From Streptomyces sp. HUAS CB01 (lineage in GTDB: Bacteria; Actinomycetota; Actinomycetes; Streptomycetales; Streptomycetaceae): 64,000 nt of DNA. The stretch lies in contig NZ_CP129137.1 of NCBI RefSeq assembly GCF_030406905.1, positions 4,174,001 to 4,238,000 of the forward strand, given 5' to 3'. Both the position numbers and the translations under genes were made by a program. Positions 1 through 64,000 of this stretch are shown piece after piece. The notes under the pieces were generated by a model. That model searched no databases. It had not been told where the DNA came from and saw only the letters and a list, made by a program, of their open reading frames with translations. Each line of letters begins with the position of its first letter. The stretch's first letter is position 1.

Positions 1-658
1 GGGACAGCGCGAGGATCGCGCCGGTCGCCATGCCGGGCACGGCGGCGGGCAGCACCTGGCGCCAGATGGTCTGCCACTGGGTGGCGCCCAGCGAGAGGGA
101 GGCCTGCCGGATGGACTGGGGCACCGCCCGGATGGCCTCCCTGGACGAGATGATCACGATGGGCAGCACCAGCAGGGACAGGGTGAGCGCGGCAGTGAGC
201 ACGGTCTGGCCGAAACCCAGCCCGCGCGAGATGATCCCGAGCCCGAGGATGCCGTAGACGATGGAGGGAACGGCCGCCAGGTTCTGGATGTTGATCTCGA
301 TCGCCCGGTTCCACCACCGGCCGCGGTCGGCGTACTCCTCCAGATAGATCGCCGTGAGCACACCGGTCGGCAGGCAGTACAGGGCGGTGAAGGAGATGAC
401 CCAGATCGTTCCGGTGATCGCCGACTGGGCGCCGGCGTTCGACGGGTCGATGATGTCCGGGAAGTTGGTCCACAGCTTCGCGTTCAGCCGGGGCCATCCC
501 TCGACGACCACGTAGGTGAGCAGACCGACCAGGAAGACCACGCCGATGGCCAGCGAGGCCCACAGGCTGAGCCGGAAGAACCGCTCGCGCAGCGGAGTGC
601 CCCGGCCCTTCAGCCGGGGGACGTCGGGCGGGTCGGAGGTGACCGCGGTGGGGATCAT
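1..658 (-). CDS. pstA: Phosphate ABC transporter permease PstA (C-terminus cut by window edge)
   Basis: Inner-membrane permease of the high-affinity PstSCAB phosphate importer, paired with PstC. About 219 residues are visible. An N-terminal hydrophobic helix lies near residues 25-45. The permease core follows, with the EYA-type cytoplasmic motif (LEEYADRGRWWNRA) and the stretch ASLSLGATQWQTIW typical of the ABC coupling loop. The start ATG at 658 overlaps the pstC stop by 4 bases (ATGA), so translation is coupled. The last membrane segments lie beyond position 1. pstB would be expected just outside the window. Confidence 0.93.
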   Translation of the reverse strand, partial: MIPTAVTSDPPDVPRLKGRGTPLRERFFRLSLWASLAIGVVFLVGLLTYVVVEGWPRLNAKLWTNFPDIIDPSNAGAQSAITGTIWVISFTALYCLPTGVLTAIYLEEYADRGRWWNRAIEINIQNLAAVPSIVYGILGLGIISRGLGFGQTVLTAALTLSLLVLPIVIISSREAIRAVPQSIRQASLSLGATQWQTIWRQVLPAAVPGMATGAILALS

Positions 659-1605
659 TCGTACACCTCCCGGTAGCGGCGCACCAGGCGGATGCTGATC
701 AGGTTCATCACCAGCGTGATGGCGAAGAGCAGCAGGCCCACGGCGAAGATCGTCTGGTAGCCCGTGGACCCCGTGGGCAGGTCGCCGATGCCGGCCGCGG
801 CGATGAACGCCGTCATCGTCTGCATGCCCTCGAGCGGGTTGAAGGTGAGGTTCGGGCGGCCGCCGGCCGCGATGGCCACGATCATCGTCTCCCCGATGGC
901 GCGGGAGACCCCGAGGACGACGGCCGCGACGACGCCGGACAGGGCGGCGGGGAACACGACCCGGGTGGAGACCTGCATCCGCGAGGATCCGAGGGCGTAG
1001 GCGGCGTCGCGCAGCGAGCGGGGCACGGCTGCCATCGAGTCCTCGGACAGCGACGCGATCGTCGGGATGATCATGATGCCCATGACGAAGCCGGCCGAGA
1101 GGGCGTTGAAGACCTCCGGCGGGTCGTTTCCCGGCCAGAACCGCTGGAGGAGGGGGGTGATGGCCTTGAGCGCGAAGAAGCCGTAGACCACGGTCGGGAT
1201 GCCGGCGAGCACCTCCAGCACGGGCTTGAAGATCCCGCGGACGCGGGGCCCGGCGTACTCGCTCAGGTACACGGCCGCGCCGAGACCCAGCGGAACGGCC
1301 ACGAACAGCGCGATGACCGTGACCACCAGGGTGGCCGTCACCAGCGGCAGCACGCCGAAGTGCGGCGGTTCGAACAGCGGTGACCAGTCGGTACCGGTGA
1401 GGAACTCCCCGAGGTCCACCTTGCCGAAGAACTCCACGACCGGCGGGATCAGTGCGACCACGATGCCCACCGTGGTCAGTACCGAGACCAGTGCGGCGGC
1501 CACGAGCAGGACCTTGACGGCCCGCTCGGTCCAGCGCGGCTGAGACCGCTTCAGGAAGCCGGGGGTTCCCGGAGCGGTGCGTCGGCGCAGTGTCCGCGGG
1601 GTCAT
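655..1605 (-). CDS. pstC: Phosphate ABC transporter permease PstC
   Basis: A 316-residue membrane permease, the partner of PstA in phosphate import. After a basic N-terminus comes a helix near residues 25-50, then the permease domain with the coupling motif AAYALGSSRMQ and a final helix before the C-terminal IRLVRRYREVYE. The start at 1605 overlaps the pstS stop (ATGA), and the stop overlaps the pstA start. The frame stays open upstream inside pstS, but the homology and overlap identify the ATG at 1605 as the true start. Length is normal for PstC. Confidence 0.95.
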   Translation of the reverse strand: MTPRTLRRRTAPGTPGFLKRSQPRWTERAVKVLLVAAALVSVLTTVGIVVALIPPVVEFFGKVDLGEFLTGTDWSPLFEPPHFGVLPLVTATLVVTVIALFVAVPLGLGAAVYLSEYAGPRVRGIFKPVLEVLAGIPTVVYGFFALKAITPLLQRFWPGNDPPEVFNALSAGFVMGIMIIPTIASLSEDSMAAVPRSLRDAAYALGSSRMQVSTRVVFPAALSGVVAAVVLGVSRAIGETMIVAIAAGGRPNLTFNPLEGMQTMTAFIAAAGIGDLPTGSTGYQTIFAVGLLLFAITLVMNLISIRLVRRYREVYE

Positions 1606-2576
1606 GGCGCGTGCTGCTCGCGCAGCCTCGTCAGGTCCTGCCGCAGCTCCGCCTCCTGGCGGGAGCTGAGCGGGACGAACTGGGCGGCCCTGGCGATGTC
1701 GGCGTTGTTCTCGACGTAGTACTCGACGAACGCCTCGACCTCCTTCCGGTCGAGGGCGGCGGCGTTCGGATAGATGAGCAGGGGCCGCGACAGGGGCCGG
1801 TAGGTGCCGTTCTGGACGGTGGTCCGGGTGGGCGCGACACAGCCGTTGCCGCCGTCGATCCTCAGGAGCTTCAGCCGGTCCTTGTTCTCCTCGTAGTACG
1901 ACAGTCCGAAGTAGCCGAGTCCGCCGCGGGAGCCGGAGACGCCCTGCACGGTGACGTTGTCGTCCTCGCTCGGCGAGTAGTCGGTGCGGGACCGGCCCTC
2001 CTCGCCGTTGACCGCCTGGGTGAAGTAGTCGAAGGTGCCGGAGTCGGTGCCGGGCCCGAACAGCTCCAGTTCGACGTCCGGGAAGCGCGGGTCGACCTGG
2101 TTCCAGTTGTCGACCCGGGAGCCGGGCTCCCAGATCTTCCTCAGCTGCTCGACGGAGAGGCAGTCGGCGAAGTCGTTGTCCTTGCTCACCACGACGGACA
2201 GGCCGTCGTTGGCGATCCGGAGCTCCTCGTACCGCACACCCTTGTCCGCGCAGAGGGCCTGTTCCTCGGCGGTGATCCGCCGCGAGGCGTCGGCGATGTC
2301 CGTCTCGCCGTTGCAGAACTTCTCGAAGCCGCCCCCGGTGCCGGACGTGCCGACCGTGATCCGCACCCCGGGGTTGCGCTGCTGGAAGAGCTGGGCGGCC
2401 GCCGTGGAGAGCGGGGCCACGGTGCTGGAGCCGTCCACTCTGATCGTCCCGGAGAGCCCGCCGCCGCCGTCCCCGGAGCCGGCGTCGGCACCGCCGCACG
2501 CGCCCACGGCCACCACGACGGCGGCGGCCAGCGTCACACGTGCCGTGGCCCGGCGCGGGGAACGGGGGATGTTCAC
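1602..2576 (-). CDS. pstS: Phosphate-binding lipoprotein PstS
   Basis: Extracellular phosphate-binding protein that feeds PstCA. An N-terminal signal peptide ends in a lipobox-like VAVGACGG, so the mature protein is probably lipid-anchored at Cys. The PstS phosphate-site motifs DGSSTVAPLS, GTSGTGGGFEKF and GPGTDSGTFDYF are present. The start is the GTG at 2576, giving a normal basic signal peptide. A GTG at 2603 in frame would add nine residues. First gene of the pst operon, so probably induced by phosphate limitation through PhoP. No convincing PHO-box array was recognised. Confidence 0.94.
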   Translation of the reverse strand: MNIPRSPRRATARVTLAAAVVVAVGACGGADAGSGDGGGGLSGTIRVDGSSTVAPLSTAAAQLFQQRNPGVRITVGTSGTGGGFEKFCNGETDIADASRRITAEEQALCADKGVRYEELRIANDGLSVVVSKDNDFADCLSVEQLRKIWEPGSRVDNWNQVDPRFPDVELELFGPGTDSGTFDYFTQAVNGEEGRSRTDYSPSEDDNVTVQGVSGSRGGLGYFGLSYYEENKDRLKLLRIDGGNGCVAPTRTTVQNGTYRPLSRPLLIYPNAAALDRKEVEAFVEYYVENNADIARAAQFVPLSSRQEAELRQDLTRLREQHAP

Positions 2577-2650
2577 GTCGGTTCTCGATCCTCGTCTGCG
2601 CACTCGCCGGTCGTCGGTGCCGGGGCACGCCTGTCGGCCGCCAGAGCGAC

Positions 2651-2674
2651 AAAGTACCCCATAAGGTTACGAAC
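2651..2674 (-). promoter_or_regulatory. Candidate pstS promoter / regulatory patch
   Basis: The only AT-rich stretch in the 190 bases between pstS and the MMPL gene. Read on the minus strand it begins GTTCGTAACC and ends TACTTT, which could serve as a -10 element. The GTTCGTA element resembles a single degenerate PHO-box half (consensus GTTCACC), without a clear 11-bp-spaced partner. Tentative. Confidence 0.3.
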
Positions 2675-2725
2675 GACCCGTGCTCTGCGCGACCGACGAG
2701 GAGATCGCGGGGAGAGGGCGGGAGA

Positions 2726-2755
2726 CCGGGCCGGACGGGCGGCGGTCCGGCCCGG
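2726..2755 (-). terminator. Hairpin downstream of the MMPL gene
   Basis: Perfect 11-bp inverted repeat CCGGGCCGGAC / GTCCGGCCCGG with an 8-base loop, starting 10 bases past the MMPL stop. There is no U-tract, as is usual in Streptomyces. Confidence 0.65.
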
Positions 2756-2765
2756 CGGATGACGG

Positions 2766-4880
2766 TCAGGCGGGCGCGTGCTCCCGGTCCCCGCTCGGCC
2801 GGGGCAGGCCCTCCGGCCGGCCGAGGCCCCGGAAGAGACGGCCCGGCCACCAGAACCGGCGCCCGAGGTCCAGGGCGAGGGCGGGCACCAGGACCGTACG
2901 GACCAGAAGGGTGTCGAGGAGGACGCCGATGCCGACGAGCACTCCCATCTGGGCCATGGTCACCAGGGGCAGTCCCGCGAAGACCGCGAAGGTCGCGGCG
3001 AGCACCGCACCGGCCGAGGTGATGACGCCTCCGGTGCTGGTCAGACCCTCCAGCACGCCCGGGACGTGCCCGAGGCGCCCGGTCTCCTCCCGCACCCGGT
3101 GCATGAGGAAGATGTTGTAGTCGATGCCGAGCGCCACCAGGAAGACGAAGCCCGTCAGCGGGATCGACCAGTCGACCCCGGCGTGCCCGAGGACGTGCTC
3201 GAAGAGCAGGTTCGAGGCGCCGAGAGCGGCGAAGTAGGAGAGCACGACCGTACCGAGCAGCAGCAGCGGCCCGACCAGCGACCGCAGCAGCCAGACGAGG
3301 ACGAGCAGGACGACGGCGAGGACGGCGGGGATCACCGTGCGCAGGTCGCGGGCGGCCGCGCGCTGGGTGTCCAGGGTCTGGGCCGTGGTCCCGCCGACCA
3401 GGGTGACGGAGCCGTCGTGGCCCCGGTCGGCGGAGTGCACGGCGGCGCGCAGCCGGTCGACGGTGTCCTTGGCGGCACCGCTGTCGGGGGCGTCCTCCAG
3501 CACCACGGAGAGCGCGGCGAGTTCACCGTCCGGAGTGCGGTCGCCGTCCTCCACCCGGGCGACGCCCGGCACCTCGGACGCGACGGCCCGGACCTCGGCG
3601 GCCCGATCCGCCGCCACGACGATCCTGGCCGGGTCGGAGGCGCCCGACGGGTAGTGGGCGGAGATCCGTTCCTGGGCGACCACCGACTCCGGCTTGTCCT
3701 GGAACATCTCGGACTGCTGCAGGCCCATGTTCATCCCGGTCGCGCTGAGCGCCAGCACGCAGGTGACGGCGGCGGCCATCAGCCAGGACCAGCGGGGGTG
3801 CCGGGCGACCGCCGCGCCGACGCGGGACCAGACCGTGTGCGCCTTGCGGGCGGGGGTGCGGTACCGGGGCACGAACGGCCAGAACACCCAGCGGCCCGCG
3901 ATCACCAGCAGCGCCGGCAGGACCGTGACCATGGCGAGGAAGCCGCACACCACCCCGACCGCGCCGACGAGTCCCATCGACCGGGAGGAGTTGATGTCGG
4001 CGAGGGCGAGGCAGGCGAGCCCGACCGCGACGGTGCCGGCGGAGGCCAGGACGGCGGGGCCGGAGCGCCGCAGCGCGACCGCCATCGCCGTGTGCCGGTC
4101 CTCGTGGCGGTGGAGCTCCTCCCGGTAGCGGGCGATCAGCAGCAGCGCGTAGTCCGTGCCGACGCCGAAGACGAGCACCATGAGGACGCCGGCGCTCTGC
4201 GGGTCGACGGGCAGGTGCGCGTACCGGGCCAGCAGATACGTGCCGACCTGGGTGAGCACGGCCGCGAAGCCGACGGCCAGCAGCGGGAACAGCCACAGCA
4301 CCGGGCTGCGGTAGGTGACCAGCAGCAGAACGGCCACCACGAGAGCGGTGGCGATCATCAGGGTGGAGTCGAGGCTGTCGAAGACGGCGACCTGGTCCGT
4401 CAGTGAACCGGCCGGGCCGCCGACCGCCGCTTCCACGCCCGGCGGGGCGCCCTCGCCGGCGATCCGGCGCATCTCGTCGAGGGTGCCGGTCAGTCCGTCC
4501 TCCTCGGTGGAGAGCGGGACCACGGTCATCAGCGCCTCGCCGTCGTCTGACGGGAGTGGCGGGGCGACCTGCTCGCCGTCGGCCGCGAAGCCGGCGAAGA
4601 CGGCCCGGTCGGCGTCGGCCTTCGCCCGCGCGCCGTCACCGGTGTAGACGACGACGGCCGGCATGACCGTGTCGTCACGGAACCTCTCCAGCTCCGTGTT
4701 GACCCGCGCGGACTCGGCACCGCGCGGAAGGAAGGCGTTGGCGCCGGTGTCCTCGACCTCGCCCAGCCTGCCCGCGAGCGGGCCGAGGGCGACGGCGAGC
4801 AGCAGCCAGACCGCGAGGACGAGCCATTTCGTGCGGCGGCCCCCTGGGGCGGTGGCCACGCGCGTGAGCAGCGCGTTCAT
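2766..4880 (-). CDS. MMPL/RND-family membrane exporter
   Basis: A 704-residue transporter of the MMPL branch of the RND superfamily. These proteins export lipids or small hydrophobic products using the proton gradient. The layout is helix 1 (about residues 15-33), a periplasmic loop, a first MMPL helix bundle with the signature GVLMVLVFGVGTDYALLL, a second loop, and a second bundle with FLVALGIDYNIFLMHRV. Each bundle thus carries the Asp-Tyr pair used for proton relay. The ATG at 4880 is preceded by AGGAG. It appears monocistronic, and the substrate cannot be told from sequence. Confidence 0.9.
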   Translation of the reverse strand: MNALLTRVATAPGGRRTKWLVLAVWLLLAVALGPLAGRLGEVEDTGANAFLPRGAESARVNTELERFRDDTVMPAVVVYTGDGARAKADADRAVFAGFAADGEQVAPPLPSDDGEALMTVVPLSTEEDGLTGTLDEMRRIAGEGAPPGVEAAVGGPAGSLTDQVAVFDSLDSTLMIATALVVAVLLLVTYRSPVLWLFPLLAVGFAAVLTQVGTYLLARYAHLPVDPQSAGVLMVLVFGVGTDYALLLIARYREELHRHEDRHTAMAVALRRSGPAVLASAGTVAVGLACLALADINSSRSMGLVGAVGVVCGFLAMVTVLPALLVIAGRWVFWPFVPRYRTPARKAHTVWSRVGAAVARHPRWSWLMAAAVTCVLALSATGMNMGLQQSEMFQDKPESVVAQERISAHYPSGASDPARIVVAADRAAEVRAVASEVPGVARVEDGDRTPDGELAALSVVLEDAPDSGAAKDTVDRLRAAVHSADRGHDGSVTLVGGTTAQTLDTQRAAARDLRTVIPAVLAVVLLVLVWLLRSLVGPLLLLGTVVLSYFAALGASNLLFEHVLGHAGVDWSIPLTGFVFLVALGIDYNIFLMHRVREETGRLGHVPGVLEGLTSTGGVITSAGAVLAATFAVFAGLPLVTMAQMGVLVGIGVLLDTLLVRTVLVPALALDLGRRFWWPGRLFRGLGRPEGLPRPSGDREHAPA

Positions 4881-4995
4881 GAGTAGTCTCCTGGGGGTGG
4901 AGTTCGGGGCGCACGGGACCCGCACCGCGGCGTGAAGGTTGCCGACCTGCCGCGGAGTCACGGGTGCCGTGGGCCTGGGACGTTGTGCTCCATGG

Positions 4996-5027
4996 GCACG
5001 GCCGGGAGTTGCAGCTCCCGGCCGTGC
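4996..5027. terminator. Perfect 13-bp hairpin terminator
   Basis: Arms GCACGGCCGGGAG and CTCCCGGCCGTGC with a 6-base loop. It lies beyond the tandem repeat downstream of the ArsR-like/membrane protein unit on the minus strand and probably ends its transcript. It would also isolate the MMPL promoter. Confidence 0.6.
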
Positions 5028-5040
5028 CGTTCGTCGTGAT

Positions 5041-5205
5041 GTGACCGGGCCGATCGCCGTGGTGCGCGGGGCCCGTCGTCGTGGTGTGACCGGGCCGATC
5101 GCCGTGGTGCGCGGGGCCCGTCGTCGTGGTGCGACCGGGCCGATCGCCGTGGTGCGCGGGGCCCGTCGTCGTGGTGCGACCGGGCCGATCGCCGTGGTGC
5201 GCCGG
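5041..5205. repeat. 45-bp tandem repeat, about 3.7 copies
   Basis: Units begin at 5041, 5086, 5131 and 5176 and are nearly identical. Each starts GTGACCGGGCC or GCGACCGGGCC and contains GATCGCCGTGGTGCG. The last unit decays after about 30 bases. The 45-bp period is a multiple of three, so reading frames stay open, but no protein homology is visible. It lies between the 3' end of the small membrane gene (5221) and the terminator at 4996. Confidence 0.9.
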
Positions 5206-5220
5206 GTCGGCGGGTGCGCG

Positions 5221-5478
5221 CTACTCGATGGAGCGCATCATCTTCTCCATCGAGGCGATCGAGGTGCGGGCCTGCGTCAGCTCCTCCAGCGTGCGCCGGT
5301 GCAGCTCGACGTTGTCCTCCAGCAGCTCGGCGTACCTGGCCGCGAGCCGCTTGTACTGCTCCTCGCGGGCGGCGAGCATCCTGGCCCGCCAGGTCGCGGC
5401 GACCTGCCACACGACCACCATCAGGAAGAGGAAGACACCGCCGGCACCGACCGCTCCGGCCCAGTCCGTTGAGTTCAT
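5221..5478 (-). CDS. Small single-helix membrane protein with coiled-coil tail
   Basis: An 85-residue protein I do not recognise by family. Residues about 8-28 form one hydrophobic helix (VGAGGVFLFLMVVVWQVAAT). The rest is charged and helical (RARMLAAREEQYKRLAARY), ending MRSIE, and looks like a cytoplasmic coiled coil. The ATG at 5478 overlaps the stop of the upstream ArsR-like gene by 4 bases, so the two are co-translated. By analogy it may be the membrane effector or sensor controlled by that regulator. Confidence 0.75.
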   Translation of the reverse strand: MNSTDWAGAVGAGGVFLFLMVVVWQVAATWRARMLAAREEQYKRLAARYAELLEDNVELHRRTLEELTQARTSIASMEKMMRSIE

Positions 5479-5831
5479 TTCGCCGTCTCCTTCACGGTCT
5501 CTTTCTCCTCCTGGGTGATCGTCGCGGCCGCTCGTGCGACCGCTTCCGGGGTAAGGGCGACGGCGAACGGGGTGACCTCGAAGTACTTCACGGCCTTTCC
5601 GTCCGCCGCCTGCTCCAGCGAGCCCGTGACGAGCCCGGCGGCCTCCAGACGCTGCAGGTGCATGTGCAGAAGGGGCCGTCCGATGCCCAGTTCGCGGGCG
5701 AGCCTGCTGACGTAGTCGCGGCCGCCCTCGGCGAGCGCCGCGACGATCCGCAGCCGGTGCGGATTGCCGAGCGCCGCGAGGATCCGCAGCAGTTCGTCCC
5801 CGGTCGGGTGCGGGGCCGTTCCTCCGGTCAT
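5475..5831 (-). CDS. ArsR/winged-helix transcriptional regulator
   Basis: A 118-residue DNA-binding protein. The winged HTH covers about residues 10-80, with LLRILAALGNPHRLRIVAAL followed by the recognition region SRLARELGIGRPLLHMHLQR. The C-terminus (EVTPFAVALTPEAVARAAAT) ends in a lysine/glutamate tail. The ATG at 5831 has AAGGGGG seven bases upstream; a GTG at 5834 is the alternative. No metal-binding Cys motif is visible, so the ligand is unknown. Two perfect TGTCA-N8-TGACA repeats lie 20-75 bases upstream and suggest autoregulation. Confidence 0.88.
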   Translation of the reverse strand: MTGGTAPHPTGDELLRILAALGNPHRLRIVAALAEGGRDYVSRLARELGIGRPLLHMHLQRLEAAGLVTGSLEQAADGKAVKYFEVTPFAVALTPEAVARAAATITQEEKETVKETAK

Positions 5832-5853
5832 CACGCCCCCTTCTCGGGCTACC

Positions 5854-5871
5854 TGTCAGACAAAGCTGACA
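5854..5871. promoter_or_regulatory. Operator 1, TGTCA-N8-TGACA
   Basis: Perfect 5-bp inverted repeat with an 8-base spacer, 23 bases upstream of the ArsR-like start. Same half-sites and spacing as the copy at 5886-5903. Confidence 0.7.
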
Positions 5872-5885
5872 CCCCCCGCGGCACC

Positions 5886-5903
5886 TGTCAAAGAGAACTG
5901 ACA
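5886..5903. promoter_or_regulatory. Operator 2, TGTCA-N8-TGACA
   Basis: Second perfect copy, centred 32 bp (about three helical turns) from operator 1. Read on the minus strand, one half-site forms a TTTGACA -35-like element, so a repressor bound here would block the promoter. Confidence 0.7.
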
Positions 5904-5960
5904 CATCTCAGGGTCGAAGGGGGGAGATCTCAGGGGTGCCTCGGGGTCGGGCCACGCACG

Positions 5961-5990
5961 AAGGCCCCTCACCGCTGGGTGAGGGGCCTT
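5961..5990 (-). terminator. Terminator of the GTP cyclohydrolase II gene
   Basis: Perfect 13-bp arms AAGGCCCCTCACC / GGTGAGGGGCCTT with a 4-base loop (5974-5977), 38 bases after the stop at 6028 on the minus strand. Confidence 0.85.
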
Positions 5991-6027
5991 TCGGGGTGCG
6001 GGACGCCGCCCGCCGTGCGGTCCGTGC

Positions 6028-6699
6028 TCAGGACTGGTCGGCCGTGCGGTCCAGCGGGGGGCGGTCGAGGTGGGGGAGCAGATGGCCCATGCGCTCCCGC
6101 TTGGCCCGCAGATAGAAGATGTTCTCCTCGCGGGGCTGCGTCAGCAGCGGTACCTGCTCGCTGACCTCGATGCCGTGCCGCAGCAGCGCGTCGCGCTTGA
6201 GCGGGTTGTTCGACATCAGCCGCACCGACCGGACGCCGAGGTCGTGCAGCATGTCCGCCGCCACGCCGTAGTCACGGGAGTCGACCGGGAGGCCGAGCGC
6301 GAGATTCGCCTCGACGGTGTCCATGCCCTCCGCCTGGAGCTGCATCGCCTGGAGCTTGGCGAGCAGGCCGATGCCGCGCCCCTCGTGACCCTGGAGGTAC
6401 ACGAGGACACCACGGCCCTCGCTGACGATCGCGCGCAGTGCCGCGGACAGCTGGTCGCCGCACTCGCAGTGGCGTGAGCCGAACGCGTCACCGGTCAGGC
6501 ACTCCGAATGCAGCCGGGCGAGAACGTCCTCTCCCGTGATGTCGCCGTATACCAGCGCGATTTGTTCGTCACCGCGAATACGATCCAGGTAGCCGATGGC
6601 GCGGAAAACACCGTATTTGGTGGACAGTTGGACAGTTGCCATGCGCTCGGTGTTCTTGGCGCGAGCGTCCATGCGGAGAGTGCCATCGCTGTCTGTCAT
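6028..6699 (-). CDS. GTP cyclohydrolase II-family protein, probable formamidopyrimidine-forming variant
   Basis: A 223-residue RibA-fold enzyme that opens the imidazole ring of GTP. Zinc ligands are Cys67, Cys78 and Cys80 (ECLTGDAFGSRHCECGDQ), the catalytic stretch is YLQGHEGRGIGLLAK, and the motif MDTVEANLALG follows. At the position of the conserved catalytic Tyr (Tyr105 in E. coli RibA, sequence KIRAYALQ) this protein has Met119 (KLQAMQLQ). From family knowledge, Met here (S. coelicolor SCO6655) gives an enzyme that stops at the formamidopyrimidine FAPy instead of releasing formate. There is no RibB domain. The ATG at 6699 is probably leaderless. Divergent from a creatininase-family gene that could remove the formyl group. 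Confidence 0.9.
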   Translation of the reverse strand: MTDSDGTLRMDARAKNTERMATVQLSTKYGVFRAIGYLDRIRGDEQIALVYGDITGEDVLARLHSECLTGDAFGSRHCECGDQLSAALRAIVSEGRGVLVYLQGHEGRGIGLLAKLQAMQLQAEGMDTVEANLALGLPVDSRDYGVAADMLHDLGVRSVRLMSNNPLKRDALLRHGIEVSEQVPLLTQPREENIFYLRAKRERMGHLLPHLDRPPLDRTADQS

Positions 6700-6705
6700 G
6701 GCCGG

Positions 6706-6711
6706 ATCCTA
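6706..6711 (-). promoter_or_regulatory. -10 box of the GTP cyclohydrolase II gene
   Basis: TAGGAT on the minus strand ends 6 bases before the ATG at 6699 and no Shine-Dalgarno sequence is present, which fits a leaderless transcript. Confidence 0.5.
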
Positions 6712-6836
6712 TCGGGTAGCCTCTGGCGGGAGTTGTCTTCGGTGTGGAGATCTCGACTGACCGGTGTATTAAGCCGGTTCCGATCGGCCGCATCTCATGG
6801 AACGCAGAAAGTGCGCGGAAAGAAAGGGGCGGGAAC

Positions 6837-7610
6837 ATGACCGACCCGCAGGTACGGCCGCCGGAACCGGGCCTGTTGCCCTTGGACACGACCCGGGACG
6901 CGGGCGAGGGGCGGGCGGACGTCGCGGTCCTGCCGATCGGCAGCTTCGAGCAGCACGGCCCGTATCTCCCCCTGGCCACCGACACGTTGATCGCCTGTGC
7001 GATCGCCCGGGAGGTCGCCGCCGCGTACCCGGTCCACCGGCTGCCGCCGCTGACGTTCTCCTGCTCGCACGAGCACTCCGCCTGGCCGGGCACCGTCAGC
7101 ATCTCCGCCACGACGCTCCATGCCGTGGTGCGGGACATCGCCGAATCGCTCCGGCGCTCCGGCGTCCGCAATCTGGTGCTGATCAACGGGCACGGCGGAA
7201 ACTACGTCCTGCGCAATGTGGTTCAGGAGGCCGTCGGCACCGGCATCCGGATGGCGCTTTTCCCCGGATCGGCCGACTGGAGTGCCGCCCGTGAACGCGC
7301 GGGTGTGGAGACCCCGTCCCACAGCGATATGCACGCGGGTGAAGTGGAGACTTCGATTCTGCTGCATGACCATCCCGAACTCGTACGCCCCGGTCATATG
7401 ACCTCCGATTTCCTTGCCGACGACCGGGAGCATTTGCTCACCCTCGGTCTGCGCCCTTACACGGAGACCGGTGTGGTCGGCCGGCCTTCCCTGGCCTCGG
7501 CGGAGAAGGGTAAGGAATTGCTGGCCGCTCTCGTCGATTCCTTCGACGCGTATTTCTCGCTGCTGGCGGCGGAACGTTCCGCCGCCCCGGCCGGGGAGGG
7601 GGCCCGATGA
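6837..7610 (+). CDS. Creatininase-family amidohydrolase, possible FAPy deformylase
   Basis: A 257-residue metal-dependent amidohydrolase. The family metal and active-site motifs are all present: GSFEQHGPYLPLATDT (about residues 36-51), LINGHGGNY (about 112-120) and the acid/His stretch SDMHAGEVETS (about 160-170). The family includes creatininase, MftE and archaeal ArfB, which deformylates FAPy in riboflavin synthesis. Divergent location from the Met-type GTP cyclohydrolase II and a 4-base overlap with a RibD-like reductase make an ArfB-like role likely. The start ATG follows a purine-rich AAAGGGG. The function is inferred from family and context. Confidence 0.85.
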   Translation: MTDPQVRPPEPGLLPLDTTRDAGEGRADVAVLPIGSFEQHGPYLPLATDTLIACAIAREVAAAYPVHRLPPLTFSCSHEHSAWPGTVSISATTLHAVVRDIAESLRRSGVRNLVLINGHGGNYVLRNVVQEAVGTGIRMALFPGSADWSAARERAGVETPSHSDMHAGEVETSILLHDHPELVRPGHMTSDFLADDREHLLTLGLRPYTETGVVGRPSLASAEKGKELLAALVDSFDAYFSLLAAERSAAPAGEGAR

Positions 7611-8545
7611 GCCGGGGAGGGAGCCCGGCGAACGGCCTTCCCACCGAGCGGCCGGCCGGCGTGCTCGACGCGACCGGCGCCTGGGAGCGCCTGCTGCGCA
7701 TACGGACCGAGGCGGACGCCGCGGCCGCCGGGCTGCGCCGCGACGCGCACGGGCGGTACAGGTGGACGGACGACGTCTCCGCCGAGGCGCACCTCCTCGC
7801 CGAGCGCTACGTGCCGCTCTGCCTGTCGGGCCCGCGCTTCACCTTCGCCCAACTCGGTCAGAGCCTCGACGGATTCATCGCGACCCGCAAGGGCGACGCC
7901 GACTACGTCACCGGCCCCGAGGACCGCGAACACCTGCACCGGCTGCGCGCGCTCTCCGACGCGGTGGTCGTCGGCGCCGGGACCGCCGTCGCCGACGACC
8001 CCCGGCTGACGGTCCGCGCCTGCCCCGGCCCGCACCCGGTGCGCGTCGTCCTCGACCCGCACGGCCGGGTCCCTGCGACACGGCAGGTGTTCACCGACGG
8101 CGCGGCCCCCACCCTGTGGGTGGTCGGTGCCGGCAGCGAGGACGGACGGGTCGCCGCTGACGCCACGGCCGGCACCGGAGTGGACGTACTGGTCCTCCCC
8201 GACACCGCGGCGTTCGCCCCCCGCCGACTGGTGCACGAGCTGGCGCGCCGGGGACTCGGCAGGGTGCTCGTCGAGGGCGGGGGCGTGACCGTGTCCCGCT
8301 TCCTGCACGAGGGCGCCCTGGACCGGTTGTACGTCACCGTCGCGCCGGTGCTGATCGGCGACGGCGTGCCGGGCCTCGCCTTCCCCGGTCCCGACGTGAT
8401 GCGGGACGCGCTCCGGCCGCCCGTGCGCCGCGCCTTCCTCGGCGAGGACACCCTCTTCGAACTCGACCTGCGCGCGACGCAGTCCGGCGAACCACTGGAC
8501 GGCGAGCACGGCGGCACCGGGGAGGGCGGCGGCGAAGGCGAGTAG
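7607..8545 (+). CDS. RibD C-terminal-type pyrimidine reductase
   Basis: A 312-residue protein with the reductase domain of RibD/RIB7 in roughly residues 78-290. Seen are LGQSLDGFIATRKGD, DAVVVGAGTAVADDPRLTVR and LVEGGGVTVSRF. The N-terminal deaminase domain of bacterial RibD is absent and replaced by about 75 unrelated residues. It would reduce the ribose side chain of the deformylated pyrimidine with NAD(P)H, the archaeal/fungal order of steps. Its ATG overlaps the creatininase stop (ATGA). The last 20 or so residues are Gly/Glu-rich and lie antisense to the end of the membrane-protein gene on the other strand. Confidence 0.85.
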   Translation: MSRGGSPANGLPTERPAGVLDATGAWERLLRIRTEADAAAAGLRRDAHGRYRWTDDVSAEAHLLAERYVPLCLSGPRFTFAQLGQSLDGFIATRKGDADYVTGPEDREHLHRLRALSDAVVVGAGTAVADDPRLTVRACPGPHPVRVVLDPHGRVPATRQVFTDGAAPTLWVVGAGSEDGRVAADATAGTGVDVLVLPDTAAFAPRRLVHELARRGLGRVLVEGGGVTVSRFLHEGALDRLYVTVAPVLIGDGVPGLAFPGPDVMRDALRPPVRRAFLGEDTLFELDLRATQSGEPLDGEHGGTGEGGGEGE

Positions 8546-9421
8546 CCCGTAGGCCACGGCAGTGCTCAGTCCCTGGGCACTGCCCAGGCCGGCGGCGCCG
8601 AAGGCCCAGGCGGTGACACCTTCCCGGGGGCCCCAGCCCCCCACGTTCAGCGGCAGGGCCATCGCGAGCAGCGCCAGCACCATCAGGGGCAGCAACTCGG
8701 CCGCGGCGGCCGTCGATCCGGCGGCCCGGGCGGCGAGGAGGAACATCGCGAGATGCCCCGCCAGCACCGCGACGGAGGAGACCAGCACTCCGGGACCGTG
8801 GCGCCGGCCGAGGAACGCCACCCGCGCCTCGGCCAGCGTGCCGCGGACCGCGCGGCCCCACCGCGAGCCGGCCGTACCGCCCCGCCGCCGTACCGCGACC
8901 GCGGCCACCAGGCAGACCGACGCCGCGAGGACCACGGCCGCACCGGGTGTCAGGACGAACTCCCGGAGGACCCCGCCCGCCCGGTCCAGCGGCCGTGACG
9001 GATGCGCCACCAGCAGCACGGCACCGACGGCCACCAGGACCGCCTGCCCCGCCACGCGCTCGAGGACGACGGCGCGCACCCCCCGGCCCACGGAGCCTTC
9101 GCTCCGCCCGTGCCGCACCGCGCGGTGCACGTCACCGGCCACCCCACCGGGCAGCGCGGCGTTCAGGAACAGGGAGCGGTAGTAGTCGGCGACGGCCGGG
9201 CCGAGCGCCAGCCGGATGCCCAGCGCCCGTGCCACCAGGCACCAGCGCCACGCGCTCAGCACCGTCGTGAACAGGCCGATGCCCAGGGCGGCCAGGAGCG
9301 TGGGCGCGTCGACACCGCGCAGCCCGTCCACGAACGCGCCGGTGCCCTGCCACCACAGCGTCGCCGCGACCAGTGCCGCCCCGGCGAGCATGCCGAGCCG
9401 CCCCCGGACCGCCCTGATCAC
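8471..9421 (-). CDS. UPF0104/LPG-synthase-like multipass membrane protein (3' end unresolved)
   Basis: The conserved part is about 317 residues with around eight hydrophobic helices. It includes SAWRWCLVARALG, NAALPGGVAGDVHRA and a late MALPLNVGGWGPREG, hallmarks of the lysylphosphatidylglycerol synthase TM/UPF0104 family (flippase-like and glycolipid-associated proteins). The start is a GTG at 9421 overlapping the methyltransferase stop. Conservation stops near LAVQWFAGL at 8480, but the frame has no stop until 7457, which would add 338 residues antisense to the reductase gene. The coordinates cover only the believable part. Either a real long overlap or an indel near 8470 explains this. Confidence 0.7.
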
Positions 9422-10371
9422 GAGGCGCCGCCCGTCCGCCCGGGCAGTGCCAGCACATCGCTGTGATGGACGACGACGCTCAACTCGCCTGCCTCGCACG
9501 CCTCCAGACGCCGCCGCAGATACGCGTCGGCGCGCGAGGCGAGGTCCGGCCGCTGGTCCCGCGCCGCGCCGACCCAGCCCCGCAGCCACTCCGCCGTCAG
9601 CTGCCGCGACAGCCGCTCGTCCGGCGCGTGGCCGTCGACGCCCACGGCGCCGGAGGCCGGCACCGCGTCCGCGGAGGTTCCCGCCGCGGAGCCCAGCCGC
9701 CACGGGCTGGTCTGCACCCGCACGGTCATGCCCCGGCGGGCGAACGCGACGGACGCCGCCGCGACCGCGTCGGGCCCGAGCAGCCGGCGGCCGTGCTCCT
9801 CACGGCGCTGATGCGCGTTGAAGGCGTCGGTGATCTCGTCGTCCATCGGGTCCGCCGGGGCGAGGTCCACCCGCCCCACCACCGACAGCGCCAGCAGCAC
9901 CGGGCAGCCGGCGCCGGCGCAGGCCGCGACCAGCCCGTCCAGCTCCTCCCGGGTGAGCAGGTCCAGCAGCGCGGACGCCGTCACCAGCGAGGTGCCCTTG
10001 AGCCGTTCCGCCGTCAGACGGGAGACGTCACCGCGCTCCGTGGCGACCGTGACGGGGCTGCCGTCCGCGGCCGTACGGGGCAGCCGGGTGGCGGCCAGTT
10101 CGAGCAGCCGGGGGTCGTGGTCGTGCAGGATCCAGTGCTGGCGGCCGCTGAGCCGGGGCGCCAGCCAGCGGCCCATCGAACCCGTGCCGCAGCCCAGGTC
10201 CCGGATCACCAGGGGGGCGATCCGCCCGTGCCGGTCGGCCGGCGCCGCGCCGGAACCGGGCAGACGCAGCCGCAGCGGCTCCAGGAGTTCGGGCGCTCGG
10301 GCGGCGGCGTCGGCGGCCTCCCGCAGCGCCAGCCACTCCGGCGCGTAACGCGTGACATCGGTCGTACTCAC
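9418..10371 (-). CDS. Class I SAM-dependent methyltransferase
   Basis: A 317-residue protein with the SAM-binding motif I IRDLGCGTGSMGRWLA near residue 55, an acidic HDHDPRLLELA motif II, and TERGDVS further on. The C-terminal third is variable and ends ALPGRTGGAS. The substrate is unknown; in this cluster a pterin-like or glycosylated product is plausible. The GTG at 10371 overlaps the glycosyltransferase stop, and its own stop overlaps the next start. It is thus the third of four tightly coupled genes. Confidence 0.85.
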   Translation of the reverse strand: MSTTDVTRYAPEWLALREAADAAARAPELLEPLRLRLPGSGAAPADRHGRIAPLVIRDLGCGTGSMGRWLAPRLSGRQHWILHDHDPRLLELAATRLPRTAADGSPVTVATERGDVSRLTAERLKGTSLVTASALLDLLTREELDGLVAACAGAGCPVLLALSVVGRVDLAPADPMDDEITDAFNAHQRREEHGRRLLGPDAVAAASVAFARRGMTVRVQTSPWRLGSAAGTSADAVPASGAVGVDGHAPDERLSRQLTAEWLRGWVGAARDQRPDLASRADAYLRRRLEACEAGELSVVVHHSDVLALPGRTGGAS

Positions 10372-11561
10372 ACGGCCTCCAGGGGATTCTGCCGGAGTTG
10401 TTCCAGCGCCTTGGCCAGGCTCCGGGAGGTCGACTCCCAGCCGGCCAGTGCGGTGCGCCGCCGTCGCGCGGCCGTCTTCGAGCGGTGCCGCTCGCCGGGC
10501 TCGGTGAGCCATCGGCGCAGGGCCGCGGCGAGCGCCGCCGGGTCCCGCGGCGGCACGAGCGTGCCGGGCACGCTGCCGTCGGGCGCCCGCCCGACCGCTT
10601 CCGGCAGCCCGCCGACAGCCGTCGCCAGTACGGGGATGCCGCGCGCGAGCGCCTCGGTGGCGACCATCCCGTACGTCTCGGTGTGCGAGGCGAGTACCAG
10701 CAGGTCGGCGGCCGCGTAGCTCGCGTTCAGTTCGGGGCCGGACCGGGGGCCGGCGAGGCGCACCCGGCCGTCCAGTCCGTGCTCCGCGATCAGTTCCCGG
10801 AGCCGGGCGACATAGTCGGGGTCGTGGCCGGTCCCGCCCACGAGGTCGCACGTCCACGGCAGTCCGGCGACGGACGCCAGGGCCTCGACCAGGAGGTGCT
10901 GCCCCTTGCGCGGGGTCACGGAGGCCACGCAGAGCAGCCGGGGGCCCCCACGGTCCCGCGCGGCGCCCGGTCCCGGGAGGGCGGGCGCGCCGGTCGCGGT
11001 GCCGGGCGCGAGCGGCGCGACATCCGCACCGGGGAAGGCGACATGGACCCGTTGAGGGTCGAGACCGTGGTGCTCCACGAGCCGTCCCGCCGCCCACCCG
11101 CTGGGCGCCACGACCGCCGCCGCCGCCCGCAGCGTGGTGCGTTCCGCGGCGTCCAGCTCCGCGGCCACGGCCGGGGCGAGCCCGGTCTCGTCGCCCAGCG
11201 GCAGATGCACCAGCACAGCCAGCCGCAGTCGCTCCGCCTCGGGCACGACGACGTCGGGGACCCCGCACGCGACGAGTCCGTCGAGGAGGACCAGGCTGCC
11301 GTCGGCCGACTCGCGGAGCACCCGGGCCAGTTCGGCGCGCGGACCGGCACCGGGCCGCGGCCACCCGCCCGCGACGGCGTGCTCGTGGACCTGCCAGCCG
11401 ATCCTGGGCAGTTCACGGCACACCCTGCGGTCGTAGACGTTGCCGCCGCTCGGTGCGGCCGGATCGTCCACGCCCCCCGGCATGACGAACCGGACGGTGC
11501 GTTCGGGCGCTCCGGCGGCGCCGTGCTCCGGGGGGCGTGTGGTCACGGAGCCCGCTCTCAC
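10368..11561 (-). CDS. GT4-family glycosyltransferase
   Basis: A 397-residue retaining GT-B glycosyltransferase. The N-terminal acceptor domain has [18 protein letters not shown]. The C-terminal donor domain has [15 protein letters not shown] and the diagnostic EX7E motif in [20 protein letters not shown]. The GTG at 11561 overlaps the stop of the PTPS-like gene (GTGA). An ATG further upstream at 11585 in the same frame would lie wholly inside that gene and is less likely. It is predicted to attach a sugar to the cluster product or a lipid carrier. Confidence 0.87.
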
Positions 11562-11956
11562 AGATCCCGCTCGTAACTCGCCCACGCGATGTGCGACTCG
11601 TGCAGCGTGACCGAGACGCCGGACAGTCCGCGCGCCCCCTCGCCGAGCGCTCCGGTGTGCACCCGGTCCGCGAGCCGGTCGGCGATGACCTTGGCCAGGA
11701 ACTCCGTGGAGGTGTTGGTCCCGGCGAACTCGGGCACCTCGTCGAGATTGCGGTAGTTGAACTCCCCGACCACGGAACCCAGTTCGGCGGTGGCGAGGCC
11801 GATGTCGACGACGAGATTGTCGGCGTCCAGCTCGGCACGGCGGAAGGTGGCGTCCACGAGGTACGTCGCTCCGTGCAGACGCTGCGCGGGCCCGAAGACC
11901 TCGCCGTGGAAGCTGTGAGCGATCATGAGGTGCTCACGGACGGTGACGCTGAACAA
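11558..11956 (-). CDS. 6-pyruvoyl-tetrahydropterin synthase/QueD-fold protein with altered active site
   Basis: A 132-residue tunnelling-fold protein. The start is taken as TTG at 11956 because GGAGG lies nine bases upstream and the product begins LFSVTVREH at the usual domain boundary; an ATG at 12010 is the alternative. Compared with E. coli QueD, the first zinc His is kept (IAHSF). The catalytic Cys is Ala and the second His of the HGH zinc motif is also Ala (AQRLHGATY). The DHH motif reads NYR ([10 protein letters not shown]). The Glu of LHESHIAW is retained. It probably binds a pterin or pyrimidine but is unlikely to perform the standard reaction. First gene of the PTPS-GT-MT-membrane unit. 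Confidence 0.8.
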
Positions 11957-12338
11957 CGGCTGTGACCTCCCGGTCGTACGGCTCGGCCGCCGGCGGGCGG
12001 CCGTGTTCATCAGTACGGCCGGAGAGTACTGCCCGTTCAAAGGCGCAGGTCGTTCGGAATCCCGCCTGGTCCGGGCGTGGCGGGGGGCTGCGCGCCGGGC
12101 ACCGGACGCGGCACGCGGGGGCCCACCCGGGAGGAGCCGTGCGGGGTCGGTCGGGCGCGGTGACGAAGCGTGGTGCGCGGCGGCTCGGGTGCGGTACCGG
12201 GCGCTGTGGGGTGTGAGGTTGGGGCCCGGCGTCGCGGCCTGGTGCGCGGCCGGTCGGCCCTGGTCCAGCGGGCGCGGTGCGCGGCGGGACCGGTCAGGCC
12301 GCTCGATGCCGTGGTGTCCCGCGGCCCGGACCGGCCGG
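11957..12338. other. Intergenic region between dehydrogenase and PTPS-like gene
   Basis: 382 bases of GC-rich DNA with several GTGCGCGGC-type words and no clear gene, hairpin or promoter. An in-frame upstream ATG for the PTPS-like gene at 12010 falls here. Confidence 0.5.
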
Positions 12339-13319
12339 CTACTCGGTGTCGTACACCACCCGGTGGCACAGGCCCGGGAGTTCACCCGCGGCGATCCGCG
12401 CCATCACCGACGGCAGTTCCTCGAAGGCGCACTCGCCGGTGATCAGCGCGTCGAACACGGGGTCCGCGAGCAGGTCGAGCGAGAGCGCGAGGCGGTCGGC
12501 GTAGCTGCGTCGCGAACGCCGTGCCTCCGCGACCCGTCCCACCTGGCTGCCGCGCAGGACCAGCCGGCCGGAGTGGAAGGCCTCGCCCAGCGGCAGGCTG
12601 ATCCTCCGGTCGCCGTACCAGCTCAGCTCCAGCACCGTGCCCTCCGGCGCGAGCAGTTCCAGCGAGCGGGTCAGACCGGCCTCGGTGGCACTGGCGTGCA
12701 CCGCCAGGTCGCAGTCGCCGAGGGCCTCCTCCGGAAGGGCGAAGTCGACACCCAGCGCCTCGGCCAGTCCGGCCCGCGAGGGGTCCGCGTCGATCAACTG
12801 CACCCGCACGCCCGGGTACCGGGCGAGCAGCGCGGCGACCGAGCCGCCGATCATCCCGGCGCCGACGACCGCGATCCGGTCGCCCACCAGGGGCGCGGCG
12901 TCCCACAGGGCGTTGACCGCGGTCTCCACCGTCCCCGCGAGCACCGCCCGTCCGGCGGGCACCGTGTCCGGCACGGGGGTGACCGCACTCGCCGGAACGA
13001 CGTAACGGCTCTGGTGCGGATGGAGGCAGAACACCGTCCGGCCGAGGAGGCGCCCCGGCCCCTCCTCCACGACGCCGACGCTCAGATAGCCGTACTTGAC
13101 CGGCCCGGGGAACTCGCCCTCCTGGAAGGGCGCCCGCATCGCCGCGTACTGGCTCTCCGGCACCCCGCCGCGGAAGACGAGGCTCTCCGTGCCGCGGCTC
13201 ACCCCGGAGCACAGGCTGCGCACGACGACGTCGCCCTCGTCGGGCTCCGCCAGACGAACATTCCGAATCTCGCCCTGACCTGGGGAATTGAGCCAGAAGG
13301 CGCGTGCGACGCGCTCCAT
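12339..13319 (-). CDS. MDR-family (BchC-like) dehydrogenase
   Basis: A 326-residue medium-chain dehydrogenase/reductase. The N-terminal domain carries the BchC-like signature [15 protein letters not shown] and [15 protein letters not shown]. The Rossmann domain has [20 protein letters not shown] followed by the acidic [10 protein letters not shown], which predicts NAD preference. The GHE catalytic zinc signature of classical alcohol dehydrogenases is missing. The ATG at 13319 has GGGAGG seven bases upstream. It is transcribed towards the PTPS-like gene with a 382-base gap and probably oxidises a hydroxyl group of the cluster product. Confidence 0.82.
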
Positions 13320-13434
13320 CCACGACCTCCCGCTGAACACTCCCGCGACGGTTTACGTTCTGAAAATCATGAGACCGCGCACACCGTACGCGGCACTCGT
13401 CGACTCTGTCACACGTCCGGAGGGTGGTACCGCG

Positions 13435-14226
13435 GTGGCCCTGATCGGCACCTACGAGACTCGGCTGCTGCGCCCGGAGACGGCAGCGGGGGCGGGCGCG
13501 CAGACGGTCCTGCTGGTCCTGCTGGACGCGGCGGCCGGACTGGGCGCCGCCGGCTGGCTGGCGGGCGCCGCGTTCACGGTCGCGACGTGGGCGCTGCTCA
13601 CACGTGCCCTGCACCGGTCGTGGCCGCCGAGGCCGTTCGGTCCCGCGAACGCCGTCACGCTGGTCCGGACGACGCTCGTCGGCGGGGTGACCGCGCTCGT
13701 CGCGGAGTCCTTCGCGAGCGGACCGCGGACCACCGCCCTCGTCGCGCTGACGGCGGTGGCGCTGGTCCTCGACGCGGTCGACGGCCAGGTCGCGCGGCGC
13801 ACCGGGACGGAGTCCGCGCTGGGCGCGCGCTTCGACATGGAGGCCGACGCCTTCCTCATCCTCGTGCTCAGCGTCCACGTGGCCGCCTCACTGGGCGCGT
13901 GGGTGCTGCTGATCGGCGCGATGCGGTACGTGTTCGTCGCCGCGGCGCAGGCACTGCCGTGGCTGAACGGCCCGCTGCCGCCGAGCATGGCCCGCAAGAC
14001 CGTGGCGGCGCTCCAGGGCATCGTCCTGCTCGTGGCCGCAGCCGGCCTGCTCCCCGTCGTGGTCGCGTGGTTGCTCGTCCTCGCCGCACTGGCCTCCCTC
14101 GTCTGGTCCTTCGGCCGTGACATCAGGGGCCTCTGGTGCGTCAGGGCACGCGACGGCGCCCCTGTCGCGCGCCCGTCCCGGCCCCGTGCCGCGGTGGTAC
14201 GGGAACGGGCGCACGAGCAGGTCTGA
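13435..14226 (+). CDS. CDP-alcohol phosphatidyltransferase family protein
   Basis: A 263-residue membrane enzyme that transfers a phospho-group from a CDP-alcohol to an acceptor alcohol. The full catalytic motif is present: DAVDGQVARR, then G-ARF-D-MEA-D at about residues 105-133, that is D-x2-DG-x2-AR-x8-G-x3-D-x3-D. About six helices are predicted. The start is a GTG at 13435 with GGAGGG ten bases before it; an in-frame ATG at 13369 lacks a ribosome site. It is divergent from the dehydrogenase and convergent with the sulfatase, from which it is separated by a terminator. Confidence 0.85.
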   Translation: MALIGTYETRLLRPETAAGAGAQTVLLVLLDAAAGLGAAGWLAGAAFTVATWALLTRALHRSWPPRPFGPANAVTLVRTTLVGGVTALVAESFASGPRTTALVALTAVALVLDAVDGQVARRTGTESALGARFDMEADAFLILVLSVHVAASLGAWVLLIGAMRYVFVAAAQALPWLNGPLPPSMARKTVAALQGIVLLVAAAGLLPVVVAWLLVLAALASLVWSFGRDIRGLWCVRARDGAPVARPSRPRAAVVRERAHEQV

Positions 14227-14764
14227 CCCGCCGGCCGGGTCGGGGGTGGCGGGCGCGGGGGGCCCGCCACCGGCCCGGCCGGTGCGGCGAAAGGCCCCGG
14301 CCGGGGGAAACGGCCGGGGCTTTTCGCATGGCGCGCTGCGAGCGCGGGCCGTCGGGCGCACCAAGGGCCGCGGCCCGGGGCGGGCGGCACGCGGCGCGGT
14401 GCGCCGACGCAACCGGAGGGCCGGGTGCGGGCCTTCGGACGGGCGCCGGGGTTGCGGGCGCCGAGGTTGCGTGAGTTGAGGGGGCACGGGGAGCCGAGGC
14501 CACGGAGGGGCGAGGCTGCGCGGGACGGGGCGGCACGCGCGGGACGGGGCGCCGGCGTCCGGTCCCGCCTTGAGGCAACGGGGGCTGAGGGCAAGGGAGC
14601 CGCGACCGCCCGGAGTCGAGGCCACGGGGACGCCCGGAGTCGAGGCCGCGGGACCGCCCGGGTCGAGGCCGCGAGGACGGGCACCGGCATGCGCGCGGGG
14701 ACGGGACCGGAGGCTGCCGAGGCCCGTCCGTGCGCGTGCGTGGGTCCGGCCGGCGTCGCGCCTC
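14227..14764. other. 538-base intergenic region with terminator and 24-bp repeats
   Basis: No gene is seen. It holds the hairpin at 14290-14324 and three imperfect 24-bp repeats (units starting 14607, 14631 and 14655, core CGCCCGGAGTCGAGG). The remainder is featureless GC-rich sequence. Confidence 0.6.
14290..14324. terminator. Terminator between convergent genes
   Basis: Stem GCCCCGGCCG / CGGCCGGGGC extended by AAA/TTT pairs, with a 7-base loop and TTTT on the plus side. It serves the CDP-alcohol transferase gene and, from the other side, the sulfatase. Confidence 0.85.
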
Positions 14765-16954
14765 TCAGCGCCGCGCCGCCGTCGCCGTCCCCGGGCGGTC
14801 GCCGTAAGCGGAGAGGAACCGGTCCCGGAAGGCGTCCATGCGCCAGACCGGGGCGTCAGGACCGGGCCTGAGGCCGGGCTGCCAGTCCCAGTCGGAGACC
14901 CGCTCCAGCACGGCCGGGTCGCGGGCGAGGATCGAGACGGGCACGTCCCGGCCGAACCTGTCCTCCGTGACCGTGGACACGGGCTGGTGGTCGCCGAGGA
15001 ACACGAGCACCGTGTTCTCGTCGCCGTACTTCTCCACGTACGTGATGAGGGTCGTCAGCGAGTACTCGATCGCACGCCGGTACTCCGTGCGGACCTGCGC
15101 CGGGTCCTTCCAGACCTCCTCGGGGTCCTTGCCCGACTCCTCGATGGCGTCGTAGACGGATCCGTCACCGATCTCGTCCCAGCCGAGCGTCCTCGGTATC
15201 GGTGCCCACGGGTTGTGGCTCGACGCGAGGATGATCTCCGCCATCATCGGCCCGCGGCCCGGCTTTCCGTGCTCCAGGCGCTCGAACGCGGACAGGCTGT
15301 ACTGGTCCGGCACCGGAGTCCAGCTGAACTTCGGCCCCTTGTAGCCCATGGTGCGCGAGTCGTACACGTGGTCGAGACCGTAGAACTTCCCCTCCGGCCA
15401 GGACCGGGTGACGCCGGGCATGATGCCGACGGTCCGCCAGGCCCCCGTCTTCCGGAAGGCGCTGGTGAGCGTCATGCGGTCGCCGGACGTGAGGTTGCGG
15501 TACCGCTGCTGGTTCTTGATCCACAGGCCCGAGTTGAAGGTGGAGTGCGCCAGCCAGCTCCCGCCGCCGTAGGTGGGGGACGTGAGGAACGCGCTCCGGG
15601 AGGACCAGCCGGCCGCGCGCAGCCGGCGGTCCCCGTCCGCGAGCAGCGCGGAGACCCGCGGCGCCATCTCGGGGTCCTGGACCGCGCTGCGCCCGTAGCT
15701 CTCGATGAAGGCGAAGATGACGTCCTTGCCGCGCAGTCCGGTGAGCAACCGGTCGGCGGGTACGTCGGCGAAGTCGTCGTCGGCGGACTCCCGGGCGAAC
15801 TCCTCCTTGTCCCGCAGCCCCGCGCGCACCTGCTGCACCCGGTCCTGGAGGAACTCGGCCGAGCTGCCCGCCGCGACGGGCACGGCCGTGTTCCGCACAC
15901 CCAGCGCGGCGCACAGGACCCACACCGTCCCGAGCACGAGCGTGCCCCCCGCGGCCGCGGCGCCGTGACGGGCCAGCACGCGGTTCAGCCGTACGGTCGC
16001 CCACGCGAGGAGGACGAGCAGCAGGAGCACGAGGACGACGACTCCGACCACGACCGCGATCGCGCCCGCCGGCCCCATGGAGTCCCGGAGGAACGACTGG
16101 CCGTCGTCGAGGAGGATCCAGTCGAGCACGAGGTCGAACGGTCGCTTGTAGACCGCGTCGAACCCCATGTCGAGCAGCTTGAGCACGACCATCAGACCCA
16201 GCGCCGTCCCGACGACCGCCGGTACCGAGCGCCTCACCCGGCCGGAGCCCACCGGCCCGAGGAGCAGCAGCACGGCGACGCCGCAGATCCCCTCCACCGG
16301 TATGCGGAGGAACATCGGCACCGTGAGATGCCCGAGCTTGTTCGGCAGGAGCAGCGCGGCGAGGACGAGCACGGCGGCCAGGGCGGTGGCGCCGTGGCGG
16401 ACCACGAGGGACGCGCGGGCCCCGACCGGGTTCCGGCCCCGGCGTCCTGTGGCGTCGCTGCCGGGTGCCACAGGACGCTCACCGTCCCGGGCCCTGTCAC
16501 CGTCCCGGGCGCCGTCCTGGGGTCGGGCCCCGTCACCGTCCCGGGCCCTGTCACCGTCCCGGGCGCCGTCCTGGGGTCGGGCCCCGTCACCGTCCCGGGC
16601 CCTGTCACCGTCACCGTCTTGTTCACGGTCACCGTCGGTGAGTGTCCCCGCGGCCGCGGTGCCCTCGGCCCGGGCGCCCCCGTCGTCCTTGCTCGTGACG
16701 TCCTGACCCGTCGTGCTTCCGACGTCCTGACCTGCGCTCGCCCGGTGAGCATCCTCTTCCGCAGCGGTTCCGCGGTCCGGCACGCCCTCCGGAGGGCCGT
16801 GCCGGGAGCCGTCGGGTGCGAGCCGGGCGCCGGCGTCCGTGCCGGTGTCCGTCCCGGTTTCCGAGGCCGGAGCCGTGGCCTGGGCCGGCAGCCGGCTTGA
16901 GCGTGTCCAGAGCGCCACCCGAAGGTCCTTCCGCGCAGGGCCGGTGATCGGCAT
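14765..16954 (-). CDS. LtaS/MdoB-like membrane sulfatase-family protein
   Basis: A 729-residue protein. Residues 1-165 are disordered, acidic and basic, with an 18-residue tandem repeat (DGDRARDGDGARPQDGAR). About five transmembrane helices follow (residues 180-350), then an extracellular alkaline-phosphatase-fold domain. Motifs are FAFIESYGRSA, TYGGGSWLAHSTFNSG with probable nucleophile Ser/Thr, and LGDHQP near the end. The family transfers phosphoglycerol or hydrolyses sulfate or phosphate esters outside the membrane. The neighbouring CDP-alcohol transferase suggests work on the same polar headgroup. The start ATG at 16954 has a weak ribosome site. Confidence 0.82.
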   Translation of the reverse strand: MPITGPARKDLRVALWTRSSRLPAQATAPASETGTDTGTDAGARLAPDGSRHGPPEGVPDRGTAAEEDAHRASAGQDVGSTTGQDVTSKDDGGARAEGTAAAGTLTDGDREQDGDGDRARDGDGARPQDGARDGDRARDGDGARPQDGARDGDRARDGERPVAPGSDATGRRGRNPVGARASLVVRHGATALAAVLVLAALLLPNKLGHLTVPMFLRIPVEGICGVAVLLLLGPVGSGRVRRSVPAVVGTALGLMVVLKLLDMGFDAVYKRPFDLVLDWILLDDGQSFLRDSMGPAGAIAVVVGVVVLVLLLLVLLAWATVRLNRVLARHGAAAAGGTLVLGTVWVLCAALGVRNTAVPVAAGSSAEFLQDRVQQVRAGLRDKEEFARESADDDFADVPADRLLTGLRGKDVIFAFIESYGRSAVQDPEMAPRVSALLADGDRRLRAAGWSSRSAFLTSPTYGGGSWLAHSTFNSGLWIKNQQRYRNLTSGDRMTLTSAFRKTGAWRTVGIMPGVTRSWPEGKFYGLDHVYDSRTMGYKGPKFSWTPVPDQYSLSAFERLEHGKPGRGPMMAEIILASSHNPWAPIPRTLGWDEIGDGSVYDAIEESGKDPEEVWKDPAQVRTEYRRAIEYSLTTLITYVEKYGDENTVLVFLGDHQPVSTVTEDRFGRDVPVSILARDPAVLERVSDWDWQPGLRPGPDAPVWRMDAFRDRFLSAYGDRPGTATAARR
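16483..16608. repeat. 54-bp in-frame tandem repeat in the sulfatase gene
   Basis: Two complete units (16483-16536, 16537-16590) plus 18 bases of a third. They encode the 18-residue charged repeat of the cytoplasmic N-terminus. Copy number probably varies between strains. Confidence 0.9.
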
Positions 16955-17422
16955 GACGACACAGGGCCGCCACGCCCGCGACTACCTGTACGGCTCGTCG
17001 ACGGGTTCAGTTCAAGGGCATCCTGCCCCCGCGGCTCCACCACCCCGCCGACCCATCCCACCGGCCAGTCGGCGGGGGCGGTCCGGACACCTGCCGGATG
17101 GTCCGCCCGGGCGGCCGTGGCCGACGCTGGAGCACATGAGGCCCGACGTACAGCAGGCCGCTGCCGTCCGCCGCAGCACCGGCGGCACCGGCAGCACCGG
17201 CAGCACCCGCGGACTCCCGCCCGCCCACGCGGCGGACGGTCCGGCCCGTCGGGAGCGTCCTCGTCCGCGCCTCTGCGACACACGGCATGTCCGCGGTCCC
17301 CACGGGCCGCGCCCAGGCCGCTCGCGTACCTGCGGCACGCGGCCACACACACCGCCCGCCGGTCAGCCGACCGGCGGCAGGAGTCCGGCGCATCCGCCGG
17401 ACCCGGAAGGAGGTCGGTCGCC
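16955..17422. other. 468-base intergenic region, divergent promoters expected
   Basis: Lies between the sulfatase start and the phosphatase-fold gene. Short GGCACC/GGCAGC repeats occur at about 17170-17215. I looked for a cobalamin riboswitch because related phosphatase-fold genes accompany cobalt transport genes, and found no B12-box-like sequence. Confidence 0.5.
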
Positions 17423-18166
17423 ATGACGGTCCGCCTGACGATTCTCTGTGCGGCTGCGGGGGACGGCACCCGAGGCACCCGGAGCACGGTCTTCGGTGAC
17501 GGGTCCCCGAGCGAGCGCGTCCTGCGGGAAGCGGGCGTGGCCCGGGCGGCCGTGCCCTCGTACCTGCCCTCCCTCCGGGCACCTTCGGCGCGCTGCGCGA
17601 CCGTGGCCGCCGCCCTCGGACTGGAACCCGCGGTCGAGCCCGTGCTGCGCGACATCGACTACGGCACCTGGCGCGGCCGCACGGTCGAGGAGGTCGCGGC
17701 CGACGATCCCCACGGCTTCACGGCCTGGCTGAGGGACCCGGACGCCACGCCCCACGGCGGCGAGTCCGTGCGCCGGCTGTGCCGGCGTACCGCCGACTGG
17801 CTGGACGGTCTCCCGCCGGACACCGGCCGCGCCCTGGTGATCGCCGAACCGGCGGCGGTACGGGCCTTGCTCGTGCACGCCCTCTCGGCACCGGCGCGTG
17901 CCTTCTGGCGCCTCGACGCCCCGGCCCTGTGCACGATCTCGTTCGCCGCGCGCGACGGCCGCTGGGCCGTCCGGCCCGGCCGGTTCCCGGTCCACTCCCG
18001 TCCCGGCCAGGGCGTCTGGGGCGTCTCCGACGTGGGGGACGTCTCCGACCTGGTCCGGCACGTCGGCCCCGCGCGGGCGACGCAAGCGAGGAGCGCCGTA
18101 CGACGCCGGATGGTCGCGGGGGCCCGTCCCGGCCTCAACCGGAATGACGTGAACGCTGCCGGGTGA
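17423..18166 (+). CDS. Histidine-phosphatase-fold protein lacking catalytic histidines
   Basis: A 247-residue member of the phosphoglycerate-mutase-like fold. The fold is supported by the sequence around DIDYGTWRGRTVEEV and TPHGGESVRRLCRR. The catalytic RHG motif at the N-terminus is replaced (TILCAAAGDGTRG), and the second catalytic His of the usual THGG motif is replaced in VIAEPAAVRALL. A similar degenerate subgroup is known in actinomycetes. It is more likely a binding or regulatory protein than a phosphatase. The ATG at 17423 has AAGGAGG nine bases upstream. The long N-terminal extension of the open frame is not used. Confidence 0.75.
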   Translation: MTVRLTILCAAAGDGTRGTRSTVFGDGSPSERVLREAGVARAAVPSYLPSLRAPSARCATVAAALGLEPAVEPVLRDIDYGTWRGRTVEEVAADDPHGFTAWLRDPDATPHGGESVRRLCRRTADWLDGLPPDTGRALVIAEPAAVRALLVHALSAPARAFWRLDAPALCTISFAARDGRWAVRPGRFPVHSRPGQGVWGVSDVGDVSDLVRHVGPARATQARSAVRRRMVAGARPGLNRNDVNAAG

Positions 18167-18295
18167 CCCTGAGAGTCAAGGAATCCCGGGCTTCTGACGT
18201 GGAAGCGGAATATCTGTCACTTCCCTCGCCCGGGGACCGACTTGGGGTTACCGTGTTTCACCACATCGTTCACTGAATCTACACAAGGGGGGGCC

Positions 18296-18787
18296 TTGAG
18301 TAGTCCGTACACGATCGGTCCGCAGCCCGGACCGCGGCCGCCGGGAACGCCCCGGCCACTGTGGAAGATGAAGCGCACCTATGCGGGTGGCCTGCTCCTC
18401 ATGGCGATCGGCTTCGGCTGCGGGGGAGCCGCGAGCGGGTCGGCGGAAGGGGAGTCGTCCTCGGCGGCGAAACCGGGGCCCGGCCCGACGGTCACCGCGA
18501 CCGTGACCGCCAGGGCGACGGTGACCGCGACCCCCGCAGCGCCCGCGGCGACGGTCACCGAGCCGGGCCCCACGGTCACCGTCACCAGGACGAGGACCGT
18601 GAAGGTCCGCGACTCGGACGGTGACGGCGGGAGTGCGAGTGGGGGCGGTGGGGGCTCCGCCGACGTCCACTACGAGAACTGCGCGGCGGCGCGCGCCGCC
18701 GGCGCCGCGCCCGTCCGTCGCGGTGAGCCGGGTTACGGCAGCCATCTCGACCGCGACAACGACGGCATCGGCTGCGACTGGGGCTGA
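18296..18787 (+). CDS. Excalibur calcium-binding domain protein
   Basis: A 163-residue exported or membrane-attached protein. A hydrophobic segment (YAGGLLLMAIGFGCGG, about residues 27-43) is followed by a long Thr/Val/Pro-rich linker. The C-terminal Excalibur domain contains YENCAAARAAGAAPVRRGEP and the DxDxDG calcium loop DRDNDGIGCD. The start is taken as TTG at 18296, preceded by AAGGGGGGG. An ATG at 18242 is in frame but has no ribosome site. The domain is found in extracellular nucleases and cell-wall proteins; the partner here is unknown. Confidence 0.82.
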   Translation: MSSPYTIGPQPGPRPPGTPRPLWKMKRTYAGGLLLMAIGFGCGGAASGSAEGESSSAAKPGPGPTVTATVTARATVTATPAAPAATVTEPGPTVTVTRTRTVKVRDSDGDGGSASGGGGGSADVHYENCAAARAAGAAPVRRGEPGYGSHLDRDNDGIGCDWG

Positions 18788-18879
18788 TGACCCGGCGCCT
18801 GCCGGACGGCCTCGGGGGTACGGGCCGCCCGGCAGGCGGCCGCGTGCGCCGGGGGTCGGATGTCTGCACTCGGCGGGCG

Positions 18880-19214
18880 CGTGCGCGGGGAAGCCGGCGC
18901 ATGCGCTCGTCGGGCGCACCGTCCTCCGGACGTACGGCGAGGACCGGGCCGAGCGGCTGTCCGCCACGGGCCTGCTCCATGAAAGGGACCTCACCCGTCC
19001 CGTACGCCGACTCTCCACCGGTCAGCGCCGCCGTCTCGAACTCGCCGTTCTCCTCGCCGACCCGATCGACCTGCTGCTGCTCGACGAACCCACCAACCAC
19101 CTCGCCCCGGCACTGGTCGAGGAGCTGGAGGCAGCCCTCGCCGACCACCGAGGCACCCTGGTCACGGTCACGCACGACCGCCGGATGCGCCAGGCTTCAC
19201 CGGTCGCGAACTGA
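18880..19214 (+). pseudogene. Fragment of an ABC-F ATPase (C-terminal half domain)
   Basis: Only the end of an ABC-F (antibiotic-resistance/translation factor type) ATPase remains. Seen are the signature LSTGQRRRLELAVLLAD, Walker B LLLLDEPTNHL and the switch region TVTHDRRMRQ. Walker A and the first ATPase domain are missing. After RRMRQ the frame runs into ASPVAN and a stop. The +1 frame reads GFTGRELTLTRH, the expected continuation, so a one-base indel near 19191 has also broken the tail. Clearly decayed. Confidence 0.8.
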
Positions 19215-19399
19215 CCCTGACACGTCACGATCCACGCCCCGCGCCGCAACCGGCGCCTCGGCCCGGCAACCTTCCTCGTACCCGCACCCGTACCCGTACC
19301 CCTTCCTGACCGCTCCCCGGGTCCGACCTCTTTCCGGGCCGACCGTCTCCCGAGCCCGGCCGCCGGCTGAGCCTGAGCCTGACCGTTCCCGCGCGGCTC

Positions 19400-20389
19400 C
19401 TACCCCGCGGCACTGACCAGCGGGCGTGACGCCTGCTGGACCTCGGGCGTCTCCGCCGGGTACAGCTCGTGGTGGATCGCCTTGGCCACCCGCTCGATGG
19501 TCTCCATGCCGTAGTCACACCCCACCTCGGGCGCCGCGCCCTCGGGGACGCGATTGTTCTCGGTCAGGATCACGAGGCCGTAGTCGTAGGAGCCTCCGGT
19601 GATCGCACTCATGCTGTGGACCTTCCAGTCCCCGCGGTCCCAGGAGCTCCTGACCCCCTCCTTCGAGGAACGCTGCAGCCATCCGTTCTTGACCTGGACG
19701 ACGGCGTCCGGCGGAGCACCGGTCGGCGTCCCCCAGCGCTGGTCGCCCTGCACCTCACGCATCAGTCGCAGAACGTAGGCACGTTCGGCGGTGCTCAGTA
19801 CCGACTCGTCCTCGCCGGTGAGCAGTTGCAGCAGCTTCACCTGCTCGCGCGCGGTGATCTGCGTCAGCCCCATGAAGCCGGCGTCGTTGAGGTCGGTGTC
19901 CTCCAGCCCGGCCTCGTCGAGGAAGCCCTGGATCCGCTCCTCCCCGAGCCGGTCCCACAGGGCGTACGTCGCGTCGTTGTCCGAGTTCACGATCATCTCC
20001 CTGGCCAGGGACCGCTCCTCCCTGGACAGGTCGGTCCCCTTGGCCAGCAGCAACGCCCCCAGCACGATCGGCTTGACGGTGCTGGCGGAGTCGTAGTGCA
20101 CATCGGCGCGGTAGCTGCACGAGGTACGGGACCTACGGTCGTAGAGCGCGATCGAGACCCGACTGGACCGCCCCTGCAGCGACTTCACCATGTGGCGGAC
20201 GAGCGTCTGCGCCAGCTTGGGCCTGCCGGAACTGCATTCGACCACCCGGCCGTTGAGCCGCTGCGTCGCGTGCTCGGTCCTGAGGGCGTGCTGAGGGCCG
20301 GACTTCGGGAGGATCGGGATCACCGGGTTGATGGCGATCGCAAGGACGACGACCCCGAACGCGGCCACCGATGTGAGCTTGCTGCGCAC
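19400..20389 (-). CDS. Secreted serine hydrolase, class A beta-lactamase-like
   Basis: A 329-residue protein with an N-terminal hydrophobic anchor (SVAAFGVVVLAIAINPVIPI) and a penicillin-recognising fold. Motifs are SASTVKPIVLGALL (SxxK, about residue 105), NSDNDATYALWDRLG (SDN) and QVKNGWL near the C-terminus in place of KTG. It is probably a cell-wall related hydrolase or inactive homologue rather than a resistance enzyme, since the KTG Thr is replaced by Asn. The GTG at 20389 is preceded by GGAGGAG. A palindrome with a DnaA-box-like sequence lies 24 bases upstream. Confidence 0.8.
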   Translation of the reverse strand: MRSKLTSVAAFGVVVLAIAINPVIPILPKSGPQHALRTEHATQRLNGRVVECSSGRPKLAQTLVRHMVKSLQGRSSRVSIALYDRRSRTSCSYRADVHYDSASTVKPIVLGALLLAKGTDLSREERSLAREMIVNSDNDATYALWDRLGEERIQGFLDEAGLEDTDLNDAGFMGLTQITAREQVKLLQLLTGEDESVLSTAERAYVLRLMREVQGDQRWGTPTGAPPDAVVQVKNGWLQRSSKEGVRSSWDRGDWKVHSMSAITGGSYDYGLVILTENNRVPEGAAPEVGCDYGMETIERVAKAIHHELYPAETPEVQQASRPLVSAAG

Positions 20390-20412
20390 CAACTCTCCTC
20401 CTCCCCGCACCG

Positions 20413-20430
20413 GTCCACAGCTGTGGACAA
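20413..20430. promoter_or_regulatory. 16-bp palindrome overlapping a DnaA-box-like 9-mer
   Basis: GTCCACAGCTGTGGAC is a perfect palindrome (20413-20428). TGTGGACAA at 20422-20430 is a perfect reverse-strand DnaA box. It sits in the leader of the serine hydrolase gene. Operator or isolated DnaA site; function unknown. Confidence 0.5.
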
Positions 20431-20796
20431 CGCACCGCGTCCTCGCCGGCCGGCCCCCGCGGGCACGGGCCGGTACCGGTCGTGAAATCAATTGATCACC
20501 ACTTGTGGCCTGACGCTACAAGCCCGTCCCGCGCCGTGCCCGCCGGGCCAGCCAATGGGTGTACGGACCCGCCCCGGGGCCCGCCGCCCACCCCCGGCGC
20601 GCCCATCTTGAGACCCACCGAGGGTCGGGGCCGTCCCGGTGCCGCCCCTCTTCCGCCTGCCCGGACGCTCGCTCGACGGGCGACACGCAGGAAACCGACT
20701 TACCGTCGAGCAGGAGACGCCGCACCGAGATGCGGAGCCCTGCCGCGCTTCCGCCCGGCCGATCCTCGTCACGACACCGTCAGGAGACGACCTGCC

Positions 20797-21123
20797 ATGG
20801 CCACAGCATCCGAAACCCCGGTACTCGACACCCTCGCCGCGATGACGGTCGACTCGATCGAGAGGTGCGGGCTGGCGCCGGACATGTTCATGCTCACCCG
20901 TATCGCCGCTCTCGCCGCCTCGGACGCTCCGCCGATCTCCTACGTCGCCCACATCGACCCCGCCGTCCAGGCCGGCCTGACCGCCGACCAGCTGCAGGAC
21001 GTCCTCGTCGCCATCGCCCCCATCGTGGGCACCGCACGCGTCATGACGGCGGCCGGCAACATCGCCAAGGCACTCAGCATCGAGATCGCCGTCGCCGACG
21101 CCGAAGCCCAGGCCGGCGCGTAA
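20797..21123 (+). CDS. Carboxymuconolactone decarboxylase-like (AhpD fold) protein
   Basis: A 108-residue small helical protein. Homology to the CMD/AhpD fold is suggested by the central GLTADQLQDVLVAIAPIVGT followed by AARVMTAAGNIAKAL-type helices. No CxxC redox motif is present, so peroxidase-reductase activity is unlikely. The ATG at 20797 has AGGAGA upstream. It is monocistronic and its substrate is unknown. Confidence 0.75.
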   Translation: MATASETPVLDTLAAMTVDSIERCGLAPDMFMLTRIAALAASDAPPISYVAHIDPAVQAGLTADQLQDVLVAIAPIVGTARVMTAAGNIAKALSIEIAVADAEAQAGA

Positions 21124-21276
21124 GGACCCCAACCCCTCCTGCCCTGACGCCACGGCGCGCCCGGCATCGACGACCTGGTGCGCGTCGGGGCTTCTTCCAC
21201 CGGGGCAAGATCGACTTTTCGTCGGCTCCATCCAGTCGCACATCGTGCATGCGCGCGCCGCGGATACCCTCCCGTT

Positions 21277-21477
21277 GTGGCTGACATCGAACCGACCGAT
21301 CCACAGCGCGAGCGGGACAACGGGCGCGTAGCCCTCTGGCTCGCACCTGATGACCTCCGGTGGCTCTCCCGCCACTGCTGTTGCCCGCCAGACGCGTCCG
21401 AGGCGGACCACGAGCGTTGCGGCCGTCTCCGCTTCAGGGCGCATGCAGCACTCCACAAGCACGGCCTCCAGCGCTGA
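21277..21477 (+). CDS. Small Cys/His-containing hypothetical protein
   Basis: A 66-residue protein beginning VADIEPTDPQRERDNG. The sequence RHCCCPPDASEADHERCGRL contains four Cys and two His in about 25 residues and could bind a metal. TACCCT at 21265-21270 followed 6 bases later by the GTG suggests a leaderless start. It looks like a conserved Streptomyces orphan, and its function is unknown. Confidence 0.6.
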   Translation: MADIEPTDPQRERDNGRVALWLAPDDLRWLSRHCCCPPDASEADHERCGRLRFRAHAALHKHGLQR

Positions 21478-21504
21478 CGACAGGAGTCAACCTAAGCTGC
21501 GCCC

Positions 21505-21936
21505 GTGTGGAAAGAGACTGCCGCTGAAGCCTCGCCCGACGTCGAGTTCAGCGATCCCATCGATGCGACCGCTCTGGCCGAGGCGGAACGGCGCCTCGGC
21601 CGGAGTTTGCCGCCGCAGCTGACTGCACTGCTGATGGAGACCGACGGAATGGTCGCCGGGGACGGGACCGACATCGTGTGGTCCCTGGACCGGATCGTGG
21701 AGCAGAACCTGCTGTTCTGGTCCCCCGATACATTTCCCGGCCTGTATATGCCCTTCGATCCGCTGCTGTTCTTCGGCGACAACGGCGGAGGAGACCAATT
21801 CGCCTTCGTGCTCACACCTGCGCGCCCGGACATCTTCGTCTGGGACCACGAGAACGACAGCCGACTATGGGCGGCACGCGAGCTGGAGGACTACCTGTGC
21901 CGCTCCCTTGCGAGCGATGGCGACTGGTGGAGGTAG
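21505..21936 (+). CDS. SMI1/KNR4-family protein
   Basis: A 143-residue protein with the SMI1/KNR4 pattern. AEAERRLGRSLPPQLTALLM near residues 24-43 corresponds to the usual LP..y..fL helix. It continues through LLFFGDNGGGDQFAFVL and the acidic FVWDHENDSR. In bacteria such proteins are often immunity proteins of polymorphic toxins, and no toxin is present here. GTG at 21505 with TAAGCT six bases before it suggests a leaderless start. It lies in the accessory stretch near tRNA-Gly. Confidence 0.82.
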   Translation: MWKETAAEASPDVEFSDPIDATALAEAERRLGRSLPPQLTALLMETDGMVAGDGTDIVWSLDRIVEQNLLFWSPDTFPGLYMPFDPLLFFGDNGGGDQFAFVLTPARPDIFVWDHENDSRLWAARELEDYLCRSLASDGDWWR

Positions 21937-22096
21937 CCGTTTGAAGGGCGCGCCGGCTCTGCGTCCCAGCTTGGAAGACTCCGAGTCACTGTCGCTTTCG
22001 GGCGCCGCGGTTCTCCGTGAGTCCCTCTCGCTCTCGGCGGTTGGGTGCACGTACCTGGGAGCGCGACGCGTTCCTCGCATGCAGCCCGACGAAGAA

Positions 22097-22112
22097 GTTG
22101 AACATGTTCAAC
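22097..22112. promoter_or_regulatory. Perfect 16-bp palindrome
   Basis: GTTGAACATGTTCAAC, 82 bases upstream of the lipoprotein start. It is much more AT-rich than its surroundings. Good candidate operator for a dimeric regulator. Confidence 0.55.
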
Positions 22113-22193
22113 AGTGCTGGCAGGATGGCGAACGCGTGATCGGCGCCCGGTCGAACCGCAGTCATTTGCGGTGCCGCGGCGGGAGGCCGGATT

Positions 22194-22709
22194 GTGAACA
22201 CACTTGCCTCGCCACGGCGGATCGCGGCTCTCATCGTCTGCCTGTTCGTACTGGTGGGATGCAATCCGCACATGTACGACGAGGTGCCCGCAGTGCAGGA
22301 TGCGAGGCGGGCGGAGATCGTGGGTTCGTGGGTCTGTACCGACCGCACGGAGGTCACTCTCCTGCCTGACGGAAAGGCGGTCATCAGCCTTCTCAACGGT
22401 CAGGAGTTCGACTTCGACGACAGGTGGCGGCTGTCAGGGACGGGGGAGTGGGAGCTGACCAACGAGCGCGCCGGATGGAACGACGGTCAGCATGTCCGGC
22501 TGACTCTCACCGCGCGCACGTCCTCGGCCGCGCGCACTCCGGATCCCGCTGAGCGTCTCGACCCGTCGACCGGGCAAGAGCCGGCACCTGAGACCTACAC
22601 ATGGACCTTCGAGTTGCAGCGCGACGACAAGAAGCAGCTGATGTTGTACTTCTTCTTCGGTGACCCTGACTCCCGGAGCACCTACGTCCTGGAGCGAAAG
22701 CAGCCGTAG
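22194..22709 (+). CDS. Putative lipoprotein
   Basis: A 171-residue protein with a signal peptide and lipobox (FVLVGC, Cys about residue 23), so probably anchored in the membrane and facing outward. The mature part reads GSWVCTDRTEVTLLPDGKAV, then a beta-rich pattern with several Trp, and resembles small lipocalin/META-like bacterial lipoproteins. No specific family is recognised. The GTG start follows GGGAGG by seven bases. It belongs to the accessory stretch next to tRNA-Gly. Confidence 0.75.
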   Translation: MNTLASPRRIAALIVCLFVLVGCNPHMYDEVPAVQDARRAEIVGSWVCTDRTEVTLLPDGKAVISLLNGQEFDFDDRWRLSGTGEWELTNERAGWNDGQHVRLTLTARTSSAARTPDPAERLDPSTGQEPAPETYTWTFELQRDDKKQLMLYFFFGDPDSRSTYVLERKQP

Positions 22710-22779
22710 CAAGCCCAAGCCATGCATTGGAGAGGCCCGACGACACGTCTTCTGTCGTTCGGCCCCATCCGTGTCAGGT

Positions 22780-22945
22780 CGGTCACCGTGACCGCCCGAG
22801 GGGTCCAGTCCGGGGCCACGCCGAGGGACGCCATGGTGCGCGCCGGGCAGTCCTCCGAGCGGGCGGCACTGATCTACCGGCAGTCGGACCTGGAGCGGCA
22901 GCGGGAGGTGGCGGCCGGTCTGGACCGGCTCGTGCAGGCACGCGT
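22780..22945 (+). pseudogene. Remnant of a tyrosine-recombinase integrase (C-terminus)
   Basis: The translation contains SGATPRDAMVRAGQSSERAA followed by LIYRQSDLERQREVAAGLD. This is the C-terminal end of actinomycete integrases (usual form MGHSS-RAALIYQH-ERD). The catalytic Tyr is still visible (LIY), but the GHSS His is Gln and the upstream RHxx box is unrecognisable. Nothing before it codes for an integrase. It lies about 100 bases from the 3' end of tRNA-Gly, the normal place for an integrase after site-specific insertion. Confidence 0.7.
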
Positions 22946-23015
22946 GATGCAGCGGATTCCCCAGCATCCGGCACGGACGTGGCACGGGACGCTCAGCGCG
23001 GTCCAGGCAACAGGA

Positions 23016-23042
23016 AAGGCCCGGGTCTATGACCTGGGCCTT
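23016..23042 (-). terminator. Terminator downstream of tRNA-Gly
   Basis: 12-bp stem AAGGCCCGGGTC / GACCTGGGCCTT (one G-T pair) with a 3-base loop, ending 9 bases past the tRNA on the minus strand. Confidence 0.8.
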
Positions 23043-23050
23043 CGTCGTGG

Positions 23051-23121
23051 AGCGGGTGACGGGAATCGAACCCGCGCTCTGAGCTTGGGAAGCTCATGTT
23101 CTACCATTAAACTACACCCGC
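23051..23121 (-). tRNA. tRNA-Gly, anticodon CCC
   Basis: A 71-base cloverleaf on the minus strand. The acceptor stem is GCGGGTG/CACCCGC, the D-arm GTT..GAAC, and the anticodon stem TGAGC/GCTCA with loop TTCCCAA (anticodon CCC). The T-arm is GCGGG-TTCGATT-CCCGT, with discriminator T. No encoded CCA. Probable former attachment site of an integrated element, judging from the adjacent integrase remnant. Confidence 0.95.
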
Positions 23122-23444
23122 GAAGCGGCTTGGTTGATCAGTGCCGCAGCGTTGCACAGTGTACCCCATCGAAGGCCTTCGGTGTATTGCACCGAGGGTC
23201 TTTCGTGCATTTCCGACGCTTCGGTCATCGGTCAACAGCCGGCGGTCGTTCGTCGCTGCCCGCCACCATCACGCGGTCGGATGAGGCGTCCGCGCCCTCG
23301 CCCGTCCCGTCCGTGCCGGGCCCGAAGTGGCTGCGCCGTGGAGGCGTTGGGGCGTACCTTCGGCGGCGGAGTGCCGCGTGGAGTGCTGTCCTGTTGATCC
23401 CCTAATGTGGCTGTCTCGTCCATGCTTGTTGGGGAAGGGACTTG
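23122..23444. other. Intergenic region holding the tRNA-Gly promoter side
   Basis: About 320 bases. The part next to the tRNA is comparatively AT-rich. An imperfect repeat, GAAGGCCTTCGGTGTATTGC with a partial hairpin, occurs at about 23170-23205. No gene is recognised. Confidence 0.45.
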
Positions 23445-23654
23445 ATGCAGCCGATGGACCCGAAGGACTCGATGGATCAGGGCGATTCGCTCGCGCGCAC
23501 CGTCGTCCGCTGTGCCGAGGGGCACGTCTTCACCACCCCGTCGTTCCCGATGCAGCAGCTCGGCACCGGCCGGATCGGGCCCGGGCGGCTCATCCGCTGT
23601 CCCCGGTGCGCGCGGCTGCGGCAGGCCGTCCCCGTGGAGCTGCAGAACCGCTGA
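23445..23654 (+). CDS. Small zinc-ribbon-like protein
   Basis: A 69-residue protein. [13 protein letters not shown] and, about 20 residues later, RCPRCARLR form a CxxGH...CPxC arrangement typical of a zinc ribbon. The Lys/Asp-rich N-terminus ([15 protein letters not shown]) is disordered. The ATG at 23445 has GGGAAGGG upstream; the in-frame TTG immediately before it is unlikely. It is a conserved type of small actinobacterial protein without known function. Confidence 0.72.
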
Positions 23655-23772
23655 CCGCGGGCGCCGGGTTCGTGCCGGTGCCGCGTCCGTGCGGCGCCGG
23701 GTCCGTCCGTGCGGCGCCGCGCGGGCTCCGCCCGATTGGGGCGGGCCCGCGCGCTCTGCGTATCCTCGGGGC

Positions 23773-24348
23773 GTGCTTCTCTCAGACAAGGACATCCGGG
23801 CCGAGATCGACGCGGGACGGGTGCGCATCGACCCGTTCGACGATTCGATGGTGCAGCCCTCGAGCATCGACGTGCGGCTCGACCGCTACTTCCGGGTGTT
23901 CGAGAACCACCGCTACCCCCACATCGACCCCGCCGTCGAGCAGGCGGACCTGACGCGCCTGGTCGAGCCGGAGGGCGACGAGGCGTTCATCCTGCACCCC
24001 GGCGAGTTCGTGCTGGCGTCGACGTACGAGGTCATCACCCTGCCCGACGACATCGCCTCGCGGCTGGAGGGCAAGAGCTCGCTCGGCCGGCTCGGTCTGG
24101 TCACGCACTCCACGGCCGGCTTCATCGACCCCGGGTTCTCCGGGCATGTCACGTTGGAACTGTCGAACCTGGCCACCCTGCCCATCAAGCTGTGGCCGGG
24201 GATGAAGATCGGGCAGCTGTGCATGTTCCGGCTGAGCACGCCGGCGGAGCACTCGTACGGTTCCGAGAAGTACGGGTCGCGCTACCAGGGGCAGCGGGGG
24301 CCGACGGCCTCGCGGTCGTTCATGAACTTCCATCGGACGCAGGTGTGA
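23773..24348 (+). CDS. dcd: dCTP deaminase
   Basis: A 191-residue enzyme converting dCTP to dUTP (or dUMP in the bifunctional form) for thymidylate synthesis. Seen are [11 protein letters not shown] at the N-terminus, PSSIDVRLD, the catalytic and trimer motif [15 protein letters not shown] followed by [13 protein letters not shown], and [11 protein letters not shown] at the C-terminus. Length and motifs are normal. The GTG at 23773 with TATCCT six bases upstream fits a leaderless promoter. It probably forms an operon with the phosphoribosyltransferase 14 bases downstream. Confidence 0.96.
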
Positions 24349-24361
24349 GGACCGGTGCGCC

Positions 24362-24871
24362 ATGAGTGAGGTACGCGAGAACCTGACGTACGAGAAGTTC
24401 GGCGTCGCGGTCCGTGAGCTCGCGCAGACGATCGCGGACGACGGCTTCGAGCCCGACATAGTCCTGTCGATCGCGCGCGGCGGTGTCTTCGTCGCCGGCG
24501 GGCTGGCGTACGCGCTGGACTGCAAGAACATCCACCTGGTGAACGTCGAGTTCTACACCGGCGTGGGCACGACGCTCGAGATGCCGGTCATGCTCGCGCC
24601 CGTCCCGAACGCGATCGACTTCTCGGACAAGAAGGTCCTGATCGCCGACGACGTCGCGGACACGGGAAAGACCCTGAAGCTCGTCCACGACTTCTGCGTC
24701 GACCACGTCGCCGACGTGCGGTCCGCAGTCGTCTACGAGAAGTCGCAGTCGCTGGTGAAGTGCGAGTACGTGTGGAAGCGCACGGACGACTGGATCAACT
24801 TCCCGTGGAGCGTCCTGCCTCCAGTGCATATGTCGGGCGAGGCGCCGAAGGAGAATAGAGAGGCGCTCTGA
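24362..24871 (+). CDS. Phosphoribosyltransferase, purine type
   Basis: A 169-residue type I PRTase. The PRPP-binding loop is KKVLIADDVADTGKTLKLV (about residues 96-114), and the pyrophosphate loop region is DIVLSIARGGVFVAGGLA (about 32-49). Closest in form to xanthine/guanine-like PRTases of actinomycetes, with WINFPW near the end as the base-binding hood. Directly behind dcd, so involved in nucleotide salvage; the exact base is unknown. Confidence 0.88.
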   Translation: MSEVRENLTYEKFGVAVRELAQTIADDGFEPDIVLSIARGGVFVAGGLAYALDCKNIHLVNVEFYTGVGTTLEMPVMLAPVPNAIDFSDKKVLIADDVADTGKTLKLVHDFCVDHVADVRSAVVYEKSQSLVKCEYVWKRTDDWINFPWSVLPPVHMSGEAPKENREAL

Positions 24872-24908
24872 CCTGCGTGGATTCACGCATCCTGTCGTCT
24901 GAGTGGTA

Positions 24909-24939
24909 CGAGGGACCTCGGTGTCACCGAGGTCCCTCG
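24909..24939 (+). terminator. Terminator of the dcd operon
   Basis: Perfect 13-bp arms CGAGGGACCTCGG / CCGAGGTCCCTCG with a 5-base loop, 38 bases after the phosphoribosyltransferase stop. Confidence 0.88.
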
Positions 24940-25071
24940 TCGTCTGCGCGGTGAGTCGGTTTCGGACCTGGGGCCTTCTGGTCCGTAGCCCTACCGGGAT
25001 CGGATGTCACCGGGTGAAGGGGCTACGCAACCGACGTTCTGGGTCGGCAAAGGTCGGCGTGTGTCACCGAG

Positions 25072-25112
25072 GTTGCGGTACTTCGCTGCTGTACCGAGGT
25101 AGCTACCGCAAC
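25072..25112 (-). terminator. Inverted repeat at the end of the DUF5959-like gene
   Basis: GTTGCGGTA / TACCGCAAC arms (25072-25080, 25104-25112) with a 23-base spacer that overlaps the last codons. Likely the terminator for the minus-strand gene. Confidence 0.5.
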
Positions 25113-25543
25113 GCGGTCGGATGCACGTGCTTCCACACCTTGCGGATTTCATGGACCAGCGCACGTTGTTCCTCGATCCAACCGCGGTCCACTTCCAGGC
25201 TGATTGCCACCCGTGTCGTCTGCTGATCGGCGACCGTGACAGTGATGTGATCCTGGTCCTCTTCCCGGTCCGTGAGCTGGATGCCGATCTCGGCTACTCG
25301 GGCGTGCTCGCGCCACACCGCGTCTCGGCCGGCCTCGACCTCGTCCAGCACGTGCTCCCAGGTAGCGAGCTCGTACGGCTCAACGTAGGTGTGATGGACT
25401 CCGGCCACGAAGTCGTTGTGCACCATCAGCGCGCCGCTGGTGTCCGGAATGCCGGGCGCTCCGGATTCATCGAGTTCAATGGCCACGCTGCCGCCGTACT
25501 TGCCAGTGATCCGAAGCAGAGTAAACCGCTCACGATCTTCCAT
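25103..25543 (-). CDS. DUF5959-like hypothetical protein
   Basis: A 146-residue protein beginning MEDRERFTLLRITGKYGG. The pattern SVAIELDE, a hydrophobic VHNDFVAGVHHTYVE and YELATWEHVLDEVEAG resembles Streptomyces DUF5959 proteins. It ends with Trp/Lys-rich RKVWKHVHPTALR. No catalytic motif is seen. The ATG at 25543 has only a weak GGGG-type ribosome site. Codon use is less GC-extreme than its neighbours, suggesting an accessory gene. The family call is from memory and moderate. Confidence 0.6.
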   Translation of the reverse strand: MEDRERFTLLRITGKYGGSVAIELDESGAPGIPDTSGALMVHNDFVAGVHHTYVEPYELATWEHVLDEVEAGRDAVWREHARVAEIGIQLTDREEDQDHITVTVADQQTTRVAISLEVDRGWIEEQRALVHEIRKVWKHVHPTALR

Positions 25544-25767
25544 GTCCCGCCCCAGAGTGTTCGTTCTCCAGCACTGTTGCCGTGCAGCGTACGGGCGCCG
25601 CGCGCGGCGAGCGGAGCGAGCCGCCTTGATCGAGGCAGAGAAGCCTGTAACAGATGCGGATCGGCTATCCGATGGCCGTGCGTTGGCCCCGCCGGGCGCA
25701 TGCAGAAGGCCCCAGCCGCGCATCGGCAGGGGCCTGCTGCATGGTTCGTCCGCCGACCGGACCCCGG

Positions 25768-26697
25768 TCAGATCGTGCCGAGCTTGATGATCGCGAGCAG
25801 CGCGATCAGCTGGAGCGCCGAGGCGCCCAGGGCCTTCGGCCACGGCAGGTCGTGCGACTTGCTGACCATGGACGTGAACAGCGCGGCCGCCGCCAGCCAG
25901 GTCACCCAGCCCACCACCTGCACCAGCGAGTTCTCGCCGCCCAGGAAGAGCGCGACGAGCAGCCGCGGGGCGTCCGTGAGGGACATGATCAGCATGGAGA
26001 GGCCCACGGTCGGCTGCCATGCCCCGTCGCCGCCGAGCTGCCGGGCCAGGGTGTGGGTGACCGCGCCGAGGACCAGGCCGCCGAGGACGAAGCCGACCCC
26101 GGTGACGATCACGGACGTGAGGGCGCTCGCGAACGGCGCGTTGATCGCCTCGTCGCGCGTCTGGTCGAATCCGAAGATCGCGAGCAGGCCGTAGAGGAAC
26201 GTGACGCTCAGCGCCGGACCCCAGACCGGGTAGTCCCGCATCTGCAGGAAGGTCGGGCCGGGCCGCAGCACGATGCCGCTCAGCAGTTGCTTCCAGTGCA
26301 GGCGCGGGCCGGACGGTACGGGCGCGGCGCCGGCGTGGTACGTGGAGCCGTCGCCGTACGGGTCCTCGCCGACGCTGAACGCCCGGGTGTGGCCGGGGTT
26401 GTCGGCGTACGGGTCGGCGCCGTGTCCGCCGCCCTGCTGGTGCTGCTGGTACGGGTCGCCGAAGTACTCGGGCTCGCCGTGCTGAGCCTGGTGCCCGTGC
26501 CCGTGCCCGTGTCCATGGCCCTGGCCGCCGTGTCCGCCGCCTCTGCGGGGCCACTGCTGCTGCGGGGGGTACGGGGGCGCCGCCTGGCCTCCTCCGGGGC
26601 CGTACGGCTGTCCGTACGGCGACGGGGGCGCCTGCTGCGGTTGTTGTTGCGGGGTGCGGTTGTTGTCCCGGCCGCGTCCGATCCTGAATCCAGCCAC
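25768..26697 (-). CDS. Yip1-domain membrane protein with low-complexity N-terminus
   Basis: A 309-residue protein. Residues 1-135 are disordered and rich in Gln, Pro, Gly, His and Tyr, including (HG)n and PYGQPYGPGGG. The rest has about five helices (LHWKQLLSGIVLRPGPTFLQ, then VTFLYGLLAIFGF, up to LIALLAIIKLGTI), typical of Yip1/DUF1282 proteins in Streptomyces. The GTG at 26697 gives the expected start VAGFRIGRGR. No transport signature is visible; a membrane-organising role is possible but not shown. Confidence 0.78.
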   Translation of the reverse strand: MAGFRIGRGRDNNRTPQQQPQQAPPSPYGQPYGPGGGQAAPPYPPQQQWPRRGGGHGGQGHGHGHGHGHQAQHGEPEYFGDPYQQHQQGGGHGADPYADNPGHTRAFSVGEDPYGDGSTYHAGAAPVPSGPRLHWKQLLSGIVLRPGPTFLQMRDYPVWGPALSVTFLYGLLAIFGFDQTRDEAINAPFASALTSVIVTGVGFVLGGLVLGAVTHTLARQLGGDGAWQPTVGLSMLIMSLTDAPRLLVALFLGGENSLVQVVGWVTWLAAAALFTSMVSKSHDLPWPKALGASALQLIALLAIIKLGTI

Positions 26698-26861
26698 GCA
26701 TTCGAACGTACCCGGTCCCGCTGTGTCCGGTGTCCGGGGCCGGGTAACCGGGGGACCTTTGCGGCCGAGCTGTGACATCCCCTAGGGGGACCCCGGGAGG
26801 TTTTCGGCAGGTCCTCCGCAGGTCTTCGGTGGGTTCGGCGGCCCAGGGAACGCGGGCCCCG

Positions 26862-26936
26862 CACCCGGACTCCGCACACCCGGACTCCGCACACCCGGAC
26901 TCCGCACACCCGGACCCCGCGCACCCGGGATCCGGG
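26862..26936. repeat. 15-bp tandem repeat, five copies
   Basis: Unit CACCCGGACTCCGCA. The first three copies are identical, the fourth has two changes and the fifth is degenerate. It lies between the Yip1-type gene and the lipoprotein gene, in non-coding DNA. Confidence 0.9.
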
Positions 26937-26959
26937 CGGCCCTGGTCCCCGGTGCCGCC

Positions 26960-28108
26960 TCAGCCGAGGAAGACGGAGGTGCTGAAGGTGATCAGGGGCC
27001 GGTCCCGGTTCCCGGCGCCGGGGTGGATCGCGATGACGTCCGCGCTCTCACCCCGGTGAGTCCGGGTCACGATGTCCGCGCGTCCGTCCCCGTCGAAGTC
27101 CGCGCGGCGGAGCAGTTCGGTGACGGGCGAGGTCTCGCCGGCCGGGAGCGGGGGTGCGGGCGGCAGCGGCACGGCCTCGTACGTGTACCGGCCGCCGGGC
27201 CGGCCGGGACCGTCCGGGCCGCCCCGCAGGAGCGTGCCCTTCGCCCCGGCGCCCGGGGCCAGGGGTGCGGTGGAGTGGACGAGGTCGTCGTAGCCGTCGC
27301 CGTCCGCGTCCGGCCGGGGTGCGGGGGCGGCGAGTACGGGGCCCGCCCCCGGGACCGCGGCACCGGCCGCGCGGGGCGCGCCGGTGCGGCGGAAGGGCCC
27401 GCGCAGAAAGCTCATCCGGCCCTCGCTCGCGGTCACCGCGAGGTCCTGCGCGCCGTCGCCGTCGAAGTCTCCGCAGACGGGGTGGTCGGGCCACTCGTTG
27501 CCGTACCGGGCCTGCTCGGGGATCCGCAGGACCACCGCCCTGCCGCTGAGTCCGGACGGGCCGCCGAAGAGCAGTTGCAGCGGGACGGGCGGGCGTCCGG
27601 TGCCGTCGTACGGGGGGTCCGTGGCGACGACGAGGTCGCCGAAGCCGTCCTTGTCGAGGTCGCACGCGGCGGCGGCGTCGAAGGCGGAGGGCAGGGTGCC
27701 GCCGGCGGCGGCGCCGTTGGCGCGCGGGGTCAGGAGCTGGCGTACGGCCGGGGAGACGGGGCCCTGCGCGGCGGAGGCGCCCGCGGGGCCGTCGCCGGTG
27801 CCGTACACGATGCCGATTCCCGCGTCGTCGTCGCGGCCCGCGCCGGGTGCCTTCACCAGGTCGTCGAGGACGAGGTCGCGGTGGCCGTCCCCGTTGAAGT
27901 CCTCCGGGACGCGGCTGCCGTCACCGCGCGGCACCGGGAGCGCCTGGGGTACGGCCTGGCCCGCGAGGGCGCGGGGCTGGGCCGAGCGGGGTGCGGCGGG
28001 ACGGTCGGGTACGGGGCGGGAGGGGGCGACGAGTCCGCAGCCGGCCAGGGGCGCCAGCAGCAGGGCGCCCGCGCCCGTCAGGGCGGCGTTGCGCAGGAGA
28101 CGCAGCAC
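26960..28108 (-). CDS. FG-GAP/VCBS-repeat lipoprotein
   Basis: A 382-residue exported protein. The signal peptide ends in the lipobox LAPLAGC (Cys about residue 24). The mature protein is a beta-propeller of FG-GAP repeats with calcium loops DFNGDGHRDLVLDDL, DLDKDGFGDLVVATD, DFDGDGAQDLAV, DADGDGYDDLV and DFDGDGRADIVTR. Such propellers bind ligands or surfaces outside the cell. The GTG at 28108 has GGAAG upstream. No enzyme domain is attached. Confidence 0.9.
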   Translation of the reverse strand: MLRLLRNAALTGAGALLLAPLAGCGLVAPSRPVPDRPAAPRSAQPRALAGQAVPQALPVPRGDGSRVPEDFNGDGHRDLVLDDLVKAPGAGRDDDAGIGIVYGTGDGPAGASAAQGPVSPAVRQLLTPRANGAAAGGTLPSAFDAAAACDLDKDGFGDLVVATDPPYDGTGRPPVPLQLLFGGPSGLSGRAVVLRIPEQARYGNEWPDHPVCGDFDGDGAQDLAVTASEGRMSFLRGPFRRTGAPRAAGAAVPGAGPVLAAPAPRPDADGDGYDDLVHSTAPLAPGAGAKGTLLRGGPDGPGRPGGRYTYEAVPLPPAPPLPAGETSPVTELLRRADFDGDGRADIVTRTHRGESADVIAIHPGAGNRDRPLITFSTSVFLG

Positions 28109-28290
28109 GAGGGCACCACTTCCGTTCGTCCATCCGGGTCGCCGGAGCCGGGGTGCGGGACCCGGGCCGCATCATCATGCCCCTGTCAGGTGCATCGGCC
28201 AATGGCCGGGCGGGCGGCAGTTCGCCGGAGAGCGGAGGGCCCGGCGCCGCAGCACCGGATACGGCGGGAGATCGGGACCGGAGACGGCGG

Positions 28291-28422
28291 ACCACGGCGC
28301 CCGGGAGGACGGACCACGGCGCCCGTGAGGACGGAACACGGCGCCCGGGAGGACGGAACACGGTGCCGGGGAGGACGAGACGCGGCGCCCGGGACCGCGG
28401 ACCGCGGCGCCGGGGACGCGGG
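28291..28422. repeat. 22-bp tandem repeat, six copies
   Basis: Units start at 28291, 28313, 28335, 28357, 28379 and 28401, core ACGGCGCCCGGGAGGACGG. The first three are nearly identical and the rest drift. Non-coding. Confidence 0.88.
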
Positions 28423-28461
28423 ACATCCCAGGGGCGACGGAACACGCGCCCGGGACGACAG

Positions 28462-28500
28462 AAGCGGCCGGTCCTGCCCCCGAGGCAGATCCGGCCGCTT
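28462..28500 (-). terminator. Terminator of the Fe-S reductase gene
   Basis: Outer arms AAGCGGCCGG / CCGGCCGCTT with an inner CCTGCC/GGCAG stem, 22 bases past the stop at 28522. Confidence 0.8.
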
Positions 28501-28521
28501 GCTGCTCGTCCTTGCAGACGA

Positions 28522-30834
28522 CTACTTCACTGGCTCCGGTTCCGGGTCCGGCGAGTCCGCCGGCGCCGTGTCGTCCGCGTCGCCGTCGTCGCCGTCGTCG
28601 CCCGGCTCCGCCGGGGTCTTCACCGAGTCCAGCAGCAGCTGGGCCACGTCCACGACCTGGAGGGACTCCTTGGCCTTGCCCTCGCCCTTCTTGCCGTTGA
28701 CCGAGTCGGAGAGCATGACCAGGCAGAACGGGCAGGCGGTGGAGACGATGTCCGGGTTGAGGGACAGGGCCTCGTCGACGCGCTCGGTGTTGATGCGCTT
28801 GCCGATCCGCTCCTCCATCCACATGCGCGCGCCGCCGGCGCCGCAGCAGAAGCCGCGCTCCTTGTGGCGGTGCATCTCCTGCTGGCGCAGGCCGGGCACC
28901 TTGTCCATGATCTCGCGCGGCGGCGTGTAGACCTTGTTGTGGCGGCCGAGGTAGCAGGGGTCGTGGTACGTGATCAGGCCCTCGACCGGGGTCACCGGGA
29001 TCAGCTTGCCCTCGTCGATGAGGTGCTGGAGCAGCTGCGTGTGGTGGATGACCTCGAACTCGCCGCCGAGCTGCGGGTACTCGTTGGCGATGGTGTTGAA
29101 GCAGTGCGGGCAGGTGGCGACGATCTTCTTGGCGGCCTTCGGCTTCTTCGTGGACTCGTCCACCTCCCCGTCCTCGTCGAGGGACTCGCCGAACGCCATG
29201 TTCAGCATGGCCACGTTCTCCTGGCCGAGCTGCTGGAACAGCGGCTCGTTGCCGAGGCGGCGGGCGGAGTCACCGGTGCACTTCTCGTCGCCGCCCATGA
29301 TGGCGAACTTGACGCCCGCCATGTGCAGCAGCTCGGCGAAGGCCTTGGTGGTCTTCTTGGCCCGGTCCTCGAGGGCGCCGGCGCAGCCGACCCAGTAGAG
29401 GTAGTCGACCTCGGTGAGGTCCTCGACGTCCTTGCCGACGATCGGGACCTCGAAGTCGACCTCCTTGGTCCACTCGACACGCTGCTTCTTGGCCAGGCCC
29501 CAGGGGTTGCCCTTCTTCTCCAGGTTCTTGAGCATCGTGCCCGCCTCGGACGGGAACGAGGACTCGATCATCACCTGGTAGCGGCGCATGTCGACGATGT
29601 GGTCGATGTGCTCGATGTCGACCGGGCACTGCTCCACGCACGCACCGCAGGTGGTGCAGGACCACAGCACGTCCGGGTCGATGACGCCGTTCTCCTCGGC
29701 GGTGCCGATCAGCGGGCGCTCGGCCTCGGCCAGCGCGGCGGCCGGGACGTCCTTCAGCTGCTCCTCGGACGCCTTCTCCTCGCCCTCCATGCTCTTGCCG
29801 CCGCCGGCCAGCAGGTACGGGGCCTTGGCGTGCGCGTGGTCGCGCAGCGACATGATCAGCAGTTTCGGGGAGAGCGGCTTCCCGGTGTTCCAGGCGGGGC
29901 ACTGCGACTGGCAGCGGCCGCACTCGGTGCAGGTGGAGAAGTCGAGGATGCCCTTCCAGGAGAACTGCTCGACCTGGGAGACGCCGAAGACGTCGTCCTC
30001 GCCCGGGTCCTCGAAGTCGATCTCCTTGCCGCCGCTCGTCATCGGCTGCAGGGCGCCCAGCGCGGTCTCGCCGGTGGCGTTGCGCTTGAACCAGATGTTC
30101 GGGAAGCCCAGGAAGCGGTGCCAGGCCACACCCATGTTGGTGTTCAGCGACACCGTGATCATCCAGATCAGCGACGTGCCGATCTTGATCATGGCGGTGA
30201 AGTAGATCAGCGTCTGGAGCGTGGGGACGCTCAGTCCGTCGAAGGCCAGGACCAGCGGGTACGAGACGAAGTACGCGGCCTCGTAGTGGTCCACGTGGTG
30301 GATCGCGCCCTCCAGTCCGCGCAGGGCGAGGATCGCGAGGCCGATGGTCAGGATGACGTACTCGACGAAGTACGCCTGCCAGGCCTTGGAGCCGGCGAAG
30401 CGCGACTTGCGGCCGGCGCGGGACGGCAGGTTGAGCAGCCGGATCGCGATCAGCACGAGGATGCCGACGACGGTCATCAGGCCGATGAACTCGATGTACA
30501 TCTCGAAGGGCAGGAAGCCGCCCAGGATCGGCAGGGTCCAGTCGGCCTTGAACAGCTGGCCGTACGCCTGTGCGAGCGTCGGCGGCAGTGTGAGGAAGCC
30601 GATCGCGACGAACCAGTGGGCGAAGCCCACGATCCCCCAGCGGTTCATCCGGGTGTGGCCGAGGAACTCCTTGACCAGGGTGACCGTGCGGGCCTTGGGG
30701 TTGTCGGTACGGCTGCCCGCAGGCACGGGCTGACCGAGCTTCACGAACCGGTAGATCTGCGCGACGGCTCGGGCGATGAGCGCAACGCCGACCACGGTCA
30801 GGACCAGCGACACGATGATCGCGGCGAGTTGCAT
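28522..30834 (-). CDS. EtfD-like membrane (Fe-S) oxidoreductase
   Basis: A 770-residue protein. The N-terminal 250 residues hold about five helices with a DsrM/NarI-like b-type cytochrome pattern. Two 4Fe-4S motifs follow (CTECGRCQSQCP and CTTCGACVEQCP), then two CCG/heterodisulfide-reductase domains with WVGCAGA and FCCGAGGARMWMEE. The acidic tail is low-complexity. The architecture matches mycobacterial EtfD (Rv0338c), which carries electrons from the ETF flavoprotein of fatty-acid oxidation to the membrane quinone pool. The ATG at 30834 has GAGGAG upstream. Monocistronic. The role is by family analogy. Confidence 0.85.
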   Translation of the reverse strand: MQLAAIIVSLVLTVVGVALIARAVAQIYRFVKLGQPVPAGSRTDNPKARTVTLVKEFLGHTRMNRWGIVGFAHWFVAIGFLTLPPTLAQAYGQLFKADWTLPILGGFLPFEMYIEFIGLMTVVGILVLIAIRLLNLPSRAGRKSRFAGSKAWQAYFVEYVILTIGLAILALRGLEGAIHHVDHYEAAYFVSYPLVLAFDGLSVPTLQTLIYFTAMIKIGTSLIWMITVSLNTNMGVAWHRFLGFPNIWFKRNATGETALGALQPMTSGGKEIDFEDPGEDDVFGVSQVEQFSWKGILDFSTCTECGRCQSQCPAWNTGKPLSPKLLIMSLRDHAHAKAPYLLAGGGKSMEGEEKASEEQLKDVPAAALAEAERPLIGTAEENGVIDPDVLWSCTTCGACVEQCPVDIEHIDHIVDMRRYQVMIESSFPSEAGTMLKNLEKKGNPWGLAKKQRVEWTKEVDFEVPIVGKDVEDLTEVDYLYWVGCAGALEDRAKKTTKAFAELLHMAGVKFAIMGGDEKCTGDSARRLGNEPLFQQLGQENVAMLNMAFGESLDEDGEVDESTKKPKAAKKIVATCPHCFNTIANEYPQLGGEFEVIHHTQLLQHLIDEGKLIPVTPVEGLITYHDPCYLGRHNKVYTPPREIMDKVPGLRQQEMHRHKERGFCCGAGGARMWMEERIGKRINTERVDEALSLNPDIVSTACPFCLVMLSDSVNGKKGEGKAKESLQVVDVAQLLLDSVKTPAEPGDDGDDGDADDTAPADSPDPEPEPVK

Positions 30835-30878
30835 TTGGGGGCTCCTCGGGCCTGCGAGGGTGGGGAATCGGCACTTAC

Positions 30879-30892
30879 TAAGCGGTAACTTA
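30879..30892. promoter_or_regulatory. Palindromic element in the EtfD-like promoter
   Basis: TAAGCGGTAACTTA (TAAG-N6-CTTA) inside an AT-rich 24-base patch, about 45 bases upstream of the ATG. Candidate promoter/operator overlap. Confidence 0.45.
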
Positions 30893-30917
30893 ATCAGTCC
30901 GTGCCGAGCGTACCCAG

Positions 30918-31439
30918 TTATTCCGTCGCACTGTAGCCAGGCAGGCGGTGATCTGCGTCGCTCAGGGCACCCTGAGTGCGGGGCGGGAGCAGGGCCGGGA
31001 GCGTGCGCACCAGGACGGCCAGATCCAGCCCGATCCAATGGTGCTCCACGTAGTGCTGGTCGAGCAGCTCCGGTTCGTCCCAGGGGAGCGGCGAGCGCCT
31101 GCGCAGCTGGGCGGGGCCGGTGAGTCCGGGCCGCACGGTCTGCCGCCAGGGGGCGGCGGCGCGGGGGTTCTCCGGGGCCAGGGCCGCGGGGCCGACCAGG
31201 GACATCTCGCCGGTGACGACATGGGGCAGCCGGGAGAGCAGGTCCAGCCGCGCGCGGCGGGTGCGCAGCGAGCGGACCGTGAAGGGGTATCCGTGGAGGC
31301 CCGCCCTGAGTTCCCGTGCGACGATCCCGCCGGGCGGGCGCCGGAGGGCGAGGGAGCAGGCCGCGGCGGCCAGCAACGGCGCCGCGAGGACCAGCAGGAA
31401 GGTCCCGAGGGTCAGATCGAGGAGGCGCTTGGGGTCCAT
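30918..31439 (-). CDS. Bacterial sugar transferase (WcaJ/priming GT type), short
   Basis: A 173-residue protein. One helix lies near the N-terminus (KRLLDLTLGTFLLVLAAPLL). The catalytic-domain signatures VTGEMSLVGPAAL and QTVRPGLTGPAQLR follow. These enzymes move a sugar-1-phosphate onto undecaprenyl phosphate to begin polysaccharide synthesis. The protein is shorter than usual, with the middle region reduced, and no glycan genes are nearby, so activity is uncertain. The ATG at 31439 has GGAGGGG eight bases before it. A GPAG-rich extension from an ATG at 31529 is unlikely because it lacks a ribosome site. Confidence 0.78.
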   Translation of the reverse strand: MDPKRLLDLTLGTFLLVLAAPLLAAAACSLALRRPPGGIVARELRAGLHGYPFTVRSLRTRRARLDLLSRLPHVVTGEMSLVGPAALAPENPRAAAPWRQTVRPGLTGPAQLRRRSPLPWDEPELLDQHYVEHHWIGLDLAVLVRTLPALLPPRTQGALSDADHRLPGYSATE

Positions 31440-31713
31440 CGGACCCCTCCGTGACACCGGCCCCGCCGGTCCCGCCGGCCCTGCCGGAGGCGGTGATCCC
31501 GCTGATCCCGCTGGTCCCGCCGATCGCATCGACTGTACGGGGCGCAAGGCACTCACCTGACCGTTCTGTCGTTTCTCAGTCGATTCCTGGTGGTTTCTGT
31601 CCAGTCGGACGCGTCTATGAACCTTTCGCGTGCTTTGCAGAACGATGGCACGGTGGGCGCGGGGGTGTGTGCAGGCCGCGCCGGGTGGGCAGGCGAAGGG
31701 GGGCCGCACCATA

Positions 31714-31734
31714 GTTGAGTCGACAGGACTCAGG
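31714..31734. promoter_or_regulatory. HAIR operator 1 upstream of dnaK
   Basis: GTTGAGT-N7-ACTCAGG, 12 of 14 positions of the HspR consensus CTTGAGT-N7-ACTCAAG. Directly upstream of the putative -35 element. Confidence 0.75.
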
Positions 31735-31738
31735 TCTG

Positions 31739-33654
<1,916 letters not shown>

Positions 33655-33655
<1 letters not shown>

Positions 33656-34317
33656 TGACGGAGGAGACCCCGGGTTTCGAGGAGAAGCCCGACGTCCCCT
33701 CCGGCGCCACTCCCGATGACGCGGCGCAGGCCGCCGCCCCCTCCGAGGAGGGGGCGGCCCAGGCCGGGGACGCAGCACAGACGGCCCGTACGGCTGCCGA
33801 CGCGGGCCTGACGGCCCAGCTGGACCAGGTCCGGACCGCGCTCAACGAGCGCACGCTGGACCTGCAGCGGCTGCAGGCCGAGTACCAGAACTACCGCCGT
33901 CGGGTGGAGCGGGACCGGATCACGGTCAAGGAGATCGCGGTGGCGCAGCTCCTGACCGAGCTCCTGCCCGTCCTCGACGACATCGGCCGGGCCCGTGAGC
34001 ACGGCGAACTGGTCGGCGGCTTCAAGTCGGTGGCGGAATCGCTGGAGACCGTCGCCGCCAAGATGGGGCTGCAGCAGTTCGGCAAGGAGGGCGAGTCCTT
34101 CGACCCGACGGTCCACGAGGCCCTGATGCACAGCTACGCGCCGGACGTCACCGAGACGACCTGTGTGGCGATCCTGCAGCCGGGCTACCGGATCGGCGAG
34201 CGCACCATCCGGCCCGCGCGGGTCGCGGTGGCCGAGCCGCAGCCGGGGGCCCAGCCCAAGGAGCAGGCGGCGGAGCAGGCGACGGACGAGGAGAGCGGTG
34301 GCCCGGACGAGGGCTGA
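33655..34317 (+). CDS. grpE: Nucleotide exchange factor GrpE
   Basis: A 220-residue cofactor that releases ADP from DnaK. An acidic Ala-rich N-terminus (about 55 residues) precedes a long coiled coil (ERTLDLQRLQAEYQNYRRRV) and the C-terminal beta domain with LETVAAKMGLQQFGKEGESF and VAILQPGYRIGERTIRPARV. Starts within the dnaK stop codon (TGATG), so translation is coupled. Slightly extended at the C-terminus compared with E. coli GrpE. Confidence 0.97.
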
Positions 34318-34350
34318 CGCAGACGGCAGGCACCGGAAGGAGGGACGTCG

Positions 34351-35529
34351 ATGAGCACGAAGGACTTCGTCGAGAAGGACTACTACAAGGTTCTCGGCGT
34401 CCCCAAGGACGCCACCGACGCCGAGATCAAGAAGGCGTACCGGAAGCTCGCGCGCGAGAACCACCCGGACGCCAACAAGGGCGACGCGAAGGCCGAGGAG
34501 CGCTTCAAGGAGATCTCCGAGGCCAACGACGTACTCGGCGACCCCAAGCGGCGCAAGGAGTACGACGAGGCGCGGGCCCTCTTCGGCAACGGTGGCTTCC
34601 GGGCCGGACCCGGCGCCGGAGGAACGTTCAACTTCGACCTGGGCGACCTCTTCGGGGGCGCCCAGGCCGGGGGCGGCGGCGGTGCCGGCGGCTTCGGCGG
34701 CGGACTCGGGGACGTCTTCGGCGGCCTGTTCAACCGCGGGGCCGGCACCGGCCCCCGCACGCAGCCGCGCCGCGGCCAGGACATCGAGTCCGAGGTGACG
34801 CTCAGCTTCACCGAGGCGGTGGACGGGGCCACGGTCCCGCTGCGGATGTCCAGCCAGCAGCCCTGCAAGGCCTGTTCGGGCACCGGCGACAAGAACGGCA
34901 CGCCCCGGGTGTGCCCGACCTGCGTCGGCACCGGCCAGGTCTCGCGTGGCGGCAGCGGGTCCTTCTCGCTGACCGACCCGTGCGTGGACTGCAAGGGCCG
35001 CGGGCTGATCGCCGAGAACCCCTGCGAGGTCTGCCACGGCAGCGGCCGCGCCAAGTCGTCCCGGACCATGCAGGTCCGCATCCCGGCCGGGGTGAGCGAC
35101 GGCCAGCGGATCCGGCTGCGCGGCAAGGGCGCGCCGGGCGAGCGCGGCGGACCGGCCGGCGACCTGTACGTGGTGGTCCACGTCGGTGAGCACCCGGTCT
35201 TCGGGCGCAAGGACGACAACCTCACCGTCACGGTGCCGGTCTCCTTCACGGAGGCCGCGCTCGGCGGCGAGGTGAAGGTCCCGACGCTCGGCGGGCCCCC
35301 GGTCACCCTGAAACTGCCCGCGGGTACGCCGAACGGCCGTACGATGCGGGCCCGCGGCAAGGGCGCCGTACGCAAGGACGGCACCCGGGGCGATCTGCTG
35401 GTCACCGTGGAGGTCGCGGTGCCCACGGAGCTCGGCGACGAGGCCCGTGAGGCACTGGAGGCGTACCGCAAGGCGACTGAGGGCCACGACCCGCGGGCAG
35501 AACTGTTCCAGGCTGCGAAGGGAGCATGA
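34351..35529 (+). CDS. dnaJ: Chaperone DnaJ (Hsp40)
   Basis: A 392-residue co-chaperone that stimulates DnaK ATPase. The J-domain (about residues 10-75) carries the HPD motif in ARENHPDANKG. A Gly/Phe-rich region (about 85-135) follows. Four CxxCxGxG zinc repeats are present: CKACSGTG, CPTCVGTG, CVDCKGRG and CEVCHGSG. Substrate domains come last. All canonical elements are there. Third gene of the operon, 33 bases after grpE with GGAAGGAGG before the ATG. Confidence 0.98.
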   Translation: MSTKDFVEKDYYKVLGVPKDATDAEIKKAYRKLARENHPDANKGDAKAEERFKEISEANDVLGDPKRRKEYDEARALFGNGGFRAGPGAGGTFNFDLGDLFGGAQAGGGGGAGGFGGGLGDVFGGLFNRGAGTGPRTQPRRGQDIESEVTLSFTEAVDGATVPLRMSSQQPCKACSGTGDKNGTPRVCPTCVGTGQVSRGGSGSFSLTDPCVDCKGRGLIAENPCEVCHGSGRAKSSRTMQVRIPAGVSDGQRIRLRGKGAPGERGGPAGDLYVVVHVGEHPVFGRKDDNLTVTVPVSFTEAALGGEVKVPTLGGPPVTLKLPAGTPNGRTMRARGKGAVRKDGTRGDLLVTVEVAVPTELGDEAREALEAYRKATEGHDPRAELFQAAKGA

Positions 35530-35533
35530 CGCG

Positions 35534-35995
35534 ATGGACGGCCGACGTCGACAGCCCGGATTCGGTGGCCGGGCGTATGAACTGACCGAAGAGACGCCGG
35601 TGTACGTCATCTCGGTGGCGGCCCAGCTGTCCGGACTGCATCCGCAGACCCTTCGGCAGTACGACCGCCTCGGCCTCGTCTCCCCGGACCGTACGGCCGG
35701 GCGCGGCAGGCGGTACTCGGCCCGGGACATCGAACTGCTCCGCCAGGTCCAGTCCCTGTCCCAGGACGAGGGCATCAACCTGGCCGGCATCAAGCGCATC
35801 ATCGAGCTGGAGAACCAGGTGGCGGCGCTGCAGGCCAAGGTCGCGGAGCTGTCCGCGGCGGTCGAGGGCGCGGCGCTGGCGATGCAGCAGCGCGAGGCCC
35901 AGGTGCACGCCTCGTACCGGCGCGACCTGGTGCCCTATCAGGACGTGCAGCAGACGAGTGCGCTGGTGGTGTGGCGGCCCAAGCGGGACGGCTGA
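35534..35995 (+). CDS. hspR: Heat-shock repressor HspR (MerR family)
   Basis: A 153-residue autoregulatory repressor of dnaK and clpB. The MerR-type HTH is YVISVAAQLSGLHPQTLRQY followed by DRLGLVSPDR (about residues 24-55). The dimer coiled coil is IIELENQVAALQAKVAELSA. A basic C-terminus (VVWRPKRDG) completes it. The ATG at 35534 lies 5 bases after the dnaJ stop, and the dnaJ end supplies GGGAG. It binds the HAIR sites seen at 31714, 31766 and 38818. Confidence 0.97.
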   Translation: MDGRRRQPGFGGRAYELTEETPVYVISVAAQLSGLHPQTLRQYDRLGLVSPDRTAGRGRRYSARDIELLRQVQSLSQDEGINLAGIKRIIELENQVAALQAKVAELSAAVEGAALAMQQREAQVHASYRRDLVPYQDVQQTSALVVWRPKRDG

Positions 35996-36030
35996 GCGTC
36001 TCCGCCGGGCCGTGGCGCACGGAAGGCGGT

Positions 36031-36064
36031 GAGGGGCCGGGAGGTGTGGACCTCCCGGCCCCTC
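36031..36064 (+). terminator. Terminator of the dnaK operon
   Basis: Perfect 15-bp arms GAGGGGCCGGGAGGT / ACCTCCCGGCCCCTC with a 4-base loop, 36 bases after the hspR stop. Confidence 0.9.
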
Positions 36065-36143
36065 CGTCGTGTGCGGTGGGGTCGTGCCGCGAAGGGCACG
36101 GTGCCGGCGGCGCCGACGTCCCGCCGGCCCCGCCGGGGGCCGG

Positions 36144-36632
36144 TCACGGCGTCAACTCGCCCGCCATGTCGAGCGCGGTCGCCCACCACGGCTGCCCACC
36201 GGTCCCGAACGCCGCGGCCAGCGCGGTGCCGACGGCGATGTCCCGGGGCTGCGCGCCGGCGTCCGCGAACCCCTCGGACCGGACGTGCCCGTCGCCCTCG
36301 GACGTGAGCGTCCCGAGCGGTGCGCCGTCCCTGAGGAACCGGCTGGAGTCCAGTGAGCAGGGCACCAGCCGGTAGCGGGTGTCCCCGGTGAAGGCGTCGA
36401 CGCGGTAGGAGCTCCGCAGCAGCCGGCCCCTTCCGGGCACGATCCGCGCCGGTGCGCCGTCGACGGTGAGCGTCAGGAGGGCCCGGTCACGGGTGCCCAC
36501 GGGGATGTGGGGATGCGCTTCCGTACCCGGGGAGCGGACGATGCGCACCAACGGCAGTCCGGTTCCGGCCACTTCGACGACGCCCGCGGGGTGGTCGAGG
36601 CGGACGACGGGGCCGGAATCGCTCTGAGTCAT
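36144..36632 (-). CDS. Hypothetical protein coupled to the LuxR-type regulator
   Basis: A 162-residue protein beginning MTQSDSGPVVRLDHPAGVVE. It is beta-rich in the first 110 residues (LLTLTVDGAPARIVPGRGRL), with an acidic Ala-rich helix and WWATALDMAGELTP at the end. I do not recognise a family. The ATG at 36632 is used here. A TTG at 36638 overlaps the upstream luxR stop and has GGAG eight bases before it, so it may be the real start. Same transcript as the regulator. Confidence 0.65.
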   Translation of the reverse strand: MTQSDSGPVVRLDHPAGVVEVAGTGLPLVRIVRSPGTEAHPHIPVGTRDRALLTLTVDGAPARIVPGRGRLLRSSYRVDAFTGDTRYRLVPCSLDSSRFLRDGAPLGTLTSEGDGHVRSEGFADAGAQPRDIAVGTALAAAFGTGGQPWWATALDMAGELTP

Positions 36633-36634
36633 GA

Positions 36635-37621
36635 TCAATGATCATGCTCCAGGATCCCGGACCGGGCAATGAGGAAGCCGAGTTGGGCGCGCGAGCCGCT
36701 GCCGAGGGCGGAGGCGAGTTTGGCGATGTGGGCGCGGCAGGTGCGGACGTTCATCCCGAGGCGGCGCGCGATCGCCTCGTCCACGTGTCCCTCGACGAGG
36801 AGTTTGGCGATGGAGCGCTGGACGCCGCTGATGCCGTCCAGTTCGGGGGCGTAGGCGACGACCTGGTCGTCCCAGGGGACGCCGTGGAGCCAGAACTGCT
36901 CGAAGACGCCGACGAGATACTGCACCAGACCTTCGTGGCGCAGTTCCAGGGCGACCCGGCGGTCGCTGCGCGCCGGAATGAAGGCCACCTTCCGGTCGAC
37001 GATGATGAGCCGGTCGATGATCTCCTCGAGGGTGCGGACCTCCGCGCCGTAGGGGGCGACCCGTTCCACGTAGGCCAGGGTGGCCGGATGGTGACGCGCC
37101 GTGTGCTGGTACAGCGTGCGCATCGAGACGCCCCGGTCGACGAGCATCGCCACACGCCGCAGCCCCTCCTGGAGGGTCGCGGGCCGGCGGCCGCTGCCGG
37201 GCTGCACGGTCAGCAGTTCCTCCTCGCACTCGGCGATGACCCGGTCCAGCGTCGCGTTGATCAGGTTCAGGCCCTCGAGGACGGTGATCGCATGTGTCGT
37301 GGACGGATCGTGAGCGTTCAGCGTCATGAATGGCTCGAACGACTCCGCCAGTGAGATGGTGAGTCGTCTTCGCTCCTGGATCTCCCGCTCTATGGGGTGC
37401 ATCAGCTGGTGCAGGGCGATGGACGGCGGAACCGGACGAAGCCACTCGGTGTCGTCGGGATCCGGGCGCAACATGCCCAGATCCATGAGGCACGGGGCGT
37501 CGGTCACCTCCGACCGCGCGATGCGGCCACTGCGCAGAGCGGACGCATACAGGTTTTTCCCGGCCTCGCACAGCTCGTCGTGACTGTGCTTATCTCCCCC
37601 ATCGCCCGGTTTCGTCTGCAT
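36635..37621 (-). CDS. LuxR-family regulator with TrmB-like sensor region
   Basis: A 328-residue transcription factor. The middle region (residues about 100-230) resembles the TrmB/phospholipase-D-like sensor found in Streptomyces regulators: DRGVSMRTLYQHTARHHPAT and IIVDRKVAFIPARSDRRVAL. The C-terminal LuxR HTH is RSIAKLLVEGHVDEAIARRL followed by GMNVRTCRAHIAKLASALGS. No receiver domain. The ATG at 37621 follows GAGGGG; a GTG at 37627 is an alternative. Divergent, with 127 bases between, from a secreted peptide gene and a Rieske-derived gene, its likely targets. Confidence 0.85.
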   Translation of the reverse strand: MQTKPGDGGDKHSHDELCEAGKNLYASALRSGRIARSEVTDAPCLMDLGMLRPDPDDTEWLRPVPPSIALHQLMHPIEREIQERRRLTISLAESFEPFMTLNAHDPSTTHAITVLEGLNLINATLDRVIAECEEELLTVQPGSGRRPATLQEGLRRVAMLVDRGVSMRTLYQHTARHHPATLAYVERVAPYGAEVRTLEEIIDRLIIVDRKVAFIPARSDRRVALELRHEGLVQYLVGVFEQFWLHGVPWDDQVVAYAPELDGISGVQRSIAKLLVEGHVDEAIARRLGMNVRTCRAHIAKLASALGSGSRAQLGFLIARSGILEHDH

Positions 37622-37748
37622 ATGCACCCCCCTCAGGGTCCTGAATTACAGGAACATGATGCCTGGCCACGCTGGTGAAGGCGTTCGGAGTGAGCCATCG
37701 TCTTAAACGCGGGGGAGGAGGTAGTGATTACAGAGGTGGAGATCGGCC

Positions 37749-37910
37749 ATGACCAGGATGGTTCGTGCACTGTGCGCTATAGCCGTTGCGGCTGCTCTCG
37801 GCGGTCTCGCGGCGAGCGGTGAGCCGACGTGGGAGTCGGCGCCCACGACGGTGACCGCGACTCCGGGTGAACCCACATGGGAGAGCGCGCCGGCGGACGC
37901 GGACGCATGA
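37749..37910 (+). CDS. 53-residue secreted peptide with duplicated GEPTWESAP
   Basis: A short gene found by reading the sequence. Residues 1-23 are a classic signal peptide (MTRMVRALCAIAVAAALGG then LAAS). The predicted mature peptide of about 29 residues contains GEPTWESAP twice (residues 24-32 and 40-48). GGTGGAG lies eight bases before the ATG. The TGA stop overlaps the ATG of the next gene (ATGA), strong evidence that the frame is translated. Divergent from the LuxR-type regulator. No family is recognised; a signalling or leader peptide is possible. Confidence 0.7.
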   Translation: MTRMVRALCAIAVAAALGGLAASGEPTWESAPTTVTATPGEPTWESAPADADA

Positions 37911-38227
37911 GCATGCCCCCGGACGATCGCGTCTTCCGGCGGGAGATGGCGACCGCGTACCGATCCGGGTGGCACTTCATCGATCTCGTCACGGCAATCC
38001 CCCACCGTGGCGACTCGTTGATGGTCACTCTCTTCGGGGAACCGATCGTCGTCGCCCGCGAGGACGACGAGGACGTCCGCGCCTATCGGTGCCTTCGCCG
38101 GCCCCGTGGGGCCCCACGACCCGTCCGCTGTGCCATCCGGTACGGCATGATCTTCGTCAATCTCGACCAGCGCGACCATCAACTGGTCGAACCCGAGACC
38201 ACCACCGCCACCCCCCGCAGTGCCTGA
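37907..38227 (+). CDS. Rieske-derived small protein without cluster ligands
   Basis: A 106-residue protein. The stretch from GWHFIDLVTAIPHRGDSLMV to FGEPIVVARED resembles the start of ring-hydroxylating dioxygenase Rieske domains. RPRGAP then stands where CPHRGAP is usual, followed soon by IRYGMIFVNLD. All four Fe-S ligands (two Cys, two His) are absent and the loop between the two ligand pairs is deleted. It therefore cannot hold a 2Fe-2S cluster and may have been recruited for binding. The ATG overlaps the secreted-peptide stop. Ends at a strong terminator. Confidence 0.7.
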   Translation: MSMPPDDRVFRREMATAYRSGWHFIDLVTAIPHRGDSLMVTLFGEPIVVAREDDEDVRAYRCLRRPRGAPRPVRCAIRYGMIFVNLDQRDHQLVEPETTTATPRSA

Positions 38228-38269
38228 GCGGTTCCCCCGTCGTTCAAGATCGCTCAGGCGCTTCCCCCA

Positions 38270-38314
38270 CACAGCGGCGCCATCGTGGACCTGAAACACG
38301 ATGGCGCCGCTGTG
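38270..38314. terminator. Perfect 18-bp bidirectional terminator
   Basis: Arms CACAGCGGCGCCATCGTG / CACGATGGCGCCGCTGTG with a 9-base loop, between the convergent Rieske-derived and PPOX genes. Confidence 0.92.
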
Positions 38315-38341
38315 CTGTGCGCGTGCACGCGCGCGCGTCCG

Positions 38342-38755
38342 CTACGCCCGGCCCATCGCGCGGATCAGGGCGATCTCGATGACCACGCGGTCCGGGTTCG
38401 GGGCCGGCGTGCGGCCGTAGCGCTCCGCGTAACGCGCGACCGCGTCGGCGACGGTCTCCGGGTCCGTGCGGACCGTGGCGCGGCCCTCGAGCGTCGCCCA
38501 GCGCCCCTTGTCCACCTGGCAGACCGCGACCGGGGCGCCCTCGGGCCCGGCGGCGAGGACGTTGGCGACCTTGCGGCTGTTCTTGTTGGTGATCACCCGG
38601 GCGACGCCCTTCGCGCCGCCCTCCGGGTCGTACGTGACACCCACCGCCACGACGTGCGGAGTGCCGTCGGGGCGCGGTGTGGTGAGCGTGCACATGTGGT
38701 ACTCGCGCCAGAAGCCGAGATAGGACTCGTGGGGGTGCCTGGGGTCGATGGCCAT
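38342..38755 (-). CDS. PPOX-class F420/FMN-dependent protein
   Basis: A 137-residue split-barrel flavin/F420 protein. Seen are YHMCTLTTPRPDGTPHVVAV, VITNKNSRKVANVLA and the cofactor-region WATLEGRATVRTDPE. The family reduces or oxidises small molecules with F420 or FMN; the substrate is unknown. Its 5' end faces the clpB promoter, so the HAIR site at 38818 could influence both genes. Length and motifs are usual. Confidence 0.85.
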   Translation of the reverse strand: MAIDPRHPHESYLGFWREYHMCTLTTPRPDGTPHVVAVGVTYDPEGGAKGVARVITNKNSRKVANVLAAGPEGAPVAVCQVDKGRWATLEGRATVRTDPETVADAVARYAERYGRTPAPNPDRVVIEIALIRAMGRA

Positions 38756-38817
38756 GCTCCGGAACCTACCCGGGCGGGTGCACGTCGATGAATCCGGGGA
38801 AGACGTACGCGGAGATA

Positions 38818-38838
38818 CTTGAGCGGAATCGACTCAAC
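38818..38838. promoter_or_regulatory. HAIR operator upstream of clpB
   Basis: CTTGAGC-N7-ACTCAAC, 12 of 14 consensus positions. The TTGAGC half also forms the -35 element of a promoter whose -10 is near TGTACG/TACGTT (38841-38850). HspR control of clpB is established in Streptomyces. Confidence 0.88.
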
Positions 38839-38898
38839 TTTGTGTACGTTGGATGAGTCAGGGTGATACGGAGCCGAGGCGAGGAGGAGAAGCCGCAC

Positions 38899-41490
38899 GT
38901 GGACGCAGAGCTGACCAACAGGAGCCGGGACGCGCTGAGCGCCGCGACCACCCGGGCCGTGTCCGAGGGGCACGCCGACCTGACCCCCGCGCATCTGCTG
39001 CTGGCGCTGCTCGCGGGCCAGGACAACGAGAACATCACCGATCTGCTGGCGGCCGCCGACGCCGACCAGGCCGCGGTACGGTCGGGAGCGGAGCGGGTCC
39101 TCGCGGACCTGCCCAGCGTGACGGGTTCCACCGTCGCGCCGCCGCAGCCCAACCGTGAGCTGCTCGCCGTCATCGCCGACGCCTCGCAGCGCGCCAAGGA
39201 GCTCGGGGACGACTACCTCTCCACCGAGCACCTGCTCATCGGCGTCGCCGCCAAGGGCGGGCGGGCCGCCGAGGTGCTCTCCGGGCAGGGCGCCACCGCG
39301 AGGAAGCTGCAGGAAGCGTTCGAGAAGGCACGAGGAGGGCGCCGGGTGACCACGCCCGACCCCGAGGGTCAGTACAAGGCCCTGGAGAAGTTCGGCACCG
39401 ATTTCACGGCCGCGGCCAGGGAGGGCAAGCTCGACCCCGTCATCGGCCGTGACCAGGAGATCCGCCGCGTCGTCCAGGTGCTCTCCCGCCGCACCAAGAA
39501 CAACCCCGTGCTCATCGGCGAGCCCGGCGTCGGCAAGACCGCCGTCGTCGAGGGCCTCGCCCAGCGCATCGTGAAGGGCGACGTCCCGGAGTCCCTCCGC
39601 GAGAAGCGGCTCGTCGCCCTCGACCTCGGCGCGATGGTCGCCGGGGCCAAGTACCGCGGCGAGTTCGAGGAGCGCCTCAAGACCGTCCTCTCCGAGATCA
39701 AGGAGAGCGAGGGCCAGATCATCACCTTCATCGACGAGCTGCACACGGTCGTGGGGGCGGGCGCCGGCGGGGACTCCGCCATGGACGCGGGCAACATGCT
39801 GAAGCCGATGCTCGCCCGCGGCGAGCTGCGCATGGTCGGCGCCACGACCCTCGACGAGTACCGCGAACGGATCGAGAAGGACCCGGCGCTGGAGCGCCGC
39901 TTCCAGCAGGTGCTGGTCGCCGAGCCCACCGTCGAGGACACCATCGCCATCCTCCGCGGCCTCAAGGGCCGTTACGAGGCCCACCACAAGGTGCAGATCG
40001 CGGACAGCGCCCTGGTGGCCGCCGCGACGCTCTCCGACCGCTACATCACCTCACGCTTCCTGCCCGACAAGGCCATCGACCTCGTCGACGAGTCCGCCTC
40101 CCGGCTGCGGATGGAGATCGACTCCTCCCCGGTCGAGATCGACGAGCTGCAGCGCTCCGTCGACCGGCTGCGCATGGAGGAGCTCGCGCTCTCCAAGGAG
40201 ACCGACGAGGCGAGCATCCAGCGACTGGAGAAGCTCCGCCGCGACCTCGCCGACAAGGAGGAGGAGCTGCGTGGGCTGACCGCACGCTGGGAGAAGGAGA
40301 AGGAATCCCTCAACCGCGTCGGTGAGCTCAAGGAGAAGCTCGACGAACTCCGCGGCCAGGCCGAGCGGGCCCAGCGCGACGGCGACTTCGACACCGCGTC
40401 CAAGCTGCTGTACGGGGAGATCCCCGCGCTGGAGCGGGAGCTGGAGGCCGCCAGCGAGGCCGAGGCCCGGCAGGAGGCCGCCAAGGACACCATGGTGAAG
40501 GAGGAGGTCGGCCCGGACGACATCGCCGACGTCGTCGCCTCCTGGACCGGCATCCCGGCCGGGCGGCTGCTGGAGGGGGAGACCCAGAAGCTGCTCCGGA
40601 TGGAGACGGAGCTGGGCAGGCGGCTGATCGGCCAGTCGGAGGCCGTCCAGGCCGTGTCCGACGCCGTGCGCCGCTCGCGGGCCGGCATCGCCGATCCCGA
40701 CCGGCCCACGGGCTCGTTCCTCTTCCTCGGCCCGACCGGTGTCGGCAAGACCGAGCTGGCGAAGGCCCTCGCGGACTTCCTCTTCGACGACGAGCGGGCG
40801 ATGGTCCGCATCGACATGTCCGAGTACGGCGAGAAGCACAGCGTGGCGCGGCTCGTCGGTGCCCCGCCCGGGTACGTCGGCTACGAGGAGGGCGGCCAGC
40901 TCACCGAGGCGGTCCGCCGGCGCCCGTACAGCGTGGTGCTGCTGGACGAGGTGGAGAAGGCCCATCCCGAGGTCTTCGACGTCCTGCTGCAGGTCCTCGA
41001 CGACGGCAGGCTGACCGACGGACAGGGCCGGACGGTGGACTTCCGCAACACCATCCTGATCCTGACCTCCAACCTCGGCAGCCAGTACCTCGTGGAGCCG
41101 CTGATCGGCGCGGAGGAGAAGAAGCAGCAGGTCCTGGAGGTCGTACGGGCCTCGTTCAAGCCGGAGTTCCTGAACCGGCTTGACGACCTCGTCGTGTTCT
41201 CCGCCCTGGACAAGACGGAACTGGCGCACATCGCCGAACTGCAGATCGCCCGGCTCGCCAAGCGGCTCACCGAACGCCGGCTCACCCTCGACGTCACCCC
41301 TGAGGCGCTGGAGTGGCTGGCCGACGAGGGCAACGACCCCGCCTACGGCGCGCGGCCGCTGCGCCGGCTGATCCAGACGGCCATCGGCGACCGGCTCGCC
41401 AAGGAGATCCTCGCCGGCGAGGTGAAGGACGGCGACACGGTCCGCGTCGACCGTGCCGAGGGCGGCCTGATCGTGGGCCCGGCACAGTGA
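38899..41490 (+). CDS. clpB: ATP-dependent disaggregase ClpB
   Basis: An 863-residue AAA+ unfoldase that rescues aggregates with DnaK. The N-domain (about 1-145) precedes NBD1 with Walker [16 protein letters not shown] near residue 210. The middle coiled coil spans about 400-525, and NBD2 has Walker [17 protein letters not shown] near residue 612. The C-terminal sensor-2 is [11 protein letters not shown]. The GTG at 38899 has GAGGAGGAG upstream. Length is standard. Heat-inducible through HspR. Confidence 0.98.
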
Positions 41491-41497
41491 GCCACGC

Positions 41498-41526
41498 CCG
41501 GGTGGGGTTGCCAGCCCCCGCCCGGG
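41498..41526 (+). terminator. Hairpin after clpB
   Basis: Inverted repeat CCCGGGTGGGG / CCCC-CGCCCGGG with a short loop and one bulge, starting 8 bases after the stop. Confidence 0.6.
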
Positions 41527-41567
41527 ATGGGGGAGGATGGCCGCATCCGTACGAAGGGAAACACCCG

Positions 41568-42101
41568 GTGAGCATCGACCCGTCCTCGATTCCGAACTTC
41601 GGGGGCAAGCCCCAGCCTCAGGCTGCGTCAGGACCGGCGGGCCCGGTCGTCCCCGACCAGGACCTGGTCAAGCAACTCCTCGACCAGATGGAGCTGAAGT
41701 ACGTCGTCGACGACGAGGGTGACCTCGCGGCGCCGTGGGAGGAGTTCCGCACGTACTTCATGTTCCGCGGCGAGAACGAGCAGCAGGTCTTCTCGGTGCG
41801 GACGTTCTACGACCGTCCCCACGCGCTCGAGGACAAGGCCCAGGTCCTCGACGCCGTCGACGACTGGAACCGCCGCACGCTGTGGCCGAAGGTCTACACC
41901 CACACCCACGAGGAGGAGGGACAGCCCACGACCGTCCGCCTCATCGGCGAGGCCCAGATGCTGATCGGCACGGGCGTCAGCCTCGAGCACTTCGTCTCGT
42001 CGACGGTCAGCTGGGTGCGCGCGGCCATCGAGTTCGACAAGTGGCTGGTGGAGCAGCTCGGCCTCACCCCGGCGGACGAGAAGCCCGCCGACGACGCCTG
42101 A
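41568..42101 (+). CDS. YbjN-domain protein
   Basis: A 177-residue protein of the YbjN family (sensory-transduction-like fold related to secretion chaperones). Seen are LVKQLLDQMELKYVVDDEGD, then VFSVRTFYDRPHALEDKAQV and EAQMLIGTGVSLEHFVSSTV. The first 30 residues are disordered Pro/Gln-rich. GTG at 41568 with AAGGGAA upstream. Family members affect stress and motility in other bacteria; in Streptomyces the role is unknown. Confidence 0.85.
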   Translation: MSIDPSSIPNFGGKPQPQAASGPAGPVVPDQDLVKQLLDQMELKYVVDDEGDLAAPWEEFRTYFMFRGENEQQVFSVRTFYDRPHALEDKAQVLDAVDDWNRRTLWPKVYTHTHEEEGQPTTVRLIGEAQMLIGTGVSLEHFVSSTVSWVRAAIEFDKWLVEQLGLTPADEKPADDA

Positions 42102-42166
42102 GCGGTCCCGCGGTCCCCGCGCCCGGGCGGCCGGGGGCGCCGCGGCGGTGCACTCCGCCGCGGGGC

Positions 42167-43375
42167 TCACAACGCCGTCGGGGCGACGGTCAGATACGTC
42201 CCGTAGCAGAACGACAGCCCGGCCAGGGCGGCGACCACCGTGATCGCCGCCCTCGGCCGGGCTCTTGTCAGTGCGGCGGCCAGCGGCAGCAGCAGCGGGA
42301 ACGCCGGCAGCAGGAAACGCGGCTTGGACTCGAAGAAGCCGGAGCCGCCGACCGTGATCAGCACCAGCACCCCCGTGTACACCAGCAGGGACAGGGGCGG
42401 CCGGTCCAGCACGAAGAGGGCGAAGAGCAGCACGCCGGCCCCCGCGATCACCAACGCCATCGGGAAGCCGAAGAACGTCGGCGCGGTCACCATGCTGCGG
42501 ATCACCTTCAGCGACCCGAGTCCCAGGTCGAACCGCGAGGTCCAGCCGCTCTGCACGGCGAAGTAGCCGCCGAGCACATCGCCCTTGCGCACCCCGACCC
42601 ACAGCACGTAGCCCAGCCAGCCGGCGGGCGCCAGCGCGGCGCCGGCCCAGACGCGCGCCCGGCCGGCGTCGGTGCCCCGCCGCCTGAACAGCTCGCAGCC
42701 GGCCACCACGCAGACGGCCGCCGCGACCGCGATCCCGTTGGGCCGGGTCAGCCCGGCGAGCCCCGCCAGCGTTCCGGCCCACAGCCAGCGGCCGGTCACC
42801 ACCGCGTACAGCGACCAGGCGGCGAACGCCGTCAGCAGCGGCTCGGTGTAGGCCATGGACAGGACGACGGCGTGCGGCAGCAGAGCCCACAGCAGCACGA
42901 CGAGGGTCGCGAGCCGCCGGCCGTACAGCCGCTCCACGACCGCGTAGACGCCCCAGGCGGCCACGCCCGCCGCGGCCCACGACAGCGCCAGCCCCGCGGT
43001 GCCCCCGGTGACCGGCAGCACGGACGTGACGGAGCGGATCAGTCCCGGGTACAGCGGGAAGAAGGCGAGATCGGACTGGACGGCTCCGTCCGGCCAGTAC
43101 ACCGTGCGGCCGTATCCGTTCGCGGCGATGCCGACGTACCACTTGGAGTCCCACGAGGTGGCGAGCAGCGCCCGTGGCGAGCGGCCGATGTGCCACGCCC
43201 ACAGCGTCACGACCACCATGCCGGTGAGCCGGGCGGCCGCGAACAGCCCCAGGGCGGGGGCCGCCCGGTGGAGCGCGGCGCGCGGGCGGGAGACGGACCG
43301 GTCCTCGGTGGACGCTGCCTTGTCGAAGGTCTCGGCGAACAGGGGGCACCTCCGTGCACGCGCGTGTGCGGTCAC
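42167..43375 (-). CDS. PIG-V-like (GT-C) membrane mannosyltransferase
   Basis: A 402-residue protein with about ten helices. The catalytic loop has SWDSKWYVGIAANGYG and DLAFFPLYPGLIR, as in PIG-V/GT-C transferases that use polyprenyl-phosphate sugars. AYTEPLLTAFAAWSLY and the C-terminal FESKPRFLLPAFPLLLPLA also fit. A GTG at 43375 is used as start. A CTG at 43342 is preceded by GGAGGTGCCCC and could be the real, non-standard start. Monocistronic; acceptor unknown. Confidence 0.8.
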   Translation of the reverse strand: MTAHARARRCPLFAETFDKAASTEDRSVSRPRAALHRAAPALGLFAAARLTGMVVVTLWAWHIGRSPRALLATSWDSKWYVGIAANGYGRTVYWPDGAVQSDLAFFPLYPGLIRSVTSVLPVTGGTAGLALSWAAAGVAAWGVYAVVERLYGRRLATLVVLLWALLPHAVVLSMAYTEPLLTAFAAWSLYAVVTGRWLWAGTLAGLAGLTRPNGIAVAAAVCVVAGCELFRRRGTDAGRARVWAGAALAPAGWLGYVLWVGVRKGDVLGGYFAVQSGWTSRFDLGLGSLKVIRSMVTAPTFFGFPMALVIAGAGVLLFALFVLDRPPLSLLVYTGVLVLITVGGSGFFESKPRFLLPAFPLLLPLAAALTRARPRAAITVVAALAGLSFCYGTYLTVAPTAL

Positions 43376-43593
43376 CCCGACCTTCGGCGGTGCGCGCGCG
43401 GTGCGCGACCGCTGGGCAGCCGCCCGGGTGGATCGCCCGCGCACGCGGACCGGACGCGCGTGTCGCCGTGACAGCGGACGGCCCGCTCGCCGAGCGGGTC
43501 CGACACATCCCGCCCGGTCCCGCCCCCTGGCGGACGCCGCACTCCTGGCGGACGCCGCCCTGTGGGGGTCACGGCCCGGCGCCGTGGCCGGAA

Positions 43594-44796
43594 TCAGGCC
43601 GCACCCGACGCGAGCCCCTTCAGCCGCGAGACGGCCTCCTCCAGGACGTCGGTGCGCTTGCAGAACGCGAAGCGAACAAAGGGTGCGCCCTGCTCGCGGT
43701 GGTCGTAGAAGACCGCGTTGGGGATCGCGACCACCCCGCAGCGCTCCGGCAGCGCACGGCAGAAGGCGAAACCGTCGCTCTCACCGAGGGGCCGGATGTC
43801 GGTGGTGACGAAGTAGGTGCCGGCCGGGCGGAAGACCTTGAAGCCCGCCTGCTCCAGGCCGCCCGCGAGCAGGTCCCGCTTGGCCAGCATGTCCGCGCGG
43901 AGGTCCGCGAAGTACGAGTCGGGCAGGCGCAGGGCCTCGGCCACGGCGTATTGGAAGGGCCCGGCGGAGACGTACGTCAGGAACTGCTTGGCCGAGCGGA
44001 CCGCGGTGACCAGCTCCGGGGCGGCGGTCACCCAGCCGACCTTCCAGCCGGTGAACGAGAAGGTCTTGCCCGCCGAGCCGATGCTCACGGTCCGCTCGCG
44101 CATCCCCGGGAAGGTCGCGATCGGCGTGTGCTCGCCGTCGAAGACCAGGTGCTCGTACACCTCGTCGGTCACGACCAGCAGATCGCGCTCGACCGCCAGC
44201 TCCGCGACGGCCGCGAGTTCCGCACGGGTCAGGACGGTGCCGGTGGGGTTGTGCGGGGTGTTCAGCAGGATGACGCGGGTGCGGTCGGTGACGGCGTCCC
44301 GCAGTTCGTCCAGGTCCAGCGCGTAGGCGCCGTCCCGGGGCCGGAGCGTGACGGGGACGCGCGTGCCGCCCGCCATGGCGATGCAGGCGGCGTACGAGTC
44401 GTAGTACGGCTCCAGGGCGACGACCTCGTCGCCGGGTTCGACGAGGGCGAGCAGCGAGGCCGCGATCGCCTCGGTGGCGCCTGCCGTGACCAGCACCTCG
44501 GTGTCGGGGTCGTACCCGAGGCCGTACCGGTCCCGCTGGTGGTCGGCGACCGCGGTGCGCAGCTCGGGCACGCCGGGGCCGGGCGGGTACTGGTTGCCGC
44601 GGCCGTCGCGCAGCGCCCGCACCGCCGCCTCCCGCACCTCCGCGGGGCCGTCGGTGTCGGGGAAGCCCTGGCCGAGGTTGATGGAGCCGGTGCGCACGGC
44701 CAGCGCGGACATCTCGGCGAAGATCGTCGTCCCGAACTCGGCGAGGCGGCGGTTGAGCAGCGGTCGGGGGCCCGGTGCACGTCCTGGAGCTGTCAT
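43594..44796 (-). CDS. Class I/II PLP-dependent aminotransferase
   Basis: A 400-residue fold-type I enzyme. Seen are INLGQGFPDTDGP, ATEAIAASLLALVEPGDEVV, LLNTPHNPTGTVLT (cofactor ring), and SIGSAGKTFSFTGWKVGW with the Schiff-base Lys. These point to the kynurenine/methionine aminotransferase-DapC-like group. Substrate uncertain; note that kynurenine pathway genes lie 11 kb away. The ATG at 44796 has AGGA upstream; an ATG at 44805 is in frame. Confidence 0.9.
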   Translation of the reverse strand: MTAPGRAPGPRPLLNRRLAEFGTTIFAEMSALAVRTGSINLGQGFPDTDGPAEVREAAVRALRDGRGNQYPPGPGVPELRTAVADHQRDRYGLGYDPDTEVLVTAGATEAIAASLLALVEPGDEVVALEPYYDSYAACIAMAGGTRVPVTLRPRDGAYALDLDELRDAVTDRTRVILLNTPHNPTGTVLTRAELAAVAELAVERDLLVVTDEVYEHLVFDGEHTPIATFPGMRERTVSIGSAGKTFSFTGWKVGWVTAAPELVTAVRSAKQFLTYVSAGPFQYAVAEALRLPDSYFADLRADMLAKRDLLAGGLEQAGFKVFRPAGTYFVTTDIRPLGESDGFAFCRALPERCGVVAIPNAVFYDHREQGAPFVRFAFCKRTDVLEEAVSRLKGLASGAA

Positions 44797-44919
44797 GGCG
44801 GCCATCCTGCGCGGAACCTCTGGACTAGCTCAAGTCTGCTTTGGGCCGTGAGGGCGGGGGGCATCCCCCAGGCACGTCGGAAGCAGCCTCGCTTCGGGGG
44901 ACGAAGGAAGGTGAGGTCA

Positions 44920-45135
44920 ATGATCGGAATCGTGATCGCCATCGGGGTGATCGTCGTCATCGGTCTGGTGGTCGCCGCGTCGAGCGGCAAGGGCGGGAGC
45001 CGGTCGCGTCGCCGTGGCGGCAGCAGCTGGTGGGCCGGCAGTGGCAGCGGCGGCTCCTCCTGCGGTGGCGGCTCGTCCTGCGGCGGAGGGTCCTCGTGCG
45101 GTGGTGGTGGCGGTGGCTGCGGAGGCGGCAACTGA
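44920..45135 (+). CDS. Small membrane-anchored Gly/Cys-rich protein
   Basis: A 71-residue protein. Residues 2-19 form a helix (IGIVIAIGVIVVIGLVVA). A basic stretch SRSRRRGG and a tail with (GGSSCGG)-type repeats follow, carrying four Cys spaced 6-9 residues apart. No leader-peptide processing site or maturation enzyme is nearby. The ATG at 44920 follows AAGGAAGGTGAGG. The repeats suggest a metal-binding or assembly-prone tail; function unknown. Confidence 0.7.
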   Translation: MIGIVIAIGVIVVIGLVVAASSGKGGSRSRRRGGSSWWAGSGSGGSSCGGGSSCGGGSSCGGGGGGCGGGN

Positions 45136-45502
45136 CCACCGGTGCGACGGCGGGGGCGGCTGACACGGGGCAGCCGGCCCCGCAGGACCGGAGGCGCTCG
45201 GACGGGACGGAAGTCCGCCGGGCGCCTTCCTGTTGACGGGCGATGCACTTAACCGCCGTCGTTGTGCACTTCCTCCATGGGTTTCTGTTGAACAGTTGAA
45301 CCGTAAGGCCCCCCAGGGGATGGAATGCACGTCAAGTTGGGTAAAAGGGCTGTGGACGCCGCGCACTTCATGGTTCCCTCGCTGTTGAGAACATCCAGCC
45401 CTCGGACCGTCTGTGGACCCGAGTCGGCAGATCCCCCACCCTCCCTGTGCTGCCTCCGGGGCGCCCCGGTCCACCCGTCACGCGTGTTTGCGGAGCCGAC
45501 CC
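45136..45502. other. 367-base region upstream of the DUF2617 gene
   Basis: Contains two direct GTTGAAC words near 45287-45301 and a relatively AT-rich patch (45240-45360) that probably holds the promoter. No gene recognised. Confidence 0.5.
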
Positions 45503-46021
45503 ATGCTCACGACCCTGAAGACCTCCTACACCGACACCCGCGCGGCCGACCTGGCCTGGGCACTGGGTCGGGAGCCGCTGCCCGCGCTCGCCGAGCTCGA
45601 TCTGGAACTGGCGGGCACCAAGCTGCAGTTGAGACTTCTGGGCGCCTCGCACCAGGTGCTGCTCGAAGGGAAGCACGGCACGTGCTCGGAGACGGTGGCG
45701 TGCATGCCCGGCCGCAGCACCCCGCTGCCGCTGGGCGTGGCGCGGCGGCTCGGGGACTGGGAGTACGACTTCGCCGCGCGCGTCGAGACGCTGTCCGAGG
45801 GCTCGTTCGCGGGGCGCGCGCAGGAACTGCTGGCGCTGGTGGCGGACCATCCGCACGGGCTCGCCGGCACGTTCCCCGGTTCGCCGCACGCCTTCACGGC
45901 GATGGTCGCCCAGCAGGTGGACGGCCAGTTGCGATGGCGGACCTGGCACGCGTACCCGCAGGAGGGCCAGTTGGTCGTGACCCGCACCCATGTCGGCGCG
46001 CGCGTGCCCGCATCGCGCTGA
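45503..46021 (+). CDS. DUF2617 family protein
   Basis: A 172-residue actinobacterial protein beginning MLTTLKTSYTDTRAADLAW. Seen are LDLELAGTKLQLRLLGASHQ and VACMPGRSTPLPLGVARRLG; the C-terminal WRTWHAYPQEGQLVVTRTH is typical of the family. No enzymatic motif. The ATG at 45503 has GGAG eight bases upstream. It stands 85 bases before the aminopropyltransferase-like gene, in the same direction, and may be co-transcribed. Confidence 0.82.
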   Translation: MLTTLKTSYTDTRAADLAWALGREPLPALAELDLELAGTKLQLRLLGASHQVLLEGKHGTCSETVACMPGRSTPLPLGVARRLGDWEYDFAARVETLSEGSFAGRAQELLALVADHPHGLAGTFPGSPHAFTAMVAQQVDGQLRWRTWHAYPQEGQLVVTRTHVGARVPASR

Positions 46022-46105
46022 CCCCGGCCGTCGCCACGGCATTTCGGGACAATTGCACCCGTGTGGGTGACGCTTCGGGATGGATGCGTGACGTAGCGTT
46101 ACGGC

Positions 46106-47638
46106 ATGATCGACCAGCCTGTGTCAGCAGCGGTGCGGGGCGGGGTGCGGCCGCCGCCCGTCCGTCCGGGCGCGGGCCGGTTCCTCGTCCTCCTCGTGGT
46201 CTTCGTCTGCGCCGCCTGCGGGCTGGTCTACGAGCTCGAACTCGTCGCCCTCGCCTCCTACTTGATCGGTGACTCCGTCACCCAGGCGTCCGTCGTGCTC
46301 TCCGTCATGGTCTTCGCGATGGGCATCGGCTCACTCCTCGCCAAGCGGCTGCGCTGCCACGCCGCCGTCGGCTTCGGGCTGGTGGAGGCGGCGCTCGCGC
46401 TGATCGGCGGCTGCTCGGCCCTCGTGCTGTACGCGGCGTTCGCCTGGCTCGGCGAGGCCCGGTACGCCCTGGTGGCCTTCTCGCTCGCGATCGGGGTGCT
46501 GATCGGCGCCGAGATCCCGCTGCTGATGAGCCTCATCCAGCGGGCGTCACGGTGCGGCGGCCGGGGCGAGGAGGACGCCGCGGGGACGGTCGCGGACCTC
46601 TTCGCCGCGGACTACGTGGGCGCGCTCGTCGGCGGTCTCGCGTTCCCGTTCCTGCTGCTCCCGTGGCTCGGGCAGCTGACCGGCGCCCTGCTCACGGGCG
46701 CGGTGAACGCGGTGGCCGGCGGGGCGCTGGTGCTGTGGCTGTTCCGGCGGGACATCTCGCCGCGGTCGCGGTGGTGGCTGATCGGGGCGAACCTGACCGT
46801 CCTGGCCGTGCTGGGCACCGCGACGGCGCTGGTCGCCGACTTCGAGTCGGCGGCGCGGCGGGCCGTGTACGGCGAGCCGGTGCGGGTGGCCGTGCACACC
46901 GGGGTGCAGGAGGTCGTCCTGACCGGCGCGGAGGACGGGCCCGTCGACCTGTTCCTGGACGGCAGGCTGCAGATGAGCGGCGGGGACGGGGACCGCCACC
47001 ACCGGGCGCTGGTACATCCCGCGATGCGCCGGGGCCCGCACGCGCGCGTGCTGATCCTCGGCGGGGGCGACGGACTCGCGGCGCGCGAGGTGCTGCGCCA
47101 CCCGGGGGTGGACTCGGTCACCGTGGTCGAGCTCGATCCGGGCATGGTGCGGCTGGCGCGCACGGATCCGGCGCTCTCCGCGCTGAACGGCCATGTGTAC
47201 CGGGACCCGCGGCTGCAGGTCGTGTACGCGGACGCCTTCCGCTGGCTGAGGGGCGCCACGGCCCCCCGCCACACGTACGACGTGGTGGTCTCGGACCTGC
47301 CCGACCCGGGGGTCACGCCCAGCACCAAGCTGTACTCGCAGGAGTTCTACGGTCTCGCCGCCGGGGTCCTCGCGGACGGCGGACGGCTCGCCGTTCACGC
47401 CGGGACGGTCGGGGCGCGCCCGCACGCGTACTGGACGGTCGAGTCCACGATCCGTGCGGCGGGCTTCGCGACGCGGCCGTACCGCGCGCCGGGCCGCCCC
47501 GACCGCGGCTTCGTCCTCGCCGTCCCCGCGGCGCGGGGCGCCCCGCCGGCCCCGGGACCCGGTGTGGTGAGCGTCGAGGACGAGCGGCCGGGGGACGTGC
47601 CGCCGTCGACGCTGCTGCGCCCGCGGTACGCCGAGTGA
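46106..47638 (+). CDS. Membrane-fused polyamine aminopropyltransferase-like protein
   Basis: A 510-residue protein. The N-terminal half has about seven helices ([20 protein letters not shown] onward). The C-terminal half is a spermidine-synthase-type Rossmann domain with [35 protein letters not shown] and [20 protein letters not shown]. The substrate-site Asp/Tyr are largely retained. The membrane-fused form is common in actinomycetes; its substrate may not be putrescine. Confidence 0.88.
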
Positions 47639-47708
47639 GCGCCGTGAAAGGTGCGGGTTCCGCGCAGAAGGGCTCCCGTCGGGCCGGGGCTGAGTAGGCT
47701 CGGCTTCC

Positions 47709-48767
47709 ATGGAGCATGAGGTGTTCGTTCCGGTACCGGCAGACAGTCTCCGGCGGACGCTGGCCGACCCCGCGCGGGTCGCCCGGTGCGTCCCCGGGCT
47801 CCAGCAGGACGCCGACGCGTCGGCGGGCCCGCTCGTGGGCCGCCTGAAGGTCCGGGTGGGTGGTCACACGATCACGTACCGGGGCGCGCTCCGGATCACG
47901 GAGCGGGAGGGGGGATTCGCGGTCGAGGGCGAGGGCACGGAGGCCCGTGGCCACGGCTCGGCCAAGCTCGCCCTGACCGTCCGGCTCACCGGGACGGAGG
48001 GCGGTACCACGCTCGCCTTCACCGGATCGGCCCACGCGGACGGCCGCCTCGCCGACGCGGCACCCGGCGCGGCCGAACAGGCCGCGACCCGGCTCCTCGA
48101 CCGGTTCGCCTCGTCCCTGGGAGCCGCCACGGAGGCGGACGGGAAGCGCGGGGCGGCGGAAGGCGCCGAGTCCGCCGCGAGCCCGGACACGGACACGGGC
48201 AAGGACTCAGGCGCGAGCACGGGCACGGGCGCGGGTCCGGAGGCAGCCGGCGGTGCGACCGCGAGCGGAGCCGCAGCCGCGAAGGACTCCGGCGAGGACT
48301 CCGGGGAGGCCGGACGGCCGGACGACGCGGCCGGGGCGGCGGCGCCCGACCCGGGCGATGACCCCGCCACCGCACCGGCAGAGGCGGGCGGCGCTCTCGA
48401 GGACGCGCTGGACGACGAGGGTCCGGACGACGGCTCGGTGGGCGACGACGCCGTGGACGAGGGCCCAATGGACCAGGGCTCGGCCCTGTTCGAGGTCGAC
48501 GTACCCCCGTCCTCGCTGGACCCCCTGGCCGACGAGGTGTTCGGCGAGGACGAGGAGCCGCCCGCCGAGGCGGCCCATGCCCGCAGGACGATGATCGGCC
48601 GCAGTGCCGAAGAGGTCGACCACGCACCGCCGCGCGGCCGGTACGCCCCCGTCCCCGCACCCCAGCCCGCCTCCGCCGGGAGCACCCTGCGTTGGGCCGC
48701 CCCCGCCGCCGCGCTCGCCATCGCCTCCGCCGTGGTCGTGGGACGCGCGCTGCGTCGTCGCAGGTAG
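47709..48767 (+). CDS. CoxG/SRPBCC-domain protein with acidic linker and C-terminal helix
   Basis: A 352-residue protein. The SRPBCC domain (residues 1-145) begins VFVPVPADSLRRTLADPARV and contains VGGHTITYRGALRITE and the RLLDRFASSLG helix; it resembles CO-dehydrogenase subunit G (CoxG). A long acidic Ala/Asp/Glu/Gly linker follows to about residue 315, then a hydrophobic anchor (LRWAAPAAALAIASAVVVG) and Arg-rich tail. No CO-dehydrogenase genes are adjacent, so the name is structural only. Confidence 0.8.
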   Translation: MEHEVFVPVPADSLRRTLADPARVARCVPGLQQDADASAGPLVGRLKVRVGGHTITYRGALRITEREGGFAVEGEGTEARGHGSAKLALTVRLTGTEGGTTLAFTGSAHADGRLADAAPGAAEQAATRLLDRFASSLGAATEADGKRGAAEGAESAASPDTDTGKDSGASTGTGAGPEAAGGATASGAAAAKDSGEDSGEAGRPDDAAGAAAPDPGDDPATAPAEAGGALEDALDDEGPDDGSVGDDAVDEGPMDQGSALFEVDVPPSSLDPLADEVFGEDEEPPAEAAHARRTMIGRSAEEVDHAPPRGRYAPVPAPQPASAGSTLRWAAPAAALAIASAVVVGRALRRRR

Positions 48768-48833
48768 CCGACGGATCCTCAAGCGGCCCATACGACACGG
48801 GCGCACCTGGCCGTGCGCCAGTAGGGTCGGGGT

Positions 48834-49637
48834 GTGAGTAGCGAAGAGAACGTCCGGCTCACCGCCGGCGACGTCGAGTTGACCGTCACTCCGGGCAACG
48901 GCTGCCGGATCGGCAGCTTCCGCATCGCGGGTACCGAGCTGCTGCGGCAGGGTGAGCGATACGGCTGCTTCCCGATGGTTCCCTGGTGCGGCCGCACCGA
49001 GAACGGCCGCTTCCGCAACGGCGGCGTGGAGCACCAACTGCCCGTCAACGATCCGCCGCACGCCATCCACGGCACCGGGCGTGACACCGCGTGGCGGACC
49101 GCCCGGACCGGCCCCACCGAGGCCGTCTTCACCTACGAACTCGGCGAACCCTGGCCGTACACGGGGCTCGTCACCCAGACGTTCGAGCTGAGCGAGGACT
49201 CGCTGACACTCCAGCTCGGCGTCGAGACGTACGACGACTCGTTCCCCGCCCAGGCGGGCTGGCACCCGTGGTTCCAGCGCCACGCCTTCCCGGACGGCAA
49301 GGGCGTCCGGCTCGACTTCATCGCCGACTGGCAGGAGGAGCGCGGTTCCGACCACCTGCCCACCGGCCGGCGGGTCGCTCCGACGCCCGGCCCCTGGGAC
49401 GACTGCTTCGGCATGGAGGACGGTGTCGACGTCACCCTCACCTGGCCGGAACAGCTCGAGCTGACGGTGAAGAGCCGCACGGAGTGGGTGGTCGTCTACG
49501 ACGAGCAGGAGGAGGCGGTCTGCGTCGAGCCGCAGTCCGGCCCGCCGAACGGCCTCAACACCCATCCCCGCCTGGTCACACCCATCGACCCGCTGGAGAT
49601 CGCGACGACCTGGTCATGGCGTCGACTCGACGGGTGA
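48834..49637 (+). CDS. Aldose 1-epimerase-family protein
   Basis: A 267-residue galactose-mutarotase-fold enzyme interconverting sugar anomers. Seen are GCFPMVPWCGRTENGRF and NDPPHAIHGTGRD with the catalytic-site His. PAQAGWHPWFQRHAF supplies the second His, and CVEPQSGPPNGLN the catalytic Glu near residue 225. GTG start with TAGGGT six bases upstream, so probably leaderless. Monocistronic. Confidence 0.92.
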   Translation: MSSEENVRLTAGDVELTVTPGNGCRIGSFRIAGTELLRQGERYGCFPMVPWCGRTENGRFRNGGVEHQLPVNDPPHAIHGTGRDTAWRTARTGPTEAVFTYELGEPWPYTGLVTQTFELSEDSLTLQLGVETYDDSFPAQAGWHPWFQRHAFPDGKGVRLDFIADWQEERGSDHLPTGRRVAPTPGPWDDCFGMEDGVDVTLTWPEQLELTVKSRTEWVVVYDEQEEAVCVEPQSGPPNGLNTHPRLVTPIDPLEIATTWSWRRLDG

Positions 49638-49764
49638 CGGGTGACGGGTGACGGGTGAGGGGCGGCGGACCGGAGGGGGTGCATGGAGACCGGGCCGGGG
49701 CGGCCCCGGCGAGGCCGGAGGCGGTCCCGGCGGGGCCCGGAGGACAGGGCCTAAGCTCATGGCC

Positions 49765-50304
49765 ATGACTGACGTACGTGCTGAGCTGCTCCAGCAGATC
49801 AAGGACAAGGCCGTGGTGCACGGCAGGGTGACCCTCTCCTCGGGTCGTGAGGCCGACTACTACATCGACCTTCGCCGGATCACGCTGGACGGCGAGGCGG
49901 CGCCGATGGTCGGCCAGGTCATGCTTGATCTGACCGGGGACCTGGACTTCGACTGCGTCGGCGGCCTGACGCTGGGCGCCGACCCCGTCGCGTCCGCGAT
50001 GCTGCATGCCTCCGCGGCCCGGGGCGGGCGGCTGGACGCCTTCGTCGTGCGGAAGGCCCAGAAGACGCACGGGATGCAGCGGCGCATCGAGGGCGCGGAC
50101 GTCAAGGGCCGCCGGTGCCTCGTGGTCGAGGACACCTCCACGACCGGGGGTTCGCCGCTCACCGCCGTCGAGGCCGTCCGGGAAGCCGGAGGCGAGGTCG
50201 TCGCCGTGGCGACGATCGTGGACCGCGGCGCCGCCGGGGCGATCTCCGAGGCGGGGCTGCCCTATCTGACCGGATTCGAACTGTCGGACCTCGGTCTCGC
50301 CTGA
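49765..50304 (+). CDS. pyrE: Orotate phosphoribosyltransferase
   Basis: A 179-residue enzyme making OMP from orotate and PRPP in pyrimidine synthesis. Seen are VTLSSGREADYYIDLRRITL, VGGLTLGADPVASAMLHAS, the catalytic RKAQKTHGMQRRIEG and the PRPP loop CLVVEDTSTTGGSPLTAV. The start is the second ATG (49765): a TAAGCT box ends seven bases before it, fitting a leaderless transcript; the ATG at 49759 is too close to that box. Ends at a terminator that contains a parS site. Confidence 0.96.
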   Translation: MTDVRAELLQQIKDKAVVHGRVTLSSGREADYYIDLRRITLDGEAAPMVGQVMLDLTGDLDFDCVGGLTLGADPVASAMLHASAARGGRLDAFVVRKAQKTHGMQRRIEGADVKGRRCLVVEDTSTTGGSPLTAVEAVREAGGEVVAVATIVDRGAAGAISEAGLPYLTGFELSDLGLA

Positions 50305-50337
50305 TCCGGACAGCCGGATCTGACCTGCGCTTATCGC

Positions 50338-50374
50338 AAGGGGTGGGCGTTTCACGTGAAACGTCCCGCCCCTT
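50338..50374. promoter_or_regulatory. parS centromere site within a terminator-like hairpin
   Basis: GTTTCACGTGAAAC at 50349-50362 is the exact 14-bp ParB-binding palindrome. It forms the tip of a longer stem with arms AAGGGGTGGGC (50338-50348) and GTCCCGCCCCTT (50363-50374), one bulged base, followed by TTGTTCTC. It therefore also serves as the pyrE terminator. Streptomyces parS sites cluster near oriC. Confidence 0.92.
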
Positions 50375-50480
50375 GTTCTCTGAGCCCCCATGGGCGTCTG
50401 GAAAGATAGGTGCGACGATGACGTCGCCCCCAGGTCAGGGTGCCAAGCAACGCAAACCGCACATCACAAGGAGCGGACAG

Positions 50481-51503
50481 ATGCCCATCGCAACCCCCGA
50501 GGTCTACAACGAGATGCTCGACCGGGCGAAGGCAGGCAAGTTCGCCTACCCGGCCATCAACGTCACCTCGTCCCAGACCCTGCACGCTGCGCTGCGCGGT
50601 TTCGCGGAGGCCGAGAGCGACGGCATCGTCCAGATCTCCACCGGTGGTGCGGAGTACCTGGGTGGGCAGTACAACAAGGACATGGTGACCGGCGCCGTCG
50701 CCCTCGCCGAGTTCGCGCACATCGTGGCCGACAAGTACCCGGTCAACATCGCCCTGCACACCGACCACTGCCCGAAGGACAAGCTGGACGGCTACGTCCG
50801 TCCGCTCCTCGCCGTCTCCGAGCAGCGCGTCTCGCAGGGTCAGAACCCGCTCTTCCAGTCGCACATGTGGGACGGCTCCGCCGAGACCCTCGCCGACAAC
50901 CTGGCGATCGCCCAGGAGCTGCTGGCCCGCGCCGCCGCCGCCAAGATCATCCTCGAGGTCGAGATCACCCCGACCGGTGGCGAGGAGGACGGTGTCACGC
51001 ACGAGATCAACGACGAGCTGTACACCACCGTCGACGACGCCATCCGTACCGCCGAGGCGCTCGGCCTGGGCGAGAAGGGCCGCTACCTGCTGGCCGCGTC
51101 CTTCGGCAACGTCCACGGTGTCTACAAGCCGGGCAACGTCGTGCTCCGTCCCGAGCTGCTCAAGGACCTCCAGGAGGGCGTCGGCGCCAAGTACGGCAAG
51201 TCCGAGCCGTTCGACTTCGTCTTCCACGGCGGCTCCGGCTCCACGGCCGAGGAGATCGCGGTCGCGCTGGAGAACGGCGTCGTCAAGATGAACCTCGACA
51301 CCGACACCCAGTACGCCTTCACCCGCCCCGTCGCGGACCACATGCTCAAGAACTACGACGGTGTGCTGAAGGTCGACGGCGAGGTCGGCTCCAAGAAGAC
51401 CTACGACCCGCGCACCTGGGGCAAGGCCGCCGAGGCCGGCATGTCGAAGCGTGTCCTCGAGGCCTGCCAGGTGCTGCGCGCCGCCGGCAACAAGCTGAAG
51501 TAA
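50481..51503 (+). CDS. fba: Class II fructose-bisphosphate aldolase
   Basis: A 340-residue zinc aldolase of glycolysis and gluconeogenesis. Zinc and active-site motifs are ALHTDHCPKD, the Glu-rich ILEVEITPTGGEEDG, SFGNVHGVYKPG and FVFHGGSGSTAEE. The C-terminus WGKAAEAGMSKRVLEACQVL is standard. The ATG at 50481 has AAGGAGC upstream; the frame is open earlier but lacks homology there. Followed by a hairpin terminator. Confidence 0.97.
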   Translation: MPIATPEVYNEMLDRAKAGKFAYPAINVTSSQTLHAALRGFAEAESDGIVQISTGGAEYLGGQYNKDMVTGAVALAEFAHIVADKYPVNIALHTDHCPKDKLDGYVRPLLAVSEQRVSQGQNPLFQSHMWDGSAETLADNLAIAQELLARAAAAKIILEVEITPTGGEEDGVTHEINDELYTTVDDAIRTAEALGLGEKGRYLLAASFGNVHGVYKPGNVVLRPELLKDLQEGVGAKYGKSEPFDFVFHGGSGSTAEEIAVALENGVVKMNLDTDTQYAFTRPVADHMLKNYDGVLKVDGEVGSKKTYDPRTWGKAAEAGMSKRVLEACQVLRAAGNKLK

Positions 51504-51536
51504 CCGCAGCGAGCGGGACGAGACCAGTCCGACGTG

Positions 51537-51567
51537 AGGCCCGGTACCGGCGAGCGGTGCCGGGCCT
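51537..51567 (+). terminator. Terminator of fba
   Basis: 13-bp arms AGGCCCGGTACCG / CGGTGCCGGGCCT (one T-G pair) with a 5-base loop, 34 bases after the stop. Confidence 0.85.
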
Positions 51568-51592
51568 TCGTCCTGTCCGGAGGGATCCGACG

Positions 51593-52756
51593 TTGACGCA
51601 CCAGGCCACGTACGACTTCGACACCCCCGTCGACCGGCGCGGCACCGCCAGCGTGCAGTGGGACGGAGTCGCCGACCGGTTCGGCGTGGACGGACTGCTG
51701 CCGTTCACCATCTCCGACATGGACTTCGCGTCACCGCCGCAGGTGCTGGACGCCCTGCGGGAGCGCCTCGCCCACGGGGTCTTCGGGTACACCGACTGGC
51801 GTCTCGGTGCGTTCCGCGAGGCGATACGCGACTGGTACGCCCGGCGTTACGACACCACGCTCGATCCGGAGCGGATCGTGTACGGGCCGTCGGTGCTCAA
51901 CCAGGTGTCGCAGCTGCTGCGGATGTGGACGGAGCCGGGGGACGGAGTCGTCGTCCACACCCCCACGTACGACGGATTCCGCAAGGCGGTGACGGGGCTC
52001 GGGCGACAGCTCCGGGGGGTCGCGGTGGGCGACGAGGCAGGGCTGGAGCGGGAGCTCGCCCGGCCGGACGCGAAGGTGCTGATCCTCTGCTCGCCCCACA
52101 ATCCCACCGGCCGGGTGTGGACCGAGGACGAGCTGAAGGGGATCTCCCGGCTGGCGGGGGCGCACGGGGTCGCCGTGATCTCGGACGAGATCCACGCGGA
52201 CTTCGTGCACGACGGGCACCGGCATCTGCCGTGGACGCGGTTCGCGGACGAACGGGGACGGTGGGCCGTCGTCACCTCGGCGTCGAAGGCGTTCAACTTC
52301 CCGGCGCTGACCGGCTCGTACGGGATCATCGGCGACCCAGAGGAACGTACGGCGTTCGTCCGGCGGATGGAGACGGGCGAGGGGCTCGCCTCCCCGGCCG
52401 TGCTCTCGCTGACGGCGCACATCGCCGCGTACCGGGACGGAGCCGCCTGGCTGGACGCCGCCCGCGGCTATGTGGCGGGGAACCTGGCGATGCTCCGGGA
52501 GCGGCTGCGGTCGGCCTTTCCCGCCCTCGGCTGGGAGCCGCCGCAGGCGGGGTATCTGGCCTGGATCGACCTGCGGGCGCTGGGTGTGGACGACGAGGCG
52601 CTGCAGCGGGAGCTGGTCGAGCGGGAACGCGTCGCGATCATGCCGGGCGCGGTGTACGGGGCGGAGGGCTTCGTCCGCCTCAATCTCGGCTGCCCGCGGT
52701 CCAAGGCGGAGGCGGGCGCGGACGCGCTGGTACGGGCCCTGACCCGGCTGACCTGA
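51593..52756 (+). CDS. MalY/PatB-type PLP enzyme (C-S lyase/aminotransferase)
   Basis: A 387-residue fold-type I PLP enzyme. Seen are FTISDMDFASPPQVLDALRE, GVFGYTDWRLGAF, LCSPHNPTGRVWT, VISDEIHADFVHDGH and SASKAFNFPALTGSYGI with the Schiff-base Lys. The group contains cystathionine beta-lyases. The start is a TTG at 51593 with GGAGGGATCCGACG before it, a clear ribosome site; no ATG or GTG fits the domain start. Monocistronic after the fba terminator. Confidence 0.9.
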   Translation: MTHQATYDFDTPVDRRGTASVQWDGVADRFGVDGLLPFTISDMDFASPPQVLDALRERLAHGVFGYTDWRLGAFREAIRDWYARRYDTTLDPERIVYGPSVLNQVSQLLRMWTEPGDGVVVHTPTYDGFRKAVTGLGRQLRGVAVGDEAGLERELARPDAKVLILCSPHNPTGRVWTEDELKGISRLAGAHGVAVISDEIHADFVHDGHRHLPWTRFADERGRWAVVTSASKAFNFPALTGSYGIIGDPEERTAFVRRMETGEGLASPAVLSLTAHIAAYRDGAAWLDAARGYVAGNLAMLRERLRSAFPALGWEPPQAGYLAWIDLRALGVDDEALQRELVERERVAIMPGAVYGAEGFVRLNLGCPRSKAEAGADALVRALTRLT

Positions 52757-52953
52757 CCCGGCCGGCCCCTGACGCGGGCGATCCGGCTCGGGGTGTCCCG
52801 GACCCGGACCGCGAGGTCCGGCCCCGGCGCCGTCCGCGGGCCCCGTGACCGGCCGGTCCGAGCCTCCTCGGCTCCCGGCGTCTCCGGCCGCCGGGTCCGG
52901 ATCGAGGTCCGTGCCGGGTCGCCGGGAGCCGCGGAGGGCGGAATGATCGCCCT

Positions 52954-54411
52954 ATGGACATCAGGCTCGCGTCGGCCACCGGGCGCTGGATCGTCCTGAC
53001 GACCGTCCTCGGTTCCAGCATGGCCATGCTGGACTCCACCGTCGTCAACGTCGCCCTGCCCCACATCGGCGAGGACCTCGACGCCGATCTCGCCGAACTC
53101 CAGTGGACCGTCAACGCCTACATGCTGACCCTCGCCGGGCTGATCCTGCTGGGCGGGGCGCTGGGCGACAGGTACGGGCGACGGCGGGTGTTCGTCGTCG
53201 GCGTGGTGTGGTTCGCGCTCGCGTCGCTGGCCTGCGGACTGGCGCCGAACGCCCCCGTGCTGATCCTCGCCCGAGCGCTGCAGGGCGTCGGCGGGGCGCT
53301 GCTCACCCCGGGGTCGCTCGCGCTGATCCAGGCGAGTTTCCACCCGGACGACCGGGCCAAGGCCGTGGGTCTGTGGTCCGGTTTCGGCGGCGTCGGTGCG
53401 GCGGTCGGGCCGTTCGTCGGCGGATGGCTCGTCGACGGTCCCGGCTGGCGGTGGGTCTTCCTGCTGAACGTGCCGCTGGCCCTGCTGTGCGTGCCCGTGG
53501 CGCTGCGTCACGTACCCGAGTCGCGGGACCCGGCGGCGCACGGCCGGTTCGATGTACTGGGTGCGGCCCTGGGGGCGCTGAGTCTGGCACTGGTGACGTA
53601 CGCACTGATCGACGGCTCGTGGTGGACCGGCGTCGTGGGCGTGCTGACGGGCGCCGCGTTCGTCCGGTTGGAGCGGCGCCGGAAGGACCCGATGCTGCCG
53701 GTGTCGATCTTCCGCTCCCGGCTGTTCACCTCGGTCAATCTGGTGACCGTGTGCGTGTACGCGGGGTTCAGCGGCTTCTTCTTCCTCGTCGCGCTGCAAC
53801 TCCAGGTCGTGTCCGGCTACTCGGCCCTCGCGACGGGCACCGCCCTGCTGCCCACCACCGTGCTGATGCTGCTGCTCTCCGCACAGGCCGGGCAGCTCGG
53901 CGAGCGGATCGGCCCGCGCATCCCGCTCACGGTCGGCCCGTTGCTGTGCGCGGCCGGGATGCTGCTGATGCTGCGTGTCGGTCCCGACGCCTCCTACGTC
54001 TCCGATGTGCTGCCCGCCCTGCTGGTGCTGGGCCTGGGGATGGTGACCGTGGTGGCCCCGCTGACCGCGACCGTGCTGGCCTCCGTGGACACCGCGCGGG
54101 CCGGGATCGCCAGCGGCGTGAACAACGCGGCGGCCCGTGCGGCGGGGCTGCTCGCGGTGGCCGCGCTGCCGATGCTGGCCGGGATGGGGCCGGAGACGTA
54201 CCGGATCCCGGAGCAGTTCGCGGCCGCCTTCGCCCGGGCGATGCCCCTGTGCGCGGCGATCCTCGTGGTGGGTGCGGCACTCGCCTTCGCCCTGGTGCGG
54301 CGGCCGACGGAGGCACCCTGCCACGCCGCGTGCAGGGTGCACTGCGGTGTCGGCGCGCCACCGCTGGAGCCGGTGCCGGAGGCCGGGGACGCCAAGGGCC
54401 GCCGTCCCTGA
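52954..54411 (+). CDS. MFS drug exporter, DHA2 (14-helix) family
   Basis: A 485-residue proton-driven multidrug exporter. Motif D1 near the start is MAMLDSTVVNVALPHI, motif A GDRYGRRRVFVVG, motif B RALQGVGGALLTPGSLALI and motif C GPFVGGWLVDG. Fourteen helices are predicted. The C-terminal tail has Cys/His (CHAACRVHCG). Substrate unknown. No adjacent TetR regulator. Confidence 0.93.
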   Translation: MDIRLASATGRWIVLTTVLGSSMAMLDSTVVNVALPHIGEDLDADLAELQWTVNAYMLTLAGLILLGGALGDRYGRRRVFVVGVVWFALASLACGLAPNAPVLILARALQGVGGALLTPGSLALIQASFHPDDRAKAVGLWSGFGGVGAAVGPFVGGWLVDGPGWRWVFLLNVPLALLCVPVALRHVPESRDPAAHGRFDVLGAALGALSLALVTYALIDGSWWTGVVGVLTGAAFVRLERRRKDPMLPVSIFRSRLFTSVNLVTVCVYAGFSGFFFLVALQLQVVSGYSALATGTALLPTTVLMLLLSAQAGQLGERIGPRIPLTVGPLLCAAGMLLMLRVGPDASYVSDVLPALLVLGLGMVTVVAPLTATVLASVDTARAGIASGVNNAAARAAGLLAVAALPMLAGMGPETYRIPEQFAAAFARAMPLCAAILVVGAALAFALVRRPTEAPCHAACRVHCGVGAPPLEPVPEAGDAKGRRP

Positions 54412-54558
54412 CGAGGGCCACGCCGGCGGGGTGGTTCCGCCGCAGGTCAGCGCCCTCGCCCCGGCGCCCCGCGGATCCCTCGGAGGGGACGCCGGACCGC
54501 CTCGGGCACGACCGGTACCGGCTCCACGGATCCGCCCGCGACCTGTGACACTGAACCC

Positions 54559-54972
54559 ATGGCCATCCACGAGAACCTGCTGGGGGGACCGCCCCCCACC
54601 CATCTGCCCGACGACCCGGAGCCGCGGGAGATGCTCGCGAACGGCACGGCTCCCGCCGACGTCGCCGCGAAGTACCCGACCTCCTCGCTCGCCTGGGCCC
54701 AGCTCGCCGACGAGGCGTTCGAGGCCGGGCGGGTCGTCGAGTCGTACGCGTACGCGCGTACGGGATACCACCGGGGTCTGGACGCGCTGCGCCGCAGCGG
54801 CTGGAAGGGGCACGGCCCGGTGCCGTGGGAGCACGAGCCGAACCGCGGCTTCCTGCGTGCCCTGCACGCTCTCGCCCGCGCCGCGCAGGCGATCGGCGAG
54901 CAGGACGAGTACGAGCGCTGCAGCACGTTCCTGCGCGACTCGTCCGAGACGGCGGCCGACACCCTCGGCTGA
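54559..54972 (+). CDS. DUF3151 family protein
   Basis: A 137-residue, highly conserved actinobacterial protein. Seen are LLGGPPPTHLPDDPEPREML, then YPTSSLAWAQLADEAF and RTGYHRGLDALRRSGWKG. A TPR-like helical arrangement is suggested. GACACT six bases before the ATG may be a leaderless -10. Placed just before the kynurenine genes but separated from them by a strong terminator. Confidence 0.87.
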   Translation: MAIHENLLGGPPPTHLPDDPEPREMLANGTAPADVAAKYPTSSLAWAQLADEAFEAGRVVESYAYARTGYHRGLDALRRSGWKGHGPVPWEHEPNRGFLRALHALARAAQAIGEQDEYERCSTFLRDSSETAADTLG

Positions 54973-54992
54973 TCCCGCCGGACCGACCCGCA

Positions 54993-55029
54993 CGAGGGGC
55001 GGGTGCCCTGACCGGGCACCCGCCCCTCG
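54993..55029 (+). terminator. Perfect 16-bp terminator
   Basis: Arms CGAGGGGCGGGTGCCC / GGGCACCCGCCCCTCG with a 5-base loop, 20 bases after the DUF3151 stop. Confidence 0.92.
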
Positions 55030-55137
55030 CGTCACCCGCGGGACCCGTGTTTATGATGCGCGCAGGGGACCGGGGCTCCGAGACCACGAACGGAAGGAGC
55101 GGACCGCTACCCGGACACATGTGTCAGGAGACGGCGA

Positions 55138-55983
55138 ATGTCGCAATTTCCCGATGCCTCCGGAGCGGGTTCGGTCACCCCGAACCTCGACTTCGCGGGC
55201 ACTACCCCGTACGAGGACTACGTCCAGGCGGACGTCCTCACCCACCTCCAGCACCCCCTCTCCGACGACCCCGGCGAGATGGTGTTCCTGGTGACCACCC
55301 AGGTGATGGAACTCTGGTTCACCGTCATCGTCCACGAGTGGGAGACCGCCTCCCGGGCACTGCGCCGCGACGAGGTGCCCGTCGCGATGGACGCGCTGAA
55401 GCGCTCCGTGCGCGAGCTGGACGCGCTCAACGCCTCCTGGCGGCCGCTCGCGCAGCTCACCCCCGTGCAGTTCAACGCCTACCGCAGCGCCCTCGGCGAG
55501 GGTTCGGGTTTCCAGTCCGCGATGTACCGGCGGATGGAGTTCCTGCTCGGCGAGAAGTCCGCGTCCATGCTCGTGCCGCACCGGGGTGCCCCCCGCGTCC
55601 ACGCCGAGCTGGAGAAGGCCCTGCACGAGCCGAGCCTCTACGACGAGGTGCTGCGGCTCCTCGCCCGCCGCGGCCTGCCCGTTCCCCAGTCCGTCCTCGA
55701 CCGCGACCTGTCGCAGCGCTACGAGCCGTCCCCCGAGGTCGAGCGGGTGTGGGCGGAGGTGTACGCGAGCGAGGACCAGGACGCCGAGCTCGTGCGCCTC
55801 GGTGAGGCGCTGACGGACGTCGGCGAACTGGTGTGGCGCTGGCGCAACGACCATCTCGTCGCCACCCGGCGCGCGATGGGCGCCAAGGCGGGCACCGGTG
55901 GCTCCGCGGGCGTCGCCTGGCTGGAGAAGCGGGCGGCCAAGAACGTGTTCCCCGAGCTGTGGACGGCGCGCAGCCATGTCTGA
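55138..55983 (+). CDS. kynA: Tryptophan 2,3-dioxygenase
   Basis: A 281-residue haem enzyme that opens the indole ring of tryptophan to N-formylkynurenine. Seen are YEDYVQADVLTHLQHPLSDD, MELWFTVIVHEWETASRAL, GSGFQSAMYRRMEFLLG and WRNDHLVATRRAMG followed by KAGTGGSAGVAWLEKRA, the haem-ligand and substrate loop. AGGAGACGGCG before the ATG. First gene of the kyn set; its end overlaps kynU by 8 bases. Confidence 0.96.
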   Translation: MSQFPDASGAGSVTPNLDFAGTTPYEDYVQADVLTHLQHPLSDDPGEMVFLVTTQVMELWFTVIVHEWETASRALRRDEVPVAMDALKRSVRELDALNASWRPLAQLTPVQFNAYRSALGEGSGFQSAMYRRMEFLLGEKSASMLVPHRGAPRVHAELEKALHEPSLYDEVLRLLARRGLPVPQSVLDRDLSQRYEPSPEVERVWAEVYASEDQDAELVRLGEALTDVGELVWRWRNDHLVATRRAMGAKAGTGGSAGVAWLEKRAAKNVFPELWTARSHV

Positions 55984-57193
55984 GACGCGACTCACCGAGC
56001 GGGCCGCGGAGCTGGACGCGGCGGACGGTCTGGCCAAGCGGCGGGAGCTGTTCGCGCTCGACGACGGCACGGTCTACCTGGACGGGAACTCACTGGGCGC
56101 CCTGCCGCGCCACGTCCAGGACCGGATGGCCGACGTCATCGGCAGGCAGTGGGGCGAACTGCGCATCCGCTCCTGGGACGAGAGCGGCTGGTGGACCGCG
56201 CCGGAGCGGATCGGCGAGCGGATAGCCCCGCTCGTCGGCGCCGCGCCCGGTCAGATCGTGGTCGGCGACTCCACCAGCGTGAACGTCTTCAAGGCCGTGG
56301 TCGCGGCGGTGCGGATGGCGCCCGAAGACCGGGACGAGATCCTCGTCGACGCCACCACCTTCCCCACCGACGGGTACATCGCCGAGTCGGCCGCCCGGCT
56401 GACGGGCCACCGGACGGTCGTCGTCGACCCCGCCGACGTGGCGGACGCGGCGGGCCCGCGCACGGCCGCCGCGCTCGTGAACCACGTCGACTTCCGCACC
56501 GGCCGCCTGCACGACCTGCCCGGGATCACGGCCGCCCTGCACGCGCGGGGCGCCCTCGCGGTCTGGGACCTGTGCCACAGCGCGGGCGCGCTGCCCGTCG
56601 GCCTCGACGAGCACGGGGTGGACCTCGCGGTCGGCTGCACGTACAAGTACCTCAACGGCGGGCCGGGTTCGCCCGCGTACCTGTACGTCGCCGAGCGCCA
56701 TCAGGACCGCTTCGACTCCCCGCTGCCCGGCTGGAACTCGCACGCCGACCCGTTCGGGATGACCCCCGGATACGCGCCGGCCGAAGGCGCGGTGCGCGGC
56801 CGGGTCGGCACGCCCGACATCCTCTCGATGCTGGCGCTGGAAGCGGCGCTGGACGTGTGGGACGGGGTCACGGTGGAGGCGGTGCGGGCCAAGAGCCTCG
56901 CCCTCACCGACTTCTTCCTCGAGTGCGTCGAGGCGTACGTGCCGCCCGGCAGGGTCACCTCGCTCACCCCGGCCGCGCACGCCGAGCGGGGCAGCCAGGT
57001 GGCGCTGGCCTGCCCCGACGCACCCGCGGTCATGGAGACCCTGATCGCCCGCGGGGTGGTCGGCGATCTGCGCCGCCCCGACGTGCTGCGGTTCGGCTTC
57101 ACCCCGCTGTACGTCGGTTTCGCGGACACCGAGCGCGCGGCGCGGGTCCTCGCCGACGTGCTGGCCGGGGTGAACCCCCCGCCGAGCGGCTGA
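55976..57193 (+). CDS. kynU: Kynureninase
   Basis: A 405-residue PLP enzyme that cleaves kynurenine to anthranilate and alanine. Seen are VYLDGNSLGALPRHVQDR, GDSTSVNVFKAVVAAVRMA, WDLCHSAGALPVGLDEHGVD and the PLP Lys in CTYKYLNGGPGSPAYLYV near residue 225. Starts inside the kynA end (8-base overlap), so coupled. Normal length. Confidence 0.96.
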   Translation: MSETRLTERAAELDAADGLAKRRELFALDDGTVYLDGNSLGALPRHVQDRMADVIGRQWGELRIRSWDESGWWTAPERIGERIAPLVGAAPGQIVVGDSTSVNVFKAVVAAVRMAPEDRDEILVDATTFPTDGYIAESAARLTGHRTVVVDPADVADAAGPRTAAALVNHVDFRTGRLHDLPGITAALHARGALAVWDLCHSAGALPVGLDEHGVDLAVGCTYKYLNGGPGSPAYLYVAERHQDRFDSPLPGWNSHADPFGMTPGYAPAEGAVRGRVGTPDILSMLALEAALDVWDGVTVEAVRAKSLALTDFFLECVEAYVPPGRVTSLTPAAHAERGSQVALACPDAPAVMETLIARGVVGDLRRPDVLRFGFTPLYVGFADTERAARVLADVLAGVNPPPSG

Positions 57194-57270
57194 TCACGGG
57201 GGGCCGACGGCCTGGTACCGTCCCGGCTGGCCAGGCCGATTCGGCCCCCTCACCGAAAGGTTGGAGCAGC

Positions 57271-58155
57271 ATGCCGGACCCCGCCGCCGCTCGTGACGCC
57301 GCCGAGGAGGCTTCGGCCCTGTCGCATCCGGCCGTCGCCCCGGACGCCTCGGCGGCCTACGGCGAACACCCGGACCAGGTCGTCGACTTCTACGCGCCGC
57401 GTGACGGCCGGGACCCGGCACCGCTGGTCGTGGTGCTGCACGGCGGGGCGTGGCGGGCGCCGTACGACCGGCAGCACATCACCCCGTTCGCGGACTTCCT
57501 GGCGCGGCGCGGTTTCGCCGTGGCGAACGTGGAGTACCGCAGGGGCGCGGCGCTGCCCCAGCAGCGCGGCGAGGAGGGCGGCGGCGGGCCGGTCGCCGGG
57601 CGCTGGCCGGACACCTTCGACGACGTCGCGGCGGCGATGGACGCGCTGCCGGAACTGGCCCGCACGGTGCTGCCGCAGGCCGACCCGAGGCGCATGGTCC
57701 TCACCGGCCATTCGGCCGGCGGGCATCTCGCGCTGTGGGCGGCCGCCCGGCACGTCCTGCCGGCGGGTTCGCCGTGGCGGCTCCCGGCCGAACCGGAACT
57801 GCGCGGCGTCGTCGCGCTGGCGCCGATCGCCGACCTGGGCCGGGCGGCCGAACTGGACGTCTGCGGTGGGGCGGTGCACCAGCTCCTCGGCGGGGAGGCG
57901 GAGTTCGAGGCGCGCGCCGGCTGGGCGGACCCCGCCGTGCTGCTGCCCACCGGGATCGCCACGACCGTCGTCCAGGGGCGCGAGGACACCGTCGTGCCGC
58001 AGGCCGTCGCCGAGTCCTTCGTCGACGCGGCGGCGAAGGCGGGCGAGACGGTCGGGTTCACACTGCTCGGCGACGTCGGCCACTTCCCGCTGATCGATCC
58101 CTCGGCGGACGCCTGCGCCGTGGTCGCCGAGGAGATCGCACAGCTCGCCTGGTGA
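57271..58155 (+). CDS. Alpha/beta hydrolase, probable N-formylkynurenine formamidase
   Basis: A 294-residue esterase-type hydrolase. The oxyanion motif is VVLHGGAWRAPYD, the nucleophile elbow GHSAGGHLALW, and the acid/His pair lies in GREDTVVP and GDVGHFPLID. It resembles the HGGxW formamidases of yeast and animals (BNA7/AFMID). It lies 77 bases behind kynU, supplying the middle step that the other two genes need. Function inferred from context and family. The ATG at 57271 has TTGGAGC upstream. Confidence 0.82.
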   Translation: MPDPAAARDAAEEASALSHPAVAPDASAAYGEHPDQVVDFYAPRDGRDPAPLVVVLHGGAWRAPYDRQHITPFADFLARRGFAVANVEYRRGAALPQQRGEEGGGGPVAGRWPDTFDDVAAAMDALPELARTVLPQADPRRMVLTGHSAGGHLALWAAARHVLPAGSPWRLPAEPELRGVVALAPIADLGRAAELDVCGGAVHQLLGGEAEFEARAGWADPAVLLPTGIATTVVQGREDTVVPQAVAESFVDAAAKAGETVGFTLLGDVGHFPLIDPSADACAVVAEEIAQLAW

Positions 58156-58214
58156 CGGGCGGCCCCTGCGGATCCCACCGGACGCCGTCGACGAGGAGAC
58201 GGGACGGTGCGCCG

Positions 58215-58250
58215 GGAGAGCGCGGAGAGCGCGGAGAGCGCGGAGAGCGG
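58215..58250. repeat. 9-bp tandem repeat, four copies
   Basis: (GGAGAGCGC)x4, last copy with one change, between the formamidase and NmrA-type genes. Non-coding. Confidence 0.85.
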
Positions 58251-58336
58251 GGAGGGCAGGGAGAGGGCGGAGACGGGTCAGTGCGCCAGGGAAGATGCGG
58301 ACAGAAGGTGTCCGCAAGGCTTTCTACGGTGAGTCC

Positions 58337-59185
58337 ATGACGAACCCCACGCACCCCCAGAAGATCCTCGTCGCCGGCGCCACCGGGACGGTCGGCCGCC
58401 AGGTCGTCGCCGAACTGCTGGACCGCGGGCACGCGGTCCGCGCCCTGACCCGCGACCCCGACCGCGCCCGGACGTCGCTGCCGGCGGGCGCCGAGGCGGT
58501 CCGCGGCGACCTCACCGATCCGTCGAGCCTGGCACCGGCACTGGAGGGCGTCACCGGACTGCACCTCATCACCTTCGGCGGCGAGTACATGGCCCCGCTG
58601 GAGACCGGACCCGAGATCGTCGCACTCGCCCGCGAGGCCGGGGTGCGGCGGATCACCGTCCTGAACGGCGGGGGTGACACCCCGCTCCAGGACGCCGTGC
58701 AGAAGAGCGGCCTCGCCTGGACCGTGCTGATGCCGGTCGAGTTCATGGCAAACGCACTGGAGTGGGCCGAGGGGATCCGCGCCGAGGACACGGTCCGCGA
58801 GCCGTTCACGGACCGGCTGAGCGCCATGGTCCACGAGGCCGACATCGGCGCGGTCGGCGCGGTCGCCCTCACCGAGGACGGCCACGACGGGGAGACGTAC
58901 CTGATCACCGGGCCCGAGGTGCTGAGCCTCCAGGACAAGGTGGACGCGCTCGCGAGGGCCCGCGGCAAGGCCATCGCCCTGACGGAGCTCACCCCGGACG
59001 AGGCGGTCGCCCGATGGCGGGCCGCGGGTCTGCCGCAGGACGTGGTCGACTTCCTGATCGACGTGTACGGCAACACCCCGCCCGAGGGCCGGACCGTCGT
59101 CGACACCGTGCGGAGGGTCACCGGCCGCCCGGCACGGACCTTCGCCGAGTGGGCCGCTGAGCACGCTCCGGCGTTCCGCGCCTGA
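58337..59185 (+). CDS. NmrA-like NAD(P)-binding reductase/sensor
   Basis: A 282-residue atypical short-chain dehydrogenase. The dinucleotide motif is KILVAGATGTVGRQVVAELL, followed by RALTRDPDRARTSLP (NADP-type Arg). MPVEFMANALEWAEGIRAED then replaces the usual YxxxK triad. The family includes quinone reductases and redox-sensing regulators. Monocistronic. No matching regulator is seen next to it. Confidence 0.85.
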   Translation: MTNPTHPQKILVAGATGTVGRQVVAELLDRGHAVRALTRDPDRARTSLPAGAEAVRGDLTDPSSLAPALEGVTGLHLITFGGEYMAPLETGPEIVALAREAGVRRITVLNGGGDTPLQDAVQKSGLAWTVLMPVEFMANALEWAEGIRAEDTVREPFTDRLSAMVHEADIGAVGAVALTEDGHDGETYLITGPEVLSLQDKVDALARARGKAIALTELTPDEAVARWRAAGLPQDVVDFLIDVYGNTPPEGRTVVDTVRRVTGRPARTFAEWAAEHAPAFRA

Positions 59186-59289
59186 CCTGGGAGGACGAAG
59201 CGACCCCCGAGTAGTACCTGGGACGGACGCGGAAGGATCCGCATCACAGGTGACGACCGCGTCCGTGCCGCGGCCGTACCTTTGCTGAC

Positions 59290-60663
59290 GTGACCGACAC
59301 GCCGACCACGCAGCGCATACCGCGCACCGAAGCCGACAGCCGCAGCCCCGAGTTCCGCCTGGCCATGGGCGCGCTCGGCGGGTTGCGGCAGGACCTCTTC
59401 CAGGACGCCTTCGCGTACCGGCCGCTGGCTCCGCTGGCGGCCGACGGACCGGTGATCCGGCGGCTGCCGGGGCGGATCCGCCGGTACGCCGTCTGGACCC
59501 CGCACGCCATCGTCGTGGGCGGCGCCCTGCTCACGCTGCTCATAGGCTCCGCCGTGTCCTACGGGATCCACGGTCTCGTCACCCTCGTCCTCGCGGCGTT
59601 GCCCGCGGCGGCGGTGCTGATGACGCTGGTCCGTCCGATGCTGGCCTTCTGGGCCTCGCTCGCCTCGACGCCGTTCCTCGCCGTCCTCGGCAGCGCCGGC
59701 GACGGGTGGCCGTGGGCACCGGCCACCATCGCCTCCCACCTCATCGTGCTGACCGTCGTCGCGGCACGGACCCGGCCGCGGGCCGCGTTCTGGATGTGGC
59801 TGCTGACCGGCGTGTACGGGCTCTTCGCGGAGGACATCCTCGGCAACGGGTACTCCAGTGAGACCGCACCGGTGATGTTCGTCGCCGCCGTCTCGCTGCT
59901 CGTCGTGGCGCTGGCGCAGGTCCGCCGGGATGCGGAGCGCGAGGTGGCGGCCCAGCAGAGCGTCACCGCCGTCGAGCGGGACCGGCGCACGCTGCTGGAG
60001 GAGCGCACCACCATCGCCCGCGAACTGCACGACGTCGTCGCCCACCACATGTCGGTCGTCGCCATCCAGGCGGAGGCCGCGCCGTACCGGGTGGAGAACC
60101 CGCCGCCCGAGCTGGAGCAGGCGTTCGCGACGATCAGGGAGAACGCCGTGGCCGCGCTCACCGAACTGCGCCGCGTGCTCGGGGTCGTACGGGCGGAGGA
60201 CTACGAGGCCCCCGACGCGCCCCAGCCGACCCTCGCCGACCTCGGCGGGCTCCTCGGGAACGTGCGGGACGCCGGGCTGGAGGTCGACCTCGCGATCACC
60301 GGAGCGGTCCGGCAGCTCCCTCCGGGCGTCGAACTGTCGGCCTACCGCATCACCCAGGAGGCCCTGAGCAACGCGCTGCGCCACGCGCCGGGGGCGTCGG
60401 CGAAGGTCGAGGTGTCGTACGTCCTCGGCGGGCTCGGCATCCGTATCGTCAACGGTCCGGCCCGTGGCCTGGCGAAGCCCGCCCCGGCCGGCACCGCGCA
60501 ACGCGGGCTCCGCCCGCCCCTCACCACCGGAACCGGCCACGGCCTCACTGGCATGCGGGAGCGCGTCTCCATGCTGAACGGCGAGATGACGACCGGTCCG
60601 ACGGAGGACGGCGGCTACGAGGTCGCCGTTTTCCTCCCCGTCGCGAAGGACGAGACCGCATGA
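59290..60663 (+). CDS. Sensor histidine kinase (HisKA_3 type)
   Basis: A 457-residue NarL-partner kinase. About six helices in residues 70-215 form the sensor. The phosphorylation helix has TTIARELHDVVAHHMSVVAI (His near 246). The HATPase domain contains LSAYRITQEALSNALRHAPG and GHGLTGMRERVSMLNGEM. GTG start with TACCTT seven bases upstream (leaderless). The stop overlaps the response-regulator ATG. Signal unknown. Confidence 0.94.
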   Translation: MTDTPTTQRIPRTEADSRSPEFRLAMGALGGLRQDLFQDAFAYRPLAPLAADGPVIRRLPGRIRRYAVWTPHAIVVGGALLTLLIGSAVSYGIHGLVTLVLAALPAAAVLMTLVRPMLAFWASLASTPFLAVLGSAGDGWPWAPATIASHLIVLTVVAARTRPRAAFWMWLLTGVYGLFAEDILGNGYSSETAPVMFVAAVSLLVVALAQVRRDAEREVAAQQSVTAVERDRRTLLEERTTIARELHDVVAHHMSVVAIQAEAAPYRVENPPPELEQAFATIRENAVAALTELRRVLGVVRAEDYEAPDAPQPTLADLGGLLGNVRDAGLEVDLAITGAVRQLPPGVELSAYRITQEALSNALRHAPGASAKVEVSYVLGGLGIRIVNGPARGLAKPAPAGTAQRGLRPPLTTGTGHGLTGMRERVSMLNGEMTTGPTEDGGYEVAVFLPVAKDETA

Positions 60664-61319
60664 CCATCAGCGTCCTCATCGTCGACGACCAGGCGATGGT
60701 CCGCGAGGGCTTCTCCGTCCTGCTGAACGCCATGCCCGACATCGAGGTGATCGGCGAGGCCGTCAACGGCCGCCAGGCGGTCGCCCAGGTCGACGCACTG
60801 CGCCCCGACGTCGTCCTGATGGACATCCGGATGCCCGAGCTCAACGGCATCGAGGCCACCCGGGAGATCGTCGCGGCCGACAGTGACGCGAAGGTGCTGG
60901 TGCTGACGACCTTCGACCTGGACGAGTACGTGTACCAGGCGCTGCGCGCCGGTGCCTCCGGCTTCCTGCTGAAGGACGCCTCCGCCCGCCAGCTCGCGGA
61001 CGGGGTGCGGGTCGTCGCGGCCGGCGAGGCCCTGCTCGCGCCGACCGTCACCCGCAGGCTCATCACGGAGTTCTCCCGGATCTCGGCGGCGCCCAGGACG
61101 CCCGCCCTGGCCAGGATCGGCGATCTGACCGAACGCGAGACGGAGGTGCTGGTCCTCATCGCGCAGGGGCTGTCGAACGGGGAGATCGCCTCGCACCTCG
61201 TCGTCGCCGAGTCCACGATCAAGACCCATGTCAGCCGCATCCTGGTGAAACTGGGGCTGCGGGACCGGACGCAGGCGGCGGTGTTCGCCTACGAGGCACG
61301 GCTGGTCACCCCGGGCTGA
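60660..61319 (+). CDS. NarL/LuxR-type response regulator
   Basis: A 219-residue regulator. The receiver domain has VLIVDDQAMVREGFSVLL, the phospho-acceptor Asp in PDVVLMDIRMPELNG (near 54) and KVLVLTTFDLDEYVYQAL. The LuxR HTH is GDLTERETEVLVLIAQGLSN followed by EIASHLVVAESTIKTHVSRI. Overlaps the kinase gene by 4 bases (ATGA). Targets unknown. Confidence 0.95.
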   Translation: MTISVLIVDDQAMVREGFSVLLNAMPDIEVIGEAVNGRQAVAQVDALRPDVVLMDIRMPELNGIEATREIVAADSDAKVLVLTTFDLDEYVYQALRAGASGFLLKDASARQLADGVRVVAAGEALLAPTVTRRLITEFSRISAAPRTPALARIGDLTERETEVLVLIAQGLSNGEIASHLVVAESTIKTHVSRILVKLGLRDRTQAAVFAYEARLVTPG

Positions 61320-61422
61320 CGCACGTCGCCGCCCGGCGTCGGGCGAGGGCGCCGACGGTCCCTGTGGCCGCCGCTCCCCGTGGCCCCCTGGCCGCCGCCG
61401 TCCCCGGGCGGGGCACGGCGGT

Positions 61423-62052
61423 TCAGCGCGGCGGGTGCGGTGGCGGTGCGGGCGGTCGCGGCGGTTCGGGCGGTTCCGGGGCGTGCGGCGGGGCGTGCGG
61501 GGGCGCCCCGGGTGGCGGAGCGGGCGCGTGCGGCGGTGGTCCCGGTGGCCGCGGCGGTGCGCCCGGCGGGTGCGCCGGCTCCTGCGGCAGGCTCCCGAGG
61601 CCCGGCGCCGGCTCCGGCCACACCAGCAGCACGGGACAGGGGGCGTGGTCGACGACGAACCGCGCGGCCGGGCCCAGACTGCGCGGTCCGAGATGCCCGC
61701 GGTCCCCGTCCCTGGCGACGACGAGCAGATCGGCGCCCTCGGCCGCGGCGACGACCTCACGTTCCGCCCGGCCCGTGCGTTCCAGCGGGGTGCACGGCCG
61801 GCCGAACCGCTCTGCCGCCCGGGCCAGCAGCCGGGCCGCCGAGTCGGCCCCGAGGCTCTCCACCCGGTTCCCCGGATCGTCCTCGTGATGGCCCCGACCG
61901 AGCAGACCGGCGAACGCCCCGTGGGCGACGTCCGCGGAGGCCGGTTCGCTGACGTGCAGCAGCGTGACCGCTTCGCCCTCCGCCGCACGGGCGCGGGCGG
62001 CGTCGACGCACGCGGGCCAGGTGCCCTCGACGATCCAGGCGATCACGGGCAT
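61423..62052 (-). CDS. Universal stress protein with Pro-rich tail
   Basis: A 209-residue protein. The UspA domain occupies about residues 1-145, with AWIVEGTWPACVDAARARA, LLVVARDGDRGHLGPRSLG and FVVDHAPCPVLLVWPEP. The nucleotide loop G-2x-G-9x-G(S/T) is approximate. The last 60 residues are Pro/His/Gly repeats (PPGAPPHAPPHAPEPP). The ATG at 62052 has GGAGG overlapping the permease stop, so the two genes are coupled. Confidence 0.83.
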   Translation of the reverse strand: MPVIAWIVEGTWPACVDAARARAAEGEAVTLLHVSEPASADVAHGAFAGLLGRGHHEDDPGNRVESLGADSAARLLARAAERFGRPCTPLERTGRAEREVVAAAEGADLLVVARDGDRGHLGPRSLGPAARFVVDHAPCPVLLVWPEPAPGLGSLPQEPAHPPGAPPRPPGPPPHAPAPPPGAPPHAPPHAPEPPEPPRPPAPPPHPPR

Positions 62053-62056
62053 GGAA

Positions 62057-63427
62057 TCAGCCTCCCGGGCCTTGGAACAGGAGCAGTGACGCCCACAGTG
62101 CCACGACCGACAGCAGGAGTGCGGCCGGCACGGTGAGCAGGCCGAGCCGGGTGAACTCCCCGAGGTCCACCTCGTGTTCGTGCTGGTGCAGGATCCGGCG
62201 CCACAACAGCGTGGCCAGCGACCCCGCGTAGGTCAGGTTCGGGCCGATGTTCACCCCCAGCAGGACGGCCAGCACCGCGCCGGGACCGGCCGGGGCGGCC
62301 AGGGGGAGCAGCACCAGCACCGCGGGCAGATTGTTGATCAGATTGGCGAGGAGGGCCGCCAGGGCCGCGAGCCCCAGCAGGGCCGGCAGGGAGGTGCCGG
62401 ACGGGACGACCTGTCCGAGGACGTCCGCGAGTCCGTTGTCGACGACCGCGCGGACCACGATGCCGAGCCCGAGGACGAACGCCAGGAACGGCAGCGAGGC
62501 CGCGTTCACGACGCCGCGCACGGTGGTGCGCCCGCGGACGGCCGCGTGGACGCCGAGGACGAGCGCACCCGCGGCGGCCGCCCAGGCGGGCTCGAGGCCC
62601 AGTGCCGGGGCGGCGACGAAGCCGGCCAGTGTGCAGCCCACGGTGGCGAGCGCGAAGACCGGCAGCGCGACGGGTTCGCCGGCGGTCTCCGCGCCCGCCC
62701 CGGTGTTCAGGTCGGAGGCGAAGAACCGGCGGAGGACGACGTACTCGACGGCGATCGCGACCAGCCACGGCAGGGCCATCAGACCGGCGAACCGGGTGAA
62801 GCTCAGACCGCTGGCGGCGAACGCCAGCAGGTTCGTCAGATTCGACACGGGCAGCAGCAGTGAGGCCGTGTTCGACAGATGGGTGCAGGCGTAGACGTGG
62901 GGCTTCGGCCTGACGCCCATCCGGGCGGCGGTGGCGAAGACGACGGGGGTGAGCAGCACGACCGTCGCGTCCAGGCTGAGCACCGCGGTGATGACCGACG
63001 CCAGCCCGAAGACGGACGCGAGCAGCCGCTCGGGCCGGCCCGCCGACCGCCGCGCCATCCACGCACCGCAGGCGCGGAACAGCCCCTCGTCGTCGCACAG
63101 CCGGGCGAGTACGAGCACCGCGGCCAGGAAGCCGATCACCGGGCCGAGCCGCGCGGCCTCCTCGGCCGCGTGCGCGGGGGAGATCGCGCCGGTGACGATC
63201 AGCAGGACCGCCGCCGGTACCGCCACGGCCGCTTCCGGCAGACCGAAGGGCCTGATGACCGCGCAGGCGAGCACGAGGAGCAGCAGAAGGACGGACAGTG
63301 CCTCCGCGAGGGGTGTGGACAGGATCTGTGCCTCCGGGGCGGTGTGCGGTGGTCGCCCGGTGCTGCGGGACGTGGTGTGCGGTGGTGGCCTGGTGTTCTC
63401 GGGGCCGTGGGTGCCGCGCCCCCACAT
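62057..63427 (-). CDS. ArsB/NhaD-like SLC13-type permease
   Basis: A 456-residue membrane protein with about eleven helices. Seen are VIGFLAAVLVLARLCDDEGL, DATVVLLTPVVFATAARMG and LLANLINNLPAVLVLLPLAA, plus GVNIGPNLTYAGSLATLLWR. These are ion-transporter superfamily (ArsB, NhaD, CitM) hallmarks. The start ATG at 63427 lacks a good ribosome site and yields about 60 non-homologous residues; the true start may differ. Substrate (arsenite, sodium or dicarboxylate) unclear. Coupled to the universal stress protein. Confidence 0.85.
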   Translation of the reverse strand: MWGRGTHGPENTRPPPHTTSRSTGRPPHTAPEAQILSTPLAEALSVLLLLLVLACAVIRPFGLPEAAVAVPAAVLLIVTGAISPAHAAEEAARLGPVIGFLAAVLVLARLCDDEGLFRACGAWMARRSAGRPERLLASVFGLASVITAVLSLDATVVLLTPVVFATAARMGVRPKPHVYACTHLSNTASLLLPVSNLTNLLAFAASGLSFTRFAGLMALPWLVAIAVEYVVLRRFFASDLNTGAGAETAGEPVALPVFALATVGCTLAGFVAAPALGLEPAWAAAAGALVLGVHAAVRGRTTVRGVVNAASLPFLAFVLGLGIVVRAVVDNGLADVLGQVVPSGTSLPALLGLAALAALLANLINNLPAVLVLLPLAAPAGPGAVLAVLLGVNIGPNLTYAGSLATLLWRRILHQHEHEVDLGEFTRLGLLTVPAALLLSVVALWASLLLFQGPGG

Positions 63428-63483
63428 CGAACCACCCCGGGGACCCTCCTCCCGCCACGCGCCGCGGGCGGCTAGCGTCCGCG

Positions 63484-64000
63484 TATGGATGCTCCTGTGT
63501 TCGCTCCCTGGTCGCCTGTGTTCACCGCGGACCCGTACCCCGCGTACGCGGAACTCCGCGACCGGGGACGGGTGCACTGGTTCGAGCCCACGGGGCAGTG
63601 GCTCGTACCGCACCACGCCGATGTGTCCGCCCTGCTGCGCGACCGCCGCCTCGGCCGTACGTATCTGCACCGCTTCACCCACGAGGAGTTCGGGCGCACA
63701 CCCCCGCCGCCCGGGCGCGAGCCCTTCCACACGCTGAACGACAACGGGCTGCTGGACCTCGAGGCGCCGGACCACACACGGATCCGGCGGCTGGTGACCA
63801 GGGCATTCACCCCGCGGACCGTGCAGGCGCTGGAGCCCACCGTGCGCCGGCTCGCCGCCGAGCTGGTGCGCGGGCTGGTGAAGAACGGCGGCGGCGATCT
63901 GCTCGCCGACGTCGCCGAACCGCTGCCGGTCGCGGTCATCGCGGAGATGCTCGGGATTCCCGAGTCGGACCGGGGCCTGCTGCGGCCCTGGTCCGCGGAC
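63484..64000 (+). CDS. Cytochrome P450 (C-terminus beyond the window)
   Basis: 172 residues of a bacterial class P450 are visible. Seen are PVFTADPYPAYAELRDRGRV, LLRDRRLGRTYLHRF, then LEAPDHTRIRRLVTRAFTPR (C-helix region with the haem-propionate-binding HxxxR) and PLPVAVIAEMLGIPESDRG. The I-helix and haem Cys lie beyond position 64000. ATG at 63484 with TAGCGT five bases upstream suggests a leaderless start. Divergent from the permease. Confidence 0.93.

What the first reader, a model, noticed from the sequence alone, without database searches (positions are those of the whole stretch)
6028..16954. Candidate undescribed biosynthetic system: glycosylated, methylated pyrimidine/pterin with membrane partners
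Ten genes in one block combine a FAPy-type cyclohydrolase, probable deformylase, reductase without deaminase, PTPS-fold protein, GT4 glycosyltransferase, methyltransferase, BchC-like dehydrogenase, UPF0104 membrane protein, CDP-alcohol transferase and LtaS-like sulfatase. Four minus-strand genes overlap by GTGA and two plus-strand genes by ATGA, so they work together. No polyketide or peptide synthetase is present. The enzymes suggest a decorated pteridine or pyrimidine, possibly lipid-linked. I know of no described product for this combination.
Basis: inference. Interest (0 to 1): 0.85.

Follow-up and report, generated by a model that had tools for sequence, protein, structure and literature searches.

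The report
Conserved actinomycete GTP-derived pyrimidine glycoside cluster
Many soil actinomycetes carry the same block of genes, which appears to turn GTP into an unknown sugar-decorated and methylated pyrimidine or pterin compound, and the pattern of genes gained and lost together reveals its first chemical steps.

Summary
The ten genes are present as described. Eight form a conserved unit (GCH II, creatininase, UPF0104, methyltransferase, GT4, PTPS-like, BchC-like, CDP-alcohol transferase): all eight occur in 54 of 62 well-flanked loci, under 14 genus names. RibD_C is common; the sulfatase-like gene is accessory.

New evidence bears on the first steps. In creatininase-linked loci GCH II lacks the tyrosine recalled as needed to release formate (Met 61, His 13 of 74). 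Clusters without creatininase use GCH II of another lineage that keeps it (36 of 36). The creatininase is therefore very probably the FAPy deformylase, an activity shown for its relative BrbF. The methyltransferase is also mostly swapped for an unrelated FkbM type where missing (10 of 12 loci).

The PTPS-like protein is orthologous to SCO6650 (PDB 3d7j) and lacks the PTPS catalytic residues.

Best reading: GTP to FAPy to diaminopyrimidine, often ribityl-reduced, then T-fold and dehydrogenase steps, glycosylation, methylation and membrane handling. One orthologue appears sporulation-induced. The product is unknown. S. coelicolor homologues were partly studied, so this is not wholly new.

The parts
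6028..6699 (-). GTP cyclohydrolase II paralogue, Met119 at the switch position; predicted FAPy-forming
   Evidence: PF00925 E 2.3e-65; TIGR00505 224 bits over cut-off 205.85; Met where 31 of 31 best-scoring long-frame GCH II sequences have Tyr
6837..7610 (+). creatininase-family amidohydrolase; predicted FAPy deformylase
   Evidence: PF02633 E 5.1e-67; co-varies with loss of Tyr in the GCH II
7607..8545 (+). RibD_C reductase without deaminase domain; common but not universal; ATGA overlap with creatininase
   Evidence: PF01872 E 1.7e-38; in 33 of 43 streptomycete loci with all eight core genes
8522..9421 (-). UPF0104 / LPG_synthase_TM multi-pass membrane protein; predicted flippase or exporter part (frame stays open to 7457)
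   Evidence: PF03706 E 3.4e-33
9418..10371 (-). class I SAM methyltransferase; FkbM type found instead in some relatives
10368..11561 (-). GT4 glycosyltransferase with E-x7-E motif
   Evidence: PF00534 E 3.4e-31; best PDB sequence match 3c4q, E 6e-21 over residues 156-379
11558..12010 (-). PTPS-like T-fold protein, orthologue of SCO6650, PTPS catalytic residues lost
12339..13319 (-). BchC-like medium-chain dehydrogenase (outside the BchC equivalog)
   Evidence: PF00107 27.6 bits, below cut-off 31.8; TIGR01202 42 bits against cut-off 291
13369..14226 (+). CDP-alcohol phosphatidyltransferase with intact DG-AR-G-D-D motif (motif recalled)
   Evidence: PF01066 E 2e-14; motif conserved in alignment
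14765..16954 (-). LtaS/sulfatase-like membrane protein; accessory
   Evidence: PF00884 E 0.014, below cut-off; hit at 50 bits or more in 22 of 80 loci

Best explanation
This is a conserved actinomycete pathway that diverts GTP into a 2-amino-4-oxo-pyrimidine (or pterin) metabolite which is glycosylated, methylated and probably moved across, or fixed to, the membrane. Step 1: the GCH II paralogue opens GTP but, lacking the switch tyrosine, stops at FAPy (product shown for SCO6655 by others, recalled; here inferred by residue). Step 2: the creatininase-family enzyme removes formate to give 2,5-diamino-6-ribosylaminopyrimidinone 5'-phosphate (strongly inferred from co-variation). Step 3: where RibD_C is present, the ribosyl chain is reduced to ribityl without deamination, so the 2-amino group stays (inferred). 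Step 4: the T-fold protein, which keeps the Glu but has lost the PTPS catalytic residues, and the BchC-like dehydrogenase remodel or oxidise the intermediate (inferred; chemistry unknown). Step 5: GT4 adds a sugar and the SAM methyltransferase (or an FkbM enzyme) adds a methyl group (inferred). Step 6: UPF0104, the CDP-alcohol transferase and, in some clusters, the LtaS-like protein do membrane handling or lipid or phosphodiester attachment (weakly inferred). The pathway may run mainly in differentiation and sporulation (inferred from two expression tables).
For: Synteny: all eight core genes in 54 of 62 well-flanked loci found by creatininase, and in 22 Streptomyces loci found by PTPS (17 of 18, the miss being a contig end; 5 of 5 main-copy loci). 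Co-inheritance: MT 39 and PTPS 41 of 101 Streptomyces; all 39 have PTPS. Switch residue: creatininase-found loci Met 61 and His 13 of 74 (window plus the 73 of 80 loci whose GCH II could be extracted); best-scoring long-frame GCH IIs 31 of 31 Tyr. PTPS-found loci: 22 with creatininase all Met, 36 without creatininase all Tyr, 12 with no GCH II in the stretch. Lineage: the 36 Tyr-type cluster GCH IIs fall, with nine stand-alone RibA-type genes, in a branch apart from the Met/His group (split support 0.989, branch 0.42), so the front end was recruited at least twice. Precedent: BrbF of Sinorhizobium, annotated creatinine amidohydrolase, deformylates this same compound. RibD_C, of another subtype, is in 31 of 34 Micromonosporaceae loci that have GCH II. 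FkbM methyltransferase is in 10 of 12 loci lacking MT and 2 of 28 with MT (one member checked by Pfam). A second GCH II and a RibD-like gene are elsewhere in the genome. Expression: SCO6652, by gene order the MT orthologue, has log2 0.8, 4.3 and 4.1 at 24, 48 and 72 h relative to first mycelium.
Against: No metabolite has been seen. The creatininase misses the ArfB model (38.1 bits against 180) and MftE model (139.3 against 172) cut-offs, so its reaction rests on co-variation and precedent. RibD_C is missing in 10 of 43 streptomycete and in most other creatininase-bearing clusters with all eight core genes (present in 35 of 62 overall), so the ribityl step is not universal unless a housekeeping enzyme does it. 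The CDP-alcohol gene was not found within about 9 kb in 10 of 40 Micromonosporaceae loci, and UPF0104 was not found in L081, L084, L088 and L105, so the membrane part may vary. L069 has only GCH II and creatininase; L091, L099 and L108 have creatininase alone. Of 36 Tyr-type genomes, 10 carry a creatininase homologue of 55-59% identity elsewhere, 1 a fragment, 9 only weaker or partial matches, and 16 none at E 1e-5; absence from the cluster is thus not absence from the genome in all. The loci are related, so the 58 co-variation cases are few independent events. SCO6652 being the MT orthologue is counted from locus tags, not read. In the flux table that lists SCO6655, another S. coelicolor GCH II (SCO2687, -0.52) is listed too.
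Confidence: 0.62

Rival explanations
1. A second flavin route: the cluster feeds extra diaminopyrimidine into riboflavin or a flavin analogue, like the proposed BrbF module of Sinorhizobium.
For: GCH II, formamidase and RibD_C are exactly the early steps; BrbF precedent.
Against: No deaminase, RibB, RibH or RibE domain in the ten genes; another GCH II (701-residue frame) and RibD_C (430-residue frame) lie about 3 Mb away; patchy presence (41 of 101 Streptomyces); T-fold, dehydrogenase, GT4 and MT are unexplained.
Confidence: 0.12
2. A split GTP cyclohydrolase I: GCH II and creatininase make APy phosphate, and the T-fold PTPS-like protein catalyses Amadori rearrangement and ring closure to a neopterin-type pterin that is then glycosylated.
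Confidence: 0.15
3. Two linked modules: a pyrimidine or pterin module and a separate polar-lipid module (CDP-alcohol transferase, GT4, UPF0104, LtaS-like, IMPase) making a phosphatidyl-glycoside, sharing regulation only.
For: CDP-alcohol protein weakly resembles archaetidylinositol phosphate synthase (26 bits against 180); IMPase family gene in 10 loci; GT4 best NCBIfam match MshA, 109 bits against 462.5.
Against: The GT4 lies between PTPS and MT with tight spacing (|gap| 30 bp or less in 42 of 45 PTPS-GT4 and 47 of 61 GT4-MT pairs); a distant relative keeps BchC-PTPS-GT4 only (L151).
Confidence: 0.1

Closest known systems
S. coelicolor SCO6650 (PDB 3d7j) and SCO6655 (Spoonamore et al. 2006)
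   Same: SCO6650 is the direct orthologue of the PTPS-like protein (81% identity). SCO6655 is recalled to be a FAPy-forming GCH II with Met at the switch residue. Locus-tag spacing fits the same gene order.
   Different: Only single proteins were studied, as far as recalled; no product was seen in any of our searches. The 2006 paper was seen only as a reference entry.
BrbF formamidase, Sinorhizobium and Brucella (PMC9478397)
   Same: Creatininase-annotated enzyme that deformylates the same FAPy compound; its authors say the partner FAPy-forming enzyme is still unknown in those bacteria.
   Different: Serves riboflavin there; here it sits beside a GCH II that has lost its Tyr, inside a glycosylation cluster.
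Archaeal ArfA/ArfB/reductase route
   Same: Same reaction order: FAPy, deformylation, reduction before deamination (order recalled).
   Different: ArfA is unrelated to GCH II (recalled); creatininase here scores 38.1 against the ArfB cut-off of 180.
QueD / 6-pyruvoyltetrahydropterin synthase
   Different: Cys to Ala24, Asp-His to Asn67-Tyr68, one zinc His to Ala30 (roles recalled).
Cyanobacterial pteridine glycosides (tetrahydrobiopterin glucosyltransferase)
   Same: A GT4-type enzyme gluing a sugar to a pterin; it appears among structure-library sequence matches.
   Different: Match is distant (E about 3e-7) and no better than many other GT4 enzymes.

Membership tests
GTP cyclohydrolase II (TIGR00505) | score over curated cut-off | tested here: met
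   224.3 bits against 205.85
Canonical (APy-forming) GCH II | Tyr at the switch position (role of this Tyr recalled from Spoonamore 2006) | tested here: not met
   Met119; 0 of 74 creatininase-linked sequences have Tyr, 31 of 31 best-scoring long-frame ones do
FAPy-forming GCH II (SCO6655 type) | product is FAPy | not testable with these tools
   only the residue could be tested
Creatininase-family FAPy formamidase (BrbF/ArfB function) | creatininase family (PF02633) | tested here: met
   226 bits against 31.3
Creatininase-family FAPy formamidase (BrbF/ArfB function) | deformylates FAPy | not testable with these tools
   only co-variation with the GCH II switch residue
ArfB equivalog (NF033501) | score over curated cut-off | tested here: not met
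   38.1 against 180
Mycofactocin MftE (TIGR03964) | score over curated cut-off | tested here: not met
   139.3 against 172
QueD/PTPS enzymes | T-fold | tested here: met
QueD/PTPS enzymes | catalytic Cys and Asp-His, three zinc His (roles recalled; compared with PDB 2g64) | tested here: not met
   Ala24, Asn67-Tyr68, Ala30, invariant or 90% or more in 24 orthologues
BchC (TIGR01202) | score over curated cut-off | tested here: not met
   42.3 against 291.25
Riboflavin pathway | deaminase, RibB, RibH, RibE partners in the block | tested here: not met
   none among the Pfam matches of the ten genes and of selected neighbouring frames from about 0.7 to 24 kb

The most novel reading that the evidence does not exclude
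Sporulating actinomycetes make a previously unknown class of GTP-derived glycoside: a 2,5-diamino-6-ribitylamino-pyrimidinone (or pterin made from it) carrying a methylated sugar and exported or lipid-anchored in aerial hyphae and spores, perhaps as a UV screen or redox shield. The SCO6650-type T-fold protein would be a new enzyme class acting on it.
Probability: 0.3. Interest if true: 0.82.

Novelty: new variant of a known kind. Interest (0 to 1): 0.62.

Why it matters
Among the best 120 listed, those with a name are nearly all called 6-carboxytetrahydropterin or 6-pyruvoyl synthases, which the lost catalytic residues contradict. The cluster is shared by many actinomycete genera, and none of the ten paper searches (listed under Tried and rejected) showed a product for it. 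The Tyr/creatininase co-variation names a likely substrate, so the product can now be sought with labelled guanine and by in vitro reconstitution from FAPy. It also points to a bacterial pair of FAPy-forming and FAPy-deformylating enzymes, where the BrbF authors could find only the second in rhizobia.

Tried and rejected
Chance neighbourhood: rejected by synteny over many families. Mycofactocin: MftE cut-off not met; no search for its precursor peptide was made. WhiG-type promoter (recalled consensus, up to two mismatches in its second half) in the two divergent intergenic regions: no match in 58 and 56 sequences; dropped. Methyltransferase fold search gave many SAM methyltransferases of mixed substrate, so no substrate could be named; the PDB sequence search had no match at E 1. 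GT4 donor and acceptor could not be assigned. CDP-alcohol acceptor could not be assigned. The LtaS-like protein found no LtaS in the PDB sequence search. L185 and L186 are second PTPS copies in genomes G020 and G084 with no other core gene nearby: function unknown.

GCH II trees: the first gave the Met/His group as one clade (0.969). With 50 more sequences none of five simple clade tests held. One search shows why for the Met/His group: one extra Met member (L243) joined it, and it lies in a cluster with all eight core genes, creatininase included. The long-frame set is not one clade in that tree. The 14 lower-scoring GCH II genes added there were picked by hand; 13 have Tyr, one (L243) Met. 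A further divergent locus (L248, a 7.9 kb contig: GCH II, RibD_C and BchC-, PTPS- and GT4-like genes of 30-36% identity) has Tyr and no creatininase hit; it is not in the 36.

Paper searches, all ten. Only open-licence papers are held. The 2006 SCO6655 paper and a guessed DOI for the SCO6650 structure paper were not held; what they contain is recalled.
Full report
OBSERVATION. The block was re-read gene by gene. Pfam matches nine of the ten genes (the dehydrogenase and methyltransferase weakly), and the LtaS-like one gives only a sub-threshold sulfatase hit. The genome (8.1 Mb, six contigs) has two GCH II genes. The other, in a 701-residue frame taken to be RibBA by its length, lies about 3 Mb away, near a RibD_C match in a 430-residue frame, so flavin supply probably does not depend on this block.

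CONSERVATION. A scan of named genomes with the creatininase gave 211 relatives, of which the best 80 were kept. Of 62 with at least 7.5 kb on both sides, 54 hold all eight core genes. The eight exceptions are L069 (GCH II and creatininase only), L091, L099 and L108 (creatininase only), and L081, L084, L088 and L105 (no UPF0104 hit). Counting all 80 loci, 62 hold all eight, under 15 genus-level labels, one of them a metagenome bin. In several Pseudonocardiales and other loci the order is rearranged but the genes stay together.

A second sample was chosen by the PTPS-like gene. Of 18 Streptomyces loci, 17 hold all eight and one is cut by a contig end; five further main-copy Streptomyces loci hold all eight. 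Two incomplete ones (L183, L184) lie at contig starts, and two (L185, L186) are second PTPS copies without the cluster. Across 101 Streptomyces genomes the PTPS-like gene is in 41 and the methyltransferase in 39, and every genome with the second has the first. Across 396 genomes drawn from the phylum it is in 10 at E 1e-20, and in 100 of 150 of one other family.

THE NATURAL EXPERIMENT. SCO6655 of S. coelicolor is recalled to stop at FAPy because Met replaces a Tyr. In the window GCH II that residue is Met119. Among 74 creatininase-linked sequences (the window and the 73 of 80 loci whose GCH II could be extracted, L069 included) it is Met in 61 and His in 13, never Tyr. In 31 long-frame GCH II sequences (30 of the best Pfam scores from 60 genomes of the class, and the window's own second copy) it is always Tyr.

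Two clusters found by the PTPS-like gene showed no creatininase, and both had Tyr; one of them (L182) is a 3.8 kb contig. To test this, 40 more loci from the second family were fetched: 0 of 40 have a creatininase hit, 34 have GCH II, and all 34 have Tyr. In all 70 PTPS-chosen loci the split is 22 Met with creatininase, 36 Tyr without, and 12 with no GCH II in the stretch. The Tyr-type cluster enzymes group with stand-alone RibA-type genes (0.989), apart from the Met/His group. The front end was therefore recruited at least twice, each time so as to end at APy. This is the main new evidence. The sequences are related, so 58 loci are not 58 independent events. Of the 36 Tyr-type genomes, 10 have a creatininase of 55-59% identity elsewhere, 1 a fragment, 9 only weaker or partial matches, and 16 none.

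A creatininase-annotated enzyme with this very activity, BrbF, was shown in Sinorhizobium and Brucella; I read the abstract, sections 6 and 10, and found passages. Its authors state that the matching FAPy-forming enzyme is not known there, and that the reactions of more distant homologues remain open.

TIMING. In a transcriptome study (table passages read, PMC3610822) SCO6652 has log2 ratios 0.8, 4.3 and 4.1 for substrate, aerial and sporulating stages against first mycelium. Counting tags between SCO6650 and SCO6655 in a cluster without RibD_C makes SCO6652 the methyltransferase; this is inference. SCO6655 is listed in PMC2853524 (one passage read) among genes anticorrelated with predicted flux (-0.61), most of which rise in stationary phase; SCO2687, another GCH II, is listed as well.

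VERDICT. The block is a real, widespread and unassigned biosynthetic unit. Steps 1-2 are well supported, step 3 moderately, and the rest follow from enzyme families only. Parts were studied by others before, so the novelty is a new variant built on known enzyme kinds rather than something categorically new.

Noticed in passing
window 7457-8522: The UPF0104 reading frame stays open for about 1 kb beyond the domain, antisense to RibD_C; relatives also vary in length (300-771 aa), so the true stop is unclear.
   Followed up: partly
window 16480-16640: Low-complexity repeat of DGDRARDGDGARPQDGA type in the N-terminal part of the LtaS-like protein.
   Followed up: no
L185 and L186: Two Streptomyces genomes have a second, lone PTPS-like copy (75% identity) with no other core gene nearby.
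   Followed up: partly
L216, L224 and ten other loci: FkbM methyltransferase near the cluster, mostly where the usual methyltransferase is missing.
   Followed up: yes
L089, L090, L101, L110: Inosine-uridine nucleoside hydrolase gene beside the creatininase.
   Followed up: partly
L076, L081, L082, L084, L088: Small DoxX-like membrane protein gene in or beside the cluster.
   Followed up: no
L090: Rhodococcus rhodnii carries a cluster in the same order as, and with GCH II close to, those of Kibdelosporangium and Actinosynnema, suggesting transfer.
   Followed up: no
Micromonosporaceae genomes outside the cluster: Creatininase homologues of 55-59% identity elsewhere in 10 of 36 Tyr-type genomes, some reported with an internal stop or beside fragments.
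   Followed up: no
window 2766-5834: MMPL transporter and ArsR regulator next to the block: both have hits near the cluster in L032, ArsR alone in L033 and L034; weak or distant hits in L090 and L111.
   Followed up: partly
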